Notes under the pieces: model-generated
Databases searched by the model: none
Seen by the model: the letters and a program-made list of their open reading frames with translations, nothing else
What the model was told of the DNA's origin: nothing
NCBI GenBank assembly: GCA_026129405.1
Contig: JAHCID010000006.1
Coordinates: forward strand, 1-64,000
Length of the DNA stretch: 64,000 nucleotides
Reading direction: 5' to 3'
Source: a bacterium
Lineage (GTDB): Bacteria > Desulfobacterota > Binatia > DP-6
Shown: positions 1 to 64,000 of the stretch, piece after piece
How positions within the stretch are numbered: position 1 is the stretch's first letter
Layout of the letters: every line of letters begins with the position of its first letter
Program-made: the position numbers and the translations under genes

Positions 1-194
1 ACGGCCGCCCGCGGCGGACGCGCCGGCCATCGCATGCCGCCCGGCTCACGGGCGGACGGCGCGGGCGATCGAGGCGTGGACGGCGCGCCGGCGCGAGCCG
101 GCGGGCGCTTCGTGGAGCGGACGCACATCGTTGCGAGATCGCGTATCCCCTGCCGCGCGTCCCGGTCTTGCCACTTGGTGCCAGAGGCGAGCGG
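1..194. other. window edge, no gene recognised
   Basis: This stretch lies downstream of the pqiC stop codon on the minus strand. Open frames exist on both strands, but they look like high-GC artefacts with arginine- and alanine-rich translations. The end of a neighbouring gene could run in from outside the window. No RNA gene or clear terminator is visible. Confidence 0.4.
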
Positions 195-779
195 TCAGCG
201 TGGCGCCTGTGCGCGCAGCGCCGCAGCGACGTCGGCACTCACCCTGGCGAGTGCGCGGCTGTGCGCCGCCGCGAGCGCGTCGAAGCCCGGCCCCGTCACG
301 TCCTCGCGCGCCACCGTGCGTCCGACGCGCGGCGTGCCGCCGCTCACGGGCTGCACCGACCACACCGCGTCGACCAGCGCCGATCCCCCCGGCACCGAGA
401 CGAACTGCTGCACGTCGATCGTCACGCGGTAGGTCGCCGCGAAGCTCGGGATCGGTCCCGGCACCACCCGATCCGTGGCCAGCAGCACCGCGAGGTCCGC
501 GGCCACGACGCGGGCGATGTTGTCGTCGAGCGGCGCCGCCCAGCGGTTGAACTCGTCGAGCTGGAGCCGGTTCGGCGAGACCTCGACGACGAACTGCGGG
601 CGGTCGACCGCCGCCGGCACCGTCACCGGGCCCACCGTCACGGCCCAGGGTACCGCGGGCGACCCGTCGGCCGTGGCGGTCGCGCTGAGGGTGTAGAAGC
701 GCGCGCTCGCCGAGGCGCATCCCGTCGCACACGCCGCCAGGAGCGCGCACATCCCCATACGCCTGATGATCGCCGTCAT
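195..779 (-). CDS. pqiC: PqiC-like ABC-type transport auxiliary lipoprotein
   Basis: Probable outer-membrane lipoprotein partner of the PqiB tunnel, which carries lipids across the periplasm. The N-terminus is a lipoprotein signal: a short basic start, a hydrophobic stretch and the lipobox LLAACATGC, followed by a conserved ARFYTL segment. The rest (about 170 residues) has the alternating short hydrophobic strands of the auxiliary-lipoprotein family. A GTG at 782 abuts the pqiB stop directly; the ATG at 779 is preferred as start. It is the last gene of a four-gene minus-strand operon, and its position after an MCE protein supports the call. Confidence 0.85.
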   Translation of the reverse strand: MTAIIRRMGMCALLAACATGCASASARFYTLSATATADGSPAVPWAVTVGPVTVPAAVDRPQFVVEVSPNRLQLDEFNRWAAPLDDNIARVVAADLAVLLATDRVVPGPIPSFAATYRVTIDVQQFVSVPGGSALVDAVWSVQPVSGGTPRVGRTVAREDVTGPGFDALAAAHSRALARVSADVAAALRAQAPR

Positions 780-782
780 CAC

Positions 783-2369
783 CTACTTGGCCTCCCCGCT
801 CTTGCCGCGCAGGAGCGATTCCGGATGTCGTTCGAGGTAGTCGGTGAGCACGCGCAGCGAGCGCATGGCGCGGCTCATCTCCTGCAGCATGCCGCTCAGC
901 TCGACCCGGAGCGCCGAGTCCGGGGCGACCAGCGTGCCCGCGTCCGCGAGCGCCTTGTCCGCGGCGGCGAGGGTGCGCCGCGCTTCGGCGAGGGTCGCGT
1001 CGAGGGTGCGGAGGACCTCGGTTACGTCCTTGCCGATCGCGTCGATGGGCAGGGCCTCGAGCTTCGTGACCAGCCTCGTGATCTTCGCCTCCAGCGCCGC
1101 GATCTCGCCCGCGGTGGTCGGGATGCGCGGCGGCGTCAGGCTCCAGTCGATGCTCGCCTGCGGCGCGTCGGGGAAGAAGTCGAGGGCGACGAAGAGCGCC
1201 CCGGTGAGGAGGTTGCCGGTCTGGAGCTGCGCGCGCATGCCGTGCGCGACGAGGCCGTCGACCCGCACCCGGTGCTCCTCGACGCCGCCGGGCGTCGCCT
1301 GGCTCGGCGCGGTCACGTGCAGCAGCTCGGGATGGACCTCGACGGTGACGTGCACCGTCAATGCCATCTTCGTCGTGTCGACCTCGGGGCGGACGTCGAC
1401 CACCTCGCCGATCGGGATGCCCCAGAACTCCACCGGCGCCCCCACCGCGAGCCCGCGGACCGACTGCCTGAACACCAGCTCGTACGTCTGCGACACGCCG
1501 CGCGGGGGCTGGAACGCCTGCGTGCGGTCGTCGTAGAGCGTGAACGTGGTCTCCGCCGGTGCGGCCGCCCCCGCCGCGGCGCCCGGCGGCGCCTCGAAGG
1601 CGATGCCGCCGACGAGGATCGAGAGCAGCGACTGCGTCTGCACGGTGAGGCCGGCAGCCGTGAGCGAGACGTCGATGCCGGACGCCTGCCAGAAGCGCGT
1701 CGCCGTGGTGACGTACCCGTCGTACGGCGCCTGCACGAAGATGCGCACGGTGAGCGCCCGGCCGTCGGCGTCGAGCTCGTACGACGCGACCTCGCCCACC
1801 TGGAGGCGCCGGAAGTAGATCGGCGTCCCGTAGTCGAGCGACCCGAGCTGCGAGGTGCGCAGCACGAAGAAGGTGCCGGCGACGTCCTGGCTCACGACGG
1901 GCGGGCTCGCGAGCGCCACGAAGGAGCGCTCGCTCCGCGTCGACTTGCCGATCTCCATGCCGACGTAGGCCCCGGAGATCAGCGTCCCGAGGCCCGACAC
2001 GGTGGCGCCGGAGATGCGCGGGCGCACCACCCAGAAGTGCGTGTCCTCGACCAGGAAGCTCGCCGTCTCTGGCTGCATGCGCGCCGTCGCCACCACTTTG
2101 CGATGATCCTTGGCGATACGCAGCGTCGCCAGCGTCCCGACCGTCACGCCGTTGTAGTGGATCTCGGTCTTTCCGGCCTCCATGCCCTCGGCGGAGTCGA
2201 AGACGATCGTGATGGTCGGCCCCTCGCCCATGATCTTCGCGACGGCGACCCAGACGCCGACGATCGCCGCCACGATGGGGACGACCCAGACGAGCGACAT
2301 CCGGGTCCGGCGGCGCGGCACGGCACGCGCTTCCGAGACCGGCGGGAGGGGAGGAGGCGACTCAGGCAT
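783..2369 (-). CDS. pqiB: PqiB-like intermembrane transport protein (MCE domains)
   Basis: A 528-residue MCE (MlaD-like) protein, close in length to E. coli PqiB. A single membrane helix lies near residues 24-45 (SLVWVVPIVAAIVGVWVAV). It is followed by repeated MCE modules; conserved beta segments such as FDSAEGMEAGKTEIHYNGV, DYGTPIYFRRLQVGEV and GAPVEFWGIPIGEV mark three copies. The C-terminal 100 residues are helical (KLEALPIDAIGKDV onward). Family knowledge: such proteins form periplasm-spanning hexameric tubes for lipid transport between the two membranes. The start overlaps the upstream pqiA stop by 8 bases, so translation is probably coupled. Confidence 0.92.
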   Translation of the reverse strand: MPESPPPLPPVSEARAVPRRRTRMSLVWVVPIVAAIVGVWVAVAKIMGEGPTITIVFDSAEGMEAGKTEIHYNGVTVGTLATLRIAKDHRKVVATARMQPETASFLVEDTHFWVVRPRISGATVSGLGTLISGAYVGMEIGKSTRSERSFVALASPPVVSQDVAGTFFVLRTSQLGSLDYGTPIYFRRLQVGEVASYELDADGRALTVRIFVQAPYDGYVTTATRFWQASGIDVSLTAAGLTVQTQSLLSILVGGIAFEAPPGAAAGAAAPAETTFTLYDDRTQAFQPPRGVSQTYELVFRQSVRGLAVGAPVEFWGIPIGEVVDVRPEVDTTKMALTVHVTVEVHPELLHVTAPSQATPGGVEEHRVRVDGLVAHGMRAQLQTGNLLTGALFVALDFFPDAPQASIDWSLTPPRIPTTAGEIAALEAKITRLVTKLEALPIDAIGKDVTEVLRTLDATLAEARRTLAAADKALADAGTLVAPDSALRVELSGMLQEMSRAMRSLRVLTDYLERHPESLLRGKSGEAK

Positions 2370-3003
2370 GACGGACCTCGTTGGCGCCGGCGGCGTCCCA
2401 GATGAGGCGGGGATCGAAGGATTCGACGGCGAGCATGGTGAGCACGACCACGGCGGCGAAGAACACCAGCCCGACCGCGGGCTCGACGGACATGAGGGGC
2501 TGGAGCTGCACGAGCGCCGCGGTGAACGTGTCGACGAAGACGTCGACCATCGACCAGCGACCGATGAAGCCGACCATCCGGTAGAGCCGGGTCCGCTGCG
2601 CCGGTGACTGCGCCCAGCCGCGGCGCACGGACAGGACCAGGTAGCCGAGGGCGACGATCTTGGCGCTCGGAATCATGATGCTGGCGAACAGCACGATGAG
2701 GGACAGCGGCCATCCGGTGGGCGACCAGAGCAGCACGACGCCCTCGAGGATCGTGTCGGAGCTCTCCCCCGCCGCCGTCCGCGTGGTCAGCACGGGCAGC
2801 AGGTTGGCCGGCACGTAGCAGATGGCGGCGGCGACGAGGTAGGCGACGGTGCGCTGGAGGCTGTCGGGCTTGCGGAACTCGAGCGCCGTGTCGCAGCGCG
2901 GACAGCGCGGCTCCGGCGCGTGTGCCGGCGGTCGGGACACGAGGCCGCAGCCTTCGCAGCGCTGCAGCCCCGCGGCCATCGCGGACGCGACCGCACTGCT
3001 CAC
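2362..3003 (-). CDS. PqiA-like inner-membrane protein, second half
   Basis: About 213 residues from a GTG start whose first base overlaps the preceding gene stop (GTGA). The N-terminus carries a four-cysteine zinc ribbon (CEGCGL ... CPRCDT), followed by about four membrane helices (TVAYLVAAAICYVPANLLP, WPLSLIVLFASIMIPSAK, a third around MVDVFVDTF, and AVGLVFFAAVVVLTMLAVESFDPR). The terminal SFDPRLIWD is typical of PqiA. In E. coli PqiA two such units are fused in one chain of about 417 residues; here each unit is its own gene. A longer upstream reading frame exists but is low-complexity, so the GTG was chosen. Confidence 0.88.
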   Translation of the reverse strand: MSSAVASAMAAGLQRCEGCGLVSRPPAHAPEPRCPRCDTALEFRKPDSLQRTVAYLVAAAICYVPANLLPVLTTRTAAGESSDTILEGVVLLWSPTGWPLSLIVLFASIMIPSAKIVALGYLVLSVRRGWAQSPAQRTRLYRMVGFIGRWSMVDVFVDTFTAALVQLQPLMSVEPAVGLVFFAAVVVLTMLAVESFDPRLIWDAAGANEVRHA

Positions 3004-3671
3004 GGCCGGGCCTCGGCGGTATCCGGCGCGGCCGCGTCCGTCGCCCCGTCCGCCGCCCACCCGACCCGCGCCCACACCTCGCGCGGGTCGAAGAGCGACT
3101 GCATCGTCGCCAGCAGCACCACGAGGACGGCGAGCATCCACAGTGCCGGACCGGGCACCACCGTCGCGTAGTCGGCGATCTTGATGAGCGCGACGAGAAC
3201 GCCGAGCATCATCACCTCGATCATGCTCCAGAGAACGGCCGCCGGGTGGTGACGCAGCAGCGTCCCCACCCAGCGCGGCGCCGGCGCGCGTCGCGAGCCG
3301 ACGAGGATCGCGAGCATGAGCCCGATCTGGAGGGCCGGCGCCACCACCGCCGTGAAGAGGACGAGCACGGCCACGAGCTCCCGCCCGTCGGCCCAGAGCT
3401 CGAGGGCGCCGCCGACGACCGTGGTCGAAGCGCGATGCCCGACGGCTTCGAGCCCGAGCATCGGAACCGCGTTGGCGAGCACGTAGAGCACCGCCGCCGC
3501 GAGCGCGAGCGGCAGGCAGCGCGCCCGCGACCCGGCCCGCCGCCGCCAGAGCTCGTAGTCGCAGCGCGGGCAGCGCGCCGACGCGCCGTCCTCCAGCACC
3601 GGCAGGCGGAGCAGGAGGTCGCAGTCCGGGCAGGCGACGAGGCGGCGGTCGGGCGCGGGATCGCTGTACAT
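3000..3671 (-). CDS. PqiA-like inner-membrane protein, first half
   Basis: First gene of the pqi operon. Starting at MYSDPAPDRRL, it has a zinc ribbon (CPDCDLLL ... CPRCDYELW) and then about four membrane helices, ending in SLFDPREVWARVGW. This matches the SFDPR ending of the next gene, so the two are paralogous halves of a split PqiA. An alternative ATG two codons upstream (3677) cannot be excluded. The gene is divergent from the AraC-type regulator that starts near 3844, which makes that regulator a candidate for controlling the operon (inference). Confidence 0.88.
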   Translation of the reverse strand: MYSDPAPDRRLVACPDCDLLLRLPVLEDGASARCPRCDYELWRRRAGSRARCLPLALAAAVLYVLANAVPMLGLEAVGHRASTTVVGGALELWADGRELVAVLVLFTAVVAPALQIGLMLAILVGSRRAPAPRWVGTLLRHHPAAVLWSMIEVMMLGVLVALIKIADYATVVPGPALWMLAVLVVLLATMQSLFDPREVWARVGWAADGATDAAAPDTAEARP

Positions 3672-3843
3672 GGGCATGCGGAGCCGCCGCACGTCAGCGC
3701 CCCCGACCGAAGGTCGGCGCGAAGCCGCCGGTCGGAGCCTCGCGGCAGCGCGAGCAGGATAATGTACCAAGCGGGATTTGGGCTCGTCTTGCCATGTCAC
3801 GCCACCGCGAGCACTAATGCGCCCCGTGCCGCGACCCCCGATC

Positions 3844-4866
3844 ATGCCGATGGGCCGGGTCGCGCTGATCCGCAACGAGGTCTATCGACCGTTCCTGCGG
3901 TTCCTCACCGCGGCTGGGGTGCCCGTCCAGCGGCATCTCGAGCGCACCGGCGTGCCGTTGCGCGCCTTCGAGCGACGCGAGGCGCTCCTCCCGCTGCACC
4001 AGGTACGGACCTTCCTCCGCGACGTCGCCCGCGCCGAAGGCATCGAGCACCTCGGCCTCGAGGCCGCTCACGCCGCCGCCCTCGAGGACCTCGGCGCCTT
4101 CGGCGCCATGATCCGGCGCGCTCCGACGGTGCGCATGCTGCTGGAGAGCCTCCTCCTCGCCGTGCCCTCCTACAACTCCGGGGCGCGCTGGTGGATCGAG
4201 CACCGCGGCGACAGCGTGACCCTCTGCCACGTCTTCCTCGGCACCCGCGACGACCCCTACGCCCAGGCCGAGCAGTTCGCACTGGCGACCGCCCTGAAGG
4301 CGCTGCGCCTGGCGGGTGGTCCGCGCTGGCGCCCTCTGGCGACGCAGCTCGCCGTCGGCCCGTCGGGCGCCCGGGTGGCGCAGCATGCGCTCCTCGTCGA
4401 CACGCCCCTGCGGCTCGATCCGCGGGTGAGCGCGATCACCTTCGAGCCGGCCCTGCTCGCCCGCCCACTCGCCCCGCCCACCCGCGTCACTCCGAGTGCG
4501 CTCACGCCGTGGGGCGAAGAGTCACCTGCCAGCCGCTTCGCCGACCTCGTCGGGCAGGCGATCGAGAGCCTGTCCGCCGGCGGGGCCTGGCCGAGCATCG
4601 CCGCGGTGGCCCGCGCGCTGGGGCTCAGCGTGCGCACGCTGCAACGGTGGCTCGCCGGCGACGGCCAGAGCTTCGACGACCTCATCGAGCGCAGCCGCCT
4701 CCAGTCGGCGCGCGATCTGCTCGAGCACACCGACGCCCGCGTGCTCGATATCGCGCTCGACCTCGGCTACTCGGACCATGCCCATTTCACGCGCGCGTTC
4801 CGTCGCTGGACCGGTGTCTCCCCGCTCGAGTACCGGCGCGCGTACGCGTCGCGTCTCGCGGTCTGA
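3844..4866 (+). CDS. AraC-family transcriptional regulator
   Basis: Predicted DNA-binding regulator of about 340 residues. The first 200 or so residues resemble the ligand-binding domain of the OruR/ArgR-like AraC subgroup (RNEVYRPFLRFLTAAGV, ALEDLGAFGAMIRRAPTVRM). The C-terminus has the paired helix-turn-helix: the first around AVARALGLSVRTLQRWL, the second at VLDIALDLGYSDHAHFTRAF, then the signature RRWTGVSPLEYRR. Start candidates are ATG at 3844 and 3850; upstream in-frame ATGs lead into low-quality sequence. It is divergent from the pqi operon. The effector is unknown. Confidence 0.88.
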   Translation: MPMGRVALIRNEVYRPFLRFLTAAGVPVQRHLERTGVPLRAFERREALLPLHQVRTFLRDVARAEGIEHLGLEAAHAAALEDLGAFGAMIRRAPTVRMLLESLLLAVPSYNSGARWWIEHRGDSVTLCHVFLGTRDDPYAQAEQFALATALKALRLAGGPRWRPLATQLAVGPSGARVAQHALLVDTPLRLDPRVSAITFEPALLARPLAPPTRVTPSALTPWGEESPASRFADLVGQAIESLSAGGAWPSIAAVARALGLSVRTLQRWLAGDGQSFDDLIERSRLQSARDLLEHTDARVLDIALDLGYSDHAHFTRAFRRWTGVSPLEYRRAYASRLAV

Positions 4867-5011
4867 CGGCGACGCTCCGCTCCGTCTCGCTCCATCGCCG
4901 CACGACACATTGCCCGCGCGACCGCTCGCACGTCTTGCCCGCGCATGCCAGGCGCCGGTGATGGCAGGAAATGGCAAGGCGGCTCCGGCCGCGCGCTGCT
5001 AGCGGAGATGC

Positions 5012-5839
5012 ATGCGGCCGCTTCTGCCACCCGCCCTCGCGCTGCTGCTTGCCGCGGCGCCCCACGTGCTCGCGCAGGACGCTGCGCAGGCGACGGCGAC
5101 GCACCCCGCACCGCCCGCGATCGTGGCGGTCGTCGAGCCGAAGGCCCTCGATCTCCTCAGGGCCATGAGCGCCACGCTCGCGGCGGCGCGCACCCTGCGC
5201 TTCACCGCAGTCGCCAGCTGGGAGAGCCCGAGCCTCCCGGGCCCCGCGCTCGTCTACTTCACGAAATCCGAGGTGACGCTCCAGCGTCCCGACAAGCTGC
5301 GCATCGTCTCGCCCGGCGACGGACCGCCGTTCGAGTTCTATTACGACGGCAAGACGATGATGGCGTACGCGCCCGCCGAGGACCTGCTCGCCGTGGCCGA
5401 CGCGCCGCCGACGATCGACGCGACGCTGAAGGCGGCGTTCGACGCCGCCTCGATCTACTTCCCCTTCACCGACGTCCTGGTCGCCGATCCCTACGCCGAC
5501 ATGGCGCAGGGGCTGCAATGGGCCTTCGTGGTCGGCCGCTCGCAGCTGGTCGGGGGCGTCCCCACCGACATCGTGGCGATCGCGAACGACGACGTCTTCG
5601 TCCAGCTCTGGATCGGCGTCAAGGACCATCTGCCGCGCCTCGGCCGGGCCGTCTTCCGTCGCGATCCCTCGCGCCTGCGCCAGGAGGTCGCGTTCGCCGA
5701 CTGGCGGCGCGGCGAGGCGGTCCCCGGCGACAGCTTCACGACGGCGAAGGCCGCGAGCGCGAAGCGCATCGCCTTCGCGCGTCCGGACGTCCGCCTGCCG
5801 GACGGCGCGCCCGCGCCGAAGCCGACGTCCCCCCGCTGA
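5012..5839 (+). CDS. DUF2092-like secreted protein
   Basis: A 275-residue exported protein with a clear signal peptide (MRPLLPPALALLLAAAPHVLA, then QDAA). The mature part starts with ALDLLRAMSATLAAARTLRF and has the pattern YFTKSEVTLQRPDKLRI ... FYYDGKTMMAYAP, which I associate with the DUF2092 family of predicted periplasmic proteins. That family resembles the lipoprotein-carrier fold (LolA/LolB-like), but its function is not established. It is followed after 26 bases by the Gly/Trp-repeat protein; the spacing suggests one transcript. Confidence 0.75.
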   Translation: MRPLLPPALALLLAAAPHVLAQDAAQATATHPAPPAIVAVVEPKALDLLRAMSATLAAARTLRFTAVASWESPSLPGPALVYFTKSEVTLQRPDKLRIVSPGDGPPFEFYYDGKTMMAYAPAEDLLAVADAPPTIDATLKAAFDAASIYFPFTDVLVADPYADMAQGLQWAFVVGRSQLVGGVPTDIVAIANDDVFVQLWIGVKDHLPRLGRAVFRRDPSRLRQEVAFADWRRGEAVPGDSFTTAKAASAKRIAFARPDVRLPDGAPAPKPTSPR

Positions 5840-5865
5840 CCGCACCGCTCTCGAGGAGACTCGCC

Positions 5866-6531
5866 ATGCGCACCATCCTGTCCGCCCTGCTGGTCACCGC
5901 CCTCTGCGCCCAGCCCGCCACCGCGTGGGTCCACGCCGGCCGCTACGGCACCGCGTCCGGCGGCGGCGGCTCCTGGCACGCCCAGGGCTGGCGCGGCGGC
6001 CACGCCTCCGGGGGCGACGGCTCCTGGAACGCCTCCGGCTGGCGCGGCGGCACGGCGTCGGGCGGCGGCGGCTCCTGGCACGCGACCGGCGCGTACGGCG
6101 GCCACGCCTCCGGCGGCGACGGCTACTGGCACGGCACCAGCGCCAACGGCACGACGGCGTACGGCGGCTACAACCGCTACTACGGCGGCAGCTACTACGG
6201 CGGCTACCACCCGCCCACGGTGGTGAACCACTACTACGCCAGCGGCTGCGGCAGCTGCGGCGGCTGGTCCGCCGCGGGCGCCGCCGCCGTCGGGCTCGCG
6301 GCCGGCACCGTCCTCGGAGCGGCCGGGGCCAGCGCGGCGAGCGCCAACGCGTACGCCGCCGGCGTCGCCGCCGGCAGCGCCTACTCGCTCGGCGCGATCT
6401 ACGCCGCCCTGCCGGCGGGCTGCGTCTACACCCCGGTCGGCGGCGTCACCTACTACTCCTGCGGCAGCGCCTGGATGCAGCCCTCGTTCGGCGCCAACGG
6501 CGTCTACTACCGGGTCGTCGCGGCGCCCTGA
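5866..6531 (+). CDS. secreted Gly/Trp/Ser-repeat protein
   Basis: A 221-residue exported protein. The signal peptide is MRTILSALLVTALCAQPATA. The mature half is built of tandem units of about 15 residues of the form ASGGxGSWxAxGxxGGHA, followed by a Tyr/Gly stretch (YYGGSYYGGYH) and an Ala-rich hydrophobic segment (AAAAVGLAAGTVLGAAG). The C-terminus has two cysteine-containing motifs (PAGCVYTPVGGVTYYSCGSAWMQ). A GAGGAG ribosome site precedes the ATG. Function unknown; the pairing with a DUF2092-like gene suggests a surface or envelope complex (inference). Confidence 0.75.
   Translation: MRTILSALLVTALCAQPATAWVHAGRYGTASGGGGSWHAQGWRGGHASGGDGSWNASGWRGGTASGGGGSWHATGAYGGHASGGDGYWHGTSANGTTAYGGYNRYYGGSYYGGYHPPTVVNHYYASGCGSCGGWSAAGAAAVGLAAGTVLGAAGASAASANAYAAGVAAGSAYSLGAIYAALPAGCVYTPVGGVTYYSCGSAWMQPSFGANGVYYRVVAAP
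5950..6160 (+). repeat. tandem in-gene repeat encoding Gly-Trp units
   Basis: About four to five imperfect direct repeats of roughly 45-48 bases inside the secreted protein gene, each with a core like ggcggcggctcctggcacg or gggggcgacggctcctggaa. They encode the ASGGxGSWxAxG units. Alternate units differ in G/D and H/N positions, so the DNA is not fully homogenised. Confidence 0.7.
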
Positions 6532-6606
6532 CGCCGGACCCGTCTTGACCGGGCTCCGGAGCGGGTGTTGCCTCGACCTCGCAACTCTCCGACGGGAGGT
6601 ATCGAC

Positions 6607-6855
6607 GTGCCGGAGCGCATCGAGATCGGCTACCAGGCCTTCGCGGCCGACGGCGGCGAGGAGTTCGGCGCCGTACGCAGCGTCGACGAGGATGCCGTCG
6701 TGGTGTGGATCGAGAACAGCGGCGACGTCAGCCTGCCGCGCGCCGCGGTGACGGCGGTGCACGCGCAGAAGGTCGTCTTCGACTGCCGCAAGCTGCCGCC
6801 CGACGTGCGCGCCGCGATCGGGCACGCGCACGACGCCGAGGAGCCGGGGCTCTAA
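6607..6855 (+). CDS. small conserved-looking hypothetical protein
   Basis: An 82-residue acidic protein starting at GTG 6607 behind a strong ribosome site (gggaggt, 7 bases away). It has beta-rich segments (EEFGAVRSVDEDAVVVWIEN, GDVSLPRAAVTAVHAQKVVFD), reminiscent of PRC-barrel or DUF2171-type small proteins; I cannot assign it. Its stop overlaps the stop of the convergent TetR gene by a few bases. Confidence 0.6.
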   Translation: MPERIEIGYQAFAADGGEEFGAVRSVDEDAVVVWIENSGDVSLPRAAVTAVHAQKVVFDCRKLPPDVRAAIGHAHDAEEPGL

Positions 6856-7514
6856 GCGCTGGGCCGGGCTCGGCGCCGCGGCCCCGCCGGCGCGGGCAGC
6901 GCGCGGCGCACCAGCGCATCGGCCTCCGCCGCCTCGACCCCGAGGCCGCGCAGCACGAGCGCCGCCACCGCCGCCGGATGCTCCGGTCCGGCCCGGCCCT
7001 CGAGGACGCTGCGCATGCCCGCGAGCACGGCGCCCTGGATGAGATCGAGCGCCGCGACCTCGCTGCGGTAGCGGAAACGGCCGCGCCGCTTGCCGGCGCG
7101 GAGATCGGCGGCGACGCTCGCGACCGCCTCGCGCGGCAGCGTCTCCGTGCTGGCCCACACGCGTAGCATCGCCCTGGCCGAGCTCGCATCGTCGAGCGCC
7201 CGCCCCAGGAAGCGGCGGCAGCCGATCGCCATGCGCTCGGCGGGGTCGGCGACGTCGCGGTAGCTGGCGGTGATCTCGACGTGGACCTGGCCGACCAGGC
7301 TGCCCGCCACCGCCTCGGCCACCTCCTCGCGCGTGCGGAAGTAGTTGTAGAAGGTCCCGTTCGCGACCCCTGCCGCCGCCGCGATCTCGTGGATCGCCGT
7401 TCCGCCGACGCCCTTCTCGGCGAACACGCGCGCCGCCGCCTCGAGGAGCAGCGCGCGGGTCCGCGCGCGGATGCCGGGACGCTGCGCCGGGGCGGGCCGG
7501 GGTCGCGTGGCCAT
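6852..7514 (-). CDS. TetR/AcrR-family transcriptional regulator
   Basis: A 220-residue regulator. The N-terminal helix-turn-helix is textbook: RALLLEAAARVFAEKGVGGTAIHEIAAAAGVANGTFYNYF, then KxEL replaced by RTREEVAEAV. The C-terminal helical ligand domain is less conserved. It is divergent from the aromatic-catabolic operon (start 7590), the usual arrangement for a repressor of its neighbour; that role is inferred. The ATG at 7514 was chosen because it directly precedes the basic N-terminus and the helix-turn-helix. Confidence 0.92.
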   Translation of the reverse strand: MATRPRPAPAQRPGIRARTRALLLEAAARVFAEKGVGGTAIHEIAAAAGVANGTFYNYFRTREEVAEAVAGSLVGQVHVEITASYRDVADPAERMAIGCRRFLGRALDDASSARAMLRVWASTETLPREAVASVAADLRAGKRRGRFRYRSEVAALDLIQGAVLAGMRSVLEGRAGPEHPAAVAALVLRGLGVEAAEADALVRRALPAPAGPRRRARPSA

Positions 7515-7589
7515 GCGCCCTTCTAGCCCAGGAGTGAGCGTGTCGCCATGGTTTGACATTTTTCTCAGTTTGCGCGACCTCTGCCGTCC
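7515..7589. promoter_or_regulatory. divergent TetR/catabolic-operon control region
   Basis: A 75-base divergent intergenic segment containing the only AT-rich patch nearby (ggtttgacatttttctcag). It includes a perfect TTGACA -35-like hexamer at 7553-7558 on the plus strand; a matching -10 is not obvious. This is the likely place for the TetR operator, but no convincing long palindrome is seen. Confidence 0.35.
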
Positions 7590-9182
7590 GTGCCGCCCGT
7601 CGCACCAACGCTCCCGGCCGAGGTCGACGTCGTCGTCGTGGGCCTCGGCCCCGTCGGCGCGACGCTGGCTCTCCTGCTCGGCCGTCACGGCGTGCGCACG
7701 CTCGTCGCCGACAAGGCGCTCGACGTCTTCCCGCAGCCGCGCGCCATCGCGCTCGACAACGAGGCGCTGCGCATCCTCCAGCTCGCCGGCCTCGGCGAGG
7801 GGTCGTTCGCCACCCTCGCGATTCCCGAGGTGCGGCTGCGCTCGCCGTGGATCGGCGAGTTCGCGCGCGTCGAGACGGCGGGTGTGCTCGACGGCCATCC
7901 GAAGCTCGTCATGTTCCACCAGCCCGAGCTGGAGCAGGTGCTGCGCACCCGCCTCGCCGCCGAGGCGTCGGTCACGACCGCCCTCGGGCAGGAGCTCACG
8001 GGGCTCACCATCGACACCGACGGCGTGCGCGCCACGCTGCGCGGCCACGACGGCGCCGCCGCCACCGTCGCCGGGCGCTTCCTCGTCGGCGCCGACGGGG
8101 CCGCCTCGCCGGTGCGCGGCTTCCTCGGCCTCGGCTTCGACGGCACCAGCTATCCCGAGGACTGGCTCATCGTCGACGCGCGCCACACGCCGCGGCCGAT
8201 CGACCATACCGAGTTCCTGTGCGACCCGCGCCGTCCGACACCGCACATGCCGGCGCCCGGGGGCCGCGAGCGCTGGGAGTTCATGCTCCAGCCCGGCGAG
8301 TCGCCCGAGGAAATGGAGCGGCCCGAGCGCGTGCGCGAGCTGCTCGCGCCCTGGGGCAGGCCCGAGGAGATGGAGATCGAGCGCACGGCGGTCTATCGCT
8401 TCCACGCCCGCGTGGTCGAAACGTTCCAGAGGGGCCCGGTCTTCCTCGCCGGCGACGCCGCCCACATCACGCCGCCCTTCGCCGGCCAGGGCCTCTGCGC
8501 CGGCCTGCGCGACGCCGCCAACCTCGCCTGGAAGCTCGCCTGGGTGCTCGGCGGGACGGCCGACGCGACGATCCTCGCGAGCTACGACGAGGAGCGCCGC
8601 CCGCACGCCAAGGCCATGATCGCGCTCGCGCAGCGGCTCGGACACCTGATCGCGCCGCGCAACACCGCCGTCGCGCTCGCCCTGCACGGCGCGCTGCGCA
8701 CGGCGCGCCTCCTCGCGCCGGTGCGGACGCTCTTCGACGGCCTGGCGATGAAGCCGCAGCCGCGTTTCCGCCGCGGCCTCTTCGCCGCCGGCGACGGGCC
8801 GCACCGCGGCGGGCTCTTCCCGCAGGCGTGGGTGCAGCACGCCGACGGCCGCGGTGGCTGGAGCGACGACGCCCTCGGCCCCGGCCTCACGCTGGTCGGC
8901 CTCGGCGTCGACCCGGCGCTCCACCTCGGCGACGCCGCGCCCGCCTGGGCGCGGCTCGGCGGCCGCTGCGTCCAGCTCTGCCACCGCGGCCAGCGCCTCC
9001 ATCGCACCCTGGCCCCGCACGTGTGGGAGGACGTCTCCGGCACCATCGTGCCGCGCGCGGCACCCGTCGGCCGAGCCTTCGTGGTCCGTCCCGACCGCGC
9101 CGTGCTCCACGACGGCCCCGCGACCGACGCCGCCCGGCTCGTGCGCGAGAGCCGCGACCTCCTCGAAGGACGACGCCCATGA
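7590..9182 (+). CDS. FAD-dependent aromatic hydroxylase (MhpA-like)
   Basis: A 530-residue class A flavin monooxygenase, as used to ortho-hydroxylate phenolic acids such as 3-(3-hydroxyphenyl)propionate. The FAD dinucleotide motif VVVGLGPVGATLALLLGRHG is near residue 16, a DG-type motif (FLVGADGAASPVR) near 155, and the GD motif FLAGDAAHITPPFAGQGLCAGLRDAANLAWKL near 290. The start is GTG 7590. The stop overlaps the dioxygenase ATG (ATGA), and the next gene encodes an extradiol enzyme. The actual substrate cannot be read from sequence. Confidence 0.88.
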   Translation: MPPVAPTLPAEVDVVVVGLGPVGATLALLLGRHGVRTLVADKALDVFPQPRAIALDNEALRILQLAGLGEGSFATLAIPEVRLRSPWIGEFARVETAGVLDGHPKLVMFHQPELEQVLRTRLAAEASVTTALGQELTGLTIDTDGVRATLRGHDGAAATVAGRFLVGADGAASPVRGFLGLGFDGTSYPEDWLIVDARHTPRPIDHTEFLCDPRRPTPHMPAPGGRERWEFMLQPGESPEEMERPERVRELLAPWGRPEEMEIERTAVYRFHARVVETFQRGPVFLAGDAAHITPPFAGQGLCAGLRDAANLAWKLAWVLGGTADATILASYDEERRPHAKAMIALAQRLGHLIAPRNTAVALALHGALRTARLLAPVRTLFDGLAMKPQPRFRRGLFAAGDGPHRGGLFPQAWVQHADGRGGWSDDALGPGLTLVGLGVDPALHLGDAAPAWARLGGRCVQLCHRGQRLHRTLAPHVWEDVSGTIVPRAAPVGRAFVVRPDRAVLHDGPATDAARLVRESRDLLEGRRP

Positions 9183-10252
9183 GCACGCTCGCCACTGCCC
9201 AGCCGGCCCGCCATCCCGACCCGACGGTGCGCGCGCGCGCCCTCGCCTGGGTCGCGTTCACGCGCCCCGACCTCGCGCAGGCGGAGCGCTTCCTCGTCGA
9301 CTTCGGCCTTCGGGTGGTGACGCGCACGCCCGAGCTGCTCGTGCTGCGCGGGACCGGCCCGGAGGCGTTCTGCTACCTCGTCCAGCGGGGAACGACGCCG
9401 CGCTTCGCCGGCTTCGCGCTCGAGGTCGGGTCGCGCGCCGACCTCGAGCGCCTCGCGGCGCTGCCGGACGCCGGCCCGATCGAGGCCCTCGCCACCCCGG
9501 GCGGCGGCGCACGCGTGCGGCTCGTCGATCCCTCCGGCTTCGCCGTCGACGCCGTCCACGGGCGTGCCCGCGCGACGCCGCTGCCGCGTCGTCCCGCGCT
9601 GCCGATCAACACGCCGGACGCGCGCCCGCGCGTGAACGCCGGGCAGCGCCCGCCGGTGGCGCCGCCCGAGGTCGTGCGCCTCGGCCACGTCGTGCTGGAG
9701 CTGGCCGACTGGCAGGCGACCTGCGCCTGGTACACGCGCCACTTCGGCCTGATTCCGAGCGACGTGCAGGTGCTCCCCGACGGCTCGCCCGCGGTCGCCT
9801 TCCTGCGCCTCGACCTCGGCGACACGCCGGCCGACCACCACACCCTCGCCCTCGCCCAAGGGCTCGTGCCGCGCTACTCGCACAGCGCCTACGAGGTGTG
9901 CGACACCGACGCCGTGGCGATGGGCGGGCGCGTGCTGCGTGAGCGCGGCTGGACGCACGCCTGGGGCGTCGGCCGCCACATCCTCGGCAGCCAGGTCTTC
10001 GACTACTGGGAGGACGCCTGCGGCGACAAGCACGAGCACTACGGCGACGGCGACGTCTTCACCGCCGACCAGCCGATGGGCGTCCATGCCGTCGGCCGTG
10101 ACGCCATGGCGCAGTGGGGCCCGCCGATGCCGGCGAGCTTCGTGCGCCCGCCGCTGTCGGCCGGGCTGCTCGTCGACGTCGCCCGCAACCTGTGGCGCAG
10201 CCCCGACCTGAGCCTCGGCAAGCTGGTCGCGATGGCGCGCGGCCTCGGCTGA
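9179..10252 (+). CDS. extradiol ring-cleavage dioxygenase-like VOC protein
   Basis: A 357-residue two-domain vicinal-oxygen-chelate protein similar in layout to 2,3-dihydroxybiphenyl 1,2-dioxygenases. The N-terminal half (about 1-130) lacks clear metal ligands. The C-terminal half has candidate Fe(II) ligands: His in RLGHVVLEL, His in RYSHSAYEV and Glu in DKHEHYGDGDVF. It would open the catechol ring made by the preceding hydroxylase. The start is fixed by the ATGA overlap with the hydroxylase gene. Confidence 0.85.
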   Translation: MSTLATAQPARHPDPTVRARALAWVAFTRPDLAQAERFLVDFGLRVVTRTPELLVLRGTGPEAFCYLVQRGTTPRFAGFALEVGSRADLERLAALPDAGPIEALATPGGGARVRLVDPSGFAVDAVHGRARATPLPRRPALPINTPDARPRVNAGQRPPVAPPEVVRLGHVVLELADWQATCAWYTRHFGLIPSDVQVLPDGSPAVAFLRLDLGDTPADHHTLALAQGLVPRYSHSAYEVCDTDAVAMGGRVLRERGWTHAWGVGRHILGSQVFDYWEDACGDKHEHYGDGDVFTADQPMGVHAVGRDAMAQWGPPMPASFVRPPLSAGLLVDVARNLWRSPDLSLGKLVAMARGLG

Positions 10253-10268
10253 GCGCGAAGGAGATCCG

Positions 10269-11219
10269 ATGGCCGTTCCCGTCGTCCGCTACGAGCACGA
10301 GGCCGCGATCCGTTGGGGCGTGATCGCCGCCGGACGGATCACGCCGATCCCCGGCGACTTCCCCACCACGGGCGACCTCGTCCGCCGGGTGACGCCGGCC
10401 GCGCTGCGCGCGCTCGGCGGCGACGGCATCGACGCGGCCACGGTGCGTCTCCTGGCGCCGGTCACGCGCAACCAGCGCTTCGTGTGCCAGGGCGCGAACT
10501 ACCGCCAGCACATGATCGACTCGGGCGTCGATCCCGACGCCAAGACCTTCAACATGATCTTCACGAAGGCGCCGAGCTGCATCGTCCCGGCGGACAGCGA
10601 CGTCGTACGGCCGAAGACGGTACGCTTCCTCGACTGGGAGATCGAGCTCGGGCTCGTGCTCCGCCGCGACGTGACCGCGCCGGTGACCGTCACCGACGCG
10701 ACCCTGCACGAGTTCGTCGCCGGCGCGGTCATCGTCAACGACTACTCCGCGCGCGACGTGCAGATCCCGCAGATGCAGTTCTACAAGGGGAAGAGCTTCC
10801 GCACCTTCGGCCCCGTCGGGCCGTGGCTCTGCCTGCTGGAGCCGGCGGACGTGCCGTTGCTGCGCGACCTCCGCCTCAGACTCACCGTGAACGGCGAGGT
10901 CCGCCAACAGGACACGACGGCCAACCTGGTCTACGGCCCGGCCGAGACGCTCACCGAGCTGGCGGGCGTCCACGACCTCTACGCCGGCGACCTCCTCGCC
11001 ACCGGCACGCCGGCGGGCTGCGCGCTCGCGATCCCGCCGCCGCTCGTGCAGCGCTTCGTCGGCCTCCTACCCGAGGCGACGAAATGGAGCCTCTTCCTCG
11101 CCGCGCAGGCGCGTCGCCCCTACCTCCAGCCCGGCGACGTCGTCGAGGCCCGCATCGCGAGCGCGGACGGCCGGCTCGACCTCGGCGTGCAGCAGAACCG
11201 CATCGTCGCCGAGGATTGA
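10269..11219 (+). CDS. fumarylacetoacetate hydrolase-family protein
   Basis: A 316-residue protein with the FAH catalytic core: FLDWEIELGLVL (metal-binding Glu pair), then VNDYSARDVQIPQMQFYKGKSF and GPVGPWL, and a later TGTPAGCA loop. Family members hydrolyse or decarboxylate ring-cleavage products (C-C bond hydrolases, 2-hydroxypentadienoate hydratase-like). It lies 16 bases after the dioxygenase with a GAAGGAG ribosome site, so it is the third enzyme of the operon. Confidence 0.88.
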   Translation: MAVPVVRYEHEAAIRWGVIAAGRITPIPGDFPTTGDLVRRVTPAALRALGGDGIDAATVRLLAPVTRNQRFVCQGANYRQHMIDSGVDPDAKTFNMIFTKAPSCIVPADSDVVRPKTVRFLDWEIELGLVLRRDVTAPVTVTDATLHEFVAGAVIVNDYSARDVQIPQMQFYKGKSFRTFGPVGPWLCLLEPADVPLLRDLRLRLTVNGEVRQQDTTANLVYGPAETLTELAGVHDLYAGDLLATGTPAGCALAIPPPLVQRFVGLLPEATKWSLFLAAQARRPYLQPGDVVEARIASADGRLDLGVQQNRIVAED

Positions 11220-11269
11220 GCCGTGGGCCGGCGCTGGCCCGGCGCGCGCGGCCTGGCTAAGGGAGGACC

Positions 11270-11839
11270 ATGACCCTGAACGACCTCCTCGCCACCTCCG
11301 GCGTCACGCCGGTACAGGTCCAGCAGCACCTCGCCGCCCTCTCGGGCGAGGAGCGCGTCCGCCAGGCGACCACCCTCGACCGCCGGCACCAGAAGACGCT
11401 GTGGGATCTCTCGGCGGGCACCGAGCCGATCCGCCTCGAGGAGGTCGTCGCGCCGGAGCGGCCGCCGCTCGATCCGGTCCCCTTCGAGGGCCAGAACAAC
11501 CAGCCGCTCTACCGGCCTTTCCGCAAGGTCTTCTACCGCACGCCGAGCGGCGCGATCGGCGGCTACAACGAGAGCGGCGCCGCCTGGTTCGCAGGCCCCG
11601 GCTACTATCTCCTGAAGCGCGACGACTCGGGCACCTACGTCGACTACACCGAGCTGCCGAGCGACAAGCCCGCCGCCTGGCCCGCGATCCGCCCGAACGA
11701 CACCGGCATCACGCAGTTCATCTACGGGCACATGAAGGACTACCTGCGCCGCGTGTACGGCCGCGTCCTCATCGGCCGCGCCTTCCGCAAGGGCAAGGCG
11801 ACGCCGAACTACTTCGTGCTCGCGCGCCCCGAGGTCTGA
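11270..11839 (+). CDS. hypothetical protein of the aromatic operon
   Basis: A 189-residue soluble protein with no signal peptide or membrane helix. Notable segments are FEGQNNQPLYRPFRKVFYRTPSG, AAWFAGPGYYLLKRD and GHMKDYLRRVYGRVLIGRAF. I do not recognise a family. It follows the FAH-like gene by 50 bases with a good ribosome site (ggagg). Its position suggests a role in, or protection of, the catabolic route, but nothing in the sequence proves that. Confidence 0.65.
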   Translation: MTLNDLLATSGVTPVQVQQHLAALSGEERVRQATTLDRRHQKTLWDLSAGTEPIRLEEVVAPERPPLDPVPFEGQNNQPLYRPFRKVFYRTPSGAIGGYNESGAAWFAGPGYYLLKRDDSGTYVDYTELPSDKPAAWPAIRPNDTGITQFIYGHMKDYLRRVYGRVLIGRAFRKGKATPNYFVLARPEV

Positions 11840-11862
11840 GCGACGCCGGCGCCGGGGCGCGG

Positions 11863-12360
11863 TCAGCCGCCCGTCGTCATACGGGCCATGAACTCCGCCG
11901 GCGCGGCGAGCGCCGCCCGCGCCCGTGCCGCCGCGGCCGCGTCGAGGGCGACGACCAGCAGCGCATCGCAGGCGTCGGTGTAGGCCGCCGACGGCCGCGC
12001 CTCGGCGAGCGCGAACAGGAGCGCCTCGTCGAGCGTGCCGCCCTCGGCCGCCGTCATGACGACCGTCTCCTCGGCCTGCGAGCGCTCCGCGATCAGCACG
12101 GCGTCGCGGAAGAGCGCGTGGGCGCGCTCGGCGCCGGGGCCCCAGACGACGAGCCAGATCGCGCCGGCGTCGAGCAGGGTGCGCGCGAGCGCGTGCAGGG
12201 CGGCGTCGGGCAGCGCATGCGTGGGACCGGCGACGATGGCGATCGCGTGACGCGCCGGCAGGCGCACCGCCGCCGGCCACGTCGCCGGATCGCCCGGGGC
12301 GAGGAGCCAGAGGTCGCGGCCCGACGCCTCGTCCCAGCCGAGCCGCTCCGCCGCCGCCAT
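11863..12360 (-). CDS. hypothetical protein, 165 aa
   Basis: An Ala-rich soluble protein with a regular alternating strand/helix pattern (HAIAIVAGPTHALPDAAL, GAIWLVVWGPGAERAHALF, ETVVMTAAEGGTLDEALLFAL), suggesting a small alpha/beta fold. No catalytic motif is recognised. Convergent with the 189-residue gene (24 bases apart) and divergent from the amidohydrolase. I am confident it is a gene but not of its function. Confidence 0.6.
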   Translation of the reverse strand: MAAAERLGWDEASGRDLWLLAPGDPATWPAAVRLPARHAIAIVAGPTHALPDAALHALARTLLDAGAIWLVVWGPGAERAHALFRDAVLIAERSQAEETVVMTAAEGGTLDEALLFALAEARPSAAYTDACDALLVVALDAAAAARARAALAAPAEFMARMTTGG

Positions 12361-12465
12361 GCCTCCGCCCTACGCCCATCCGCGCGGCGGCGCGAGCCGC
12401 CCGCGGTTTGACAGTCGCGGGGCATCCCGGACGCTGGGACGCGGCGCTCGGGAGGCGTCGGACGC

Positions 12466-14211
12466 ATGTGGAAGGGGCTTGGAGCGCTCGTCACGGCGGT
12501 CGTGCTCGGCGCGGGGACGGCGGCGGCGCAGACGCCGCCGGCGAAGCCGATCACGGTCTTCGTCGCGCGCAAGATCGTCACCATGGACCCGGGCTGGCCG
12601 ACGGCGACCGCCGTCGCCGTGCGCGACGGCCGCATCCTCTCCGTCGGCTCGCTCGGCGACCTGCGCCCATGGCTCGTCGGCTCGGCGCACACGATCGACC
12701 GCAGGTTCGCGAACAAGGTTCTCGTGCCCGGCTTCGTCGAGGCACACGGCCATCCGCTCCTCGGCGCGACGGCCCTCACCCGGCCGCTGCTCTCGTACCT
12801 GCCCGTCCCGAATCCCTACGGCCCCGACTTCCCCGGCGTGAAGACGCCCGACGCCGCCATGAAGAAGCTGCGCGAGTACGTGGCCCAGGCGAACTCGCCC
12901 GACGAGACGGTGCTCACGTGGGGCTACGACGTCGTCGCGATGGGCGGGAAGCACCTCGACAAGACCGCGCTCGACGCGATCAGCGCGACGCAGCCGATCC
13001 TCGTGTGGGACGCGTCGGAGCACTTCGTCTTCGCGAACTCCGCGGCCTTGCAGAAGTTCGGCGTGACGAAGGCCGACACGACCACGACCGGCATCGCCGC
13101 CGGTCCCGACGGCGAGCCCAACGGGCAGTTCCTCGGCACGGCCGCCGCCGCGCGCATCCTCGATCCGGCGCTCGCGCCGCTCCTCGCGCCCGACGTCGCG
13201 CTGGCGAACATCAAGTTCCTCATGGACCTGAGCCGCCGGAACGGCATCACGACGACGTCCGAGCTGGCCTTCGGCATCACGAACCTCGCCGCGGAGGAGG
13301 ACCTCTTCCCGCGGTACTTCAACGACCCGGCCACGCCGGTCCGCTGCGTCGTCGTGAGCGACGCCGTCTCGATGACCGCCGCGAAGGGCGACCAGGCGAT
13401 CCCGTACGTGCAGTCGCTGCCCGACCGGAACACGGACACGCTCGTCTTCCGCGGCGTCAAGTTCTTCGCCGACGACTCGTTCCTGAGCCTCGGCATGGAG
13501 ATCCGGAACCCCGGCTACATCGACGGCCGCAGCGGCTTCTTCAACACGCCGCCGGATCGGATGGTGGAGCGCTTCCTCCCCTGGTGGCGCGCCGGCTTCC
13601 ACATCCACGTGCACACCAACGGCAACGCCGGGAACCAGGCGACGGTCGACGCCCTCGCCGGCCTCATGGCGGTCCAGCCGCGCGCGGACCACCGCTACAC
13701 GCTCGAGCACTTCGGCATCTCGACGCCCGAGCAGGTGCGCCGCATCCGCGCCCTCGGCGGCGTCGTCAGCGTGAACCCGTTCTACCTCTACGCGCGCGCC
13801 GAGCTGACGGCGCCCTACATCGGCAGCGACCGCGCCTACACGGCCGCGCGCCTTCGCACGCTCGTCGACGCGGGGGTGCCGACGTCGCTCCACACCGACA
13901 CGCCGGTCGCCCCGCCGGTGCCGCTCGAGTCCGTGTGGATCGCGGTGAACCGCCGCGGGCTCTCGGGCGCCGTGCGCGGGCCGGACGAGCGCATCACGCT
14001 CGAGCAGGCGTTGCGCATGGTGACGATCGACGCGGCGTACACGCTGGGCGTCGAGGATCGCGTCGGCAGCATCGCCGCGGGCAAGCTCGCCGACTTCGCC
14101 GTGCTCGATCAGGACCCCTTTGAGGTCGCCCCGGAGCAGCTGCGCAACGTGCGGGTGTGGGGGACCGTGCTCGGCGGGCGCGTCCTGCCGGCGAGCGAGA
14201 TCCGCCGCTGA
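12466..14211 (+). CDS. secreted amidohydrolase (YtcJ-like, amidohydrolase_3)
   Basis: A 581-residue exported metal-dependent hydrolase. The signal peptide is MWKGLGALVTAVVLGAGTAAA. The beta-sandwich start (VFVARKIVTMDPGWPTATAVAVRDGRIL) precedes the TIM barrel. Metal ligands are seen as HGHP (FVEAHGHPLLG), the later His motifs HIHVHTNGNAGNQA and YTLEHFG, and the catalytic-Asp region SLHTDTPVAPP. The end (GSIAAGKLADFAVLDQDPF) is standard for the family. The substrate is unknown; the periplasmic location suggests use of an external amide or ester. A TTGACA hexamer at 12408-12413 may belong to its promoter. Confidence 0.87.
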   Translation: MWKGLGALVTAVVLGAGTAAAQTPPAKPITVFVARKIVTMDPGWPTATAVAVRDGRILSVGSLGDLRPWLVGSAHTIDRRFANKVLVPGFVEAHGHPLLGATALTRPLLSYLPVPNPYGPDFPGVKTPDAAMKKLREYVAQANSPDETVLTWGYDVVAMGGKHLDKTALDAISATQPILVWDASEHFVFANSAALQKFGVTKADTTTTGIAAGPDGEPNGQFLGTAAAARILDPALAPLLAPDVALANIKFLMDLSRRNGITTTSELAFGITNLAAEEDLFPRYFNDPATPVRCVVVSDAVSMTAAKGDQAIPYVQSLPDRNTDTLVFRGVKFFADDSFLSLGMEIRNPGYIDGRSGFFNTPPDRMVERFLPWWRAGFHIHVHTNGNAGNQATVDALAGLMAVQPRADHRYTLEHFGISTPEQVRRIRALGGVVSVNPFYLYARAELTAPYIGSDRAYTAARLRTLVDAGVPTSLHTDTPVAPPVPLESVWIAVNRRGLSGAVRGPDERITLEQALRMVTIDAAYTLGVEDRVGSIAAGKLADFAVLDQDPFEVAPEQLRNVRVWGTVLGGRVLPASEIRR

Positions 14212-14291
14212 GCCGCCTGCACGTTCTCCATCGTGGTTGAAGAAGCTGCCGTCGCGCGCCGGCGCAACGGGGACGTGCATAGCTCCTGCGC

Positions 14292-14306
14292 TGGCACGCG
14301 TGATGC
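14292..14306 (+). promoter_or_regulatory. sigma-54-like promoter
   Basis: TGGCACGCGTGATGC matches the -24/-12 consensus TGGCACG-N4-TTGC except at one base and keeps the diagnostic GG-N10-GC spacing. It lies 28 bases before the ATG of the downstream basic protein gene, which also has a taggagga ribosome site. This is a motif match only. No sigma-54 activator gene is adjacent. Confidence 0.4.
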
Positions 14307-14334
14307 ACGCTCTTCCGGCCTTTAGGAGGACCGC

Positions 14335-14825
14335 ATGCCGGAGAAGAAGACGATCGCGCGCGCGCGCCGCGACGCCCGCGAGGGCAAGGCGCCGAGCACC
14401 CAGGCCGGCGAGTTCGTGCGCGAGGAGATCAAGCACGTCCGCGAGGGCAAGCACGGCGCGCGCTCGGCGACGCAGGCCATCGCGATCGGGCTGTCGAAGG
14501 CCCGCCGCGCCGGCATCGACCTCCGCCGCCCGGCGAGGGGACGTCCCGCGCGACGAAGCGCAAGGCGGCCCAGGACGAGAAGGCCGCGCGCCGCGGCCGC
14601 AAGACGTCGGCCAAGCGGTCGCGCGCGACGAAGAAGGCGCTGCAGCGCGAGGGCACGCAGGCGGCTTCGAAGAAGGCGCTCTCGCGCCAGGTGGAGAACT
14701 CGGCGCGGAAGCGCGGCGCGAAGGCGCGCTCGGTCGCGGCGCGGAAGGGGGTCGCGACGAAGGGGCCGCGCGGGCGCTCGGCGGCGGCGAAGAAGGCGGC
14801 CCGCACGCGCGCGGCGCGCGGGTGA
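14335..14825 (+). pseudogene. basic Lys/Arg/Ala-rich small protein gene (DUF6496-like), frameshifted
   Basis: The gene starts well (taggaggaccgc then ATG) and encodes MPEKKTIARARRDAREG ... GEFVREEIKHVREGKHGARSATQAIAIGLSKARRAGIDL, a pattern I associate with DUF6496-type proteins. At about 14521-14526 the reading frame changes by one base. The continuation in the -1-base frame reads GTSRATKRKAAQDEKAARRG ... RSAAAKKAARTRAARG and stops at 14825. Total length is 491 bases, one short of 164 codons, and inserting one C (ctccgccg to ctcccgccg) restores an intact basic protein of about 163 residues. Either a real loss-of-function deletion or a sequencing error in GC-rich DNA. Possibly nucleic-acid binding (inference from the basic composition). 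Confidence 0.75.
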
Positions 14826-15472
14826 TCTCGTCCGGAGGGTTGCTCCAGCCATCAGCGTCGATCGTTGGCGCCACGCGGTGATCGGCACACGTGGACGCAG
14901 GCCACGACGATCACCGCCTCGTCGGACACGGCGCAGCAGGAGGCGGCGCGTGTCGCGATGGAGGACACGGCACGTGCATGGGCTCGCGACGACTCCTTCC
15001 TCGGCGTGCGGGGGCACTCGAGGACCGCACCGGCCGTGCAGTCGGGATCGTCGTCGGGAACCCGCAGCACCACGCGTGCGGTATACGCAACGCGGCCCCG
15101 GGAGCGCCGCCGTCTCGCCGTCCGACATCAGAGTCGGCATAGGGAGGACAGGAGAACACCCCCGGAACGTTCAGCGGGCCCGCACGGATCGGACGTTCCT
15201 CCCAGTCCGGCGATTCCTCCACACGCCCCGTACCCCAGCTTGCGCGGACGTCCCCATCGTGGCGTCTCCGCCCACTCCACCGCCCACCGGCTTGCGCGGC
15301 CACCGCGCGCGCCGACATGTCCGCGGTGCGCCGCAGTTCCGTTCGCCGCGCACGGCGCCGAACCGTCCGGCATCCCCGGCGCGGCCCATCTGGCTCGCCA
15401 GCGTCCGGGATCGGCATGATGCGGTCGCGACCATGGACGCGCGCCACTTGGCGGGGTAGTTTCATTCCTCGC
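14826..15472. other. long intergenic stretch, no gene recognised
   Basis: About 650 bases between the frameshifted basic-protein gene and the integron integrase. Open frames on both strands are Arg/Pro/Ser-rich and do not resemble proteins. No tRNA, CRISPR or insertion-sequence ends were seen. It may hold the integrase promoter or decayed sequence. Confidence 0.4.
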
Positions 15473-16675
15473 ATGCCTATTCCGGCCACCGCCGTCGCGT
15501 TCGCCGTCGCCGAGCAGCCGCCGGCGTACGGGCAGCGTCAGCCGCGCCTGCTCGATCGCGTGCGCATCGCGCTGCAGACGCGGCACATGAGCCGCCGAAC
15601 CGAGCAGGCCTACGTCTTCTGGATCCGACGCTACATCCTGTTCCACGGCCGGCGGCACCCGCCGACGCTCGGCGCGGACGAGGTGCCGGCGCTCCTCTCG
15701 GCGCTTGCGGTGGAGCGGCGGGTGGCAGCGTCGACGCAGAACCAGGCGCTGAGCGCCCTGCTCTTCCTCTACCGGCACGTGCTCGACGTCGATCTGCCGT
15801 GGCTCGACGGCCTCGTCCGCGCGCAGCGGCCGGCGCACGTGCCCGTCGTGCTGAGCCGCCCCGAGGTGGCCGCCGTCCTCGGGCAGCTCGGTGGAAGCCG
15901 GTGGCTCATGGCGGCGCTGCTCTACGGGGCCGGCCTCCGCCTGCTCGAGTGCCTGCGACTGCGGGTGAAGGACGTCGACTTCGAGCGTGGAGAGATCGTC
16001 GTGCGCAGCGGCAAGGGCGGGCGCGACCGGCGCACGATGCTGCCGGCGGTCGTGCGGGAACCGCTGGCCGCCCACCTCGTACGCGTGCGGCGGCAGCACG
16101 GTGACGACCTGGCCCGGGACGCCGGATGGGTGGAGCTACCGCACGCCCTCGACCGGAAGTACGTCAGCGCGGGCCGCTCATGGCCGTGGCAGTGGGTGTT
16201 TCCCGCAACGCGTACCTACCGGCACCCCGAGACGGGCAGCGGCGACGGCACCACTTCCACGAGTCAGCCCTCCAGCGCGTCGTACGCGAGGCCGTCCTGG
16301 CGGCGGGCATCGCGAAGCCGGCGGGCTGCCACACGTTCCGGCACTCGTTCGCAACGCACCTGCTGGAGGACGGATACGACATCCGCACCGTGCAGGAGCT
16401 GCTCGGCCACCGCGACGCCCGGACGACGACAGATATACACGCACGTCCTCAACCGCGGCGGCCTGGGCGTGCGAAGTCCTGTCGATGGACTGGCGCCAGC
16501 GCGGTCGGGCGCTGCAGGTCCGGTGCCGATAGGCTGCGAGACGTCGCCGCCTATCCGCGCGAAGTCGGCCACACGTGCGGTCGAGGCCCGCCGGGATATT
16601 CGGAGTTTGCCTGTTCCTTCCCGCCCGCCCGGCGCCGCGGATAGGCCGCGAGCGCCGCGTGGGGGCCGGGATTAG
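15473..16675 (+). pseudogene. intI: integron integrase (IntI), two compensating frameshifts
   Basis: Tyrosine recombinase that would insert and excise gene cassettes at attI/attC. The N-terminal SAM-like domain (LLDRVRIALQTRHMSRRTEQAYVFWIRRYILFHG) and catalytic Arg box (LLYGAGLRLLECLRLRVKDVDF) are intact, as is the IntI-specific segment [34 protein letters not shown]. Near 16236-16241 the frame shifts by one base: the next 64 or so codons ([48 protein letters not shown]) are in another frame. Near 16427-16432 it shifts back, giving [18 protein letters not shown] with the nucleophile Tyr. As read, the catalytic H-x2-R and second His are lost. Only correction of both sites gives a complete IntI. 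Confidence 0.93.
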
Positions 16676-16703
16676 GCAGGTCGGTCGAAGGGTTCGTTAG
16701 GCG
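16672..16703 (+). other. attI-like recombination region
   Basis: Lies directly after the integrase 3' end. It holds ATTAGGC (16672-16678) and GTTAGGC (16697-16703); the second is the crossover site, with cutting expected between G16697 and T16698, where cassette 1 begins. The R'' box at the end of cassette 1 (GCCTAAC) complements this GTTAGGC. The exact attI borders cannot be set by eye. Confidence 0.7.
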
Positions 16704-16720
16704 GCTATGAGGATCGCGCG

Positions 16721-17200
16721 ATGAACGTAAAGGACACGCTGGCCGGGCTCGGTGGCCTCCTCATCATGGGGGCTTTCCTCGTCGTGGGTCTCGCAATCGC
16801 TGGTGTCTTCATCTTCGGTGCGGCTTGGGCGAGTACGAAGCTCCTGCCGTGGTTCTCCGTTCTGACATGGGTGGCCTTCGGCATCGTCGTCTTCATCCTT
16901 CTGCCCCTCGCGATTCCGAAAGCGACTCGCGGATTCTCAAGCGTGGCGCTGTTCGTCGCGTCCTACGTGTTCGGCGCGACACTCTGGATGGAGGGACTTC
17001 TGTTCACGCTGGCAATCTGGGGTGTGGGCGCTGTATTCATCGGTCTCTTCCTCGCTGGGGTCGGCGTGGTACCCATCGCGATGCTCGCCACCCTGATCAA
17101 GGGAATGTGGGGCCCTCTTATCGAACTCGTGCTGCTCACGATCATGACCTTCGGAACCAGGATCGGTGCCATGTCCCTTGCGGAGAGCCTCGAACAGTGA
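16721..17200 (+). CDS. cassette 1 membrane protein, unknown function
   Basis: A 159-residue protein with about four hydrophobic helices (LGGLLIMGAFLVVGLAIAGVFIFGAAW, FSVLTWVAFGIVVFILLPLAI, SVALFVASYVFGATLWM, and GVGAVFIGLFLAGVGVVPIAMLATLI), ending in a short soluble tail. No family recognised. A GAGGA element 7 bases before the ATG serves as ribosome site. Its stop overlaps the next ATG (TGATG), so both genes travel in one cassette and are probably translationally coupled. Base composition is lower in GC than the host genes. Confidence 0.75.
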   Translation: MNVKDTLAGLGGLLIMGAFLVVGLAIAGVFIFGAAWASTKLLPWFSVLTWVAFGIVVFILLPLAIPKATRGFSSVALFVASYVFGATLWMEGLLFTLAIWGVGAVFIGLFLAGVGVVPIAMLATLIKGMWGPLIELVLLTIMTFGTRIGAMSLAESLEQ

Positions 17201-17526
17201 TGCGCCGAATCTGGGTTCCCCAACTCGTAGCTTCCCTGATGCTCCTCTGGGCCCTGAACCCAGAAAACCCGTACGGCTACTACATTCTCCTTCGCTGGGT
17301 CTGCTGCGGCATCTTCGCCTACCTCGCCTTCAGGGCGTTCGAGCAAGGGCATCAAGGCTGGATCTGGGTTCTCGGGGTCACGGCCGCCGTGTACAACCCA
17401 ATCCTCCGAGTACATCTGACGAGGGACATCTGGTCGGTGGTCAACATCGTCACAATCGGTATCGCGGCGGCCTCTGTCTTTGCTCTCAAGCCCAGGGGTG
17501 AGAGTGGAAAACCAGACGCCGCCTAA
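17200..17526 (+). CDS. cassette 1 small membrane protein (DUF6804-like)
   Basis: A 108-residue protein with three hydrophobic helices. Its core NPYGYYILLRWVCCGIFAYLAFRAF and AAVYNPILRVHLTRDIWSVVNIVTIGIA fits a small membrane-protein family that I recall as DUF6804. The start is the ATG in the TGATG overlap with the preceding gene. The stop codon TAA lies inside the attC R'' box (GCC TAA C), which is typical for cassette genes. Function unknown. Confidence 0.78.
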   Translation: MRRIWVPQLVASLMLLWALNPENPYGYYILLRWVCCGIFAYLAFRAFEQGHQGWIWVLGVTAAVYNPILRVHLTRDIWSVVNIVTIGIAAASVFALKPRGESGKPDAA

Positions 17527-17580
17527 CAACAGCATGCAGCGGACGGCGCTGTGCGCCGCCGCTGATGCTGGACGTTAGAC
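17521..17580 (+). repeat. attC site 1 (60 bp)
   Basis: R'' GCCTAAC (17521-17527) and R' GTTAGAC (17574-17580) flank an imperfect inverted repeat. AGCATGCAGCGG pairs with CCGCTGATGCT, leaving one unpaired base on one arm, the usual extrahelical base of attC. An inner stem GGCGC/GCGCC closes on a TGT loop. This gives the single-stranded hairpin substrate that IntI recognises. Confidence 0.92.
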
Positions 17581-17599
17581 AGCTGAAGGAGGACGCATT

Positions 17600-18190
17600 T
17601 TGGCGAGCAGTGATTTCTGGGATCTCGTTCCGCCTGCCTTTGTGGATCCGGTGACAGGACTCAAGCCGGCGAACGAGCGAGAGCTGAGTGCTTGCCTCTG
17701 TCTGCTTCACGATCGAGGGGGCGTTCCGTGGGGTCGAGTTCCTCTTCACATGGCCGACCAAAGCCTAGCTGACGTGGGGGCAGACACCCTCTTCTCCGCG
17801 GCCGGTACGATGCTGGCAGAGTATCCGCTCTGCGCGCATGACCTTGAAGACATCAAGATCTGGGGGGCGATGCCGGCGGATCTGCTTTACGTCTCAGCAG
17901 ACAATCGCAGCATCGTCATCATCGAGAACAAGATCGGTAGTCGCTTCACCAGCGGCGGCGCGCACGTAGAGCTGGGTCAGCTAGCCCGACAAGCTGAATA
18001 CCTGTGTCGGTGGAAAGAGCGTCGCGGTCTCGCATCTGCCAGCCTTGTGCTTCTCACGAGCGCTGAATGCCTCCGGACAATGAACTACTCTCGGGTATTC
18101 GAGACGACACTCGCTCACACCGACCGCGGGAGCCGCGTCCAGGGCTATGTGTTGCGGTGGGAGGACATCTTCAATGCCGTCGGATCGTAG
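17600..18190 (+). CDS. cassette 2 PD-(D/E)XK nuclease-like protein
   Basis: A 196-residue protein from a TTG start with a strong AAGGAGG ribosome site 8 bases upstream. The centre carries PADLLYVSADNRSIVIIENKIGSRF and then QLARQAEYL, the strand pattern and E-x-K motif of PD-(D/E)XK nuclease-fold proteins (upstream acidic residue in ADLLY, catalytic Glu-Asn-Lys in IIENKI). The N-terminus (DFWDLVPPAFVDPVTGL) is unassigned. Possible roles are phage defence or DNA repair, both inferences from the fold. The stop lies at the R'' box of its attC. Confidence 0.75.
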   Translation: MASSDFWDLVPPAFVDPVTGLKPANERELSACLCLLHDRGGVPWGRVPLHMADQSLADVGADTLFSAAGTMLAEYPLCAHDLEDIKIWGAMPADLLYVSADNRSIVIIENKIGSRFTSGGAHVELGQLARQAEYLCRWKERRGLASASLVLLTSAECLRTMNYSRVFETTLAHTDRGSRVQGYVLRWEDIFNAVGS

Positions 18191-18279
18191 TCTAACTGAA
18201 GCTTGGAGCCGACGCGCGCGACATGGCCACGTCGTGGTGAGTGTTCATGGGCGCGCGGCTCAACCTTGAGCCGTTAGCT
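18190..18279 (+). repeat. attC site 2 (90 bp)
   Basis: R'' GTCTAAC (18190-18196) complements the start of cassette 2 (GTTAGAC). R' is GTTAGCT (18273-18279), off the GTTRRRY consensus at one base. The arms AAGCTTGGAGCCG-ACGCGCGC and GCGCGCGGCTCAACCTT pair with small bulges; the central 35 bases form a longer loop. Confidence 0.85.
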
Positions 18280-18289
18280 GGACATCACC

Positions 18290-18886
18290 ATGCAACCGAA
18301 GGCTCGTCCGATTCTGTCCGCGATAGTAGGCGCCGCCGTGCTTGCGGCGCTCTTGTATGGAACCATCGTTGCGGTGCGGGCGGGTGCTCGGGTTCTGGCA
18401 TCGCTCGATTCCGACATTGCGGTAGCCATCATTGCGGCCGCCGCCACGGCCTTTGTCTCGGTCCTCTCCATCGTGCTGGCAAAGGCGTACGAGGCCCGTG
18501 CGCTCGTCTTGAAAGAGCATCGGGAGAAGAAGACCCCCGTCTACGAAGACCTGATCAAGTTCATGTTCCGAATTCTGATGGGCGCGAAGACTGGCAAGGC
18601 GCCAACCGAGAAGGAGATGCTCGACTTCATGTCCGACTTCACCCAACGCGTTATAGTGTGGGGCTCGGATGATGTGCTCGCAGCATGGGTGAAATGGCGT
18701 CGGACGGCGGTGAACGCTGAGGCACTCAAGACGAATCCGATGACACTCATGTTGCTCTACGAACAACTGATCCTGACGATTCGCCGCGACCTCGGGCACA
18801 AAAATCAGAACCTGCGTACGGGCGATGTACTTGCCCTGTTCGTGAACGATATCGATCAGCAGTTGAAGGGGGGAAAGGCCAGCTAA
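18290..18886 (+). CDS. cassette 3 membrane-anchored hypothetical protein
   Basis: A 198-residue protein with two N-terminal hydrophobic helices (ILSAIVGAAVLAALLYGTIVAV and IAVAIIAAAATAFVSVLSIVLA). A soluble helical domain follows, beginning KAYEARALVLKEHREKKTPVYEDLIKFMFRIL and ending LVNDIDQQLKGG-like. No enzymatic motif is visible. The stop (TAA) is inside the R'' box of attC 3. Unassigned; its topology recalls other membrane-anchored cassette proteins of unknown role. Confidence 0.75.
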   Translation: MQPKARPILSAIVGAAVLAALLYGTIVAVRAGARVLASLDSDIAVAIIAAAATAFVSVLSIVLAKAYEARALVLKEHREKKTPVYEDLIKFMFRILMGAKTGKAPTEKEMLDFMSDFTQRVIVWGSDDVLAAWVKWRRTAVNAEALKTNPMTLMLLYEQLILTIRRDLGHKNQNLRTGDVLALFVNDIDQQLKGGKAS

Positions 18887-18941
18887 TCTGGCGACGCAGC
18901 GGACCGGCTTCGCCGGCCGCTGATCGCCCGTGTCGTTAGGC
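18881..18941 (+). repeat. attC site 3 (61 bp)
   Basis: R'' AGCTAAT (18881-18887) differs by one base from the complement of its cassette start (GTTAGCT). R' is GTTAGGC (18935-18941). The arms GGCGACGCAGCGG and CCGCTGATCGCC pair with an unpaired base, and the inner stem GCCGGC... CCGGC closes on a TTCG-type loop. Confidence 0.87.
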
Positions 18942-18972
18942 AGCTCAACGAGACGCTTGATGCGTGAGAACC

Positions 18973-19515
18973 ATGGCTGAACTTGTCGACTACTTCCGCC
19001 GGATGTCCCGTAACAATCTGTGGAGCAACCACCGGCTCCATCAGGCCTGTGCACGCCTGTCGTCTACCGTCTACTTCCGCAACTGCGGCGCGTTTTTCCA
19101 ATCGATTCACGGTACTCTGAATCACATTTTGGTTGTCGATCAGTTCTATCTCGCTGCCCTGCGAGGCGATGCCCCCACAGGAGGCCGGCTAGACGAGCAA
19201 CCCTGCGTCGACCTACGCACCCTCGTGGCGATCCAGTCAACGAGCGACCGTGCACTCCTGGCGTTCTGCGATTCGCTAACGGACAAGTCCCTCGTGCTCG
19301 TCGTTCGTTGGACCGATACGAAAGGTCTTACGTGCGCAGACCCGATTCACATAGTTCTCGCGCATCTCTTCCTTCACCAGATTCACCATAGGGGGCAGGT
19401 TCACAATATGCTTTCGGTCGCAGGGGATCGGCCGCCCCAGTTCGACGAGTTCCTCTTGTCCTGCGACGGACCGCTTCGAGATGCCGAGGTCCGTGCTCTT
19501 GGTCTCGAAGAGTAG
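18973..19515 (+). CDS. cassette 4 DinB-family metal-dependent protein
   Basis: A 180-residue protein starting MAELVDYFRRMSRNNLWSNHRLHQAC. It has the DinB four-helix-bundle layout: an N-terminal helix with NxxxxxxL, a conserved SIHGTLNHILVVDQFYL (His ligand) and a C-terminal HLFLHQIHHRGQVHNML, which supplies two more His ligands of the metal triad. Family members act as metal-dependent transferases, often thiol-S-transferases, in stress responses. An in-frame GTG lies at 18964; the ATG at 18973 is preferred. DinB-like genes are common passengers of integron cassettes (recollection). Confidence 0.88.
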   Translation: MAELVDYFRRMSRNNLWSNHRLHQACARLSSTVYFRNCGAFFQSIHGTLNHILVVDQFYLAALRGDAPTGGRLDEQPCVDLRTLVAIQSTSDRALLAFCDSLTDKSLVLVVRWTDTKGLTCADPIHIVLAHLFLHQIHHRGQVHNMLSVAGDRPPQFDEFLLSCDGPLRDAEVRALGLEE

Positions 19516-19517
19516 CC

Positions 19518-19604
19518 GCCTAACAAGGCGATGGAGCCGACCGGCATGCATCCAAGGGATGGGTGCGACCGTCGGTGCACCGGCGGCTCATCGCCAGGTT
19601 AGAC
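19518..19604 (+). repeat. attC site 4 (87 bp), end of array
   Basis: R'' GCCTAAC (19518-19524) complements the start of cassette 4. R' is GTTAGAC (19598-19604). GGCGATGGAGCCGACCGG pairs with CCGGCGGCTCATCGCC, leaving one extrahelical base on each of two positions. The central part can form a second hairpin (CATGCATCC ... GGGATGGGTG region). Beyond it the GC-rich host chromosome resumes with ychF. Confidence 0.92.
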
Positions 19605-19707
19605 GCGGACCAGCGTAGGACGCTGCGATGGGGAACGCGGTGTTTCCTTCCACCTGGACGCGGGCGCTGCACCCGGTCCAGTCCCGGAGCGGAACCGCCT
19701 CCCCTGC

Positions 19708-20799
19708 TCAGACCTTGAAGAGGAAGTTCATCACGTCCCCGTCCTGCACCACGTACTCCTTCCCCTCGGCCCGCAGCTTCCCCGCCTCCTTCGCCCCCTG
19801 CTCGCCCTTCCCCGCGACGTAGTCCTCGAACCCGATCGTCTGCGCGCGGATGAACCCGCGCTCGAAGTCCGTGTGGATCACGCCCGCCGCCTGCGGCGCC
19901 GTGTCCCCGGCGTGGATGGTCCACGCGCGAACCTCCTTCTCGCCGGCGGTGAAGTACGTGCGCAGCCCGAGGAGCTTGTAGCCCGCGCGGATGAGTCGGT
20001 TCAGCCCCGGCTCGTCGAGGCCCATGTCGGCGAGGAAGAGCTGCTTCTCCTCGTCGTCGAGACCGGCGATCTCGGCCTCGGTGGCGGCGCAGATGGCGAC
20101 GACCTCGGCGCCCTGCTCCGCCGCCAGCGCGCGGACGGCGTCGAGGTGCGGGTTCCCCTCGAAGCCGTGCTCGGTGACGTTCGCGGCGTAGAGAACGGGC
20201 TTCGCGGTGATGAAGCAGAACGGCTTCAGGGCGGCGCGCTCCTCCTTCGTCAACGGGAGCGCACGGACCGGCTTGCCCTCGTTCAGCTGCGCGATGACGC
20301 GCTCGAGGAGCCCGAAGAGGAGCTTCGCGTCCTTGTCGCCGGACTGCGCCTGCTTCTTGTAGCGCAGGACGCCCTTCTCGGCCGTCGCGAGGTCGGCGAG
20401 GCCGAGCTCCGTGTCGATGACGGCGATGTCGGAGACGGGGTCGATCTTGCCGGCGACGTGGACGACGTTGTCGTCGGCGAAGCAGCGCACGACGTGCACG
20501 ACGGCGTCGGTCTCGCGGATGTTCGCGAGGAACTGGTTGCCGAGGCCCTCACCCTTCGACGCGCCCGCGACCAGGCCCGCGATGTCGACGAACTCCACCG
20601 TCGCCGGGAGGATCCGCTGCGGCGAGACGATCGCCGCCAGCTGCGCCAGCCGCGCGTCGGGCACCTCGACCACGCCGACGTTCGGCTCGATGGTGCAGAA
20701 GGGGTAGTTCTCGGCCGCGATGCCGGCCTTGGTGAGGGCGTTGAAGAGCGTCGACTTGCCGACGTTCGGGAGCCCGACGATGCCGCATTGGAGTGCCAC
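19708..20799 (-). CDS. ychF: redox-regulated ATPase YchF (OLA1 family)
   Basis: A 363-residue universally conserved P-loop NTPase that binds ribosomes and prefers ATP. G1 is [15 protein letters not shown] at residues 8-22, G3 is [22 protein letters not shown] near 70, and a coiled-coil insertion lies around 120-200. The TGS domain ends with [49 protein letters not shown]. Length and ends are standard. It is the first host gene after the integron, transcribed towards it. Confidence 0.97.
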
Positions 20800-20813
20800 G
20801 CGCTGTACCTCGC

Positions 20814-20880
20814 TGATCCGCCGGACGCCGGCGGATCACGCAGCATGCCGGATGCGGCGGCCCGGCGAAACCGGGCCGCC
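20814..20880 (-). terminator. tandem stem-loops after the esterase gene
   Basis: Two strong hairpins lie between the esterase stop and ychF: TGATCCGCCGG-acg-CCGGCGGATCA (20814-20838, 11 perfect pairs) and GGCGGCCCGG-cgaaa-CCGGGCCGCC (20856-20880, 10 perfect pairs). Neither is followed by a T-run on the minus strand, so they may be Rho-type or processing hairpins rather than classical intrinsic terminators. Confidence 0.5.
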
Positions 20881-20887
20881 TCCGACG

Positions 20888-22321
20888 TCAGTGCGCGGCG
20901 TTCGCGAGGTCCATCTCCCAGAAGAGGAAGTTCGTCGTCTGGTCGATGATCTGCGTGCGGTTCGCGGCGTACGGGACGTGCCCGGCGCCCGGCCAGGTGG
21001 TGAGGAAGACGTCGAGGCCGGCGGCCGAGGCCGCATTCACGGTGTCGACGGCCCACTGGTACGGGACCACGACGTCCGACGTGCCGTGGAAGAGGAGCGC
21101 CGGCGCCTCGCCCGGGTTCGGGGTCGTCAGGATGCGCGCCCCGGAGAGCGACACCGCCGCCGCCACCGCCGCGTCCGGCTCCTCGTTGTTCGAGTAGCCG
21201 ACGTTCAGGGCGGTGATCGCGCCCGCCGACGTCCCCGCGACCGCGATGCGCGTCGCATCGATGCCCCAGGCCGCCGCGTTCGTGCGCAGGAAGCGGATCG
21301 CGGTCTGCGCGTCGTCGAGCGCCTCCCCGATGGCGATGAGGCAGACCGCCGTCGGTACCGACGAGGCGCAGCCGCCGGGCTCGAGCCGGTAGCTGATGGA
21401 CACGTTCAGGTAGCCCTTGCGCGCGAACACCGTCGCCTGGTCGACCAGCTCCGCCGACGTCTTGCTGCCCGAGGAGAAGCTGCCGCCGTGGATCCACACG
21501 ATCGCCGGCCGCGCCGTCACGCTGTCACCGGTCGGCTCGTAGCGGTCCATGAGCAGCGTCACCGTCTGGCCGGAGTTGTTGACGGCGCTGCCGTAGACGA
21601 TGTTGCTCGTCACCGTCGCGCCGGCGAAGACGAGGTCGCGGTAGCGCAGCGGCGCCGCACCGGGGGGCACGAGGTTCGGCAGGTCGGGCACCGTGGTCGA
21701 CGTGGTCGTCGTCGACGTCGTGGTGGTCGTGGTCGTGGTCGGAACGCACGAGGCCTCGCTCGACGGCTTCGTGTACTTGAAGAGCGTCGGCGTCGAGGTG
21801 ATCTTGCCGCCGTTCGCGAAGGCGACGCTGTACGAGTCGCCGCCGCCGATGGTGAGCAGCACGCAGCCGGTGCCGGTGCCGGGCGGGACCAGGGCCACCG
21901 CGGCGTGCTTGCCGTCGATGGCGACGCTGATCTGGAACGTCGTGCCGCGGCGCTTGATCTGCGCCGCCTTGACGGGGCCGTTCTCCCCCTTCGGGTCGCG
22001 GTAGCTGAAGCCCTTGGCGGCGTCGCCCGACCAGAACGGCTTGCCGGTGACGGCGCTCGCGCCGGCGGGCAGCGCGTAGGTCGCGGCGCTCGGCGACGGG
22101 CCCGTCAGCGTCACGGCGACGGTGGCGCCGGCGGTGACCGGGTTGCCGACGAGGGTGGCGTCGGTGGCGGTCTCCTTTGCCTTCACCGTGACCGCGCGCT
22201 TCTCGGGCGCGCCGGGACTCTTGACGGTGAGGGTCTGACCCAGAACCGTCTGATCCGCCGCGTGTACGGGCGGCAGCAGGGACAGGACGAAGGACAGGAC
22301 GAGCAGCACGCGACCGACCAT
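20888..22321 (-). CDS. secreted alpha/beta-hydrolase (carboxylesterase) with Thr-rich linker
   Basis: A 477-residue exported esterase. Signal peptide MVGRVLLVLSFVLSLLPPVHA. Residues 25-190 form an unassigned beta-rich module (QTVLGQTLTVKSPGAPEKRAV, AAQIKRRGTTFQISVAIDGK). Then comes a poly-Thr/Ser linker (VPTTTTTTTTSTTTTSTTV), and the hydrolase domain with oxyanion motif IHGGSFSSG, nucleophile elbow VAGTSAGAI, acid FHGTSDVVVPY and histidine WPGAGHVPY. The start at 22321 has a GAGGGGG ribosome site at good spacing; an ATG two codons upstream is too close. Substrate unknown. Confidence 0.85.
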   Translation of the reverse strand: MVGRVLLVLSFVLSLLPPVHAADQTVLGQTLTVKSPGAPEKRAVTVKAKETATDATLVGNPVTAGATVAVTLTGPSPSAATYALPAGASAVTGKPFWSGDAAKGFSYRDPKGENGPVKAAQIKRRGTTFQISVAIDGKHAAVALVPPGTGTGCVLLTIGGGDSYSVAFANGGKITSTPTLFKYTKPSSEASCVPTTTTTTTTSTTTTSTTVPDLPNLVPPGAAPLRYRDLVFAGATVTSNIVYGSAVNNSGQTVTLLMDRYEPTGDSVTARPAIVWIHGGSFSSGSKTSAELVDQATVFARKGYLNVSISYRLEPGGCASSVPTAVCLIAIGEALDDAQTAIRFLRTNAAAWGIDATRIAVAGTSAGAITALNVGYSNNEEPDAAVAAAVSLSGARILTTPNPGEAPALLFHGTSDVVVPYQWAVDTVNAASAAGLDVFLTTWPGAGHVPYAANRTQIIDQTTNFLFWEMDLANAAH

Positions 22322-22523
22322 TGGCATTCCCCCTCGGGCGTTGGAGCGAGGCGCGGACCCTACCATCGACGGCGCAGGCCCGGTCAATGAGATTCTCGCC
22401 AAGCAGTCGAGCGGGCCGCGCCGCCCCCCTGACCGATGGCGCCATCGGCGCCGGCCCAACGGTGCACGGCCGGCGCCATCGGCGGCTCGGCGCGCACGGA
22501 ACGCGTGGCGGGACCTCGGCTCG

Positions 22524-23654
22524 TCACCCGCCCGCGCGCGCCGCGAGCCGCTCGCCGAGGCGGCTCAGGTGCTGCGCCGCGCCGCCGAGCGTCAGCTCGA
22601 TCTGGCGGGTGCGGCGGAAGTAGCGGAAGAGCGGATACTCGGTGTCGACGCCGATGCCGCCGTGGAGGTGCTGCGCCGCGTGCGCGACGCGGAAGCCGCC
22701 CTCCGCCGCCCAGAACTTGGCGGTGTCGAGCGCGTCGTCGGCGTCGAGCCCGGCGCCGAGGCGCCACGCCGCCTGGCGCGCCGTCAGCATGACCGCCTCG
22801 GTGTCGACGTAGGCGTCGGCGGCGCGCTGGGCGACCGCCTGGAAGGTCGCGATCTTCTGTCCGAACTGCTCGCGCTCCGAGACGTGCGCGGCGGTCATGC
22901 GCAGCGCCTCGGCGCAGACGCCGGCCTGCATGGCACAGAGGCCCGCCGTCAGCCGGCGGACGATCCACGCCACGATCTCGGTCCCCGCCCCCACCGCGCC
23001 GAGGACGTCGCCCGCCGGCACCGGCACGCCGGCGAGCCGCACGCTCGCGAGCACGTCGCGGGCGGTGCTCTCGGCGCGCGCCAGCGTCACCCCGGCGGCG
23101 CGCGGGTCGACGAGGAAGACGGCGCTCGCATCGTCAGCCGTGCGTGCCGGCACGAGCAGCAGCCCGGCCACGTGCGCCGCGGGCACGACGCGCTTCTCGC
23201 CGTCGAGCCGCCAGCCGTCGCCGTCCCGCCGCGCCGTCGTGCGCGGCGTGCCCGCCGCCAGCTCGTCGCCGTCCTCGGTAAGGGCCGGCGCCAGCACGAG
23301 CGAGCCGTCGCACACGCGCGGCAAGAGGCGAGCACGCTGGTCCGTGGTGCCGAAGCGGTCGATCGCCATCGCCCCGCCGACGACGGTGGGCAGATACGGC
23401 AGCGGCGCGACGGTGCGTCCCACCTGCTCGAGCACGAGGCAGGCCTCGACGATCCCGAGCCCGCTGCCGCCGACGTCTTCCGCCAGCGGCACGCCGAGCA
23501 GCCCGGCCTCGGCGAGGCGCCGCCACTCCGCGTCGGCGACGCGGTCGTCGCTCGCCTCGATCGCGCGCAGGCGCTCGCGGGTCAGCGACTCGCGCAGGAT
23601 CTGGAGCGCCAGGTCGGCGATGGCGCGCTGGTCGTCGTCGAGCTCGAGGTCCAT
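22524..23654 (-). CDS. acyl-CoA dehydrogenase, smaller subunit-like
   Basis: A 376-residue flavoprotein of the acyl-CoA dehydrogenase superfamily. The N-terminal helical domain begins MDLELDDDQRAIADLALQILRESL; ADAEWRRLAEAGLLGVPLAEDVGGSGLGI and the beta domain (DGDGWRLDGEKRVVPAAHVAGLL) follow, and the C-terminal bundle has FGQKIATFQAVAQRAADAYVDTEAV and AAQHLHGGIGVDTEYPLFRYFR. It lies 12 bases after a second dehydrogenase of 388 residues. Such adjacent unequal pairs (for example ChsE1-ChsE2) form alpha2beta2 enzymes acting on bulky acyl-CoAs; that assembly is inferred here. Confidence 0.88.
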   Translation of the reverse strand: MDLELDDDQRAIADLALQILRESLTRERLRAIEASDDRVADAEWRRLAEAGLLGVPLAEDVGGSGLGIVEACLVLEQVGRTVAPLPYLPTVVGGAMAIDRFGTTDQRARLLPRVCDGSLVLAPALTEDGDELAAGTPRTTARRDGDGWRLDGEKRVVPAAHVAGLLLVPARTADDASAVFLVDPRAAGVTLARAESTARDVLASVRLAGVPVPAGDVLGAVGAGTEIVAWIVRRLTAGLCAMQAGVCAEALRMTAAHVSEREQFGQKIATFQAVAQRAADAYVDTEAVMLTARQAAWRLGAGLDADDALDTAKFWAAEGGFRVAHAAQHLHGGIGVDTEYPLFRYFRRTRQIELTLGGAAQHLSRLGERLAARAGG

Positions 23655-23666
23655 GACGTCGGTCCC

Positions 23667-24833
23667 TCAGTGGCGCGGGATGCGCGGCATCCCGAGCCCG
23701 AAGAGCGCGATGAGATCGCGCTGCACCTCGTTCGTGCCGCCTCCGAAGGTGAGGAAGAGCGTGCCCTGGTAGGCGCGCTCGAGACGCCCGCGCAGCGGCG
23801 CGTGGTCGCTGCCGCGCAGCGCGCCCGCGGCGCCGAACACGCCGAGCAGGAGGCGATACGCCTCGCAGAAGAACTCGCTGCCGAAGACCTTCGTGGCGCT
23901 GGCGTCGGCGGGGTTCTGCGTCGGGCTCGTCACCGCCTTCCAGTTGGCGAGGCGCAGGAACTCGAGCTTGGCGTGGACGCGGGCGAGGTCGAGGCGCACC
24001 CACTCCTGGTCGATGACGCGGCGGCCGTCGGCCAGCCGCGTCGTCGCCGCCCAGCCGACGGTGTCCTCGTAGACCTTCTCGACCATGCCCGGCGGGGCGA
24101 TCGCGACGCGCTCGTAGTTGAGCTGGTTCGTGATCAGCTTCCAGCCCTTGTTCGCCTCGCCGATCAGCGCCGTGCCGGGCACACGGACGTTGTCGTAGAA
24201 GGTGTTCGTCGTGCCCGAGTCGACCAGGGTGTGGATGATCGAGTGCGAGAAGCCGGGCGCGGTCGTCGGCATGGCGAAGATCGAGATGCCCTTGTGCTTC
24301 GGCGCCTCGGGGTCGGTGCGCGCGGCGAGCCAGACGTAGTCGGCGTAGCCGGCGAGGCTGGTGTAGATCTTCTGGCCGCTGATGATCCAGTCGTCGCCGT
24401 CTCGCACCGCACGCGTGCGCAGCGACGCGAGGTCGGTGCCCGCCTGCGGCTCGGTGTAGCCGACCGCGAAGTGGAGCTCGCCGCGCAGGATGCGGGGCAG
24501 GAAGAACTGCTTCTGCTCCTCGCTGCCGAACGCCATGATCGTGTGCGCGATGGCGTTGATGGTGAGCGCGGGGATCGGCGCCAGCGCGCGCCAGGCCTCG
24601 TCGTAGAAGATGAACTGCTCCACCAGCCCGCGGCCCTGGCCGCCGTACTCGCGCGGCCAGCCGATGCCGAGCCAGCCGTCGCGCCCCATCCGGCGCACCG
24701 CTTCGAGACAGTGCGGGCCGCCGGTGTCGCCGCGCGCGACCTCGGCTTCGACCGCGGGCGTCATCAGCGCGGCGAAGTAGGCGCGCAGCTCGGCGCGCAG
24801 GGCGTCCTGCTCCGGGGTATAGGCGATGTACAT
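23667..24833 (-). CDS. acyl-CoA dehydrogenase, larger subunit-like
   Basis: A 388-residue acyl-CoA dehydrogenase. It begins MYIAYTPEQDALRAELRAYFAALM, has a GYTEPQAGTDLASLRTRA loop and ISGQKIYTSLAGYADYVWLAARTD in the flavin domain, and ends with FLTFGGGTNEVQRDLIALFGLGMPRIPRH, where the ETxNE-like segment is FGGGTNEVQRD. First gene of a two-gene minus-strand operon. It would introduce a 2,3-double bond into an acyl-CoA, probably of a branched or ring-bearing acid (inference from the pairing). Confidence 0.9.
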   Translation of the reverse strand: MYIAYTPEQDALRAELRAYFAALMTPAVEAEVARGDTGGPHCLEAVRRMGRDGWLGIGWPREYGGQGRGLVEQFIFYDEAWRALAPIPALTINAIAHTIMAFGSEEQKQFFLPRILRGELHFAVGYTEPQAGTDLASLRTRAVRDGDDWIISGQKIYTSLAGYADYVWLAARTDPEAPKHKGISIFAMPTTAPGFSHSIIHTLVDSGTTNTFYDNVRVPGTALIGEANKGWKLITNQLNYERVAIAPPGMVEKVYEDTVGWAATTRLADGRRVIDQEWVRLDLARVHAKLEFLRLANWKAVTSPTQNPADASATKVFGSEFFCEAYRLLLGVFGAAGALRGSDHAPLRGRLERAYQGTLFLTFGGGTNEVQRDLIALFGLGMPRIPRH

Positions 24834-25060
24834 CGGCCTCCTCGCTCGTCGGCGCGCGACCTTGCCGCGCCCGAGCGCTCGCGGTCAAACCGTGTGATCC
24901 GTCCGCCGGCGGGCAGGTGCGGCGTGCGCGCTCCGACGAGCCGCGGCGCCGCGTGCGTTGCGATCGTGCGCCGTGCCCGTCGCGCGTGTCGTCGGGGGAT
25001 ACTTTACTAGGGTCCGAGCACGACGTATTGCGCCCCGAGACCTGGTCGGAGCAGCGCTGC

Positions 25061-25420
25061 ATGAACGAGCGGAACGACGACACGCGACGCGCACGCTGCC
25101 TTTCCCTCGCGATCGGCACGCGCGACGCGGCGACGCCGGCCGGGCGGACGCTGCACGGGCTCCGATCGACGGCCGTCACCTTCGCCTGCCTCGCGGCCAC
25201 CACCGCCGGCTGCGGCCTGTCGCCGTCGGTGAACGTTCTCGGCTCGTTCTTCCCGGCCTGGCTCATCTCGATCGTCACCGGCCTGCTCCTGTCGCTCGTC
25301 GTCTGGCGGATCCTCGTCGCCGCCGGCGTCGCCGCGCGGCTCTCGCCGCCGGCGCTCGTGTATCCCTGCCTGGTCGCGACCTTGATCTTCGCCACCTGGC
25401 TGACCCTGTTCGCGAGCTGA
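25061..25420 (+). CDS. YtcA-like small lipoprotein
   Basis: A 119-residue protein with a lipobox-like CLAATTAGC before GLSPSVNVLGSFFPAWLISIVTGLLLSLVVW and a second membrane helix (LVYPCLVATLIFATWLTLFAS). This is the pattern of the YtcA family encoded before MdtN-MdtO-MdtP-type efflux genes. The ATG at 25061 was chosen as start; upstream frame is arginine-rich and unlike protein. The leader before the lipobox is unusually long (about 65 residues), so the start could be a little further downstream. The stop is 8 bases before the HlyD-type gene. Confidence 0.75.
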   Translation: MNERNDDTRRARCLSLAIGTRDAATPAGRTLHGLRSTAVTFACLAATTAGCGLSPSVNVLGSFFPAWLISIVTGLLLSLVVWRILVAAGVAARLSPPALVYPCLVATLIFATWLTLFAS

Positions 25421-25427
25421 GCGGCCG

Positions 25428-26474
25428 ATGCAGACCGCCGGGCGCCTTCTCAGTATCGGCATCGTCGCGGCGGCGGTGCTGCTCGGCATCGTCGTCCTGA
25501 CGCGGGTCGTGCGCCATCCCAAGACCGACGACGCGACGGTCATGGCCGACGTCGTCAACGTCGTGCCCGAAGTCTCGGGGCGCATCGTCGAGCTGCACGT
25601 GGCCGACAACCAGGCCGTGCAGCAGGGCGACCTGCTCTTCGTCATCGACCCGCGGCCGTACGCCCTCGCCGTGGAACGGGCGCGGGCCGAGGTGCAAGCG
25701 CTCGACGCGCAGATCGCGCTGACGAAGCGGCACATCGAGGGCCAGGAGTACGCGACCGCGGCCGCGCGGGCCGCCGTGCAGCGTGCGGAGGCGCAGGCGC
25801 GCAGCGCGGCCGACACGTACCACCGCCTGCGGCCGCTGGCGCGCGAGCAGTACGTCACGGCCGAGCGTCTCGACGAGGCGCAGGCGGCGATGCGCTCGAC
25901 CGAGGCGACGCTCGACGAGGCCCGGCGGCGGATGATGCAGGCGGAGAAGGACGTCGGCGACCTCGACGCCCTCATCGCGCAACGCGATGCCGCCGCCGCG
26001 GCGCTCGGCAAGGCGGAGCTGGACCTCGGCCACACGCGGGTGGAGGCGCCCTTCGACGCGCTCGTCGTCAACCTGTACACCGCCGTCGGGGCGTTCGTCG
26101 GGCCGGGGCCGATTCCCGTCTTCGCCCTCGTCGACCGCCGGCGCTGGTACGTCGTCGCCAACTATCGCGAGTCCGAGCTCGACCGCATCGCCCCGGGCAT
26201 GGATGCGCGCGTCTATCTCATGTCGGATCCGCGGCGCAGCTACCGCGGCACGGTGCAGGGCATCGGCTGGGCGGTGAACCCGGAGGATCAACGCATCACG
26301 CCGGGGATCCCCTCCATCCGGCGCGAGCTCAACTGGGTCCACATCGCGCAGCGCTTCCCGGTACGCATCGCGATCGAGGATCCCCGCCCGGCGGAGGTGT
26401 TTCGGGTCGGCGCCTCTGCGGTCGCCATCGTGCTCGGACATCCCGACGACCAGGGGCGGCCCGCGGGGCGCTGA
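25428..26474 (+). CDS. HlyD-family periplasmic adaptor (MdtN/AaeA-like)
   Basis: A 348-residue membrane-fusion protein. It has one N-terminal membrane helix (LLSIGIVAAAVLLGIVVLTRVV), then a lipoyl half (TVMADVVNVVPEVSGRIVELHVADNQAVQQGDLLFVIDPRPY). A long coiled-coil hairpin spans about residues 80-190 (ERARAEVQALDAQIALTKRHIEG onward), followed by the second lipoyl half (LDLGHTRVEAPFDALVVNL) and a beta-barrel (RRRWYVVANYRESELDRI). It would bridge the FUSC-type inner-membrane protein and the TolC-type channel encoded next to it. Confidence 0.92.
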   Translation: MQTAGRLLSIGIVAAAVLLGIVVLTRVVRHPKTDDATVMADVVNVVPEVSGRIVELHVADNQAVQQGDLLFVIDPRPYALAVERARAEVQALDAQIALTKRHIEGQEYATAAARAAVQRAEAQARSAADTYHRLRPLAREQYVTAERLDEAQAAMRSTEATLDEARRRMMQAEKDVGDLDALIAQRDAAAAALGKAELDLGHTRVEAPFDALVVNLYTAVGAFVGPGPIPVFALVDRRRWYVVANYRESELDRIAPGMDARVYLMSDPRRSYRGTVQGIGWAVNPEDQRITPGIPSIRRELNWVHIAQRFPVRIAIEDPRPAEVFRVGASAVAIVLGHPDDQGRPAGR

Positions 26475-26485
26475 TCGACGGCCGG

Positions 26486-28636
26486 ATGGCGATCGCGGAA
26501 ACCACCCGGCTGCCGACCCAGCCGTCGCGCCTGCTCGAGTTCCTCCGTGCCGAGCTCGCGCCCCTGCCGGGGCGTGGGCTCGGCACCGTGCGCATCGTCG
26601 TCGCCTGCGTCGTGACGCTCGTCCTGTGCATGGCGCTCCAGGTTCCGGAGGCGCACCTCGCGGTCTGGGTGGCGCTGCGGACGGCGACCGAGGAGGCGGG
26701 CGAGACGCTGCTCTTCGGCGTCCTCGCCCTGCTCGCGCTGACCATCGGGATCGCCGGCTCGCTCCTGCTCCTGATGGTGGCCATGGACCAGGCGTGGCTG
26801 CGCTTCTGCGCGATGGCCGCGCTCGCGGCCCTCGGGCTGTTCCTGCGCCGCACCTTCGTGATCGGCGCGCTCGGATTCGTGATCGGCCTCGTGGGCACGC
26901 TCATCATGACCGTGCCGGACTTCGTACCCGATCCCGAGCTCGTGGTCCGGGCGAGCCTGTGGCTGTGGCCGGTGTTCGCGCTGGGCATCGCGGCGTCGGT
27001 GGCCGTCAATCTGCTCGTGGCGCCCAGCGATCCGGCGGCGCTCCTCGCCGAAGAGCTCCGCCTGCGCGTCGAGGCGGCCGAGCACGCGCTCGCGCGCCGC
27101 CTGGGGCGAGCGCCCACGTCCGACCCGACGCCGCTCACGGAGCTGGTCACCGCCGGCATGGCGCGGATGCTGTCGCTCCTGCGCAGCGCCGAGATCGTGC
27201 ACCCGTCGCTGGCGCGGCGACACGCCGCGCAGAGCGCCCTCGTCACGCTCGCGGACCGCCTCGTCACCGCCGCCGTGGCGCTCGAGCTGACGGCGCCCGA
27301 CCGCCTCGAGCCCGGCGAGCGCGTCCGGCTCGAGCGGCTCGTCGCCGCGTGCGACGAGCTGCGACGCATGCTCGCCGGCGCGCCCGGTGCCGCACCCGCG
27401 ACGCGCTCGCTCGACCTGCCGCCCACCGACGCCCCCCCGGGCGGTCCACCCGCCGTCGTCGAGCTGGAGCGCGTCGTCGGCCTCCTCGCGCACACCCTCG
27501 CGAGCGACGACGCCTCGCTCGCCGACGCGCCCCCGCCCGAGCCCCGGCGCGCGTTCGTGCCCGACGCCCTGACGAACCCGGAATACCTGCGCTACGCCGC
27601 CAAGGGCGCCCTCGCGGTGATGATCTGCTACGTGCTCCAGAGCGCGGTCGACTGGCCCGGCATCCGCACCTGCATCGTGACCTGCATGATCGTCGCGCTC
27701 ACGAGCCAGGGAGGCACGATCCAGAAGGCGACGCTGCGCCTCGGCGGCGCGCTGGTCGGCGCCCTCCTCGGCTTCCTGTCGATCCTCTTCCTCGTCCCCG
27801 AGCTGGAGTCGATCACCTCGCTGGCGCTGCTGGTCGCCGCCGGGACCGTGCTCGCCGCCTGGGTCGACCTCGGGAGCGCGCGCATCTCGTACGCCGGGGT
27901 GCAGATCGCGTTCGCGTTCTACGTCTGCGTGATCCAGGGCTTCACGCCGAGCTGGCACTTCGACACCATCCGCGACCGCCTGGTCGGCATCCTGCTCGGC
28001 AACGTCGTCATCACGCTGGTGTTCCTCTTCGTGTGGCCGGTCGACGCGACCCGCTCGCTGTGGCGGCAGCTGGCCGCGGCGCTGCGCACGACGGCGCGCC
28101 TTGCCACGGTCGAGGACGAAAGCGAGGACCCGGCGGCGGTGGGCCGCGCCACCGGCGCGCTGCGCGCGCAGGCCGATCGCCAGTTCGGTGCCGTCCAGCA
28201 GGCGCTGGCGGAGGCGGCGTTCGAGGTGGTCCTTCCGGGCACGGGCGACGCCGCGCTCCGCGACCAGGCCCAGCGCCGCATGACCGAGGCACAAGCGCTC
28301 TTCCTCACCCAGCTCGCCGTCGCGCGGCACCGGCCCGACATCGCCCCACGGCGGCTGCCGCCGACGCTGCGCACCGCCGTCCGCAACCTGAACCACGCCA
28401 TCGCCGCGCGGGTGGACGCGGTGGCCGACCGCCTCGAGGGTGCGACGACCACGCCCCTCCCGGACGTGCGCGCAGCCTTCGACGCGCTCGCGGACGTCGT
28501 CGAGCCGCTCCGGGGCCACCGCGCCGATCCGGACCTGGCGGCGGAGGCGCAGGCGCGGCTCGCGCTGTACCGCACGCTCGTGCTGCGCGTCGAGCAGCTC
28601 GGCGTGCCGGCACCCGGCGCCGGAGTCGTGCGGTGA
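26486..28636 (+). CDS. FUSC-family inner-membrane efflux protein (MdtO/AaeB-like)
   Basis: A 716-residue protein with two membrane blocks of about five to six helices each (residues 25-180 and 375-510), separated by a soluble helical region and followed by a C-terminal soluble domain. This is the duplicated FUSC layout of aromatic-acid exporters such as AaeB and MdtO. It sits 11 bases after the adaptor gene, and its stop overlaps the TolC-type GTG start (GTGA). Probable cargo is aromatic acids, by family analogy. Confidence 0.9.
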   Translation: MAIAETTRLPTQPSRLLEFLRAELAPLPGRGLGTVRIVVACVVTLVLCMALQVPEAHLAVWVALRTATEEAGETLLFGVLALLALTIGIAGSLLLLMVAMDQAWLRFCAMAALAALGLFLRRTFVIGALGFVIGLVGTLIMTVPDFVPDPELVVRASLWLWPVFALGIAASVAVNLLVAPSDPAALLAEELRLRVEAAEHALARRLGRAPTSDPTPLTELVTAGMARMLSLLRSAEIVHPSLARRHAAQSALVTLADRLVTAAVALELTAPDRLEPGERVRLERLVAACDELRRMLAGAPGAAPATRSLDLPPTDAPPGGPPAVVELERVVGLLAHTLASDDASLADAPPPEPRRAFVPDALTNPEYLRYAAKGALAVMICYVLQSAVDWPGIRTCIVTCMIVALTSQGGTIQKATLRLGGALVGALLGFLSILFLVPELESITSLALLVAAGTVLAAWVDLGSARISYAGVQIAFAFYVCVIQGFTPSWHFDTIRDRLVGILLGNVVITLVFLFVWPVDATRSLWRQLAAALRTTARLATVEDESEDPAAVGRATGALRAQADRQFGAVQQALAEAAFEVVLPGTGDAALRDQAQRRMTEAQALFLTQLAVARHRPDIAPRRLPPTLRTAVRNLNHAIAARVDAVADRLEGATTTPLPDVRAAFDALADVVEPLRGHRADPDLAAEAQARLALYRTLVLRVEQLGVPAPGAGVVR

Positions 28637-30120
28637 CGCGGGTCGCGCGGCGGATCGCCACCCTGGCGATGCCGATCCTGTGCGTGGGCTGCGCGGCGTG
28701 GAGCCCGCTGCGCGACGCCCCGCCCTCGCCCGACCGTCCCTGGGCGCCGCCCGAGCTGGCGCAGCACGCGGCCGACCTCGTGGCCCGGCAGCAGCTCGCC
28801 CCCGCCGAGCCCGTCGAGATCGATCCCGCGAAGACGTACGACCTGCCCGAGCTCGTCGACATCGCCCAACGCGTGCATCCGGCGACGCGGGTCGCCTGGG
28901 AGCGGGCGCGTCAGGCAGCCATCGCGGTCGGCATGGCCGCGGGAACCTACTATCCGCTGCTCGCCGTGTCGGCGACCGGCGGTGCGGCTCGGGTCGCGGC
29001 GCCCTTCCCCCCGAACCTGATCCCCGGCGGCCTCCCCGACGGCTATCTCACCGCGAAGACCCAGGCGGTGCTCCCGATCGTCTCGCTCGAGTGGCTGCTG
29101 CTCGACTTCGGCCGCCGCGGCGCCGCCGTCGACGCAGCCAGGGCCCTCGCGCTGGAGGCGACCATCGGGTTCAACGCCGAGCATCAGCAGATCGTGTTCG
29201 CCGTGACCCGCGCCTTCTATGCGCTCACCGCGGTGCGCGGCAAAGTCGCCGCCGCCCGCGCCGCCCTCGCCTCGGCGCAGACGCTGGAGCGCGCTGCCGA
29301 GGCGCACCGCGCGCGCGGCGAGGGGACGCTACCGGAGGCGTTGCAGGCGCACGAGGAGGCGGTGCGCGCACAGTACGAGGTCGACGACGCGCTGGCGGCC
29401 GAGATCGACGCGCGCATGGCCCTCGCCGAGAGCATGGGCGTCGCGCCCACGACGGCGATCCGGGTGGTCGACCTGTCCACGCAGCCGCTCCCGCCCGGGG
29501 TCGCGGAATCGGTCGACGACGCCGTCGACCGCGCCCTCGCCCAGCGACCCGATCTGCTCGCGAGCCTCGCCGCCCTGCAGGCGAAGGAGGCCGAGGTACG
29601 CGGTGCCCGCGCCGACTTCTTCCCCAAGCTCGGCGTCCGCGCCGCCACCGGCCGCAACCTCGGCCGGGTCAGCGTCCTCGGCGGGCCCTACGATACGGTC
29701 GACGCGCAGCAGTGGGACGCCGGGCTGCGCCTCGAATGGACGCTGTTCGAGGGCTTCGAGCGCCGCAACCGCCTGAGCCTCGCCGAGTCCGCGCGGCGCG
29801 CGGCCGCCGACGAGCTCACGCTCGCGCGCGACAAGGCGGTGCGCGAGGTGTGGAAGGCGTACCAGGAGGTGAAGGTGGCGATCGCGCGGCAGCAGGCCGG
29901 TGCAGCCCTCCTCGCCGCCTCCGAGAAGAGCTGGAGCGCCGTCCTGTCGTCCTACGATCACGGCCTGGCCACGTATCCCGACCTGCGCGAGGCGGACCGC
30001 AACCTCGCCCGCGCGCGTATGCTCGACACGCAGGCGAGAGCGCAGGTGTTCACCGCCGCGGCGGCGCTGGCGTTCAGCACGGGCGATCTGGCGCGCCCGG
30101 TCCCGACCGCCGGACGGTGA
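28633..30120 (+). CDS. TolC-type outer-membrane efflux lipoprotein (MdtP-like)
   Basis: A 495-residue outer-membrane channel subunit. A lipobox-like PILCVGCAAW near residue 20 suggests acylation at Cys. Two outer-membrane-efflux repeats follow: the first around LPELVDIAQRVHPATRVAWERARQ, the second around DDAVDRALAQRPDLLASLAALQAKEAEVRGARADFFPKLGV, each with long helices. The start is the GTG overlapping the FUSC stop. Last gene of the ytcA-mdtN-mdtO-mdtP-like operon. Confidence 0.9.
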   Translation: MTRVARRIATLAMPILCVGCAAWSPLRDAPPSPDRPWAPPELAQHAADLVARQQLAPAEPVEIDPAKTYDLPELVDIAQRVHPATRVAWERARQAAIAVGMAAGTYYPLLAVSATGGAARVAAPFPPNLIPGGLPDGYLTAKTQAVLPIVSLEWLLLDFGRRGAAVDAARALALEATIGFNAEHQQIVFAVTRAFYALTAVRGKVAAARAALASAQTLERAAEAHRARGEGTLPEALQAHEEAVRAQYEVDDALAAEIDARMALAESMGVAPTTAIRVVDLSTQPLPPGVAESVDDAVDRALAQRPDLLASLAALQAKEAEVRGARADFFPKLGVRAATGRNLGRVSVLGGPYDTVDAQQWDAGLRLEWTLFEGFERRNRLSLAESARRAAADELTLARDKAVREVWKAYQEVKVAIARQQAGAALLAASEKSWSAVLSSYDHGLATYPDLREADRNLARARMLDTQARAQVFTAAAALAFSTGDLARPVPTAGR

Positions 30121-30168
30121 GCCGGACGGCACGATCGACGGCGGCCGGCGCCAACCGCTTGCGGTGGC

Positions 30169-30191
30169 CCCGGCGGCCGAGAGCCGCCGGG
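30169..30191. terminator. stem-loop between convergent genes
   Basis: CCCGGCGGC (30169-30177), loop CGAGA, GCCGCCGGG (30183-30191): a perfect 9-pair GC hairpin in the 119-base gap between the TolC-type gene and the convergent sulfatase-like gene. No T-run on either side. Its position suggests a two-way terminator. Confidence 0.4.
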
Positions 30192-30239
30192 CGCGTGCCC
30201 GGCCCGGTGCGTCGCCCGCGGCGCGCGGGAGGCCGGAGG

Positions 30240-32174
30240 TCAGTCGAGGTAGCCGAGGGCGCGCAGCTTGTCCTCGAGCCCCGGATCGGCGCCGCCCACG
30301 GGCGGCGGCGGTGCGGCCGCGGCGCGCAGCGCCGACAGGCGCTCGCGCATCGCGGCGTCCGCGGCGTCGCCGCTCCAGGCGTTCGCCTGCTCGCCGGGGT
30401 CGCGCACCAGATCGTAGATCACGCCGAGGTCGCTTGGCGGGGCCCAGATGAGCTTGCGCTCGGGCGTCCGCAGCGCGTCCAGCTCGACCTCGGAGCCGTC
30501 GGGACCGGCGCCGTAGCGCGTCTCCGACCAGGCCTCGCGGTCGCGCGCCAGGTCCGGAGCGAGGACGTTCTTGCCCGGCAGCCCGCGCGGAAGCTCCAGG
30601 CCGAGCACCGCGGCGACGGTGGGGAAGAGGTCGATGCCCTGGACCTGCGCCGGCTCGCGGCCCGGCGTCACCCCGGGCCCGAAGACGATCATCGGCACGT
30701 GCAGCGACTCGTCGTAGAGATGCTTGCGATGGCCGAGGAGGCCGTGCTCCTGGAACTCCTCGCCGTGGTCGGCGGTGACGACGACGATCGTGTCGCGTAG
30801 CACGCCTTCCGCTTCGAGCGCGGCCACCAGCTCGCCCAGCGCGCCGTCCCATGCCGCGATCGCGCCGTGGTAGAGGGTGCGCAGATACGCGACCTCGACC
30901 GCGGAGAGCGGCGGGCGCTCGCCCTTGCGGATCTCCTCCGCCAGGCGGCGGATCACGCCGTCACGCACCTGCGGATCGATGCCGGGCGGCGCCGGCGGCC
31001 GCGTCCCGGGCACCGGCTGATAGGGCTCGTGCGCCTCCATGTACTGGAGCCAGGCGAAGAACCGCCGGCCGCGATTGCGGCGCAGCCAGTCGAGGAACGG
31101 CGCGTTCACCTCGGCGCCGCGGGCCCAGACGACGTCGTCGCCGCGCTCGCGTCGTGGCAGCTCGACGAAGGTCTCGAAGCCGCGCGCGAGATTGTTCTCG
31201 CGCGACACGAGCCCGTTGGCGGAGACGCCGATCGTGCTGATGCCCGCGCGCCGGGCCTGGGTGGCGATGGTCGGCAGGCTGTCGGACAGGAAGGCCCAGT
31301 CCGCATCGCCGGTGACGCCGGCGGGACGGCCGAAGCGCCACGAGCGTCCCACCACGCCGTGCGAGCGCGGATGCAGGCCGGTGAACAGCGTCGCGACCGA
31401 GGGCAGCGTCCACGGCGCCTGCGCCACCGCCTGCTCGAAGACGCGGCCCTGCGCGGCCAGCCGGTCGAGCCGCGGGCTCGGGCTGGGCTGCGCGCCGTAG
31501 ACGCCGAGGTGGTCGGCGCGCAGCGTGTCCACCAGCAGCACGAGGACGTTGGGTGCGGCGGGGCCGGACGCCTGTCGCGGGATGTGCGCCTCGCGCACCA
31601 GCTGCACGCGGCTCCAGCCCGGCGTCCCCGCGAGCGGCCCGCTGCCGTGCCGCGTCGTCGCGAGCGTGAGCGTGAGCGGCTCGGCGACCTCGGCGGGGAG
31701 CGGGATGGTGACGTCGAACCAGCGGCGATCGCCGCTCGCGCCGACCGGGTCCACCACCTGGTCGAGCACGGTGCGCTCGTTCAGCGTCGCGACGAAGCGG
31801 ACGCCCGCCGCCGTCGCCGGCGGTTTCTTCGCCGGCTCCATCCCGAAGCCGATGCGCAGCGCGGCTCCGGGCGTCGGCGGCACGGGGAAGCGCAGCGTCG
31901 CCGGCGGCGGCGCCACGATGGCGCGGCGGTAGCCGCGCGACGGCGACGGCTGGAGGCCGCCCGCGGACACCGGCGCCTCGGAATCCTCTGCGACCACCGT
32001 GGTCGCGTCGAGGCGATCGGACAGCTGATGCAGGACGTCGGTCACCTGCACCTCCGGCGGCAGCGGCCGCTCGTCGTGCGAGCGCAGGGTGCGCGCCGCG
32101 ATCGCCAGCGCCGTCGCCGCCCCGACGAGCCCGAGCACCCATCCGAGCTTCCTCCCTCGCGCGCGCGTCTGCAT
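30240..32174 (-). CDS. sulfatase-like AlkP-superfamily protein (Thr at nucleophile site)
   Basis: A 644-residue exported or membrane-anchored hydrolase. One N-terminal helix (LGWVLGLVGAATALAIA), then a beta-sandwich-like region of about 180 residues. The AlkP core begins VLVLLVDTLRADHLGVYG (metal Asp). The nucleophile region is APWTLPSVATLFTG: the Cys/Ser of the C/S-x-P-x-R sulfatase signature is replaced by Thr and the Arg is missing, so it is not a formylglycine sulfatase. Later metal motifs are VVVTADHGEEFQEHGLLGHRKHLYDE. It ends in KLRALGYLD, as do related proteins nearby. Perhaps a phosphatase or phosphotransferase on envelope substrates (inference). Confidence 0.82.
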   Translation of the reverse strand: MQTRARGRKLGWVLGLVGAATALAIAARTLRSHDERPLPPEVQVTDVLHQLSDRLDATTVVAEDSEAPVSAGGLQPSPSRGYRRAIVAPPPATLRFPVPPTPGAALRIGFGMEPAKKPPATAAGVRFVATLNERTVLDQVVDPVGASGDRRWFDVTIPLPAEVAEPLTLTLATTRHGSGPLAGTPGWSRVQLVREAHIPRQASGPAAPNVLVLLVDTLRADHLGVYGAQPSPSPRLDRLAAQGRVFEQAVAQAPWTLPSVATLFTGLHPRSHGVVGRSWRFGRPAGVTGDADWAFLSDSLPTIATQARRAGISTIGVSANGLVSRENNLARGFETFVELPRRERGDDVVWARGAEVNAPFLDWLRRNRGRRFFAWLQYMEAHEPYQPVPGTRPPAPPGIDPQVRDGVIRRLAEEIRKGERPPLSAVEVAYLRTLYHGAIAAWDGALGELVAALEAEGVLRDTIVVVTADHGEEFQEHGLLGHRKHLYDESLHVPMIVFGPGVTPGREPAQVQGIDLFPTVAAVLGLELPRGLPGKNVLAPDLARDREAWSETRYGAGPDGSEVELDALRTPERKLIWAPPSDLGVIYDLVRDPGEQANAWSGDAADAAMRERLSALRAAAAPPPPVGGADPGLEDKLRALGYLD

Positions 32175-32321
32175 CTGGGACGCGGGAGAGTAGCCAATCT
32201 CCCCCGCGAGGACGAGCGACCCCGCGCACGATGCGCGTCTGCCGGCCTGCCTGCCGCGCAGAGCAGCGACGACCGCATCGGTCGCGGCCCGGCGTGTGCC
32301 TTGCTATCCTCCGCCGACGCC

Positions 32322-33506
32322 GTGTCCGTGAGGAACCTGCACACCCGGCTCGCCGGCCCGCTCATGGCCGTGCTGGCCGTCCTCGTCACGCTGGGCGCGA
32401 TCGAGGCGACGCTGCGCCTGTCGCTCACGGAGCGGGAGCAGGCGACGCTCGGCCGGCCGGGGCTCGACCTCGAGGACAGCGACCGGCTGCGGTGGCGCGA
32501 TCGCGTCCACACCCAGCATCCCACCGGCATGGCGTTCGACGTCTACGACCCGCTGCTCGGCTGGCGCCCGCGCGCCAACCTGCGGCGCGAGCGCACGGTG
32601 GCCGGCGAGCGCATCCTCGTCAGCACCAACGGGGCCGCGCTGCGGGGACCCGTCGAGGTGCCCATGGAGCGCACGCCCGGCACGCCGCGCATCGCGCTCT
32701 TCGGCTGCTCGCAGACCTTCGGCGGCCTCATCGACGACACCCGCACCGTCTCCGCGCGTCTCGCCGACCTCGTGCCCGGGGCCGAGGTCCTGAACTTCGC
32801 CGTCCACGGCTACGGCACCGACCAGATGCTGCTGCGCTGGGAGAGCGAGGGCGTCCACTGGAAGCCGGACGTCGTCGTGCTCGCGTTCGCGTACTACCAC
32901 TTGAGCCGCAACGCCGTGGCGTTCCGCTACTTCGAGAAGCCGCGCTTCGCCCTGCGCGACGCGGACGGCGAGCTCGAGCTGATCGGGGTGCCGATCCCGC
33001 CCCCGGACGTCGTCGTCGCGCAGCCGGGGCCTGCGCCCCTCCCCGGGCTCGATCACCTGGTCCTGCTGCGCTGGCTGTGGGAGCGCCACCTGCGCCTCGA
33101 CGAGGACGCCATGTTCACGCCGACCTCCGATCCGTGGCGGCTGACGGCGGCGATCCTCACGCGCTTCGCGGCCTCGGTGCACGCACAGGGCGCGCGCTTC
33201 GTCATCGCCAACGTCGGCGACGCGGCGCTCGACGTCGGTGACGCCACGGCGGAGCTCGCCACCACGCTCGGAGCCGAGTGGATCGACGTGCGGCCGCGGC
33301 TCGCCGAGCTGCGCTCGGCGGGCGTCGCGCTCCGGGTCCCCGGCGATCCGCACTGGAACGCGCGCGGTCACGACGAGATCGCGCACCACCTCCTGCGCGC
33401 GCTGTGCGACGGCGACGCAACGGTGGGCGCGCGCTGCCCGTCGCTTCCGCCCGCCGTCCCGGCCACGGCCGGGACCCGAGCGCGGCGGAGCGGCTCCGGA
33501 TCCTGA
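32322..33506 (+). CDS. SGNH/GDSL-like hydrolase, membrane-anchored
   Basis: About 394 residues with an N-terminal membrane helix (AGPLMAVLAVLVTLGAIEATLRL). A DPLLGWRPRAN segment, typical of polysaccharide-modifying SGNH proteins, precedes the nucleophile block IALFGCSQTFGGLIDDTRT (GxSxTxG), the NFAVHGYGTDQMLL block and the C-terminal GDPHWNARGHDEIA, which supplies the catalytic Asp-x-x-His. The start is GTG 32322 or 32328; both fit the hydrophobic N-terminus. It is divergent from the sulfatase-like gene. Likely acyl or sugar-ester hydrolase in the periplasm. Confidence 0.78.
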   Translation: MSVRNLHTRLAGPLMAVLAVLVTLGAIEATLRLSLTEREQATLGRPGLDLEDSDRLRWRDRVHTQHPTGMAFDVYDPLLGWRPRANLRRERTVAGERILVSTNGAALRGPVEVPMERTPGTPRIALFGCSQTFGGLIDDTRTVSARLADLVPGAEVLNFAVHGYGTDQMLLRWESEGVHWKPDVVVLAFAYYHLSRNAVAFRYFEKPRFALRDADGELELIGVPIPPPDVVVAQPGPAPLPGLDHLVLLRWLWERHLRLDEDAMFTPTSDPWRLTAAILTRFAASVHAQGARFVIANVGDAALDVGDATAELATTLGAEWIDVRPRLAELRSAGVALRVPGDPHWNARGHDEIAHHLLRALCDGDATVGARCPSLPPAVPATAGTRARRSGSGS

Positions 33507-33518
33507 CGCGGGCTGGCG

Positions 33519-34601
33519 TCAGGACGCGCGCGACACGGCGCCCGCTCCCCGGGTCAGCGCTCGCCATCGCAGACGCAGCGCCAGCCGGAGCAGCATCGCA
33601 CGGCCGCGCCACCGCTCCGCCGGGCTGCGGGCGACGCGGACCAGCGCCGGCCGAAGCATGGCGAGCAGCCGGCGCCGCTGGGACACCACGGCCGCGCGGC
33701 TGCGATGGCCGTCGGGCAGCAGCATGCGCAGCAGCCGCAGGGCGAACGCCGCATCGCCGAGGATCGCCGGACGCCGGGTGATCGCCCGCGCGAGGGCGCG
33801 GTCGCCGTCGACCTGGGCGTCGGCGGCGTAGAACTCGGCGGCGGCGCGGAGGTCGGCCTGCTCGTACGCCTCGGGCTCGAGCCGCCGCAGCGCCGCGGGC
33901 AGCGTCGGGTCGGCGAAGAAGCGCTCCAGGATCTCGAGCGCGACCGCGTGCACCAGGGCCAGCCGTTGATGGCTCTGCCCCGGGTGGAGGCGATAGTCGC
34001 ACAGCGCCTCGTCGACGCAGACCCAGCGCGCACCCTGCCGGCTCGCCTCGAGGAAGAGGGCCCAGTCCTCGTTGACGCGCCAGCGCTCGTCGAAGCCGCC
34101 CGCACGCTCCACCACCTCGCGCCGGAGCACCACCGACACCGGGTGGAAGAGGTTCCCGAGCAGCAGCTGCGGGAGGAGATCGCCTTCGACGCGGGGCCAG
34201 CCCCGCTCGGGCAGCTCGTCGCCGTCGGCGTCGATGAAGCGCCATCCGCAGTACGCGGCGCCGGCGTCGGGGCGCGCCGCCAGCAGCTCGACCTGTCGCG
34301 CGAGCTTGCGCGGATGGAAGCGGTCGTCGGCGTCGAGCAGCGCGACGTACTCGCCGGTGGACGCGCCGAGCGCCAGGTTGCGTGCCGCCGACGGGCCGCG
34401 GTTCTCCTGCGCGAGGCAGCGCACGCGCGGGCCGTAGGCGCGCGCGACGGCGGCGCTCGTGTCGGTCGAGCCGTCGTCCGCGACCAGGATCTCGACGTCG
34501 CCGTGGGTCTGCCCGAGCGCGCTGTCGAGCGCCTCCCCGAGGTAGCGGGCGCCGTTGTGACACGGGACGAGGACGCTCACCCGCCCGGGGACGACCGTCA
34601 T
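33519..34601 (-). CDS. family 2 glycosyltransferase
   Basis: A 360-residue GT-A glycosyltransferase. VSVLVPCHNGARYLGEALDSALGQTHGDVEILVADDGSTD forms the nucleotide-sugar half, and EYVALLDADDRFHPRKL carries the DxD-type metal motif. VNEDWALFLEASRQG (ED motif) gives the catalytic base region. The C-terminal third is helical and Arg-rich. The ATG overlaps the stop of the upstream phosphodiesterase-like gene (ATGA), so the two are co-transcribed, suggesting coupled polysaccharide synthesis and modification (inference). Confidence 0.88.
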   Translation of the reverse strand: MTVVPGRVSVLVPCHNGARYLGEALDSALGQTHGDVEILVADDGSTDTSAAVARAYGPRVRCLAQENRGPSAARNLALGASTGEYVALLDADDRFHPRKLARQVELLAARPDAGAAYCGWRFIDADGDELPERGWPRVEGDLLPQLLLGNLFHPVSVVLRREVVERAGGFDERWRVNEDWALFLEASRQGARWVCVDEALCDYRLHPGQSHQRLALVHAVALEILERFFADPTLPAALRRLEPEAYEQADLRAAAEFYAADAQVDGDRALARAITRRPAILGDAAFALRLLRMLLPDGHRSRAAVVSQRRRLLAMLRPALVRVARSPAERWRGRAMLLRLALRLRWRALTRGAGAVSRAS

Positions 34602-36223
34602 GCGAGGTAGCCGAGCGCGCGCAGGCGCTCGGCGATCTTCTCTTCGTCGTCTCCGGATCGCCAGCCACCGTCCGCGTCGTCGCGGTCGACGGGGACCGGG
34701 TCCTGATAGCGGGGTGCGTTCGCGGCCAGGTGCTCCGGGCGCACGACCTCGGTGCAGAGCGGCGCCTCGAAGTCGGTCGGGATCGGCACCCCGAGGGTGT
34801 AGAGCACGAGCGGCGCGATCGCCTCGATGGGACGCGACGCGTGCTGCCCGAGCGCCGCGAACGGCGGCCCGGCGAACAGATACAGGCCCTCGGGCCGATG
34901 CGTACCCGTGTAGCCCAGCTCGTCGAACGGCCCGAACAGCTCCGGTGTGCGCAGCTCGCGCCGCAGGCTCTCGAAGAGCACGCCGTACGCGTCCGAGCAT
35001 TCGACGACCAGGTCGGGCGCCTCCTCGACGAACGGCCCGCGGTAGACGTCCTCGCGCCGCCGCACCTGCGCGCACACCGCGCGCCCGTGCTCGTCGCGCA
35101 GCTCGGCGAGCCCCCGGCGGATCTCCTCGCGCACCGCCTCGTACTCCGTCCCGGGCTCCACGCAGCCGAGGGGATAGCGTCCACGGACGTTGATCCAGAC
35201 GCCGGCGGTGCCGGTGAAGATGGTCTCCGCCCACGCCCGGCTGCGGGCGCGGTCGACGAGGATGAAATCGGTCGTGTCGTAGCGGCTCCGCCAGGGCTCG
35301 GGGAGCAGGCCGCGCACGACGCGACGGCGCTGCTTCCAGAGCGGACGCCGCCGCAGATGGCCATGGTCGGCCAGCCAGCGGTTCAGGCGGATCGAGCGCT
35401 CCGGCTTGAGCCCGAAGCCGTGGTCGGACACCAGGACGATGGTGGTGTCGTCGCCGACGGCGTCGACCAGCCGCCCCACCGCACCATCGAGCTCGGTGAA
35501 GACGTTCTCGAGCGCCGCCTGCACCTGCGGCTCGTCCGGCACCGTCGCCGTGCCGGTCGGGTCGAGGTACTCCCAGAAGTAGTGCTGCGCGCGATCGGGT
35601 GCGTAGAAGACGACGCACAGCGCGTCCACCGGCCGCGCGTCCAGCAGCCGCAGCGACGCGTCGCCGCGCAGCCGCGTCTGCCGCGCCAGGGCCTCCAGGT
35701 AGTCGAGCGAGCGCGTACGATAGTCGGCGTCGGTGCGGCGCAGGTTCTTCGGCGGCGGCACGTCGATCACGTACTCGCCGAGCTCGGCCTCGACCTCGGG
35801 CGGGCTCGTGAAGGGCTCGCCCGGCGGCGTCAGCATGCAGCCGACGACGAACCCGTTCGGGATCGGCGTCAACGGATACGACGGCGGCACGTTCACCACC
35901 CCGACCCGCAGCCCCGCCGCGGCGGCGACGTTCCACATGGTCGCGGTGCGCAGGTCATGGGCGTTCGCGAGCCCGGTGGCCTCGTAGCGATCCCAGGGCA
36001 GCCGCCGGAAGCCGTACACGCCATGGCCGCCCGGGTTCTTCCCGGTCATGAACGTCGCCCACGCCGGCAGCGTCAGCGCCGGCACCGTCGAGCGCAGCCC
36101 GCCCCACGTCCCGCGCCCCATGAGCCGGGCGAGCGCGGGCAGCCTGCCGGACTTGGCCCACGGCTCGAACAGGTCCCAGGTGGCCCCGTCGAGACCGATG
36201 ATCAGGACCCTCGGGGACCCCAC
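34598..36223 (-). CDS. type I phosphodiesterase/nucleotide pyrophosphatase-like AlkP protein
   Basis: A 541-residue cytoplasmic-looking protein (no signal peptide) of the alkaline-phosphatase superfamily. RVLIIGLDGATWDLFEPWAK gives the first metal Asp, VPALTLPAWATFMTGKNPGGHGVYGF the nucleophile Thr region, and DTTIVLVSDHGFGLKP the second metal cluster. Ends in RLRALGYLA, as in two other AlkP proteins in this window. Substrate unknown; family members cleave phosphodiester or pyrophosphate bonds. Confidence 0.85.
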   Translation of the reverse strand: MGSPRVLIIGLDGATWDLFEPWAKSGRLPALARLMGRGTWGGLRSTVPALTLPAWATFMTGKNPGGHGVYGFRRLPWDRYEATGLANAHDLRTATMWNVAAAAGLRVGVVNVPPSYPLTPIPNGFVVGCMLTPPGEPFTSPPEVEAELGEYVIDVPPPKNLRRTDADYRTRSLDYLEALARQTRLRGDASLRLLDARPVDALCVVFYAPDRAQHYFWEYLDPTGTATVPDEPQVQAALENVFTELDGAVGRLVDAVGDDTTIVLVSDHGFGLKPERSIRLNRWLADHGHLRRRPLWKQRRRVVRGLLPEPWRSRYDTTDFILVDRARSRAWAETIFTGTAGVWINVRGRYPLGCVEPGTEYEAVREEIRRGLAELRDEHGRAVCAQVRRREDVYRGPFVEEAPDLVVECSDAYGVLFESLRRELRTPELFGPFDELGYTGTHRPEGLYLFAGPPFAALGQHASRPIEAIAPLVLYTLGVPIPTDFEAPLCTEVVRPEHLAANAPRYQDPVPVDRDDADGGWRSGDDEEKIAERLRALGYLA

Positions 36224-36357
36224 GCGCGAGACTATTGCCGTGCGCGCGACGGACCTGCAAGGGCGAGCGGCGCGCCGCGCACGTCATCGCCGAGACCACC
36301 CCGGCAGGGACAGCTCGTCGGCGATGGCGTGTCGTCGGCGACGCGACGATGCGTGAG

Positions 36358-36713
36358 TGGAGGCGGGGGGAATCGAACCCCCGTCCGAAAGTGCGTCCCC
36401 GAGCGCGTCTACGTGCGTAGTCGGCGTACCTTGCTGCGTGTCGTCGCTCTTGCTCCCACCGACGGGATCGCCAGCAACCAGCCGGCCTTTGGTCTCGGCC
36501 CCCACCCGGCCGACGTGGCGGGGGCCCAGCCCGAGAAGATGACGTCTCGTCCGGCCTTACGGGCGCGGGTCGGGGAGACGTGGTCGCCTAATTAGGCAGC
36601 CAGTGCGTAATCGTAGTCGGCAGTTAAGCCGTTCTGTCCTTTTTGACGAGCGGAACAGCACGCCCGGCACGCAACGTTCGCTTCTTCACCCCCGTCGAAA
36701 CCAGGTCGCCCCC
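36358..36713 (-). ncRNA. ssrA: transfer-messenger RNA (tmRNA)
   Basis: On the minus strand the 5' end GGGGGCG pairs with the 3' end CGCCTCC, followed by discriminator A; CCA is not encoded. The T-arm reads GGACGGGGGTTCGATTCCCCC next to the 3' end, and the 5' region has the typical GGTTTCGACGGGGGTGAAG. The tag frame (36592-36621) reads Ala-Asp-Tyr-Asp-Tyr-Ala-Leu-Ala-Ala, then TAA. The ending ALAA is the degradation signal recognised by ClpXP. Length about 356 nt is normal. Its protein partner gene smpB is 8 kb away in the same window. Confidence 0.95.
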
Positions 36714-36761
36714 ATTGGCGATGTTGCGACTATAGGGACGGTGGTCCGGACGGGCAACCAC

Positions 36762-38522
36762 TCACTCCACGTAGCCGAGCGCGTGCAGCTGCTTGCGGGT
36801 CTCCGCGTCGACGTCGCTCGGACGAACGATGCCCGCGGCACCGTCCAACGTCGCCCAGTACGCCTCCGCCACGGCGGCGAGCGTCGGGTGCACCGTGCCG
36901 GGTCGGGTCGCGATGTCGACCGTCTCCCCGGGATCGGCTGCGAGGTCGTACAGCTGGTCGGGGCGACGCCGGCGGCGATCGCTCAGCAGCTTGTAGCTGC
37001 CGCTCCGCACGGCGAGCTGATCCTCGCACTGGACGACGACCGCGTCCGGCGCCCTGCCTCCCCGGATATCCAGCCCCGGAAGCGGCGGCTCGTCGAACGG
37101 CGGGCCGTCGGCGATGCCGGCGAGCGCCGTCAGCGTCGGCGCCATTTGCACGACCGAGACCGGCGCCGCGACGATCGCGGGCGCCGCCGTGTCCTTCGCC
37201 GGGCGGACGATGAGCGGCACACGGGTCAGCTCGTCGTAGCCGCGGATGCCGCACCCGTGCCCGCCGGCGCCGTGCTCGAAGAACGCTTCGCCGTGATCGG
37301 ACGTGACGGCGATGATCGTCCGATCGGCCTGACCGCTCGCCGCGACGGCGTCGAGGAGGCGGCCGAAGAGGGCATCCGTGCGCTCGACCAGCTCGTCGTA
37401 ATACGCCAGCAGCTTCGGCTGGCGCTCGGCGTCGTACCGCCACACGAGCCCTGCGTCGTCCCCCGGCGGGAAGAAGGGGCATCGATCGTGGGCTTCGTAC
37501 GTGTGGACGAAGAGGAAGTACGGATGCTCCGCCTGCGTCCGCACCCACTCCTCCGCCCAGCCGAAGACGGTGTCGCCGTCGAAGCGCCGCGGGTCGCACT
37601 CGCCGGCCTTCTGGTGCGGCACCTCGAAGCTCTTGAAGACGTCGAAGCCGCGCGAGAACGGGTGCCAGGGTCCGAGCCCGAGGGTGTTCGACATCCATCC
37701 GCCGCCCGTCATGGCGCCGGTCAGATAGCCTTCGTCGGCGAAGCGCTCGGCCAGCGACGCGACCGGCCCGAGGACGTCCGGCGGCGCAAGGCCGTCCGCC
37801 GCCTTGACGCGATCGAGCACGCCCGGGTGGCGCCCCCACAAGAGCGACACGTGCGACGGCAACGTCCAGTGCGACGGACTGTACGCGTGGGTGTAGCGAA
37901 CGGCCTCCGCGGCGAAGGCGTCGAGCCGCGGCGTGCGCGAGCGGCCTTTGAGCCGCGAGCCGACGTGGTCGGCGCGCAACGTGTCGAGCGAGACGAGGAT
38001 CACCGACGGCCGCGCAAGCGGCTGCTCCGGCAGGAGCACCGGATCGCCCCAGAGAAGCCGGCGCGGGCTGTCGCCGCTCGCCTCCTCGAGCGTCGCGTAC
38101 AGCACGAGGCGCGCGTCCTGCGAAATCGTCGGCTCGAGCGGCAGACGTAGATCGCGCCACGCGCCGGAAGTCGCGATCGACTCGCTGAGGAAGGTGGCGG
38201 GCGGGACGCCGTCACGCTCGATCCGCACCTCCGCACGCCAGCGTGCGGCGTCGCCCTTCGGCTCGAGGCCGAGCCCGACCCACAGCGTGGGCGCATTGGG
38301 CGCATCGGCGAGCGGATACACGATCGAGCTCGCGCCCGGAGGCAGCGTCGGCCGCACCTCCGATCCGAGCCGCACGGCGCGGATCGCCTGCTCGCCGGCC
38401 TGCCCATCGAGACGCACGGGCAACTGGCCCACCTGCCCGCCGTGCCGCGTCGGCTCGGGGGGCGACCATCCACAGCTGACCAAAGAGACGAGGAACACGA
38501 ACCGCAGAACCCGAACCCACAC
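36762..38522 (-). CDS. sulfatase-like lipoprotein, AlkP superfamily
   Basis: About 586 residues from a GTG start (38522), with the lipoprotein signal VWVRVLRFVFLVSLVSCGW (Cys probably acylated). The catalytic part starts VILVSLDTLRADHVGSRLKG. The nucleophile segment SHWTLPSHVSLLWG has Thr in place of the sulfatase Cys and lacks the Arg. VTSDHGEAFFEHGAGGHGCG completes the metal site. Ends in QLHALGYVE. Same subgroup as the 30.2 kb gene (WTLPS, ALGY tail), so probably a phosphatase or phosphotransferase-like envelope enzyme rather than a true sulfatase. Confidence 0.82.
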   Translation of the reverse strand: MWVRVLRFVFLVSLVSCGWSPPEPTRHGGQVGQLPVRLDGQAGEQAIRAVRLGSEVRPTLPPGASSIVYPLADAPNAPTLWVGLGLEPKGDAARWRAEVRIERDGVPPATFLSESIATSGAWRDLRLPLEPTISQDARLVLYATLEEASGDSPRRLLWGDPVLLPEQPLARPSVILVSLDTLRADHVGSRLKGRSRTPRLDAFAAEAVRYTHAYSPSHWTLPSHVSLLWGRHPGVLDRVKAADGLAPPDVLGPVASLAERFADEGYLTGAMTGGGWMSNTLGLGPWHPFSRGFDVFKSFEVPHQKAGECDPRRFDGDTVFGWAEEWVRTQAEHPYFLFVHTYEAHDRCPFFPPGDDAGLVWRYDAERQPKLLAYYDELVERTDALFGRLLDAVAASGQADRTIIAVTSDHGEAFFEHGAGGHGCGIRGYDELTRVPLIVRPAKDTAAPAIVAAPVSVVQMAPTLTALAGIADGPPFDEPPLPGLDIRGGRAPDAVVVQCEDQLAVRSGSYKLLSDRRRRRPDQLYDLAADPGETVDIATRPGTVHPTLAAVAEAYWATLDGAAGIVRPSDVDAETRKQLHALGYVE

Positions 38523-38670
38523 GCTCGAAGTGTGTCTCCCGTCTGCTGCACTCACCACCCGCGTGTGGCGAACAGTCGGAAGCAGGGAATGAACGACCGC
38601 GCACCTTGTCGTCCGCCACAGCACATGGGAACGCCGCGGCGCACCCCACGCAGCGGCGGGCGCGCCGGCC

Positions 38671-38695
38671 CCTCGGCGCTGCCGAGGCGCCGAGG
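38671..38695 (-). terminator. stem-loop after acetolactate synthase gene
   Basis: CCTCGGCG (38671-38678) and CGCCGAGG (38688-38695) form an 8-pair hairpin with a 9-base loop, 24 bases past the stop of the acetolactate synthase gene. No T-run follows on the minus strand, so an intrinsic terminator is only possible. Confidence 0.35.
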
Positions 38696-38718
38696 CCCGT
38701 TTCCGTTCCGCGCCGGCA

Positions 38719-40386
38719 TCATGGAGCCGCCTCCAGCATCTCGCGGTTCGCTGCCCCGGGCGGCACCATCGGCCACACCTTCTCTTCGTGCAGCACCGGC
38801 ACACGCACGAGGCTCGGACCAGGGGTCCCGAGCGCGCGGGCGAGCGTGCCGATCGGGTCGTCCGACGCGCCCATGTCCCAGGCCGACACGCCGAAGCCGC
38901 GCGCGATCGCGACGAAGTCGGGCTCGCGCCGGAAGCGCGAGGCGTGGAAGCGGCCGCCGTAGAACAGCTCCTGCTGCTGGCGCACGAGCCCCAGGTGACC
39001 GTTGTCGAGCACGACCACCGTCACCGACACGCCCTCCTCCGCCGCCGTGCCCAGCTCCTGGAGATTCATCAGCACGCTGCCGTCGCCGGTGAAGCACACC
39101 ACGCGGCGCTCCGGGCACGCGAGCGCCGCACCGATGGCCGCGGGCACGCCGAAGCCCATCGTCCCGAGGCCTCCCGAGGTGAGCCAGCGCCGCGGACGCG
39201 ACAGCGGGTAGGCCTGCGCCACCCACATCTGGTGCTGTCCCACGTCGGTCGCGACCAGGTCGTCGGGCTCGAGCAGACCGCCGACGGCGCGGATGAGGCC
39301 GTACACCGCGCGCGGATCGTCGGCTCCCGGGGTGGCGAGCGGATGGCGCGTGCGCAGCTCGCTCAGCCGCGCCCGCCAGGCGGGGCGCGGCGCAGGCCGC
39401 ACGCGCGTCGTCAGCTCCGCGAGCACGGCGCCCACGTCGGCACGGATGCCCACGGTCGGACGCACGAGCTTGCCCAGCTCGCGCGCATCGATGTCGACGT
39501 GGACGATGTGCGCGTGCGGCGCGAACTCGGAGAGCTTGCCGGTGGCGCGGTCGTCGAAGCGCACGCCGAGCCCGAGCAGCAGATCGCACTCGTCCAGCAC
39601 CATGTTCGTGCAGCGCGCCGCGTGCATCCCGACCATACCCAGCCAGAGCGGATGGTCGGGCGGCAACACGCCCAGCCCGTGCAGCGTCGCGGCGACGGGG
39701 ACGGTCGCACGCTCGGCGAGCATGCGCACGAGGTCGCTCGCACCGGCGGCGACGACGCCGGCGCCGACGAGCATCGTCGGCCGCTCCGCGGCCTCGAGCA
39801 GCGCCAGCGCACGGCTCATCGCGTCCTCCGACGCGATCGGCGGCGGGTCGCTCGTCGCCGGCGCCGGCAGCGGCCCCACGTCGATCGATTCGAGCTGCAC
39901 GTCCTTGGGCACGTCGAGCACGACCGGCCCGCGGCGGCCCGAGGTCGCGAGGCGGAAGGCCTCGGGCACCGCCTCGACCAGCTCGGCCGCAGAGCGCACC
40001 TGGCGCACGTGCTTCGTGATCGGCTCGGCGAGACCCGGCGTGTCGATCTCCTGGAACGCGTTCGTCCCGAGCAGCGCCCGCGGCACCTGGCCGGTGATGG
40101 CCACCAGCGGGATCGAGTCCATGTGCGCGTCGGCGAGCGCGGTGACGAGGTTCGTCGCCCCCGGACCCGAGCTGGCGAGACACGCCGCCGCGCGCCCGCT
40201 CGCCCGCGCCATGCCCTGGGCGATGAAGCCCGCACCCTGCTCGTGCCGTGCGAGGACGTGGCGGATGCCGCTCGTCCGCAGGGCGTCGTAGAGCGGCAGG
40301 TTGGCGCCGCCGGGGATGCCGGCGACCGTGGTCACGCCCTGCCGTTCCAGCAGCCGCGTGATGAGTCCCGCGCCCGTCGTCTTCAT
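38719..40386 (-). CDS. ilvB: acetolactate synthase large subunit
   Basis: A 555-residue thiamine-diphosphate enzyme that condenses pyruvate to acetolactate (Val/Leu) or with 2-oxobutyrate (Ile). The N-terminus GVTTVAGIPGGANLPLYDALR and the catalytic Glu in RHEQGAGFIAQGMARASG are present. The FAD/central domain follows (AATLHGLGVLPPDHPLWLGM), and the TPP-binding motif is FTGDGSVLMNLQELGTAAEEGVSVTVVVLDN. No small regulatory subunit gene (ilvN/ilvH) lies next to it. A Val-rich leader peptide and terminator lie upstream, which supports a biosynthetic role. Confidence 0.9.
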   Translation of the reverse strand: MKTTGAGLITRLLERQGVTTVAGIPGGANLPLYDALRTSGIRHVLARHEQGAGFIAQGMARASGRAAACLASSGPGATNLVTALADAHMDSIPLVAITGQVPRALLGTNAFQEIDTPGLAEPITKHVRQVRSAAELVEAVPEAFRLATSGRRGPVVLDVPKDVQLESIDVGPLPAPATSDPPPIASEDAMSRALALLEAAERPTMLVGAGVVAAGASDLVRMLAERATVPVAATLHGLGVLPPDHPLWLGMVGMHAARCTNMVLDECDLLLGLGVRFDDRATGKLSEFAPHAHIVHVDIDARELGKLVRPTVGIRADVGAVLAELTTRVRPAPRPAWRARLSELRTRHPLATPGADDPRAVYGLIRAVGGLLEPDDLVATDVGQHQMWVAQAYPLSRPRRWLTSGGLGTMGFGVPAAIGAALACPERRVVCFTGDGSVLMNLQELGTAAEEGVSVTVVVLDNGHLGLVRQQQELFYGGRFHASRFRREPDFVAIARGFGVSAWDMGASDDPIGTLARALGTPGPSLVRVPVLHEEKVWPMVPPGAANREMLEAAP

Positions 40387-40444
40387 GAGTCTCCCTCCGT
40401 CTGGTCGGGAGCCTCTGCCGATCCGGAGCCGGTGGGCCGCAACG

Positions 40445-40477
40445 AAAAGCCCCTGCCGGCTTCGCGCCGGCAGGGGC
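40445..40477 (-). terminator. attenuator terminator upstream of ilvB
   Basis: Perfect 12-pair hairpin GCCCCTGCCGGC / GCCGGCAGGGGC (40449-40477) with a 5-base loop, followed on the minus strand by TTTT (40448-40445). It lies 59 bases before the ilvB start and 29 bases after the leader-peptide stop, which is the layout of a transcription attenuator. Confidence 0.8.
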
Positions 40478-40505
40478 TCTGGTCTCGTCTCTTCCGAGCT
40501 CCCCG

Positions 40506-40598
40506 CTACGACGCGCTGGGCACGACGACCCGCATGACGACGACGAGGACCACGACGAGTCCGGCGACGCGCGTCAGCAGATCGGTGCGAGGAGCCAC
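40506..40598 (-). CDS. valine-rich ilvB leader peptide
   Basis: A 30-codon frame from GTG 40598 with an AGGACGG ribosome site. Its end reads RVAGLVVVLVVVMRVVVPSAS: three runs of three Val codons with Leu between. It is followed by the strong terminator hairpin and then ilvB. E. coli uses the Val/Leu-rich IvbL peptide for the same purpose: ribosomes stalling at Val codons when valyl-tRNA is short would prevent terminator formation. The match is to composition and layout, not to IvbL sequence. Too short to be convincing on coding statistics alone. Confidence 0.75.
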   Translation of the reverse strand: MAPRTDLLTRVAGLVVVLVVVMRVVVPSAS

Positions 40599-40729
40599 TG
40601 CCGTCCTGTGTACCCGTGCGGCTCGCGGAAACGCAAGCGGTATCTGCGCGGCCCCGATCGTTCGGCTGCGCGCGCAGCCCGGCAGCGCCTCCCGGCCGGG
40701 CCGCATGCTTGCCTTCTCACCCCAGCGCC

Positions 40730-41524
40730 TCACGCGCGCAGGCGCTGCGCGAAGAAGGCGAGGATATCGTCGCGCGCCTGCACCGTCGGCTGGCCGGCCT
40801 CGTCGACGAGGTGCAACGTCACGACGCTGTGCGGGTTCTTCATGTGCTTGTTGGGTCCGGCGGCGCTGTCCGGCAGGACCCGCCCCTGGAAGCGATCGCC
40901 GAGCGCCGCCTCGTAGGCCGCGAAGCGCTCGGCGCGGCAGAAGGCGTCGCCGGCGAAGCGGTACGCGAGGACCGTCAGGTCCTCGCGCTCCATGCGCGCC
41001 TTCACCGCCGCCAGCTCGCCGGGCGCGATGTGCATGCCGCCCTTCTGGAAGATCGGCAGCGACGGCTGCGACAGGACGGGTGCGCGCACCGCGGGCTCGA
41101 GCATCATCGACAGCGCGAAGTTGCCGGTGAAGCACATGCCGATCGCGCCGACGCCGCGGCCACCGCAGAGCGGATGCGCGTGTGCCGCGAGCGCCCGCAG
41201 CCAGTCGATCACGGGGCTCGAGCGGTTCGCGGCGAGAGCCGCGAATTCGCGGCTGATGCAGGCACGCAGGATCGTCGACGCCCCATAGAGCGGCGAGATC
41301 GCCCGCCCCGGCTCGCCGAAGAGGCTGGGCATCCACACCGTGAAGCCGGCGTCGCGCACCCAGCGCGCGAAGCGCGCCACGTAGGGCGAGATGCCGGGCA
41401 TCTCGGCCATGACGATCACCGCCGGCCCGCTGCCCGCGACGAAGACCGGCCTCTCCACCCCGAGCAGGGACAGCGGGCGCCGTTCGAAGTCGTCGAGCGC
41501 GTCGTTGCGTTCGAGATCCGCCAT
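40730..41524 (-). CDS. dienelactone hydrolase-family protein
   Basis: A 264-residue alpha/beta hydrolase. PVFVAGSGPAVIVMAEMPGISPYVARFARWVRDAGFTVWMPSLFGEPG is the dienelactone-hydrolase N-terminal block with its conserved Glu. GVGAIGMCFTGNFALSM gives the nucleophile elbow with Cys in GMCFTG. AYRFAGDAFCRAERFAAYEAAL gives the Asp region. It lies upstream of the ilvB leader on the same strand and may end its transcription at that terminator. Substrate unknown (lactone or carboxylic ester). Confidence 0.85.
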   Translation of the reverse strand: MADLERNDALDDFERRPLSLLGVERPVFVAGSGPAVIVMAEMPGISPYVARFARWVRDAGFTVWMPSLFGEPGRAISPLYGASTILRACISREFAALAANRSSPVIDWLRALAAHAHPLCGGRGVGAIGMCFTGNFALSMMLEPAVRAPVLSQPSLPIFQKGGMHIAPGELAAVKARMEREDLTVLAYRFAGDAFCRAERFAAYEAALGDRFQGRVLPDSAAGPNKHMKNPHSVVTLHLVDEAGQPTVQARDDILAFFAQRLRA

Positions 41525-41605
41525 GCGGCCGCCTTAGCACCGGCGACGTCCCCGCGTCACATCGAACGATATTGCGGGTCGGCGCGTTTGGCGCACAATC
41601 CCCGC

Positions 41606-42697
41606 ATGCCCGCTTCGGTCGCGCAGCACGGCAGCGAGGAGCTGCCGTCCGTGCGCGTCGACTCCTACAACCTCGAGATCAAGGACGACGACGGCGGCTT
41701 TCTCGGCGACCGCGCCAGCCGCGCCGCCTTCGGCGCGAGCCTCGAGAAGTGGCGCGAGCCGCTGCGCCAGCTCGGCGACGACCCGTTCGGCGACCGCGAG
41801 ACCGACGGCCTCGGCAAGAGGGACCTCGAGGCCATCCTCGTCGGCGACGACGCGGCGGCCGCGGCCGTCGTGCACGGCGCGATCGAGGACTTCGCGCACG
41901 AGTTCGCCGGCGTCACCCGCCGCTTCCAGAAGCTGAAGGCGTGGCGGGACACCGAGCGCATCGTCGTCGGCGGCGGCTTCCGCTGGGGCCGCATCGGTGA
42001 GCTCGCCATCGCGCGGGCCGGCAGCCTGCTGGCGGCCGAGGGCATCGAGGTCGAGGTGCGGCCCATCCGCAACCATCCCGACGAGGCGGGGCTCATCGGT
42101 GCGGTGCACCTGGCGCCGTCGTGGATCTTCGAGGCCCACGACGCCATCCTCGCCGTCGACATCGGCGGCACGAACATCCGCGCCGGCATCGTCGAGACCA
42201 ACCTCAGGAAGGCCGCCGACGCGTCGAAGGCCTGCGTCTGGAAGTCGGAGCTGTGGCGCCACGGCGACGAGGACGTGAAGCGCGACGAGGCCGTCGCCCG
42301 CCTCGTCGCGATGCTCGAGGGCCTGATCCGCCGCACGACGCGCAAGGAGCTCGCCCTCGCCCCGTTCATCGGCATCGGCTGTCCGGGAAAGATCGAGGAG
42401 GACGGCTCGATCGACCGCGGCGCGCAGAACCTGCCCGGCAACTGGGAGAGCGCGCGCTTCAACCTGCCCACCTGTCTCTACGAGGCGATCCCGAAGATCG
42501 GCGACCACGAGACCGTCGTCGTGCTGCACAACGACGCCGTGGTGCAGGGCCTCAGCGAGGTGCCGTTCATGACCGACGTGCAGCACTGGGGCGTGCTGAC
42601 GATCGGCACCGGCCTCGGCAACGCCCGCTTCACGAACCGCAGCGACCCCAAGGCGGGCAAGGCCGGGAACGGCAAGCCCGCCGGCGCGCGGCGCTGA
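41606..42697 (+). CDS. ROK-like sugar kinase/regulator with permuted motif order
   Basis: A 363-residue protein in which ASKHA motifs occur in unusual order. The first 180 residues contain ERIVVGGGFRWGRIGELAIARAG and HPDEAGLIGAVHLAP, which in ROK proteins normally form the C-terminal end. Then comes the normally N-terminal phosphate-1 motif AILAVDIGGTNIRAGIVE (about residue 185), followed by FIGIGCPGKIEEDGSIDRGAQNLPGNW, LHNDAVVQGLSE and the phosphate-2 motif LTIGTGLGNARF close to the end. The ROK zinc motif CxCGxxGCxE is absent. It may be a glucokinase-like enzyme with a circularly permuted fold. A start at GTG or later ATG does not remove the unusual order. Confidence 0.75.
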   Translation: MPASVAQHGSEELPSVRVDSYNLEIKDDDGGFLGDRASRAAFGASLEKWREPLRQLGDDPFGDRETDGLGKRDLEAILVGDDAAAAAVVHGAIEDFAHEFAGVTRRFQKLKAWRDTERIVVGGGFRWGRIGELAIARAGSLLAAEGIEVEVRPIRNHPDEAGLIGAVHLAPSWIFEAHDAILAVDIGGTNIRAGIVETNLRKAADASKACVWKSELWRHGDEDVKRDEAVARLVAMLEGLIRRTTRKELALAPFIGIGCPGKIEEDGSIDRGAQNLPGNWESARFNLPTCLYEAIPKIGDHETVVVLHNDAVVQGLSEVPFMTDVQHWGVLTIGTGLGNARFTNRSDPKAGKAGNGKPAGARR

Positions 42698-42703
42698 CGC
42701 CGC

Positions 42704-42925
42704 CTACCGCGCGACGATCAGCTGCTGCCCACAGTCGACGCAGTACACCGACTGCCGGCGGCGGGCGGCGGCGTGCCGCTCCGCGGTGCAGTCGGGCGCG
42801 GCGACCTGTGGGTTCACCACCACCCCGCACTGGGGGCAGTGCCCCACGGGTGCGCCGGCCCGGCGGTGGTTCATGTTGTCGCAGGCGATCGGCCGCCGGG
42901 GGCGTCCGGGCGGACGGTCGATCAC
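42704..42925 (-). CDS. small zinc-ribbon protein
   Basis: 73 residues from a GTG start overlapping the preceding stop (GTGA). It has four paired cysteines (HCPQCGVVV ... VYCVDCGQQL), a zinc-ribbon layout, and a basic N-terminus (RPPGRPRRPIACDNMNHRRAG). Second gene of a two-gene unit whose partner is also a zinc-ribbon protein. Possible nucleic-acid or protein-binding role; function unknown. Confidence 0.65.
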   Translation of the reverse strand: MIDRPPGRPRRPIACDNMNHRRAGAPVGHCPQCGVVVNPQVAAPDCTAERHAAARRRQSVYCVDCGQQLIVAR

Positions 42926-43113
42926 GACGGCTTGCCGCGCTCCGGGGCGCGCGTCACCCCGGACGTGTCGACCATGAGGAAGGTCGCGCGCGTGACCGCG
43001 ACCACGGCGTGGCAGCGCGGGCAGGTCGGGCTCATCGAGCTTCCTGCGACGCCGTGCAGATACGACAGGGCGGCCCCGCAGTGGGGACAGGGTCCGAACC
43101 AGGCAGTGGACAT
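42922..43113 (-). CDS. small zinc-ribbon protein (partner)
   Basis: 63 residues beginning MSTAWFGPCPHCGAALSYLHG and continuing MSPTCPRCHAVVAVTRATFLM. Two Cys pairs make a zinc ribbon, and no other domain is visible. Its stop overlaps the GTG of the next gene by one base (GTGA), showing tight translational coupling. Unassigned. Confidence 0.68.
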   Translation of the reverse strand: MSTAWFGPCPHCGAALSYLHGVAGSSMSPTCPRCHAVVAVTRATFLMVDTSGVTRAPERGKPS

Positions 43114-43376
43114 GGCGCACTCCTCATGACGTCGCTGCCGGGCGCCGTCGGCAGACGCCGGCCCGGCATCGCGGCCTGGTCCTGGCGGCCACCGCGCGGA
43201 GGCCAACATCCGCGCGCTGGAGGGCTCGCTCGTGACGCCCGGGACCGCGATGAGCCTCCGGGTCGCAGAGCCAACCTGCGATGCACGCTACGCGCCGCGA
43301 CCGGGGCTGGTCAAACGGCGACCGTCGTGGGGATTTCACTGGCGCGGCGAGCGCCCATGCGGGACAAGGCTCCGCG

Positions 43377-44018
43377 ATGCTCCCGCCGCCCCGCACCCGC
43401 CCGCGCCTGCGCGGCGTTCTCCACCAGTATGCCTTCTTCGCCTCGCTGTTCGCGGGCACGCTGCTGGTCGCGATCGCGCCCAGCCCGCGCGCGCGTACGG
43501 CCGCGCTCGTGTACGGCGCCAGCCTGTCGGCGCTGCTCGGGGTGAGCACGCTCTTCCACCGCGTCACCTGGACGACGCCCGGCGCGCGCCGCTGGATGGG
43601 ACGGCTCGACCACACCATGATCGCCGTCCTCATCGCCGGCACGTTCACCCCGTTCGCGATGCTCGCCCTGCCCGACCACCTCGGGCCGACGCTGCTGCTC
43701 GTGGTGTGGATCGGCGCCGCGGTCGGCACGCTGCTGCACGTGCTCTGGGCCGACATTCCGAAGTGGCTGAGCGCCCTCTCCTACGTCGTGCTCGGCTGGG
43801 TCGGCGTCGTCGCGACGCCGACGCTGCTCGCCGCCGGGTGGACCATCCCGATCCTGCTTCTGATCGGCGGGCTGCTCTACTCCCTCGGCGCGGCGGTCTA
43901 CGCGCTCCGCCGCCCCGATCCCGTGCCGGCCGTCTTCGGCTACCACGAGGTCTTCCACGCTCTCGTGGTCGTGGCGGCCGGCGTACACTGGGCCGCGGTG
44001 GTGCTCGCCGTCGCCTGA
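43377..44018 (+). CDS. hemolysin III-family membrane protein (TrhA/YqfA-like)
   Basis: A 213-residue seven-helix membrane protein. VSTLFHRVTWTTPGARRWMGRLDHTMIAVLIAGTFTPFAML is the family signature region, with the conserved LDHT and TFTPF segments. His-rich EVFHALVVVAAGVHWAAVV near the C-terminus supplies further putative metal ligands. The family includes bacterial hemolysin III proteins and relates to PAQR receptors; members may act as membrane homeostasis factors rather than toxins. Confidence 0.9.
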   Translation: MLPPPRTRPRLRGVLHQYAFFASLFAGTLLVAIAPSPRARTAALVYGASLSALLGVSTLFHRVTWTTPGARRWMGRLDHTMIAVLIAGTFTPFAMLALPDHLGPTLLLVVWIGAAVGTLLHVLWADIPKWLSALSYVVLGWVGVVATPTLLAAGWTIPILLLIGGLLYSLGAAVYALRRPDPVPAVFGYHEVFHALVVVAAGVHWAAVVLAVA

Positions 44019-44030
44019 GCGCGCCGTCGC

Positions 44031-44504
44031 TCAGCCGCGGCGGCGCCCGGCGGCCAGCGCGCGGTCGATCTCGCGCTTCTCGGAGCGCTCGCGGATCGCC
44101 TCGCGCTTGTCGTGCATCTTCTTGCCGCGGCCGAGGCCCATCTCGACCTTGGCGCGGCCCTTCACCCAATAGAGCCGCAGCGGGATCAGCGTCAGGCCCT
44201 TCTCCTGCAGCTGGGCGCGCAGCTTGTCGAGCTCGCGCCGGTGGAGCAGCAGCTTGCGCTCGCGCTCGGGCGCGTGCCCGAACTGGCTCGACGGGCCGTA
44301 GGGCGAGATGTGCGCGGCGAACAGGAACAGCTCGTCGCCGACGAAGCGCGCGTAGGCGTCCTTCAGCTGGACCCGGCCCTCCCGCAGCGACTTCACCTCG
44401 CTGCCGCGGAGGGCCAGGCCCGCCTCGACCTTCTCGTCGATGTGGTACTCGTGGAAGGCCCGCCGATTGACGGTGATGTCGCGATCGTGGGCCTTGTCCG
44501 CCAT
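44031..44504 (-). CDS. smpB: SsrA-binding protein SmpB
   Basis: A 157-residue RNA-binding protein needed for trans-translation with tmRNA. RDITVNRRAFHEYHIDEKVEAGLALRGSEVKSLREGRVQLKDAYARF is the conserved OB-fold start. RERKLLLHRRELDKL and LTLIPLRLYWVKGRAKVEMGLGRGKKMHDKREAIRER follow as in other SmpBs. The ATG abuts the panD stop with no gap. Its RNA partner ssrA lies at 36.4-36.7 kb. Confidence 0.97.
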   Translation of the reverse strand: MADKAHDRDITVNRRAFHEYHIDEKVEAGLALRGSEVKSLREGRVQLKDAYARFVGDELFLFAAHISPYGPSSQFGHAPERERKLLLHRRELDKLRAQLQEKGLTLIPLRLYWVKGRAKVEMGLGRGKKMHDKREAIRERSEKREIDRALAAGRRRG

Positions 44505-44903
44505 CTACGCCGCCACCACCTGCGGGCCGGGAATCTCGGCCCGCTTCGCGCGCATGCGGTTCTGCTCGTCGACGAAGACGACCTTCGGCTCGTGCCTGCG
44601 GGCCGCGTCCTCGTCGAGCCAGGTGAACGCGGCGATGATGACGAGGTCGCCCTTGTTCACCATGTGCGCGGCGGCGCCGTTGACGCAGATGACGCCGGAG
44701 TCGCGCTCGCCCTCGACCACGTAGGTCTCGAAGCGGTTGCCGTTGGTGACGTTCCACACGCAGACCGCCTCGTTCGGGAGCAGGTCCGTCAGGTCCATGA
44801 GCGTGCGGTCGATGGTGATGGAGCCCTCGTAGTGCAGCTCCGCCTGGGTCACGGTGGCGCGGTGGATCTTGGCGCGCATCATCTTGCGAGTGGCCTTGGT
44901 CAT
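44505..44903 (-). CDS. panD: aspartate 1-decarboxylase
   Basis: A 132-residue pyruvoyl enzyme that makes beta-alanine from aspartate for pantothenate synthesis. Self-cleavage is expected between Gly27 and Ser28 in [49 protein letters not shown] and [11 protein letters not shown] match the family. Its ATG overlaps the panC stop (ATGA). Confidence 0.97.
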
Positions 44904-45754
44904 GGGTTGGTCCCCCCGAGGATTCGATTGTCGATCAGCCGCACGCCGCCCACCCACACTGCCAGGGCGAGCAACGCCGGGCCCCGCACCTCCGCCACAC
45001 CGTCGAGCGTCTCCGGATCGCGCAGCTCGGCGTACTCGAGCCGCGCCTGCGGCTCGGCCGCGATCACCCGCGCCGCCCGGTCGACGACCGCCGCCGCCCG
45101 GGTCTCGCCCACGCGCACGGCTTCCACCGCGGCGCCCAGCGCCCGCGGCACACAGCGCGCCGCGATCCGGGCCTCGGGCGCGAGCCGCTGGTTGCGGCTG
45201 GAGAGGGCGAGGCCGTCGGCTTCCCGAACGGTCGGCACGCCCACGACGTCGATGCCGAAGTCGAGGTCGGCCGTCATGCGACGGACGACCGCGAGCTGCT
45301 GGAAGTCCTTCTCGCCGAACACCGCCACGTGCGGGCGGACGGCGTGGAACAGCTTCGTGACCACGGTGGTCACGCCGCGGAAATGCCCCGGCCGCTGGGC
45401 CCCGCAGAGCGGCTCGGTGAGATGCGACACGTCGACCGCGGTGTGGAACCCCTCGGGGTACATGGCGCCCGCGGACGGTGCGTAGATCGCGTCGACGCCG
45501 GCCTCGCGGCAGCGGGCCGCATCGGCGTCGAGGGTACGCGGATACTTCTCGAAGTCGTCGCGTCGATCGAACTGGATCGGGTTCACGAAGATCGAGACGA
45601 CCACCTCGTCGGCGCGTGCCCGACCCTGGCGCATGAGCTCCAGGTGTCCGTCGTGGAGCGCGCCCATGGTCGGGACCAGCGCGATCCGCCGGCCCGCCGC
45701 GCGCGCGGCGTCGGCCCAGGCCTGCATGGCCCGGGGCTCGTCGATGATGCGCAT
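44900..45754 (-). CDS. panC: pantothenate synthetase (pantoate-beta-alanine ligase)
   Basis: A 284-residue ATP-dependent ligase. The HIGH-like ATP-binding motif occurs in [72 protein letters not shown] and the KMSKS-like segment [15 protein letters not shown] follow. Joins pantoate (PanB route) and beta-alanine (PanD) in the cytoplasm. The stop overlaps panD. Confidence 0.97.
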
Positions 45755-45759
45755 GGCGC

Positions 45760-46608
45760 TCAGCTACCCGTCGCCGCCGTGACGGGCTTCAGGGCGTGGA
45801 AGGCGTGCGCGTCGGTGGGGAAGACGCCGCCCTTCACCTCGCCGACGTAGGCCCGCGCCGCCTCGACGATGGTCGTGCCCAGATCGGCGTACGCCTTGGC
45901 GAACTTCGGCGCCCGCTCGGTGAGGCCGAGCAGGTCGTGGAGGACGAGCACCTGGCCGTCGCAGAAGACGCCGGCGCCGATGCCGATGGTGGGGATCGCC
46001 AGCTCGGCGGTGATCTCCGCGGCGAGGTCGAGCGGGATGCCTTCGAGCACCACCGCGCAGGCGCCCGCCTCCTCCACCGCGCGCGCGTCGTCGAGGACGC
46101 GCTCGCGGCTGTCGGCGCCGGAGCCGTGCCGCCGGCCCTGCACCTTGTGCCCGCCCATGCGGTGGACCGACTGGGGCGTGAGCCCGACGTGGCCGATCAC
46201 CGGTATGTCGCAGCTGCCGATCGCCTCGATGGCGTGCGCCATGCGAACGCCGCCCTCGAGCTTGACGGCCTGCGCACCACCGTCCTTCACCAGCCGCACC
46301 GCGCTCTCGACCGCCTGCGCGGCGCTGGCGTGATAGGCGCCGAACGGCAGGTCGCCGACGACGAGCGCCCGGCGCGCCCCGCGGGCGACCATGCGCGTGT
46401 GATAGACCATCTCGTCGAGTGTGACCGGCAGCGTCGTGTCGTGGCCCTGCACGACGTTGCCGAGCGAGTCGCCGACGAGGAGCATCTCGACGCCTGCAGC
46501 GTCGAGCAGCCGGGCGAAGGTCCAGTCGTAGGCGGTCACCATCGTGATCCGCTCTCCCGCTGCCTTCATGCGGCCCAGTTCGGGAACCGTGATCCGCTTC
46601 GCGTCCAT
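45760..46608 (-). CDS. panB: 3-methyl-2-oxobutanoate hydroxymethyltransferase
   Basis: A 282-residue TIM-barrel enzyme of pantothenate synthesis using methylene-tetrahydrofolate. The N-terminus is [49 protein letters not shown] carries the metal-binding Asp; [20 protein letters not shown] and [23 protein letters not shown] follow. The start at 46608 has an AGGAGG ribosome site buried in a hairpin, see the regulatory entry. Five bases separate it from panC. Confidence 0.96.
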
Positions 46609-46614
46609 GAAAAG

Positions 46615-46643
46615 AGCCTCCTGGACCGGGTGTCCGGGAGGCT
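46615..46643 (-). promoter_or_regulatory. RBS-covering hairpin before panB
   Basis: On the minus strand AGCCTCC-c-GGAC (46643-46632) and GTCC-a-GGAGGCT (46626-46615) form an 11-pair hairpin with one mismatch and a 5-base loop. The 3' arm contains the AGGAGG ribosome site, and CTTTTC then the ATG of panB follows. It can be read as an intrinsic terminator or attenuator (hairpin plus T4) or as an RBS-sequestering switch. No known riboswitch was recognised in the 190 bases upstream. Confidence 0.6.
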
Positions 46644-46836
46644 GTCGAAGCGGATCGCAAAAGGCTCGCGGAGAGCTCCCCCATCGGGACTCCACCTGCC
46701 GATCCCCGTCCGTCATGGATCGCGGTCCGCCGGTGCCGTCAGTGGGTGTGGCGTGCTCGCCGTGCGCGCGCTTGCGTCGTCTTCGCAGCTGCCCGTCTCG
46801 GTCCGTTCAATCCCCGCCCGGAATGGGTCGGGGTCG

Positions 46837-47493
46837 TCACAAGGATCCAAGCGGAATGTAGTGCTGTACCCCCTGCTTCATACCCCGCACCTCCCGGACC
46901 AGATCGGCCAGATCGCCGACGTGCTCGACGAAGTCGATCTCCGAGCAATTGACCACGAGGAGCGGGGTTTCGGTGTAGGAGTGGAAGAAGGTGCGGAAGG
47001 CCTCCGTCAGCCGTTCGAGATACTGTGGGCTGATGCTGCGTTCGAACTCGCGATCGCGCTTGCGGATACGCCGCAGGAGAACGTCGGGGCGGGCCTCCAG
47101 GTAGATGACCAGATCCGGGCGCGGGATGCGGCGGTCGAGGAGCTGGAAGATCTCGCGGTAGAGGTGCAGCTCCTCCACGGAGAGCGTGATGCCGGCAAAG
47201 ATGCCGTCCTTCGCGAAGAGGTAGTCGGCGACGGCGCCGGTGCGGGCGAGGTCGTCGGCGTCCAGCTCCACCTGCTGGCGGTAGCGGCCGAGCGTGAAGG
47301 AAAGCTGAGCCTGGAGGGCATGGCGTTCGGGGTCGTCGTAGAACCGCTTCAGGAACGGGTTGTCTTCGACCCGTTCGAGGACGGTGCGGGATCCGAACTC
47401 CGTCGCGAGTCGCCGTGCGAGGGCCGTCTTTCCGACGCCGATCGGACCCTCAACCGCGATGTAGCGCGCCGCCGCTCGGTCCACCATCCCCAC
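46837..47493 (-). CDS. deoxynucleoside kinase
   Basis: A 218-residue cytoplasmic kinase of the deoxyadenosine/deoxyguanosine kinase family. The P-loop is IAVEGPIGVGKTALARRLA. RIPRPDLVIYLEARPDVLLRRIRKRDREFERSISPQYLERLTEAF is the family signature, with the catalytic lid. Phosphorylates deoxynucleosides for salvage. It precedes panB by 228 bases on the same strand; dNK-pan clusters are familiar from deltaproteobacteria, usually with folK, which is not seen here. The start is 47493 or 47487. Confidence 0.93.
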   Translation of the reverse strand: MGMVDRAAARYIAVEGPIGVGKTALARRLATEFGSRTVLERVEDNPFLKRFYDDPERHALQAQLSFTLGRYRQQVELDADDLARTGAVADYLFAKDGIFAGITLSVEELHLYREIFQLLDRRIPRPDLVIYLEARPDVLLRRIRKRDREFERSISPQYLERLTEAFRTFFHSYTETPLLVVNCSEIDFVEHVGDLADLVREVRGMKQGVQHYIPLGSL

Positions 47494-47566
47494 CCGGGTT
47501 ACGCCGCGCGCCGTACCACGTCGTGAAAGGTTCTGTCCAGTAGTAGAACCGCGTTCCTTCGACTAT

Positions 47567-48658
47567 ATGCGCCCGGCCATGCCGACCGCCGTGCTCCGCC
47601 GGACCGTTGCCCAGTGCTTCCTGGTCGGTATCCCGGGGCCGGCGATCGACGCCGAGGCGCGGGATTTCCTGGCCGAGTTCCCGGTCGCCGGGTTCGTGCT
47701 CTTCAAACGCAACGTCCGCAGCGCGGCGCAGCTGCGCCGCCTGGTGGCTGCGCTGAAGGCAACCGGCGCCGGCCCCGAGCCGCTCATCGGCATCGACCAC
47801 GAGGGCGGTCGGGTGCATCGGCTCGGCCGGCCCTTCACCCACTTCCCGCCCATGGCCGCGGTGGCCGCAGCCGACGACCCGGTGCTCGCGCTGGCCGTCG
47901 GTCGGGCCATGGGCCGCGAGCTCGCGGCCGTCGGCTTCGACCTGAACTTCGCGCCCGTCCTCGACGTCGACTCGAACCCGCGCAACCGCGTCATCGGCGA
48001 CCGCGCCTTCGGCACCACGCCGGCCCAGGTGATCCGCCTCGCGCTGCCCTTCGCGCGCGGGCTCCAGGCAGGCGGCATCATCCCCTGCGGCAAGCACTTC
48101 CCCGGCCACGGCGCGACCGTCGGCGACTCGCACCGCGTGCGGCCGCGCTACCGCGCCGCCGCCGCCGTGCTGCGCCGCCGCGACCTGCCGCCCTTCGTGC
48201 GCGCCGTCCGCGCCGGCTTCCCCGCGCTGATGACGTCGCACGTCGTCTACCCGGGGCTCGACCCGCGCCGCCCCGCCACCATGTCGCCGCGCATCGCCAC
48301 GACGCTGCTCCGCCGCACGCTCGGGTTCCGCGGCGTGCTGTTCAGCGACGACCTCGACATGCGCGCCGTGTCGGCGCGCTGGACGCCGGCGCGCGTCGCA
48401 GTCGGCGCCCTCGCGGCCGGGTGCGACGCCCTCCTCGCCTGCGGCTCCCTGCCCGCGGCGCGCGAGGCGATGCTGGGCATCGAGCAGGCCGTCCTGCGCG
48501 GGAAGCTACCGGCGGCGCGCGTCGTCGAGGCAGCGACGCGTCTCCACGGGCTCCGCACGCTGCGCCCGCGCCGGCGGCCGGCCATGACCAACGGCTGGCC
48601 GGCCCATCTCCGCCTGGCGGCCCGCCTCGCCCGCGCCCTCGACGACGCGGGCGCCTGA
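47567..48658 (+). CDS. nagZ: beta-N-acetylhexosaminidase NagZ-like (GH3)
   Basis: A 363-residue GH3 enzyme of cell-wall recycling. [44 protein letters not shown], and [15 protein letters not shown] (the catalytic His-Asp pair typical of NagZ) are present. The nucleophile Asp lies in [12 protein letters not shown]. It would release GlcNAc from anhydro-muropeptides. The last 150 bases overlap the convergent mtnA reading frame. A second ATG at 47579 is possible. Confidence 0.92.
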
Positions 48659-49798
48659 TCGTCTAACGCCGCCGCTGGCGGCAGGCGCCTCGGCGCGCCG
48701 GGCCGGTGCCCGCACCGCACGCGACGCGGCGGCGGGCCGCGCCGGCGACGACGCGGCGGCGGGCGTCGCGTCGGCCACCATGCGCGACAGCGCCCGCAGG
48801 TACGGCGAACGCGCCACGCCGCGCTCGGTGATGATCCCCGTGACCAGCTCGTTCGGCGTCACGTCGAAGGCCGGGTTCATGATCTTCACGCCGGTGGGCG
48901 CGATCTGGCGGTCGAAGACGTGCGACACCTCGCGCGTCGGCCGCTCCTCGATCGGGATCATGTCGCCGCGCGGGCAGGCGAGGTCGACGGTGGACGTGGG
49001 CGCCGCGACGTAGAACGGGATGCCGTGCCGATGCGCCAGCACGGCGTGCCCGTAGGTGCCGATCTTGTTCGCGACGTCGCCGTTCGCCGCCACGCGGTCG
49101 GCGCCGACGACGACGCAGTGGACGCGCCCGCGCTGCATCATGTGGGCGGCCATGTTGTCGGTGATCAGCGTCACCGGGATGCGGTCGCGCTTCAGCTCCC
49201 AGGCGGTGAGGCGCGCGCCCTGGAGGAAGGGTCGGGTCTCGCAGGCGATCACCTGGACGCGCTTGCCCGCCTCGCGCGCGCCGCGGATGACGCCGAGCGC
49301 GGTGCCGTAGCCCGCGGTCGCGAGCGCGCCGGCGTTGCAGTGCGTGAGGATCGTCCAGCCGTCCTCGATGAGGGCCGCGCCGAACTCGCCCATGCGGCGG
49401 TTGGCGGCGATGTCCTCGTCGTGCATCGCCAGCGCCTCGCGCTCGAGCAGCGTGCGCAGCGTGTCGAGCGGGCGGTGCTGGTTGCGCTGGAAGATGCGGC
49501 GCATGCGCTCGATCGCCCAGAACAGGTTCACGGCCGTGGGCCGCGTCGCCGCGAACGTACGGCAGAGACGCTCGAAGTCGCGGTGGAGATCGCCGGGACG
49601 CAGCGAGCGCGCGCCGAGGGCGATGCCCATCGCGGTGGCGACGCCGATCGCGGGTGCGCCGCGGATCACCATCTCCTTGATCGCCTTCGCGACCTCACGA
49701 TGATCGCGATAGACGCGATAGACTTCCCGGGTCGGCAGCAGTCGCTGATCGAGCATCACCACGCCGCCGTTCTTCCACTCGATGGTTCGTACCGCCAT
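48506..49798 (-). CDS. mtnA: S-methyl-5-thioribose-1-phosphate isomerase with odd C-terminus
   Basis: A methionine-salvage isomerase. The start is ATG 49798. [21 protein letters not shown], the catalytic Cys in [22 protein letters not shown] and Asp in [22 protein letters not shown] are present, and the normal end is near [16 protein letters not shown] (about residue 340). The frame then runs on about 90 residues of Ala/Arg-rich text to 48506, overlapping nagZ by 153 bases. A stop in a neighbouring frame at 48662-48664 hints that an indel may have removed the natural ending. The core function call is secure; the tail is doubtful. Confidence 0.9.
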
Positions 49799-49954
49799 TC
49801 GTTGCTCCGGGGATCGACCATACCGCAACGTCCCCCGACGTGACAGCGAAATCTCCCGCGCTGCGGCGAACGCCATGCCGGAGCCGAGACCCTTCGCCGG
49901 CGCATCGGCGTCGGTCCCTTGACGCTGCGTCGGGGCCCCCGCTACACGGCGCGG

Positions 49955-50404
49955 GTGAGCGACTTCAGTCAGTCGTACGCGACGCGCGTGGCCGCCTCGC
50001 TCGACGAGTGCTTCGCGGTTCTCACCGACTTCGACGACTACCCGCGCTGGTCGAGCCCGATCACCGAATGCCGCGTGCTCGAGCGCTGGCCCGACGGGCT
50101 GCCGAAGCGGGTCGGGTTCGCGCTCGACATGACGATCAAGACGGTGCGCTACGTCCTCGAGTACACCTGGGACCCGCCCCACGGCGGCAAGTGGCACCTC
50201 GTCGAGGGCGACCTCACCTCCGTGCAGGGCGCCTATCGCTTCGAGCCCGGGGACGACGGCATCACCGCCACCTGCACGCAGGCCATCGACCTCGGCTTCT
50301 GGGTCCCCGGCTTCCTGCGCAGCGCGGCCGAGAAGAAGGCCCTGCGCGATTCCGTCGAGGAATTCCGCGCCGCGGTCGAGGCCCGCGCGCGCCGCGCGAG
50401 CTGA
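49955..50404 (+). CDS. SRPBCC/START-like protein
   Basis: 149 residues from GTG 49955. [42 protein letters not shown] is the polyketide-cyclase/START-like N-terminus. A hydrophobic-cavity beta pattern follows ([21 protein letters not shown]), then a C-terminal helix ([22 protein letters not shown]). Such proteins bind lipids or acyl chains. First gene of a tight four-gene run ending with two CoA-transferases. Confidence 0.82.
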
Positions 50405-50407
50405 GCG

Positions 50408-51628
50408 GTGGACCTCGCCGGCTACTGGTCCGGCCCGTGGCCCGCCGAGGACGCCGGGCCACGCCGCACCGCGACCGTCGCCCGGGGCCTCGCGCTGCGC
50501 CCCGGCGAGCGCCTCGTCGCCGCCGCCAGCGCCGACGTGCTCGGCGGCGTCATGCCGATCCTGCGCACGCCGGACGAGCTCTTCGTCCTCGTGCAGGCGC
50601 TCGGCAACCCGCAGGCGCAGGTGCTGCTGCTCGACCCCGAGACGCTCGCCCCACGCGCCCCGGCGCGCGACCTCGACGCCGGCCCGTGGTGGCCCGGGGG
50701 CATCGCCGCGCACGCCAACGGCGACGTCTACGTCACCTGCGGCCGCTGGTGTCACCGGCTCGGCCCGGACCTCAGCCTGCGCGCCTCGCGCGAGCTGCCG
50801 CAGGACCGCCCCTACAACTCCTTCGTCGTGCTGCCCGACGGCTGCCTCGTCATGAAAGACCTGGTGCGCGACGGCTCGCCGTCGCGCCTCATGGTGCTCG
50901 AGCCCGAGCGCCTCGGGCCCGTCGCGCCGGAGACAGCGGTACCCGAGGGCTCGATCGCGCGGCTCGGCGCCGACGCGGCGACCGTCTACGTCGTCGGCGA
51001 TCACACCGCGTTCCGCTTCCACTGGGACGCCGCCGCCGGGCGCCTGCGGCTCGACGACGCCTGGCGCGTGCCCTACCGGCAGTTCACCGACCAGTCCTTC
51101 GGCTGGGATCCCGTCGTCGCCGGCGGCCAGGTGTGGTTCATGGACAACGGCGACCACCGCTACGCCGGCACGATGCGCGACGCCGGCGTCGCCGAGGGGC
51201 CGCTGCACCTCGTGCGCGCCGCGGTCGACAGCGGCGACTTCGAGCTGGTGCCGGTCTGCGGCGTCCCGCGCGGCGCGATCACCAATCCGCCGCTCTACGA
51301 CCCCGCGCGCCGCATCGCGATCGCGTTCGACTCGGCCAACGCCGTCCTCGCCGCCTTCCGCTTCGCCGACCGGCTGGAGCCGCTCTGGTCGCAACCCCTC
51401 GACGTCGCGAGCCACCTCGTCCTCGGTGCCGACACGGGCGAGCTGGTCGTCAACGACCACCGCGACGGCGAGGACCACGTCGTCGTCGTCGACGTCGAGA
51501 CCGGCGCGGAGCGCGGCCGCGTCGCCACCGGCAGCCCGGTGCAGTCGGTCGTCTTCCCGGCCATGGGCGCACGGCGCGACCTCTACTACTGCTCGTTCGC
51601 GCGCCTCGTCCGCGTCGGCGTCGGCTGA
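50408..51628 (+). CDS. beta-propeller-like hypothetical protein
   Basis: A 406-residue protein from a GTG start, 3 bases after the SRPBCC stop. It shows repeating strand blocks of about 45-50 residues ([88 protein letters not shown]), suggesting a six- or seven-bladed propeller of the SMP-30/gluconolactonase type. No catalytic residue assigned. Its stop overlaps the first CoA-transferase ATG (TGATG), so it belongs to that operon. Confidence 0.7.
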
Positions 51629-52860
51629 TGCTGTCGGCGCTGCGGGTCGTCGACCTCACGGATCACCGCGGGCTGCTCTGCGGCCAGATCCTCGGCGACC
51701 TCGGCGCCGACGTGATCCACGTGGAGCCGCCCGGCGGCTCGCCGGCGCGGCGCCTCGGGCCGTTCCACGGCGACGTGGTCCATCCCGACCGCTCCCTCTT
51801 CTGGTGGGCCTTCACGCGCAACCAGCGCAGTGTGACCCTCGACGTCGCGCACCCCCCCGGCCGCGAGGCCCTGGCCCGCCTGCTCGAGACCGCGGACTTC
51901 CTCGTCGACTCGGCGCCGCCCGGGACGCTGGCCGACGCGGGGCTCGATCCGGCGACGGTCGCCGCCACCCATCCGCGTCTCGTCCACGTCTCGATCACGG
52001 CGTTCGGACAGACCGGCCCCAAGGCGGGCTGGGCCGGCGCGGACATCGTCCTCCTCGCCGCCGGCGGCCCGCTGATCCTCACCGGCGACGCCGACCGCCC
52101 GCCGGTCCGCCTGCCCGTGCCGCAGGCCTGGCTCCACGCCGGCGCCGACGCCGCCGTCGGCGCGATGATCGCGCACCACGCGCGCATGCGCTCCGGACAC
52201 GGGCAGCACGTCGACGTGTCGGCGCAGCAGTCGGTCGCGCTGGCGACGCAGTCGTACATCCTCGCCGCCGCCTTCGACGCGCCCGAGGTGCAGCGCGCCG
52301 CGGGCGGGCTCACGATGGGGGCGGTCAGCGTGCGCCTGCTGTTCCCGGCGAAGGACGGCCACGTCGCGATCACGTTCCTCTTCGGCTCCGCGATCGGACC
52401 GTTCTCGCGCCGGCTCATGGAGTGGATCCACGAGGAGGGCGGCTGCGACGCCGCGACGCGCGACAAGGACTGGCTGCGCTACTCGCAGCTGCTGCTCTCC
52501 GACGAGGAGCCGCTCGCCGAGTTCGAGCGGGTGAAGGCCGTGATCGCCGCGTTCACGGCGGCGCGTCCGAAGGCCGAGCTGCTCGCCGCCGCGCTCGCAC
52601 GCGGCCTCCTCATCGCCCCGGTGTCGACGCTGGGCGAGGTGCTCGCGAGCCCGCAGCTGGCTGCCCGCGAGTACTGGCAGCCGCTCGACCATCCCGAGCT
52701 CGGCACGACCGTGCGCTACCCGGGCGCCTTCGCGCGCTTCGAGGCGTCGCCGCTGCGCTGGCGCCGGCGACCGCCGCGCGTGGGCGAGCACACCGACGAG
52801 GTGCTCGGGGGCGAGCTCGGGCTCGACGTCGCGACGCTGCGCGCGCGGGGGGCCGTATGA
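51628..52860 (+). CDS. family III CoA-transferase (CaiB/BaiF-like), copy 1
   Basis: A 410-residue protein starting [33 protein letters not shown], the family III N-terminus. It has [60 protein letters not shown] and [14 protein letters not shown]; the conserved Asp region of the family is around LTGDADRPP. It transfers CoA between carboxylic acids. Overlaps the next CoA-transferase by ATGA; two subunits or two activities in one route. Confidence 0.9.
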
Positions 52861-54071
52861 CGGGCGGTGCGCTGTCGGACGTGAAGGTCCTCGACCTGAT
52901 GTGGGTGATGGCCGGCCCGGCCGCCACCCGCATGCTCGCCGATCACGGCGCCACCGTGGTGCGGATCGAGTCCACCCGCCGCATCGACACGGCGCGCACG
53001 CTGGCGCCGTTCTTCGACGCCGTCCCCGGCCCGGAGCGCTCCGGCTGCTTCCAGAACCTCAACGTCGGCAAGCGCATGCTGACGCTCGACCCGACGACGC
53101 CGGCCGGGCGCGGCGTCTTCCTCGACCTCGTGCGCTGGGCCGACGTCGTCACCGAGTCGTTCGCGCCGGGGACGATGGCGCGCTGGGGGCTCGACTGGCC
53201 GGTGCTGCGCGGCGTGAAGCCCGATCTCGTGATGGTGAGCTCGTGCCTCATGGGGCAGACGGGGCCGCTCGCGGGCTTCGCCGGCTACGGCAACCTCGCC
53301 GCCGCGATCTCCGGCTTCTCGAACCTCGGCGGCTGGCCCGATCGGCCACCGGCAGGACCGTTCAGCGCCTACACCGACTACGTCTCGCCGCGCTTCCTCG
53401 CCGTCGCGATCCTCGCCGCGCTGGAGCACCGGCGGCGCACCGGGGAGGGACAGCTCGTCGATCTGTCGCAGGCCGAGGCGTCGCTGCACTTCCTCGGCCC
53501 GGCGCTGCTCGACCGTCAGGTGAACGGCCGCACCATGACGCGGCGGGGCAATCGCGATCCCGAGCTCACGCCGCACGGCGTATACCCGGCCGCGGGCCGC
53601 GATCGCTGGATCGCGATCGCGGTCGACGGCGACGCCGCCTTCGCGGCCCTGTGCGCGGTGCTGGAGCGCCCCGCCCTCGCCGCGGACGCGCGCTTCGCCA
53701 CCCGCGACGCCCGCCATGCCCACACCGACGCGCTCGACGAGGCCGTCGCCGCGGCCACCGCCGCGCACGACATGCACGATCTCGCCGGCCGCCTGCAGGC
53801 GGCCGGCGTCGCCGCACACGCGGTGCAGAACAGCGCCGAGCTGCTCGCGGATCCGCAGCTCCGCCACCGCGAGCACTTCGTCGCGGTGCCGCACCCCGAG
53901 CGGGAGACCGTCACCCTCGAGAACGCCCGCTTCCGGCTCTCGCGCACCCCGGCCGCCGTGCGCGGGCCGGCGCCGACCTGGGGCGCCGACACTGACTGGG
54001 TCCTGCGCACGCTGCTCGGCTACGACGACGCGCGCATCACCGAGCTCGTCGCCGCGGGCGCGCTCGAGTGA
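52857..54071 (+). CDS. family III CoA-transferase (CaiB/BaiF-like), copy 2
   Basis: A 404-residue homologue of the preceding gene. VKVLDLMWVMAGPAATRMLADHGATVVRIES, NLNVGKRMLTLDPTTPAGRGVFLDLV, LVMVSSCLMGQTGPLAGFAGYGNLAAAISGF and GEGQLVDLSQAEASLHFLGP cover the family blocks. The start is fixed by the ATGA overlap. The pair of unequal sequences may form a heterodimer, as seen for some benzylsuccinate-type CoA-transferases (inference). Confidence 0.9.
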   Translation: MTGGALSDVKVLDLMWVMAGPAATRMLADHGATVVRIESTRRIDTARTLAPFFDAVPGPERSGCFQNLNVGKRMLTLDPTTPAGRGVFLDLVRWADVVTESFAPGTMARWGLDWPVLRGVKPDLVMVSSCLMGQTGPLAGFAGYGNLAAAISGFSNLGGWPDRPPAGPFSAYTDYVSPRFLAVAILAALEHRRRTGEGQLVDLSQAEASLHFLGPALLDRQVNGRTMTRRGNRDPELTPHGVYPAAGRDRWIAIAVDGDAAFAALCAVLERPALAADARFATRDARHAHTDALDEAVAAATAAHDMHDLAGRLQAAGVAAHAVQNSAELLADPQLRHREHFVAVPHPERETVTLENARFRLSRTPAAVRGPAPTWGADTDWVLRTLLGYDDARITELVAAGALE

Positions 54072-54077
54072 GCGCGC

Positions 54078-55901
54078 TCAGCCGGCCGCGCGCCGCGCCG
54101 CCGGCTCCTGCGCCCGGCAGCGCTCGAGCCACCGGCTGACGAGCACGAGCGTCCACAGGAGGCCGCCCCGATCGCGGCTGCCGCCGTCGTGCTCGGCACG
54201 GAAGCGGGCGATCGTCTCGGGGCGGAAGAGCCCCTGGGCCTCGAGCCGGGCGGGCGACAGCGCGTCGTCGACGAGCGCGGCCAGCGGCTCGCGGCGCCAC
54301 GCGGCCGGCGTCGGGACTAGCGGCTCGTGGGCGCGGCGGAGCACCGACGCCGGCAGCACGTCGGCGAGCGCGCCGCGCAGCAGCTGCACGCGCTTGCGGC
54401 CGCCGCCACGGCGGTCCGCCGGAACGCTCGCCGCCACTTTGGCGAGCCGGTGATCGGCGAGCGGGAAGCGCAGGTCGACGCCGTACGACGCCGCGAGCTC
54501 GTGGAGCTGCGTGAGCGCCGGCAGCCGCAGGTGGAGCGCCACGTGGTGAATCGCGTCGAGCGGGTCGCCGGCGCCTGCCGTCATCGCGTCGGCGCAAAGG
54601 CCCGCGAGACGCTCCTCGGCCGCCGTCTCGCCGAGCAGGGCCATGGCGTCGGGCGTCCACAGCGCGAGCCGGTCGGCCGGCGTGAGGAGGCCGCTGCGTC
54701 GCGCGAGGAACGCGACCGGTGCCAGCGGCGCCGCACGCACGAGCGACGCGATCCGACCGCGGGACGCCAGGCGCGCCCACAGCTCCGCCGTCTCGCGCGC
54801 GAGCCCCGGAAGGCGCCGGAAGGCGTCGACCGCCGCCCACTCGCCCGCGTCGTCGGCTCCGCCCAGGATCTCGGCGCCGCCGTGACCGGACAGGAGCACG
54901 CGCTCGCGGATGCCGCCTTCGAGGAGCGGCGCCAGCAGCGCCAGATCGAGCCCCACGGCCGGCAGCCCGTGGACGTCGAGCAGCCGCTCGGCCAGCGCCG
55001 GCCAGTCCGGATCGGCCTCGCCGACGACCGACGCCACGCCGTGGCGCGCCGCGAACCGCGTCGCGCGCCGGGCGACCTCCGCACCGCCGCGGCCGGTGGC
55101 CACGACATAGGCGTGCGCCGGCGGCCGGCGCTCCGCGGCCACCTCGCCGAGCAGCGCCGTCGAGACGAGCCCGTCGGAGAGCAGGAGCCCCGTGACGATG
55201 CCCGCCTGGCGGAGGCGCAGCGCCTCGCGCAGCCGCTCACGCACGAGCGTCGGCGCATCGACGCGGAGCAGCCGCCGCTCGGGGAAGGTGAGATGCCAGT
55301 AGCGATGGTGCCGCAGCCGGCCCGCGTCCCACTGGAGGAGCTCGCCGGGACGCACCTGGCGCACCGCGAGGTACGGCGTCGCCGGCGCGGGCACCGCCCC
55401 CAGCGTGAGGATGGCATCGAGGGCCGCGAGGTCCCAGGCGCTCGACACGCCCGGGAGCGCGAGCAGCGTCGTCAGCGAGTCGGACGCGGCGAAGCGCCCC
55501 CCGTCGGCGACGACGTAGAGGGGGCGGAGCCCGAGCTGGTCGCGCACCACGACCACCCGGCCGCGGCGCTGGTCGACGACGGCGAGCGCGAACGCCCCGC
55601 GCAACGCCGTGACCGCCTGCGTGCCGCGTTCCAGGTAGAACGCGAGCGCGATCTCCGCGGCGCCCCGCCGCCCGGGTGCGTCGCTCGGGCCGAGCCCGCC
55701 CGCGAGCTCCGCGCGGTTGTAGAGGGTGCCGGCGAAGAGCACCCGCACCTGCCCGCTCGGGCTGGTCGCGATGCGTCCGCTGGCGAGCGAGACCGCGGCG
55801 CCGTTCGGCAGCGTGCCCTCGAAGGCAGTCGCGTCCGGGACGCCGCCCGCGTGGGGGCTCGCGTCCGGGGCCGCATCCGGCCAGCCGACGAGGAGCAGCA
55901 T
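54078..55901 (-). CDS. asparagine synthetase-like protein with degenerate active sites
   Basis: A 607-residue protein with asparagine-synthetase B layout: Ntn-like N-terminal half (VRVLFAGTLYNRAELAGGLG, RGAFALAVVDQRRGRVVVVRDQLGLRPLYVV) and PP-loop synthetase half. Key residues are altered. It starts MLLLVGW, without the Cys2 nucleophile; the PP-loop SGGxDS reads LLLSDGLVSTALL; and the SGDGGDE box reads LLSGHGGAEILGG. Glutaminase and amide synthesis are probably lost. It follows the heparinase-like gene by 13 bases. AsnB-like plus heparinase-like pairs are known from exopolysaccharide clusters. Confidence 0.8.
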   Translation of the reverse strand: MLLLVGWPDAAPDASPHAGGVPDATAFEGTLPNGAAVSLASGRIATSPSGQVRVLFAGTLYNRAELAGGLGPSDAPGRRGAAEIALAFYLERGTQAVTALRGAFALAVVDQRRGRVVVVRDQLGLRPLYVVADGGRFAASDSLTTLLALPGVSSAWDLAALDAILTLGAVPAPATPYLAVRQVRPGELLQWDAGRLRHHRYWHLTFPERRLLRVDAPTLVRERLREALRLRQAGIVTGLLLSDGLVSTALLGEVAAERRPPAHAYVVATGRGGAEVARRATRFAARHGVASVVGEADPDWPALAERLLDVHGLPAVGLDLALLAPLLEGGIRERVLLSGHGGAEILGGADDAGEWAAVDAFRRLPGLARETAELWARLASRGRIASLVRAAPLAPVAFLARRSGLLTPADRLALWTPDAMALLGETAAEERLAGLCADAMTAGAGDPLDAIHHVALHLRLPALTQLHELAASYGVDLRFPLADHRLAKVAASVPADRRGGGRKRVQLLRGALADVLPASVLRRAHEPLVPTPAAWRREPLAALVDDALSPARLEAQGLFRPETIARFRAEHDGGSRDRGGLLWTLVLVSRWLERCRAQEPAARRAAG

Positions 55902-55914
55902 GCCCGCGGTCCGT

Positions 55915-57849
55915 TCAGAGCCGCCGGCTCGTGAACTCGACCTCGTCCTGGACCACGGTGAAGAGGTACTCGCTGCGCTCGACGCGCAGCCGCCCGCGCA
56001 GCTCGAAGGCGTCGTGCGTGAACTCCAGCTCGGCGTTGGTGCGCCCGCGCGGCATCAACGCGTAGCCCGCGACCAGCGGCAGCGATCCGGCGACCGACAA
56101 CGCGATCGTCGGCGCAGGCTCGAACTCGCCGACGGCGGGAGCGTGCCAGCCCTGCGGCTGCGGCTCCATGGTCGCCGTGGTGAGCCGGACGTCGCGCGCG
56201 CCGGCGAACGTCATGGTCACCCAGCAGGTCTCGTTGCGCCCGGCGATGAACGCCGGCTTGCCCGCGCACTCCGCGCGCACGAGCGTCTGCGGATGGAGGT
56301 GGACGAGCGATTCGCCGTCCCACTCGCCGCTGCCCAGCAGCTGGTCGCAGACGACCCAGAAGCGGCCCGGCAGGCAGAAGACGTGCCGGCGGTGGCGCAA
56401 GCGCTCGCCGCTGTCGTCGGTGGCGCCGAAGTAGACGAGGCCGTCGCGCACCGCCCACACCACGCTCGTGGCCGGCGGGCTCTCGCATCGCACCGGGGCC
56501 GGGCCGCCGACGAGGACGTTCTGCGCCTGCGGGGAGCGCGCATGGGCCGCCAGCACGTGCGTGACGTCCGCCCCACACCCCGGCCCGACGACGAGCGGCA
56601 GGCCGCCCACGGATAGCTCGTAGCCGAACGCGGCCCGCCCCTCGGCGGCGCCGCGGCCGTCGACGACCATGAGGTCGCGCGCCCCGCCCGGCAGGACGTA
56701 GAGCCCCGTGCGACGCAGCCCGCGCGGCTCCGCCACCGTCTCCTCGCGCACGAACGCGTTCCACGCGCGGCGGCCGCTCTCGCCGAGCACGAGCAGCGGC
56801 CAGACCCCGGGCAGCTCGCCCGGCGCGGCGAAGGCGGCGTCGTGCAGCACGACGGCGGCGATCGCGAGCAGCTCGAAGGCCGGTCGCGCCATCTCGGCGG
56901 GCGTCCCGTCGCCGAGCGGCAGGCTGCCGTCGGGATGGAGGATGCGCGCGAGGAAGTCGGCCATCGCCTTGACGCGCTTGCGGCCCCAGGGCGGGACGTC
57001 GTCGTTGCTCGCGCGCATCAGCGCGAGCACGTCGAGGAAATCGCCGAGCACCTGGGCGTGACGCGCCGGCGAGCCGCCGCGCACGCCGCCGTCGTCGGCC
57101 ACCTGCTCGCGCAGCAGCCCCCACAGGAGGTTGGTGCCCGCTTCGAGCCATTCGCGGGCTTCCATCCCGTCGAAGAAACGGCCGGCCATGATGAGCGCAC
57201 GCCCGGCGGGGACGAGGCCCTGATCGGGCCCCAGGCGAGGCACCGCGACCGCGAGCGCGACCGCCTCGGCGTAGAGCGCGTCGAGGAGCGCGCGACGCCG
57301 GTTCGCGTCGGCGCGCAGCTCGTTCGCGAACACGGCGTGCACGTGGATCAGGTTGGCGATCCGTCGCGCCTGCGCGCCGACGTCGGCCGCCCCACCGGCA
57401 CCGCGACCGCGCGCCATCCAGTCGCCGACGTGCGCGGAGGCCGCCTCCCACCACTGCGTGCGCTCGGCCGGCGACTCGGCCATCGCGGCGGCGAGCGCCA
57501 TCGCGAGCCCCTCGTCGAGCCGGTGAAGCGCCGCGCGCCAGGCGTCGGACGCGTCGCGCACGGCCCAGTCGATCCGTCCCGCGAAGACACGTTCCTCGCC
57601 GAGGTGGCGGAAGCGCAGCGCCACGGCGTCGTTCGCACGCGCGAGGATCTCGCCGGCGACCCCGCGATGCTCCGCGCCGAGGGCCGCGAGGCCGGGGAGG
57701 AAGGGCTGGCCGAAGCGGACGCGGGGCTCGGGGGCGCGCGTCCAACCCCGGGTGAGGAAGGCCGACCGCAGTCGCGCCTGGAAGCCGGTCGGCAAGCCGG
57801 CGCGCCGCTCGGCGTGCCGGGGAACCTCCAACGTGCTCTGCTGCGCCAC
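55915..57849 (-). CDS. heparinase II/III-family protein
   Basis: A 644-residue polysaccharide lyase-like protein without a signal peptide. The N-terminal half is an all-helical toroid (GRFFDGMEAREWLEAGTNLLWGLLREQVADDGGVRGGSPARHAQVLGDFLDVLALMRAS, with DGSLPLGDGTPAEMARPAF). The C-terminal half is beta-rich heparinase II/III domain (GGARDLMVVDGRGAAEGRAAFGYELSVGGLPLVVGPGCG, GRFWVVCDQLLGSGEWDGESLVHLHPQ). Probable action is on uronic-acid polysaccharide, perhaps during capsule or EPS assembly (inference). Paired with the AsnB-like gene. Confidence 0.85.
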   Translation of the reverse strand: MAQQSTLEVPRHAERRAGLPTGFQARLRSAFLTRGWTRAPEPRVRFGQPFLPGLAALGAEHRGVAGEILARANDAVALRFRHLGEERVFAGRIDWAVRDASDAWRAALHRLDEGLAMALAAAMAESPAERTQWWEAASAHVGDWMARGRGAGGAADVGAQARRIANLIHVHAVFANELRADANRRRALLDALYAEAVALAVAVPRLGPDQGLVPAGRALIMAGRFFDGMEAREWLEAGTNLLWGLLREQVADDGGVRGGSPARHAQVLGDFLDVLALMRASNDDVPPWGRKRVKAMADFLARILHPDGSLPLGDGTPAEMARPAFELLAIAAVVLHDAAFAAPGELPGVWPLLVLGESGRRAWNAFVREETVAEPRGLRRTGLYVLPGGARDLMVVDGRGAAEGRAAFGYELSVGGLPLVVGPGCGADVTHVLAAHARSPQAQNVLVGGPAPVRCESPPATSVVWAVRDGLVYFGATDDSGERLRHRRHVFCLPGRFWVVCDQLLGSGEWDGESLVHLHPQTLVRAECAGKPAFIAGRNETCWVTMTFAGARDVRLTTATMEPQPQGWHAPAVGEFEPAPTIALSVAGSLPLVAGYALMPRGRTNAELEFTHDAFELRGRLRVERSEYLFTVVQDEVEFTSRRL

Positions 57850-57974
57850 GCCACCCCCTCCGCTACATCAACGCGTTGCACTGTAGCGCAGGCTCGGCTG
57901 GAGGTCGACAGCCGGGCGCGGAAAAACCCGCCTCGGTTGCACCCGCTGCGGCGCGTCGACTAGAAGCCGCCGCC

Positions 57975-59168
57975 ATGCTGGCCATGGCGATCCGCGAGCT
58001 GCGTCGTCGCCGGCTGCGCAGCCTCCTCACCGCGGGCGGCATCGCGATCGGCGTCATGGCCCTCGTCCTGCTGGGCTCGCTCGGCGAGAAGATGGGGCGG
58101 CTCGTCGCCGGCGGGCGCGACTTCGCCGCGGGCCAGATCACGATCAGCGGCGCCGGCGCCGGCACGGCGACCGGCATGATGGGCGGCGGGCTCGTGTCGG
58201 GCGAGCAGATGGAGCGGGTGCGGGCGGAGCCCGGCGTCGCCGCGGTGGCGCCCATCGTCATGTTCCCGCTCTCGCAGACCCCCGCCGCGCTGCCCTTCAC
58301 GCTCGCCCCGATGGCGTTCGGGGTCGATCTGCCCATCCTGCTCAACAACCGGCGCGCGCCGCCGCCGCGCGCGGCCGCCGGCCGGCTCCAGCCGGAAGGG
58401 GCCGACGAGATCGTGATCGGCAGCCAGGTCGCGGCACATTTCGGCATCGGCGTCGGCGACACGCTCGACGTGCGCGGGCAGACGCTGCGGGTGATCGGCG
58501 TCCTCGAGCCGACCTTCACCGGTCCCGACAGCTTCGTCTTCCTGCCCTACCCGACGGCGCAGCGGATGCTGATCGACGGCGAGCCGCTGCTGCGCCGGCT
58601 CGTCATGGCCCCCGGTAGCAAGGTACTGCCCATCGCCACCGCGGCGGCGGTCTTCTGGGCGGAGGGCACCGATCCCGAGGAGCTGTCCGCGCGCCTGCGG
58701 ACCGACGTCGAGGGCCTCTCGGTACTCTCGCCGGCGCAGGCCGAGGCCGACATCGACCGGGCCCTCGCGTTCCTGATCAGCATGATCGTCGGCAGCGGCG
58801 TCGTCGCGCTCGTGGTCGCGTCGCTGGCGGTGACGAACACCATGTTCACCGCCGTCGTCGAGCGGCGGCGCGAGATCGGGCTCCGGCGCGTGGTCGGTGC
58901 GACGCGGCGCCAGGTGGTGACCCAGCTCGTGCTCGAGGCGCTGACCCTCGGCCTCGCCGGCGCCGGGCTCGGGCTCCTGCTCGGCACCCTCGCCGTGCAG
59001 GGGCTCAACGCCGTCACCTCGCGCATGGGTGCACCGGTCTTCCTCCTCACCGGGCGGCTGGCGTTGGCGGCCGCGCTCGCCCCGCCGCTCCTCGCGGCGT
59101 TGGCGGGGCTGTGGCCGGCCTGGCGGGCGGCGCGCATGCCACCGACCGATGCCGTCCGCTACGCCTGA
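57975..59168 (+). CDS. ABC transporter permease (MacB/FtsX type)
   Basis: A 397-residue protein with the MacB-FtsX topology. N-terminal helix (LRSLLTAGGIAIGVMALVLLGSLG), then a large periplasmic MacB-PCD domain (about 50-270), then three helices (ALAFLISMIVGSGVVALVVASLAVTNTMFTAVVERRREIGLRRVVGATRRQVVTQLVLEALTLGLAGAGLGLLLGTLA and near the C-terminus). No ATPase gene is adjacent, so the partner is elsewhere. Exports or senses an unknown substrate. ATG 57975 or 57984. The 3' end overlaps recQ by 10 bases. Confidence 0.88.
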   Translation: MLAMAIRELRRRRLRSLLTAGGIAIGVMALVLLGSLGEKMGRLVAGGRDFAAGQITISGAGAGTATGMMGGGLVSGEQMERVRAEPGVAAVAPIVMFPLSQTPAALPFTLAPMAFGVDLPILLNNRRAPPPRAAAGRLQPEGADEIVIGSQVAAHFGIGVGDTLDVRGQTLRVIGVLEPTFTGPDSFVFLPYPTAQRMLIDGEPLLRRLVMAPGSKVLPIATAAAVFWAEGTDPEELSARLRTDVEGLSVLSPAQAEADIDRALAFLISMIVGSGVVALVVASLAVTNTMFTAVVERRREIGLRRVVGATRRQVVTQLVLEALTLGLAGAGLGLLLGTLAVQGLNAVTSRMGAPVFLLTGRLALAAALAPPLLAALAGLWPAWRAARMPPTDAVRYA

Positions 59169-61108
59169 GCGTCAGACCTGCGTGGAGGGCTCGGGCGACT
59201 CGGTTGCAGAAGCGCCGCCCTGGCGCCCGTGACCGCGCCGGCGCCGCCGGCGGCGCCGTGAGCGGCCGTGGCTGCGGGCACGCCCGCCCCGGCGGGAGCC
59301 TCCGGGCCTGGGCGGTGGCAGGCCGGGGGCGCCCAGCTGGCGGCGAGGTCGGCGGCGGCGGCGTCGATGCCGGTGGCAGCGAGAAGGTGGGCGTCGGCGA
59401 CCTGGGCCTGGACCTGGGCTTCCCCGCCCTCTTCTGGCGCCCGCCGCGGCGACGGCGCCGGCGGCGCTTGCGCCCGTCGGTCGCTCCCTGCCCGTTCACC
59501 GGCGCTGCGCGGCGAGCGGCTGCGGTGCGCCGCCGCCCGGGCGCGTCGCTCGCGCTCGCGGCGCTTGCCCCCACGGCCGCGGCGATTCCCGCGCGCCGCC
59601 GGCTCGGCGACGCCGTTCGCGCGGCAGAGGTCGCAGCGCCCGCAGACGCGCGCGTCGTCGTCGCCGAAGTAGCGACGGATCGCGACGCTGCGGCAGACGG
59701 TGTCGTCGGCGTACTCGGTGACCGCACGCAGGCGGCGCGCGTCCTCCCGGCGCAGCACCTCGAAGCGGCTGCGCAGGCCCTCGACGCGATCGACGAGCTC
59801 CTCGAGCGGTACCGTCGGGCGCACGCGATTCTCGGGCAGGCGCTCGGCGACGCCCGCCTCGACGAGCGTCGTCACCAGTGAGCTCGCGGCGCGCTGCGAG
59901 ATGCCGGCGGAGAGCGCCAGCTCCTCGATGTTGGGATCGCGGTCTTCCCCCGCCCAGGCGGCGAGCGCGCGGCCGAAGTTGCCGAGCAGCGACGGCGAGA
60001 GGCGCGAGAGCGCGAGCAGATGCTCCTGGATCTCGAGGTCGCTGTCGTCGTAGAGGAGGATGCAGCGCGCGGACTGGCCGTCGCGGCCCGCGCGTCCCGC
60101 CTCCTGCACGTAGCGCTCGAGCGACGCGGGCGCGTGGTAGTGCACGATGTAGCGGATGTCCGGCTTGTCGATGCCGAGGCCGAAGGCGCTGGTCGCGACC
60201 ATCACGATGCGCTTGCCCTTGCGCATGAAGCGCGCCTGGTGCGCCGTGCGGTCCTTGTCGGTCATCTTGCCGTGGTAGCGGGCGCACGGGACCTTGATGA
60301 GGCGCAGCCCGAGCCACACGTCCTCGACGGCTTTGGTCGTCGAGCAGTACACGATGCCCGGCCGCGGCATGCGACGGGCGAGCTTCGCGAGCTGGCGCAG
60401 CTTCTCGTCGCCGCGCGCGCGCCGGACCTCGAAGATGAGGTTGCGGCGGTCGGGAGACGCCGCGATGACCTCGGGCTCGCGCAGCGCCAGGTAGCGGACG
60501 ATGTCGTCGCGCACCGGAGGCGTCGCCGTGGCGGTGAGTGCGAGCACACGCCCCACCTTCAGCTGCTGCACGCGCTGGCCGAGCGCGAGATACGCGGGCC
60601 GGAAATCGTGGCCCCACTCCGAGATGCAGTGCGCCTCGTCGACGGCGACCATCGCCGGCGGGACGATCTCGAGCAGCCGCCCGAGCTCCTTGCCGGCGAG
60701 CGTCTCCGGCGTGGTGAGGATCAGCAGCGGCCCGCCTTTGGCGATGCGCGCGAGGCCCTCGCGACGGTCGGCGGCGCCGACGGTGCTGTCGAGGCGTACC
60801 GTCGGGATGCCGAGCTGGACCATCTTGTTGTACTGGTCCTCGAGCAGCGCCAGCAGCGGCGAGACGACGACCGTGGGGTCGGGCAGCAGGACCGACGGCA
60901 GCTGGTAGCAGAGCGACTTGCCGCCGCCCGTCGGCATGATGAGCAGCGTGTCGCGCCCGCCGAGGACGGAGAGGATCGCGCGCTCCTGCTCGCGATGCAG
61001 CCGATTGATCCCGAACCGCTCGCGGGCGGCACGGCGGATGTCGTCGAGACCTGGTCCGGGGGTCTGCTCCCCGGCCGTCTCGTCCGGATCGACGCTCTGC
61101 AAGTCCAC
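59159..61108 (-). CDS. recQ: RecQ-family ATP-dependent DNA helicase, atypical
   Basis: A 649-residue superfamily 2 helicase. Motif 0 Q (FGINRLHREQERAILSVL), motif I (LLIMPTGGGKSLCYQLP), DEAH box (AVDEAHCISEWGHDFRPAY), motif III (LALTATATP) and motif VI (YVQEAGRAGRDGQSARCILLYDDSD) are present. Before the RecQ zinc cysteines (VCRSVAIRRYFGDDDARVCGRCDLC) an extra winged-helix-like insert of about 90 residues is seen (NIEELALSAGISQRAASSLVTTLVEAGVAERL). No HRDC domain. The last 130 residues are Arg/Ala/Pro-rich; other frames in that stretch are also Arg-rich ([15 protein letters not shown]), so an indel there is possible. Confidence 0.9.
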   Translation of the reverse strand: MDLQSVDPDETAGEQTPGPGLDDIRRAARERFGINRLHREQERAILSVLGGRDTLLIMPTGGGKSLCYQLPSVLLPDPTVVVSPLLALLEDQYNKMVQLGIPTVRLDSTVGAADRREGLARIAKGGPLLILTTPETLAGKELGRLLEIVPPAMVAVDEAHCISEWGHDFRPAYLALGQRVQQLKVGRVLALTATATPPVRDDIVRYLALREPEVIAASPDRRNLIFEVRRARGDEKLRQLAKLARRMPRPGIVYCSTTKAVEDVWLGLRLIKVPCARYHGKMTDKDRTAHQARFMRKGKRIVMVATSAFGLGIDKPDIRYIVHYHAPASLERYVQEAGRAGRDGQSARCILLYDDSDLEIQEHLLALSRLSPSLLGNFGRALAAWAGEDRDPNIEELALSAGISQRAASSLVTTLVEAGVAERLPENRVRPTVPLEELVDRVEGLRSRFEVLRREDARRLRAVTEYADDTVCRSVAIRRYFGDDDARVCGRCDLCRANGVAEPAARGNRRGRGGKRRERERRARAAAHRSRSPRSAGERAGSDRRAQAPPAPSPRRAPEEGGEAQVQAQVADAHLLAATGIDAAAADLAASWAPPACHRPGPEAPAGAGVPAATAAHGAAGGAGAVTGARAALLQPSRPSPPRRSDAQA

Positions 61109-61338
61109 TCTGGTCCCTCTCCGGTGTGCCTCCGGACGCCGCTCCGTAGGGATCGACCGCCGGTTCTTCGAGGTCTAACCGGACCTCGCGGCCGCTCGCC
61201 CCGCCGGACGAGATCCGAACGGGCCGCATGCGGGTGGGGCCTCGGAGCGCGTCCCCAGGACGCGCAACCCCTCGAGGACGGGAAGCGTCTAACCGATTAC
61301 CGGGACGAAATCCACCCTGCCCCGATGATCGCTACGGG

Positions 61339-61647
61339 TCAGAGGAACATGAGCATCGCGGCGGCGGCGCCGAGGGATACGCCGGCCGAGAGGACGCCCA
61401 GCGCCACCTTGCCCGCCGTCTTCGCGGTGCGCTCGGCACCGGTCGGGACGACGTTGGGCTCGACGTCCTGCGACGCGACCGCCGTCACTTCCTGCACGCC
61501 CTGCACGGGCGCGGCGGGGTGCAGCACCTCGATGCCCTGCTGCACGCCCGTGTTGATCGGCGTGATCTGCTGGATGTTGACGTCCTCGGCGTGCACGGCG
61601 GCACCGACGACGACGACCAGGACGAGGGGCGCGATGAACCTGCGCAT
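61339..61647 (-). CDS. small exported protein with C-terminal hydrophobic segment
   Basis: 102 residues. The signal peptide is MRRFIAPLVLVVVVGAAVHA. The mature part has GVQQGIEVLHPAAPVQGVQEVTAVASQDVEPNVVPTGAERTAKTAGKVALGV and ends in a hydrophobic segment (LSAGVSLGAAAAMLMFL). The start at 61647 is chosen because it creates the signal peptide. No family recognised. Isolated between recQ and the acetyltransferase. Confidence 0.65.
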   Translation of the reverse strand: MRRFIAPLVLVVVVGAAVHAEDVNIQQITPINTGVQQGIEVLHPAAPVQGVQEVTAVASQDVEPNVVPTGAERTAKTAGKVALGVLSAGVSLGAAAAMLMFL

Positions 61648-61771
61648 CGGGCCGGAGGATAAACCAACCCGCGCACGCTTGCGAGCGAAAAATCGGCCCC
61701 GAGCCGAGGTTTGCCCCTGCAGGAGGCCCCGGCTAACACGGATCCCGACCATCACACAGGGGGTTCCAGGG

Positions 61772-62659
<888 letters not shown>

Positions 62660-62684
62660 CGCGCGCGTCGGCCGTTGCCTGGAC

Positions 62685-64000
62685 TCACACCTCGCGGCCG
62701 AAGAGGAGATCCAGCAGCGTCCGGTGCTCCGGCGTCACGAAGACGCAGACGTGGTCCCCTGCCCGCAGCTCGGTGTCGCCGCGCGGCGCGATCACCCGAT
62801 CCCCACGCAGCACGAGCACGAGCACGCACGCCTCCGGGATCGGCAGGTCGCGGACCGGCGCCCCCGCCACCGCCGACGCGGCATCGACGTGGAACCAGAC
62901 GAACTCGCCGCGGTAGTCCCGGTGCGAGACCAGCTCGACCGTCGCCGTGGGCGATTCCGGGCCGCCCATCGTGAGCCCGAGCCGACGGGCGACGAGCGAC
63001 ACGGTGGCCCCCGGAATCAGGCTCGATACCAGCACGATGAAGAAGACGAGGTGGAATATCTCCTCGCCGCGGTGCGCGCCGCCCAGCACCGGATAGATCG
63101 CGAGCACGATCGGCACTGCGCCGCGCAGCCCGACCCAGGCGATGAACCCCCGCTCCCGCCACGGCGTGGGAAACGGCGCCAGCGACACGAGCACGGCGAG
63201 CGGCCGGGCGACGAACGCGAGCGTCAGCCCGAGGATCAGCCCCTCGTCGGCCAACGGCCAGAGCCGCGACGGCGAGACGAGGAGCCCGAGCAGCAGGAAC
63301 ATCGAGAGCTGCGCGAGCCAGGCGAGCCCGTCGTGGACGCGGCGCACCCCCGCACGGTACGGCAGCGGCCCCGCGCCGATGACGATGGCCGCGACGTACA
63401 CCGCGAGGAAGCCGCTGCCGTCGACCAGCGTCGTCGCGCCGTACGCGAGGAACGCCAGCCCCACCGTCACGACCGGATAGAGCCCCGCGGCCGGCAGCGT
63501 CGCGCCCGGCAGGATCAGACGCCCGAGGCCGCCGAACAGGAGGCCGCCGACGACGCCGACCACGAACTCCTGGAGCACGAACAGCACGGTGTCGACGCCG
63601 AGCTGCGCCTCCCCGAGCACGACCCGCGCCGCCACCGTCGTCAGCACGACCGCCATCGGATCGTTGAGGCCCGACTCGACCTCGACCGTGGCGTTCGTGC
63701 GCTCCTCGAGACGCACGCCGCTTCCCCGCAGGACGGAGAAGACCGCGGCCGCATCGGTCGACGACACCACGGCACCCACCAGCACCGCGAGCGGCACCGG
63801 CAGGCCGACGAGGATCCCGGCCCCGGCCACCACCGCCGCCGTGATCACCACGCCGAGCGTGGCGAGCGAAACGGCGCGGGCCACCACGCCCCGCAACACC
63901 GCGAGCGGCGTATTGAGACCGCCGTCGAAGAGAATCAGCACGAGCGCGATCGAGCCGATGCGAAAGGCGAAGGCGTAGTCGTCGAACGGAATGCCGCCGA
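62685..64000 (-). CDS. cation:proton antiporter with TrkA-C domain, cut by window end
   Basis: Partial gene; the 5' end is outside the window because the frame stays open through base 64000 (reading GIPFDDYAFAFRIGSIALVLILFDGGLNT). It has about twelve helices of the CPA1/CvrA-type potassium/proton antiporter (VVSSTDAAAVFSVLRG, VESGLNDPMAVVLTTVAARVV, GSGFLAVYVAAIVIGAGPLPYRAGVRRVHDGLAWLAQL). A C-terminal TrkA-C domain follows (VRDLPIPEACVLVLVLRGDRVIAPRGDTELRAGDHVCVF). Exchanges K+ or Na+ for H+ across the inner membrane. Converges on the acetyltransferase gene. Confidence 0.9.
   Translation of the reverse strand, partial: GGIPFDDYAFAFRIGSIALVLILFDGGLNTPLAVLRGVVARAVSLATLGVVITAAVVAGAGILVGLPVPLAVLVGAVVSSTDAAAVFSVLRGSGVRLEERTNATVEVESGLNDPMAVVLTTVAARVVLGEAQLGVDTVLFVLQEFVVGVVGGLLFGGLGRLILPGATLPAAGLYPVVTVGLAFLAYGATTLVDGSGFLAVYVAAIVIGAGPLPYRAGVRRVHDGLAWLAQLSMFLLLGLLVSPSRLWPLADEGLILGLTLAFVARPLAVLVSLAPFPTPWRERGFIAWVGLRGAVPIVLAIYPVLGGAHRGEEIFHLVFFIVLVSSLIPGATVSLVARRLGLTMGGPESPTATVELVSHRDYRGEFVWFHVDAASAVAGAPVRDLPIPEACVLVLVLRGDRVIAPRGDTELRAGDHVCVFVTPEHRTLLDLLFGREV

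Follow-up and report, generated by a model that had tools for sequence, protein, structure and literature searches.

The DNA analysed here, a 64,000-nt stretch from a bacterium of the class Binatia (the window), carries on one strand a short valine-rich frame and a GC-rich hairpin directly before ilvB, and raises the question of whether these elements form an attenuator and how such an attenuator relates to the ivbL-ilvB system of enterobacteria. Our analysis indicates that the element is very probably an attenuator of the ivbL-ilvB type, in which a translating ribosome controls transcription. Attenuation of this kind is already known, and the element extends the known system to new lineages, placing the textbook attenuator of enterobacteria in a wider family that includes uncultured bacteria rich in GC. 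The points of interest are the breadth of this family, a predicted near-leaderless start and the fact that the window lacks ilvN.

On the minus strand, the elements follow one another in the order promoter-like pair, Val-rich frame, hairpin and ilvB (Table 1). The frame runs from GTG to TAG and translates into the 30 residues VAPRTDLLTRVAGLVVVLVVVMRVVVPSAS; the GTG is the presumed start codon, and the frame remains open further upstream. A sequence-only reading of the locus had described a 30-codon frame with ten Val codons in three triplets, and translation bears this out, the ten codons besides the GTG start being three VVV triplets plus V11. In the 343 nt upstream of ilvB, the densest run packs ten Val into 18 codons; in 2000 dinucleotide shuffles of this region, the densest run averaged 3.3 Val and never exceeded 7. 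Val is packed still more densely at 21693 on the plus strand of the window, but this stretch was rejected as a leader, being a low-complexity simple repeat; this GTC/GTG repeat (21692-21736) reads as poly-Val on the plus strand and as a Thr-rich sequence on the minus strand.

Table 1. Features of the ilvB leader region, in window coordinates
Feature	Coordinates	Strand	Description and evidence
Predicted promoter	40607..40636	-	TTGCGT (40636-40631), 18-nt spacer, TACACA (40612-40607); layout in class leaders
Leader peptide frame	40506..40598	-	30 codons + TAG, putative GTG start; translation, conserved leaders, Val density
Segment 1 (candidate protector)	40587..40595	-	GCTCCTCGC (codons 2-4), complementary to GCGGGGAGC, part of segment 2; MFE fold, partner permutation
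Regulatory Val codons	40521..40556	-	VVV-L-VVV-M-R-VVV (codons 15-26); relatives carry their Val block at the same position
Segment 2	40496..40515	-	CGCGTCGTAGCGGGGAGCTC, 5' side of antiterminator, overlaps leader stop codon; folds, covariation
Segment 3	40463..40479	-	GAGCCCCTGCCGGCGCG, common to antiterminator and terminator; folds, covariation
Intrinsic terminator	40445..40478	-	13-bp stem, loop GCGAA, TTT; hairpin -31.9 kcal/mol
ilvB	38719..40386	-	Acetolactate synthase large subunit, E. coli IlvB (AHAS I) clade; NCBIfam, Pfam, tree

The two arms of the hairpin, AGCCCCTGCCGGC and GCCGGCAGGGGCT, pair perfectly. The hairpin starts (40478) 27 nt after the end of the leader stop (40506), and 61 nt separate the last base of the stem (40448) from the ilvB ATG. 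The sequence-only reading had correctly placed a perfect GC stem after the frame and close upstream of ilvB, but its figures are off by a few bases, since it had counted 12 pairs in place of 13, and distances of 29 bases from the frame and 59 bases to ilvB. A search of both strands of the 64-kb window for perfect stems with 12 or more pairs and a T-run found this hairpin alone. Standard promoter and terminator scans, tuned to a more stringent consensus and to longer T-runs, reported neither the promoter-like pair nor the hairpin, which were identified by direct inspection and comparison; specifically, the terminator scan missed the hairpin because it requires five T in eight bases.

RNA folding for an antiterminator, a check proposed together with the sequence-only reading, revealed a competing structure that covaries across relatives. 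Across the leader stop codon, the consensus reads CGCGYCGTAGCGGGG and is complementary to CCCCTGCCGGCGCG, which makes up the 5' arm and loop of the terminator; antiterminator and terminator have this one strand in common and are mutually exclusive. Across 28 sequences, 87.3% of the antiterminator pairs are standard, compared with 37-49% when the partners are slid by 1-3 columns, and the outermost pair varies by lineage, being C-G, U-A or G-C. For the terminator, the paired fraction is 95.1%, and at four pairs both sides have changed in a compensatory way. The final residues of the leader peptide are probably conserved for the sake of their codons, which form the antiterminator. The leader region as a whole is highly structured (z -4.25). 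At the level of sequence comparison, the leader, the terminator, the antiterminator and their co-inheritance with ilvB are established; the transcription start, the stalling, the valine response and the role of segment 1 are inferred.

In the proposed mechanism, RNA polymerase would begin transcription a few bases ahead of the leader codon, closely followed by a ribosome that would translate the Val-rich peptide. When valyl-tRNA is plentiful, the ribosome at the stop codon would cover segment 2, so that segments 3 and 4 would form the terminator and transcription would stop before ilvB. When valyl-tRNA is short, the ribosome would stall in the Val blocks, and segment 2, left free, would capture the emerging segment 3, blocking the terminator and allowing transcription of ilvB. 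When the leader is untranslated, segment 1 could pair with segment 2, favouring termination.

We modelled the folding of the RNA left free at successive ribosome positions before segment 4 is present, assuming a footprint reaching 14 nt downstream of the start of the A-site codon. The antiterminator is formed with the A site at codon 16 (-35.6 kcal/mol), at codon 20 (-30.4 kcal/mol) and at codon 25 in the third Val block (-22.6 kcal/mol), and the energy falls off to -12.4 kcal/mol at codon 28 and -3.9 kcal/mol with the ribosome at the stop codon. In full-length folds, the terminator forms at every modelled ribosome position. These computations suggest that a stall in the first two Val blocks would let the antiterminator compete kinetically, and that a ribosome at the stop codon would remove it, in keeping with classical attenuation.

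Leader translation might instead act on ilvB through Rho or by translational coupling, the hairpin then being no more than a partial terminator, and a similar-looking ilvB leader in Streptomyces coelicolor indeed behaves in a way that is not classical attenuation (PMC1262725). We consider this quite improbable for the window, where the pairs of the competing antiterminator and terminator both covary and where the Shine-Dalgarno-like site of ilvB itself (GGAGGGAG, 40398-40391, minus strand) is well separated from the hairpin.

Under the attenuator reading, a further pairing likely involves segment 1, at the leader start, which in the MFE fold pairs with the part of segment 2 that follows the leader stop. 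Relatives show similar complementarity with changed letters, for instance TGTACTCCGC with GCGGGGTGTA in L118 and GTTTTCCGC with GCGGAAAAG in L124. When 18 loci are pooled, segments pair more strongly with their own partners than with permuted ones (p 0.0024); in single-locus shuffles the signal is weak (p 0.00-0.69), several loci not rising above their shuffles. In the untranslated state before segment 4, the energy minimum is the antiterminator rather than the 1:2 pairing, and energy alone does not decide between them.

Immediately ahead of the leader is the promoter-like pair, whose TACACA is separated from the start codon by 8 nt. All 13 aligned class leaders share this layout of TTGNNN, 17 or 18 nt, TANNNN, 8 to 10 nt and a start codon, where shuffles average 0.07 such cases and reach 2 at most; the comparison overstates the case, as the rule was set after the sequences had been inspected and the loci include close kin. 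L125 and L130, which have a longer 5' stretch, had been left out of this alignment beforehand. Standard sigma-70 spacing would put the 5' end a few nucleotides before the leader codon, and the leader transcript is predicted to be near-leaderless, a testable variant of attenuator-leader translation. Leaders that are leaderless or lack a ribosome-binding site are known, including peTrpL (PMC7298713) and, going by the title of a paper cited in PMC10272879, the ilvB leader of C. glutamicum. The leaderless trpL of Sinorhizobium meliloti likewise has its transcript start at or near the leader start codon, but it is a Trp attenuator of trpE(G) and not a branched-chain one (PMC7298713). A promoter downstream of the terminator, named with the sequence-only reading as evidence against attenuation, is not apparent; the 61 nt between hairpin and ilvB contain no TA dinucleotide and therefore no standard -10 hexamer.

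Among 148 genomes of the class, 19, including that of the window, carry an ilvB of the window's type. Six genomes of the same family lack it, so conservation was tested at the class level and above only. A terminator and a short leader frame lie upstream of ilvB in 19 of the 19 class loci, and at least three consecutive Val codons occur in 16 of these leaders. Of the others, L128 has VVLVV in place of a three-Val run, and L124 and L127, from one family, are degenerate and poor in Val runs. Typical leaders in the class end in EAVAP, EAIAP or EAVAS before the stop codon, and relatives with the same ending and stop-codon motif are found in other classes of the phylum. The sequence-only reading had suggested looking in relatives for conserved Val-rich short ORFs before ilvB and had held that their absence would tell against it; the leader frame proves to be kept in the class and to recur in other classes of the phylum. 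When relatives were searched at the DNA level, most matches were GTC-rich and due to chance, but four led to the leaders of family f7. Substitutions between leaders of close pairs show no strong bias to third codon positions, and the coding evidence therefore consists of the Val codons, the frame and the stop.

This conservation also bears on the idea that the hairpin is an ordinary intrinsic terminator serving the hydrolase gene upstream (40730-41524), the Val frame having arisen by chance in GC-rich DNA. The hydrolase gene does end at 40730 on the same strand, and terminators between genes are ordinary. The hairpin, however, stands about 250 nt beyond the hydrolase stop and after the promoter-like site, the Val density exceeds that of all 2000 shuffles, and the leader, stop-codon motif and antiterminator are kept before ilvB in many genera, which together make this explanation scarcely credible. 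Hardly any probability attaches to a metabolite- or ppGpp-binding riboswitch of the sort found before ilvB in some Firmicutes, because, although ppGpp riboswitches do precede some ilvB genes elsewhere (PMC10272879) and the window region is highly structured, an Rfam search at gathering and permissive thresholds gave no relevant family for the element, and its conserved parts are Val codons, leader stop, antiterminator and terminator, with no conserved aptamer core seen. The E. coli leader has no Rfam family match either, so the conserved core of the attenuator identified here (Val block, stop-codon antiterminator motif and terminator) could seed a new family.

The resemblance to the enterobacterial attenuator goes beyond layout. 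A profile built from 15 class sequences alone and run on 97 loci recovers eight of eight enterobacterial ilvB leaders (L035-L040, L042 and L044; E 1e-6 to 1e-5), all in the expected place, with no IlvI or IlvG loci among the matches listed. Furthermore, in a tree made by a quick method and rooted at the midpoint, the window IlvB and E. coli IlvB stand together across a 99% branch, apart from IlvI, IlvG and the second enzyme of the window genome, and enterobacterial IlvB is nested among attenuator-bearing IlvB proteins. The sequence-only reading had seen the layout of ivbL attenuation with a different sequence; the layout is upheld by the Val leader, terminator and antiterminator conserved before ilvB, while the supposed difference in sequence does not hold for the core, given the profile matches and the single IlvB clade. 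The class-only profile also matches before ilvB in Azospira (L033) and Accumulibacter (L034), where the leader stop has moved or the frame is altered.

Specifically, the E. coli leader, VVVVRVVVVVGNAP, shares with the window a Val-rich frame directly before ilvB, the stop-codon motif GCGCCGTAG, CCGGCGC in segment 3, the terminator and the spacing; it ends with GGCAATGCGCCGTAGGGACTGG, followed by CCCCGCCGGCGCAAACCGGGCGGGG. In contrast to E. coli, the window has a GTG start, Val in triplets, a predicted near-leaderless leader and no ilvN downstream of ilvB, and its segment 1 lies within codons 2-4, whereas the matching GGTCCCC of E. coli precedes the ATG. Gene and attenuator probably share a common descent, the simplest reading of this likeness; the alternative is convergence on a structural core.

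The window lineage does lie outside the classic enterobacterial setting, as the sequence-only reading had stressed, but ilvB attenuation beyond the Enterobacteria has already been described or proposed. Attenuation by a branched-chain-rich frame has been described in Corynebacterium; it has been proposed for the ilvB-OMG motif of various phyla and for Leptospira (PMC10272879), and also for Actinobacteria (PMC1262725), for M. tuberculosis (PMC13236596) and for Caulobacter (PMC4117421); we found no description in the literature of an ilvB attenuator for the window's lineage. The Corynebacterium ilvB-II, ilvB-OMG and Leptospira ilvB motifs share with the window a branched-chain-rich frame and a terminator before ilvB, although, compared by description, the Corynebacterium ilvB-II peptides differ in being mostly 15-17 residues long and of other make-up (PMC10272879). 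The ilvB1NC leader of M. tuberculosis (PMC13236596) and the actinobacterial leaders (PMC1262725) follow the same logic, a stall at branched-chain codons that decides between antiterminator and terminator, but the regulatory codons of ilvB1NC, compared here by logic, are LVVI, unlike the Val triplets of the window (PMC13236596).

The protein encoded by the window ilvB scores 621 bits against TIGR00118, the biosynthetic acetolactate synthase large subunit (cut-off 538), and its best model is PRK08155 at 831.7 bits, just below the cut-off of 870. In the window genome, contig C8 encodes another large subunit that exceeds the TIGR00118 cut-off, and contig C6 a single small subunit with ilvC after it. 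Of 18 class loci tested, 13 have a short ilvN of the E. coli type 3' of ilvB, and two of the remaining five run into a contig end; ilvN is a part of the operon rather than of the attenuator as such. No ilvN was found after the window ilvB (38400-38718), where a sulfatase gene comes next, and the small subunit of the window genome is of the long type only and is encoded 45 kb from ilvB. The window IlvB may be an orphan, or its partner may be this distant long small subunit. A broader and more tentative scenario, to which we give somewhat less than even weight, is that ivbL-ilvB-ilvN is an old self-regulated cassette spread across several phyla, of which the enterobacterial AHAS I operon would be a late, nested recipient, and that in the window's lineage its leader mRNA would be nearly leaderless, with the protector segment lying within the first leader codons.

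Around the locus, the minus strand of the window also carries panD, panC and panB in a row (44505-46716, read from sequence), about 4 kb from the ilvB leader; their pathway draws on a valine precursor. A tmRNA gene (36355-36713, minus strand, Rfam RF00023) and, on the same strand, an smpB-like gene (44031-44504) are present as well.

An RNA model built on segments 2-4 places its 16 best class matches all before ilvB, including the untrained G110, and it also recovers untrained loci in G054, G109, G012 and G009. The strongest match in the phylum that is not before ilvB, the untrained L191 (G222:C182:13987-14083), precedes a gene read from its sequence as ilvD, which is likewise a branched-chain gene; the leader there has spaced Val codons, LLGVGVGVRVLDAAVP / MNRDVHSPNTMLPIRLALLGVGVGVRVLDAAVP, and ends in GVGVGVRVLDAAVP before the stop. 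The weaker matches away from ilvB that were inspected (L174, L197, L198 and L203, about 40 bits and below) were rejected, as they look like ordinary gene-end terminators. Two loci, L155 and L065, carry two tandem Val-rich frames, each with a terminator-like hairpin, before ilvB-type genes.
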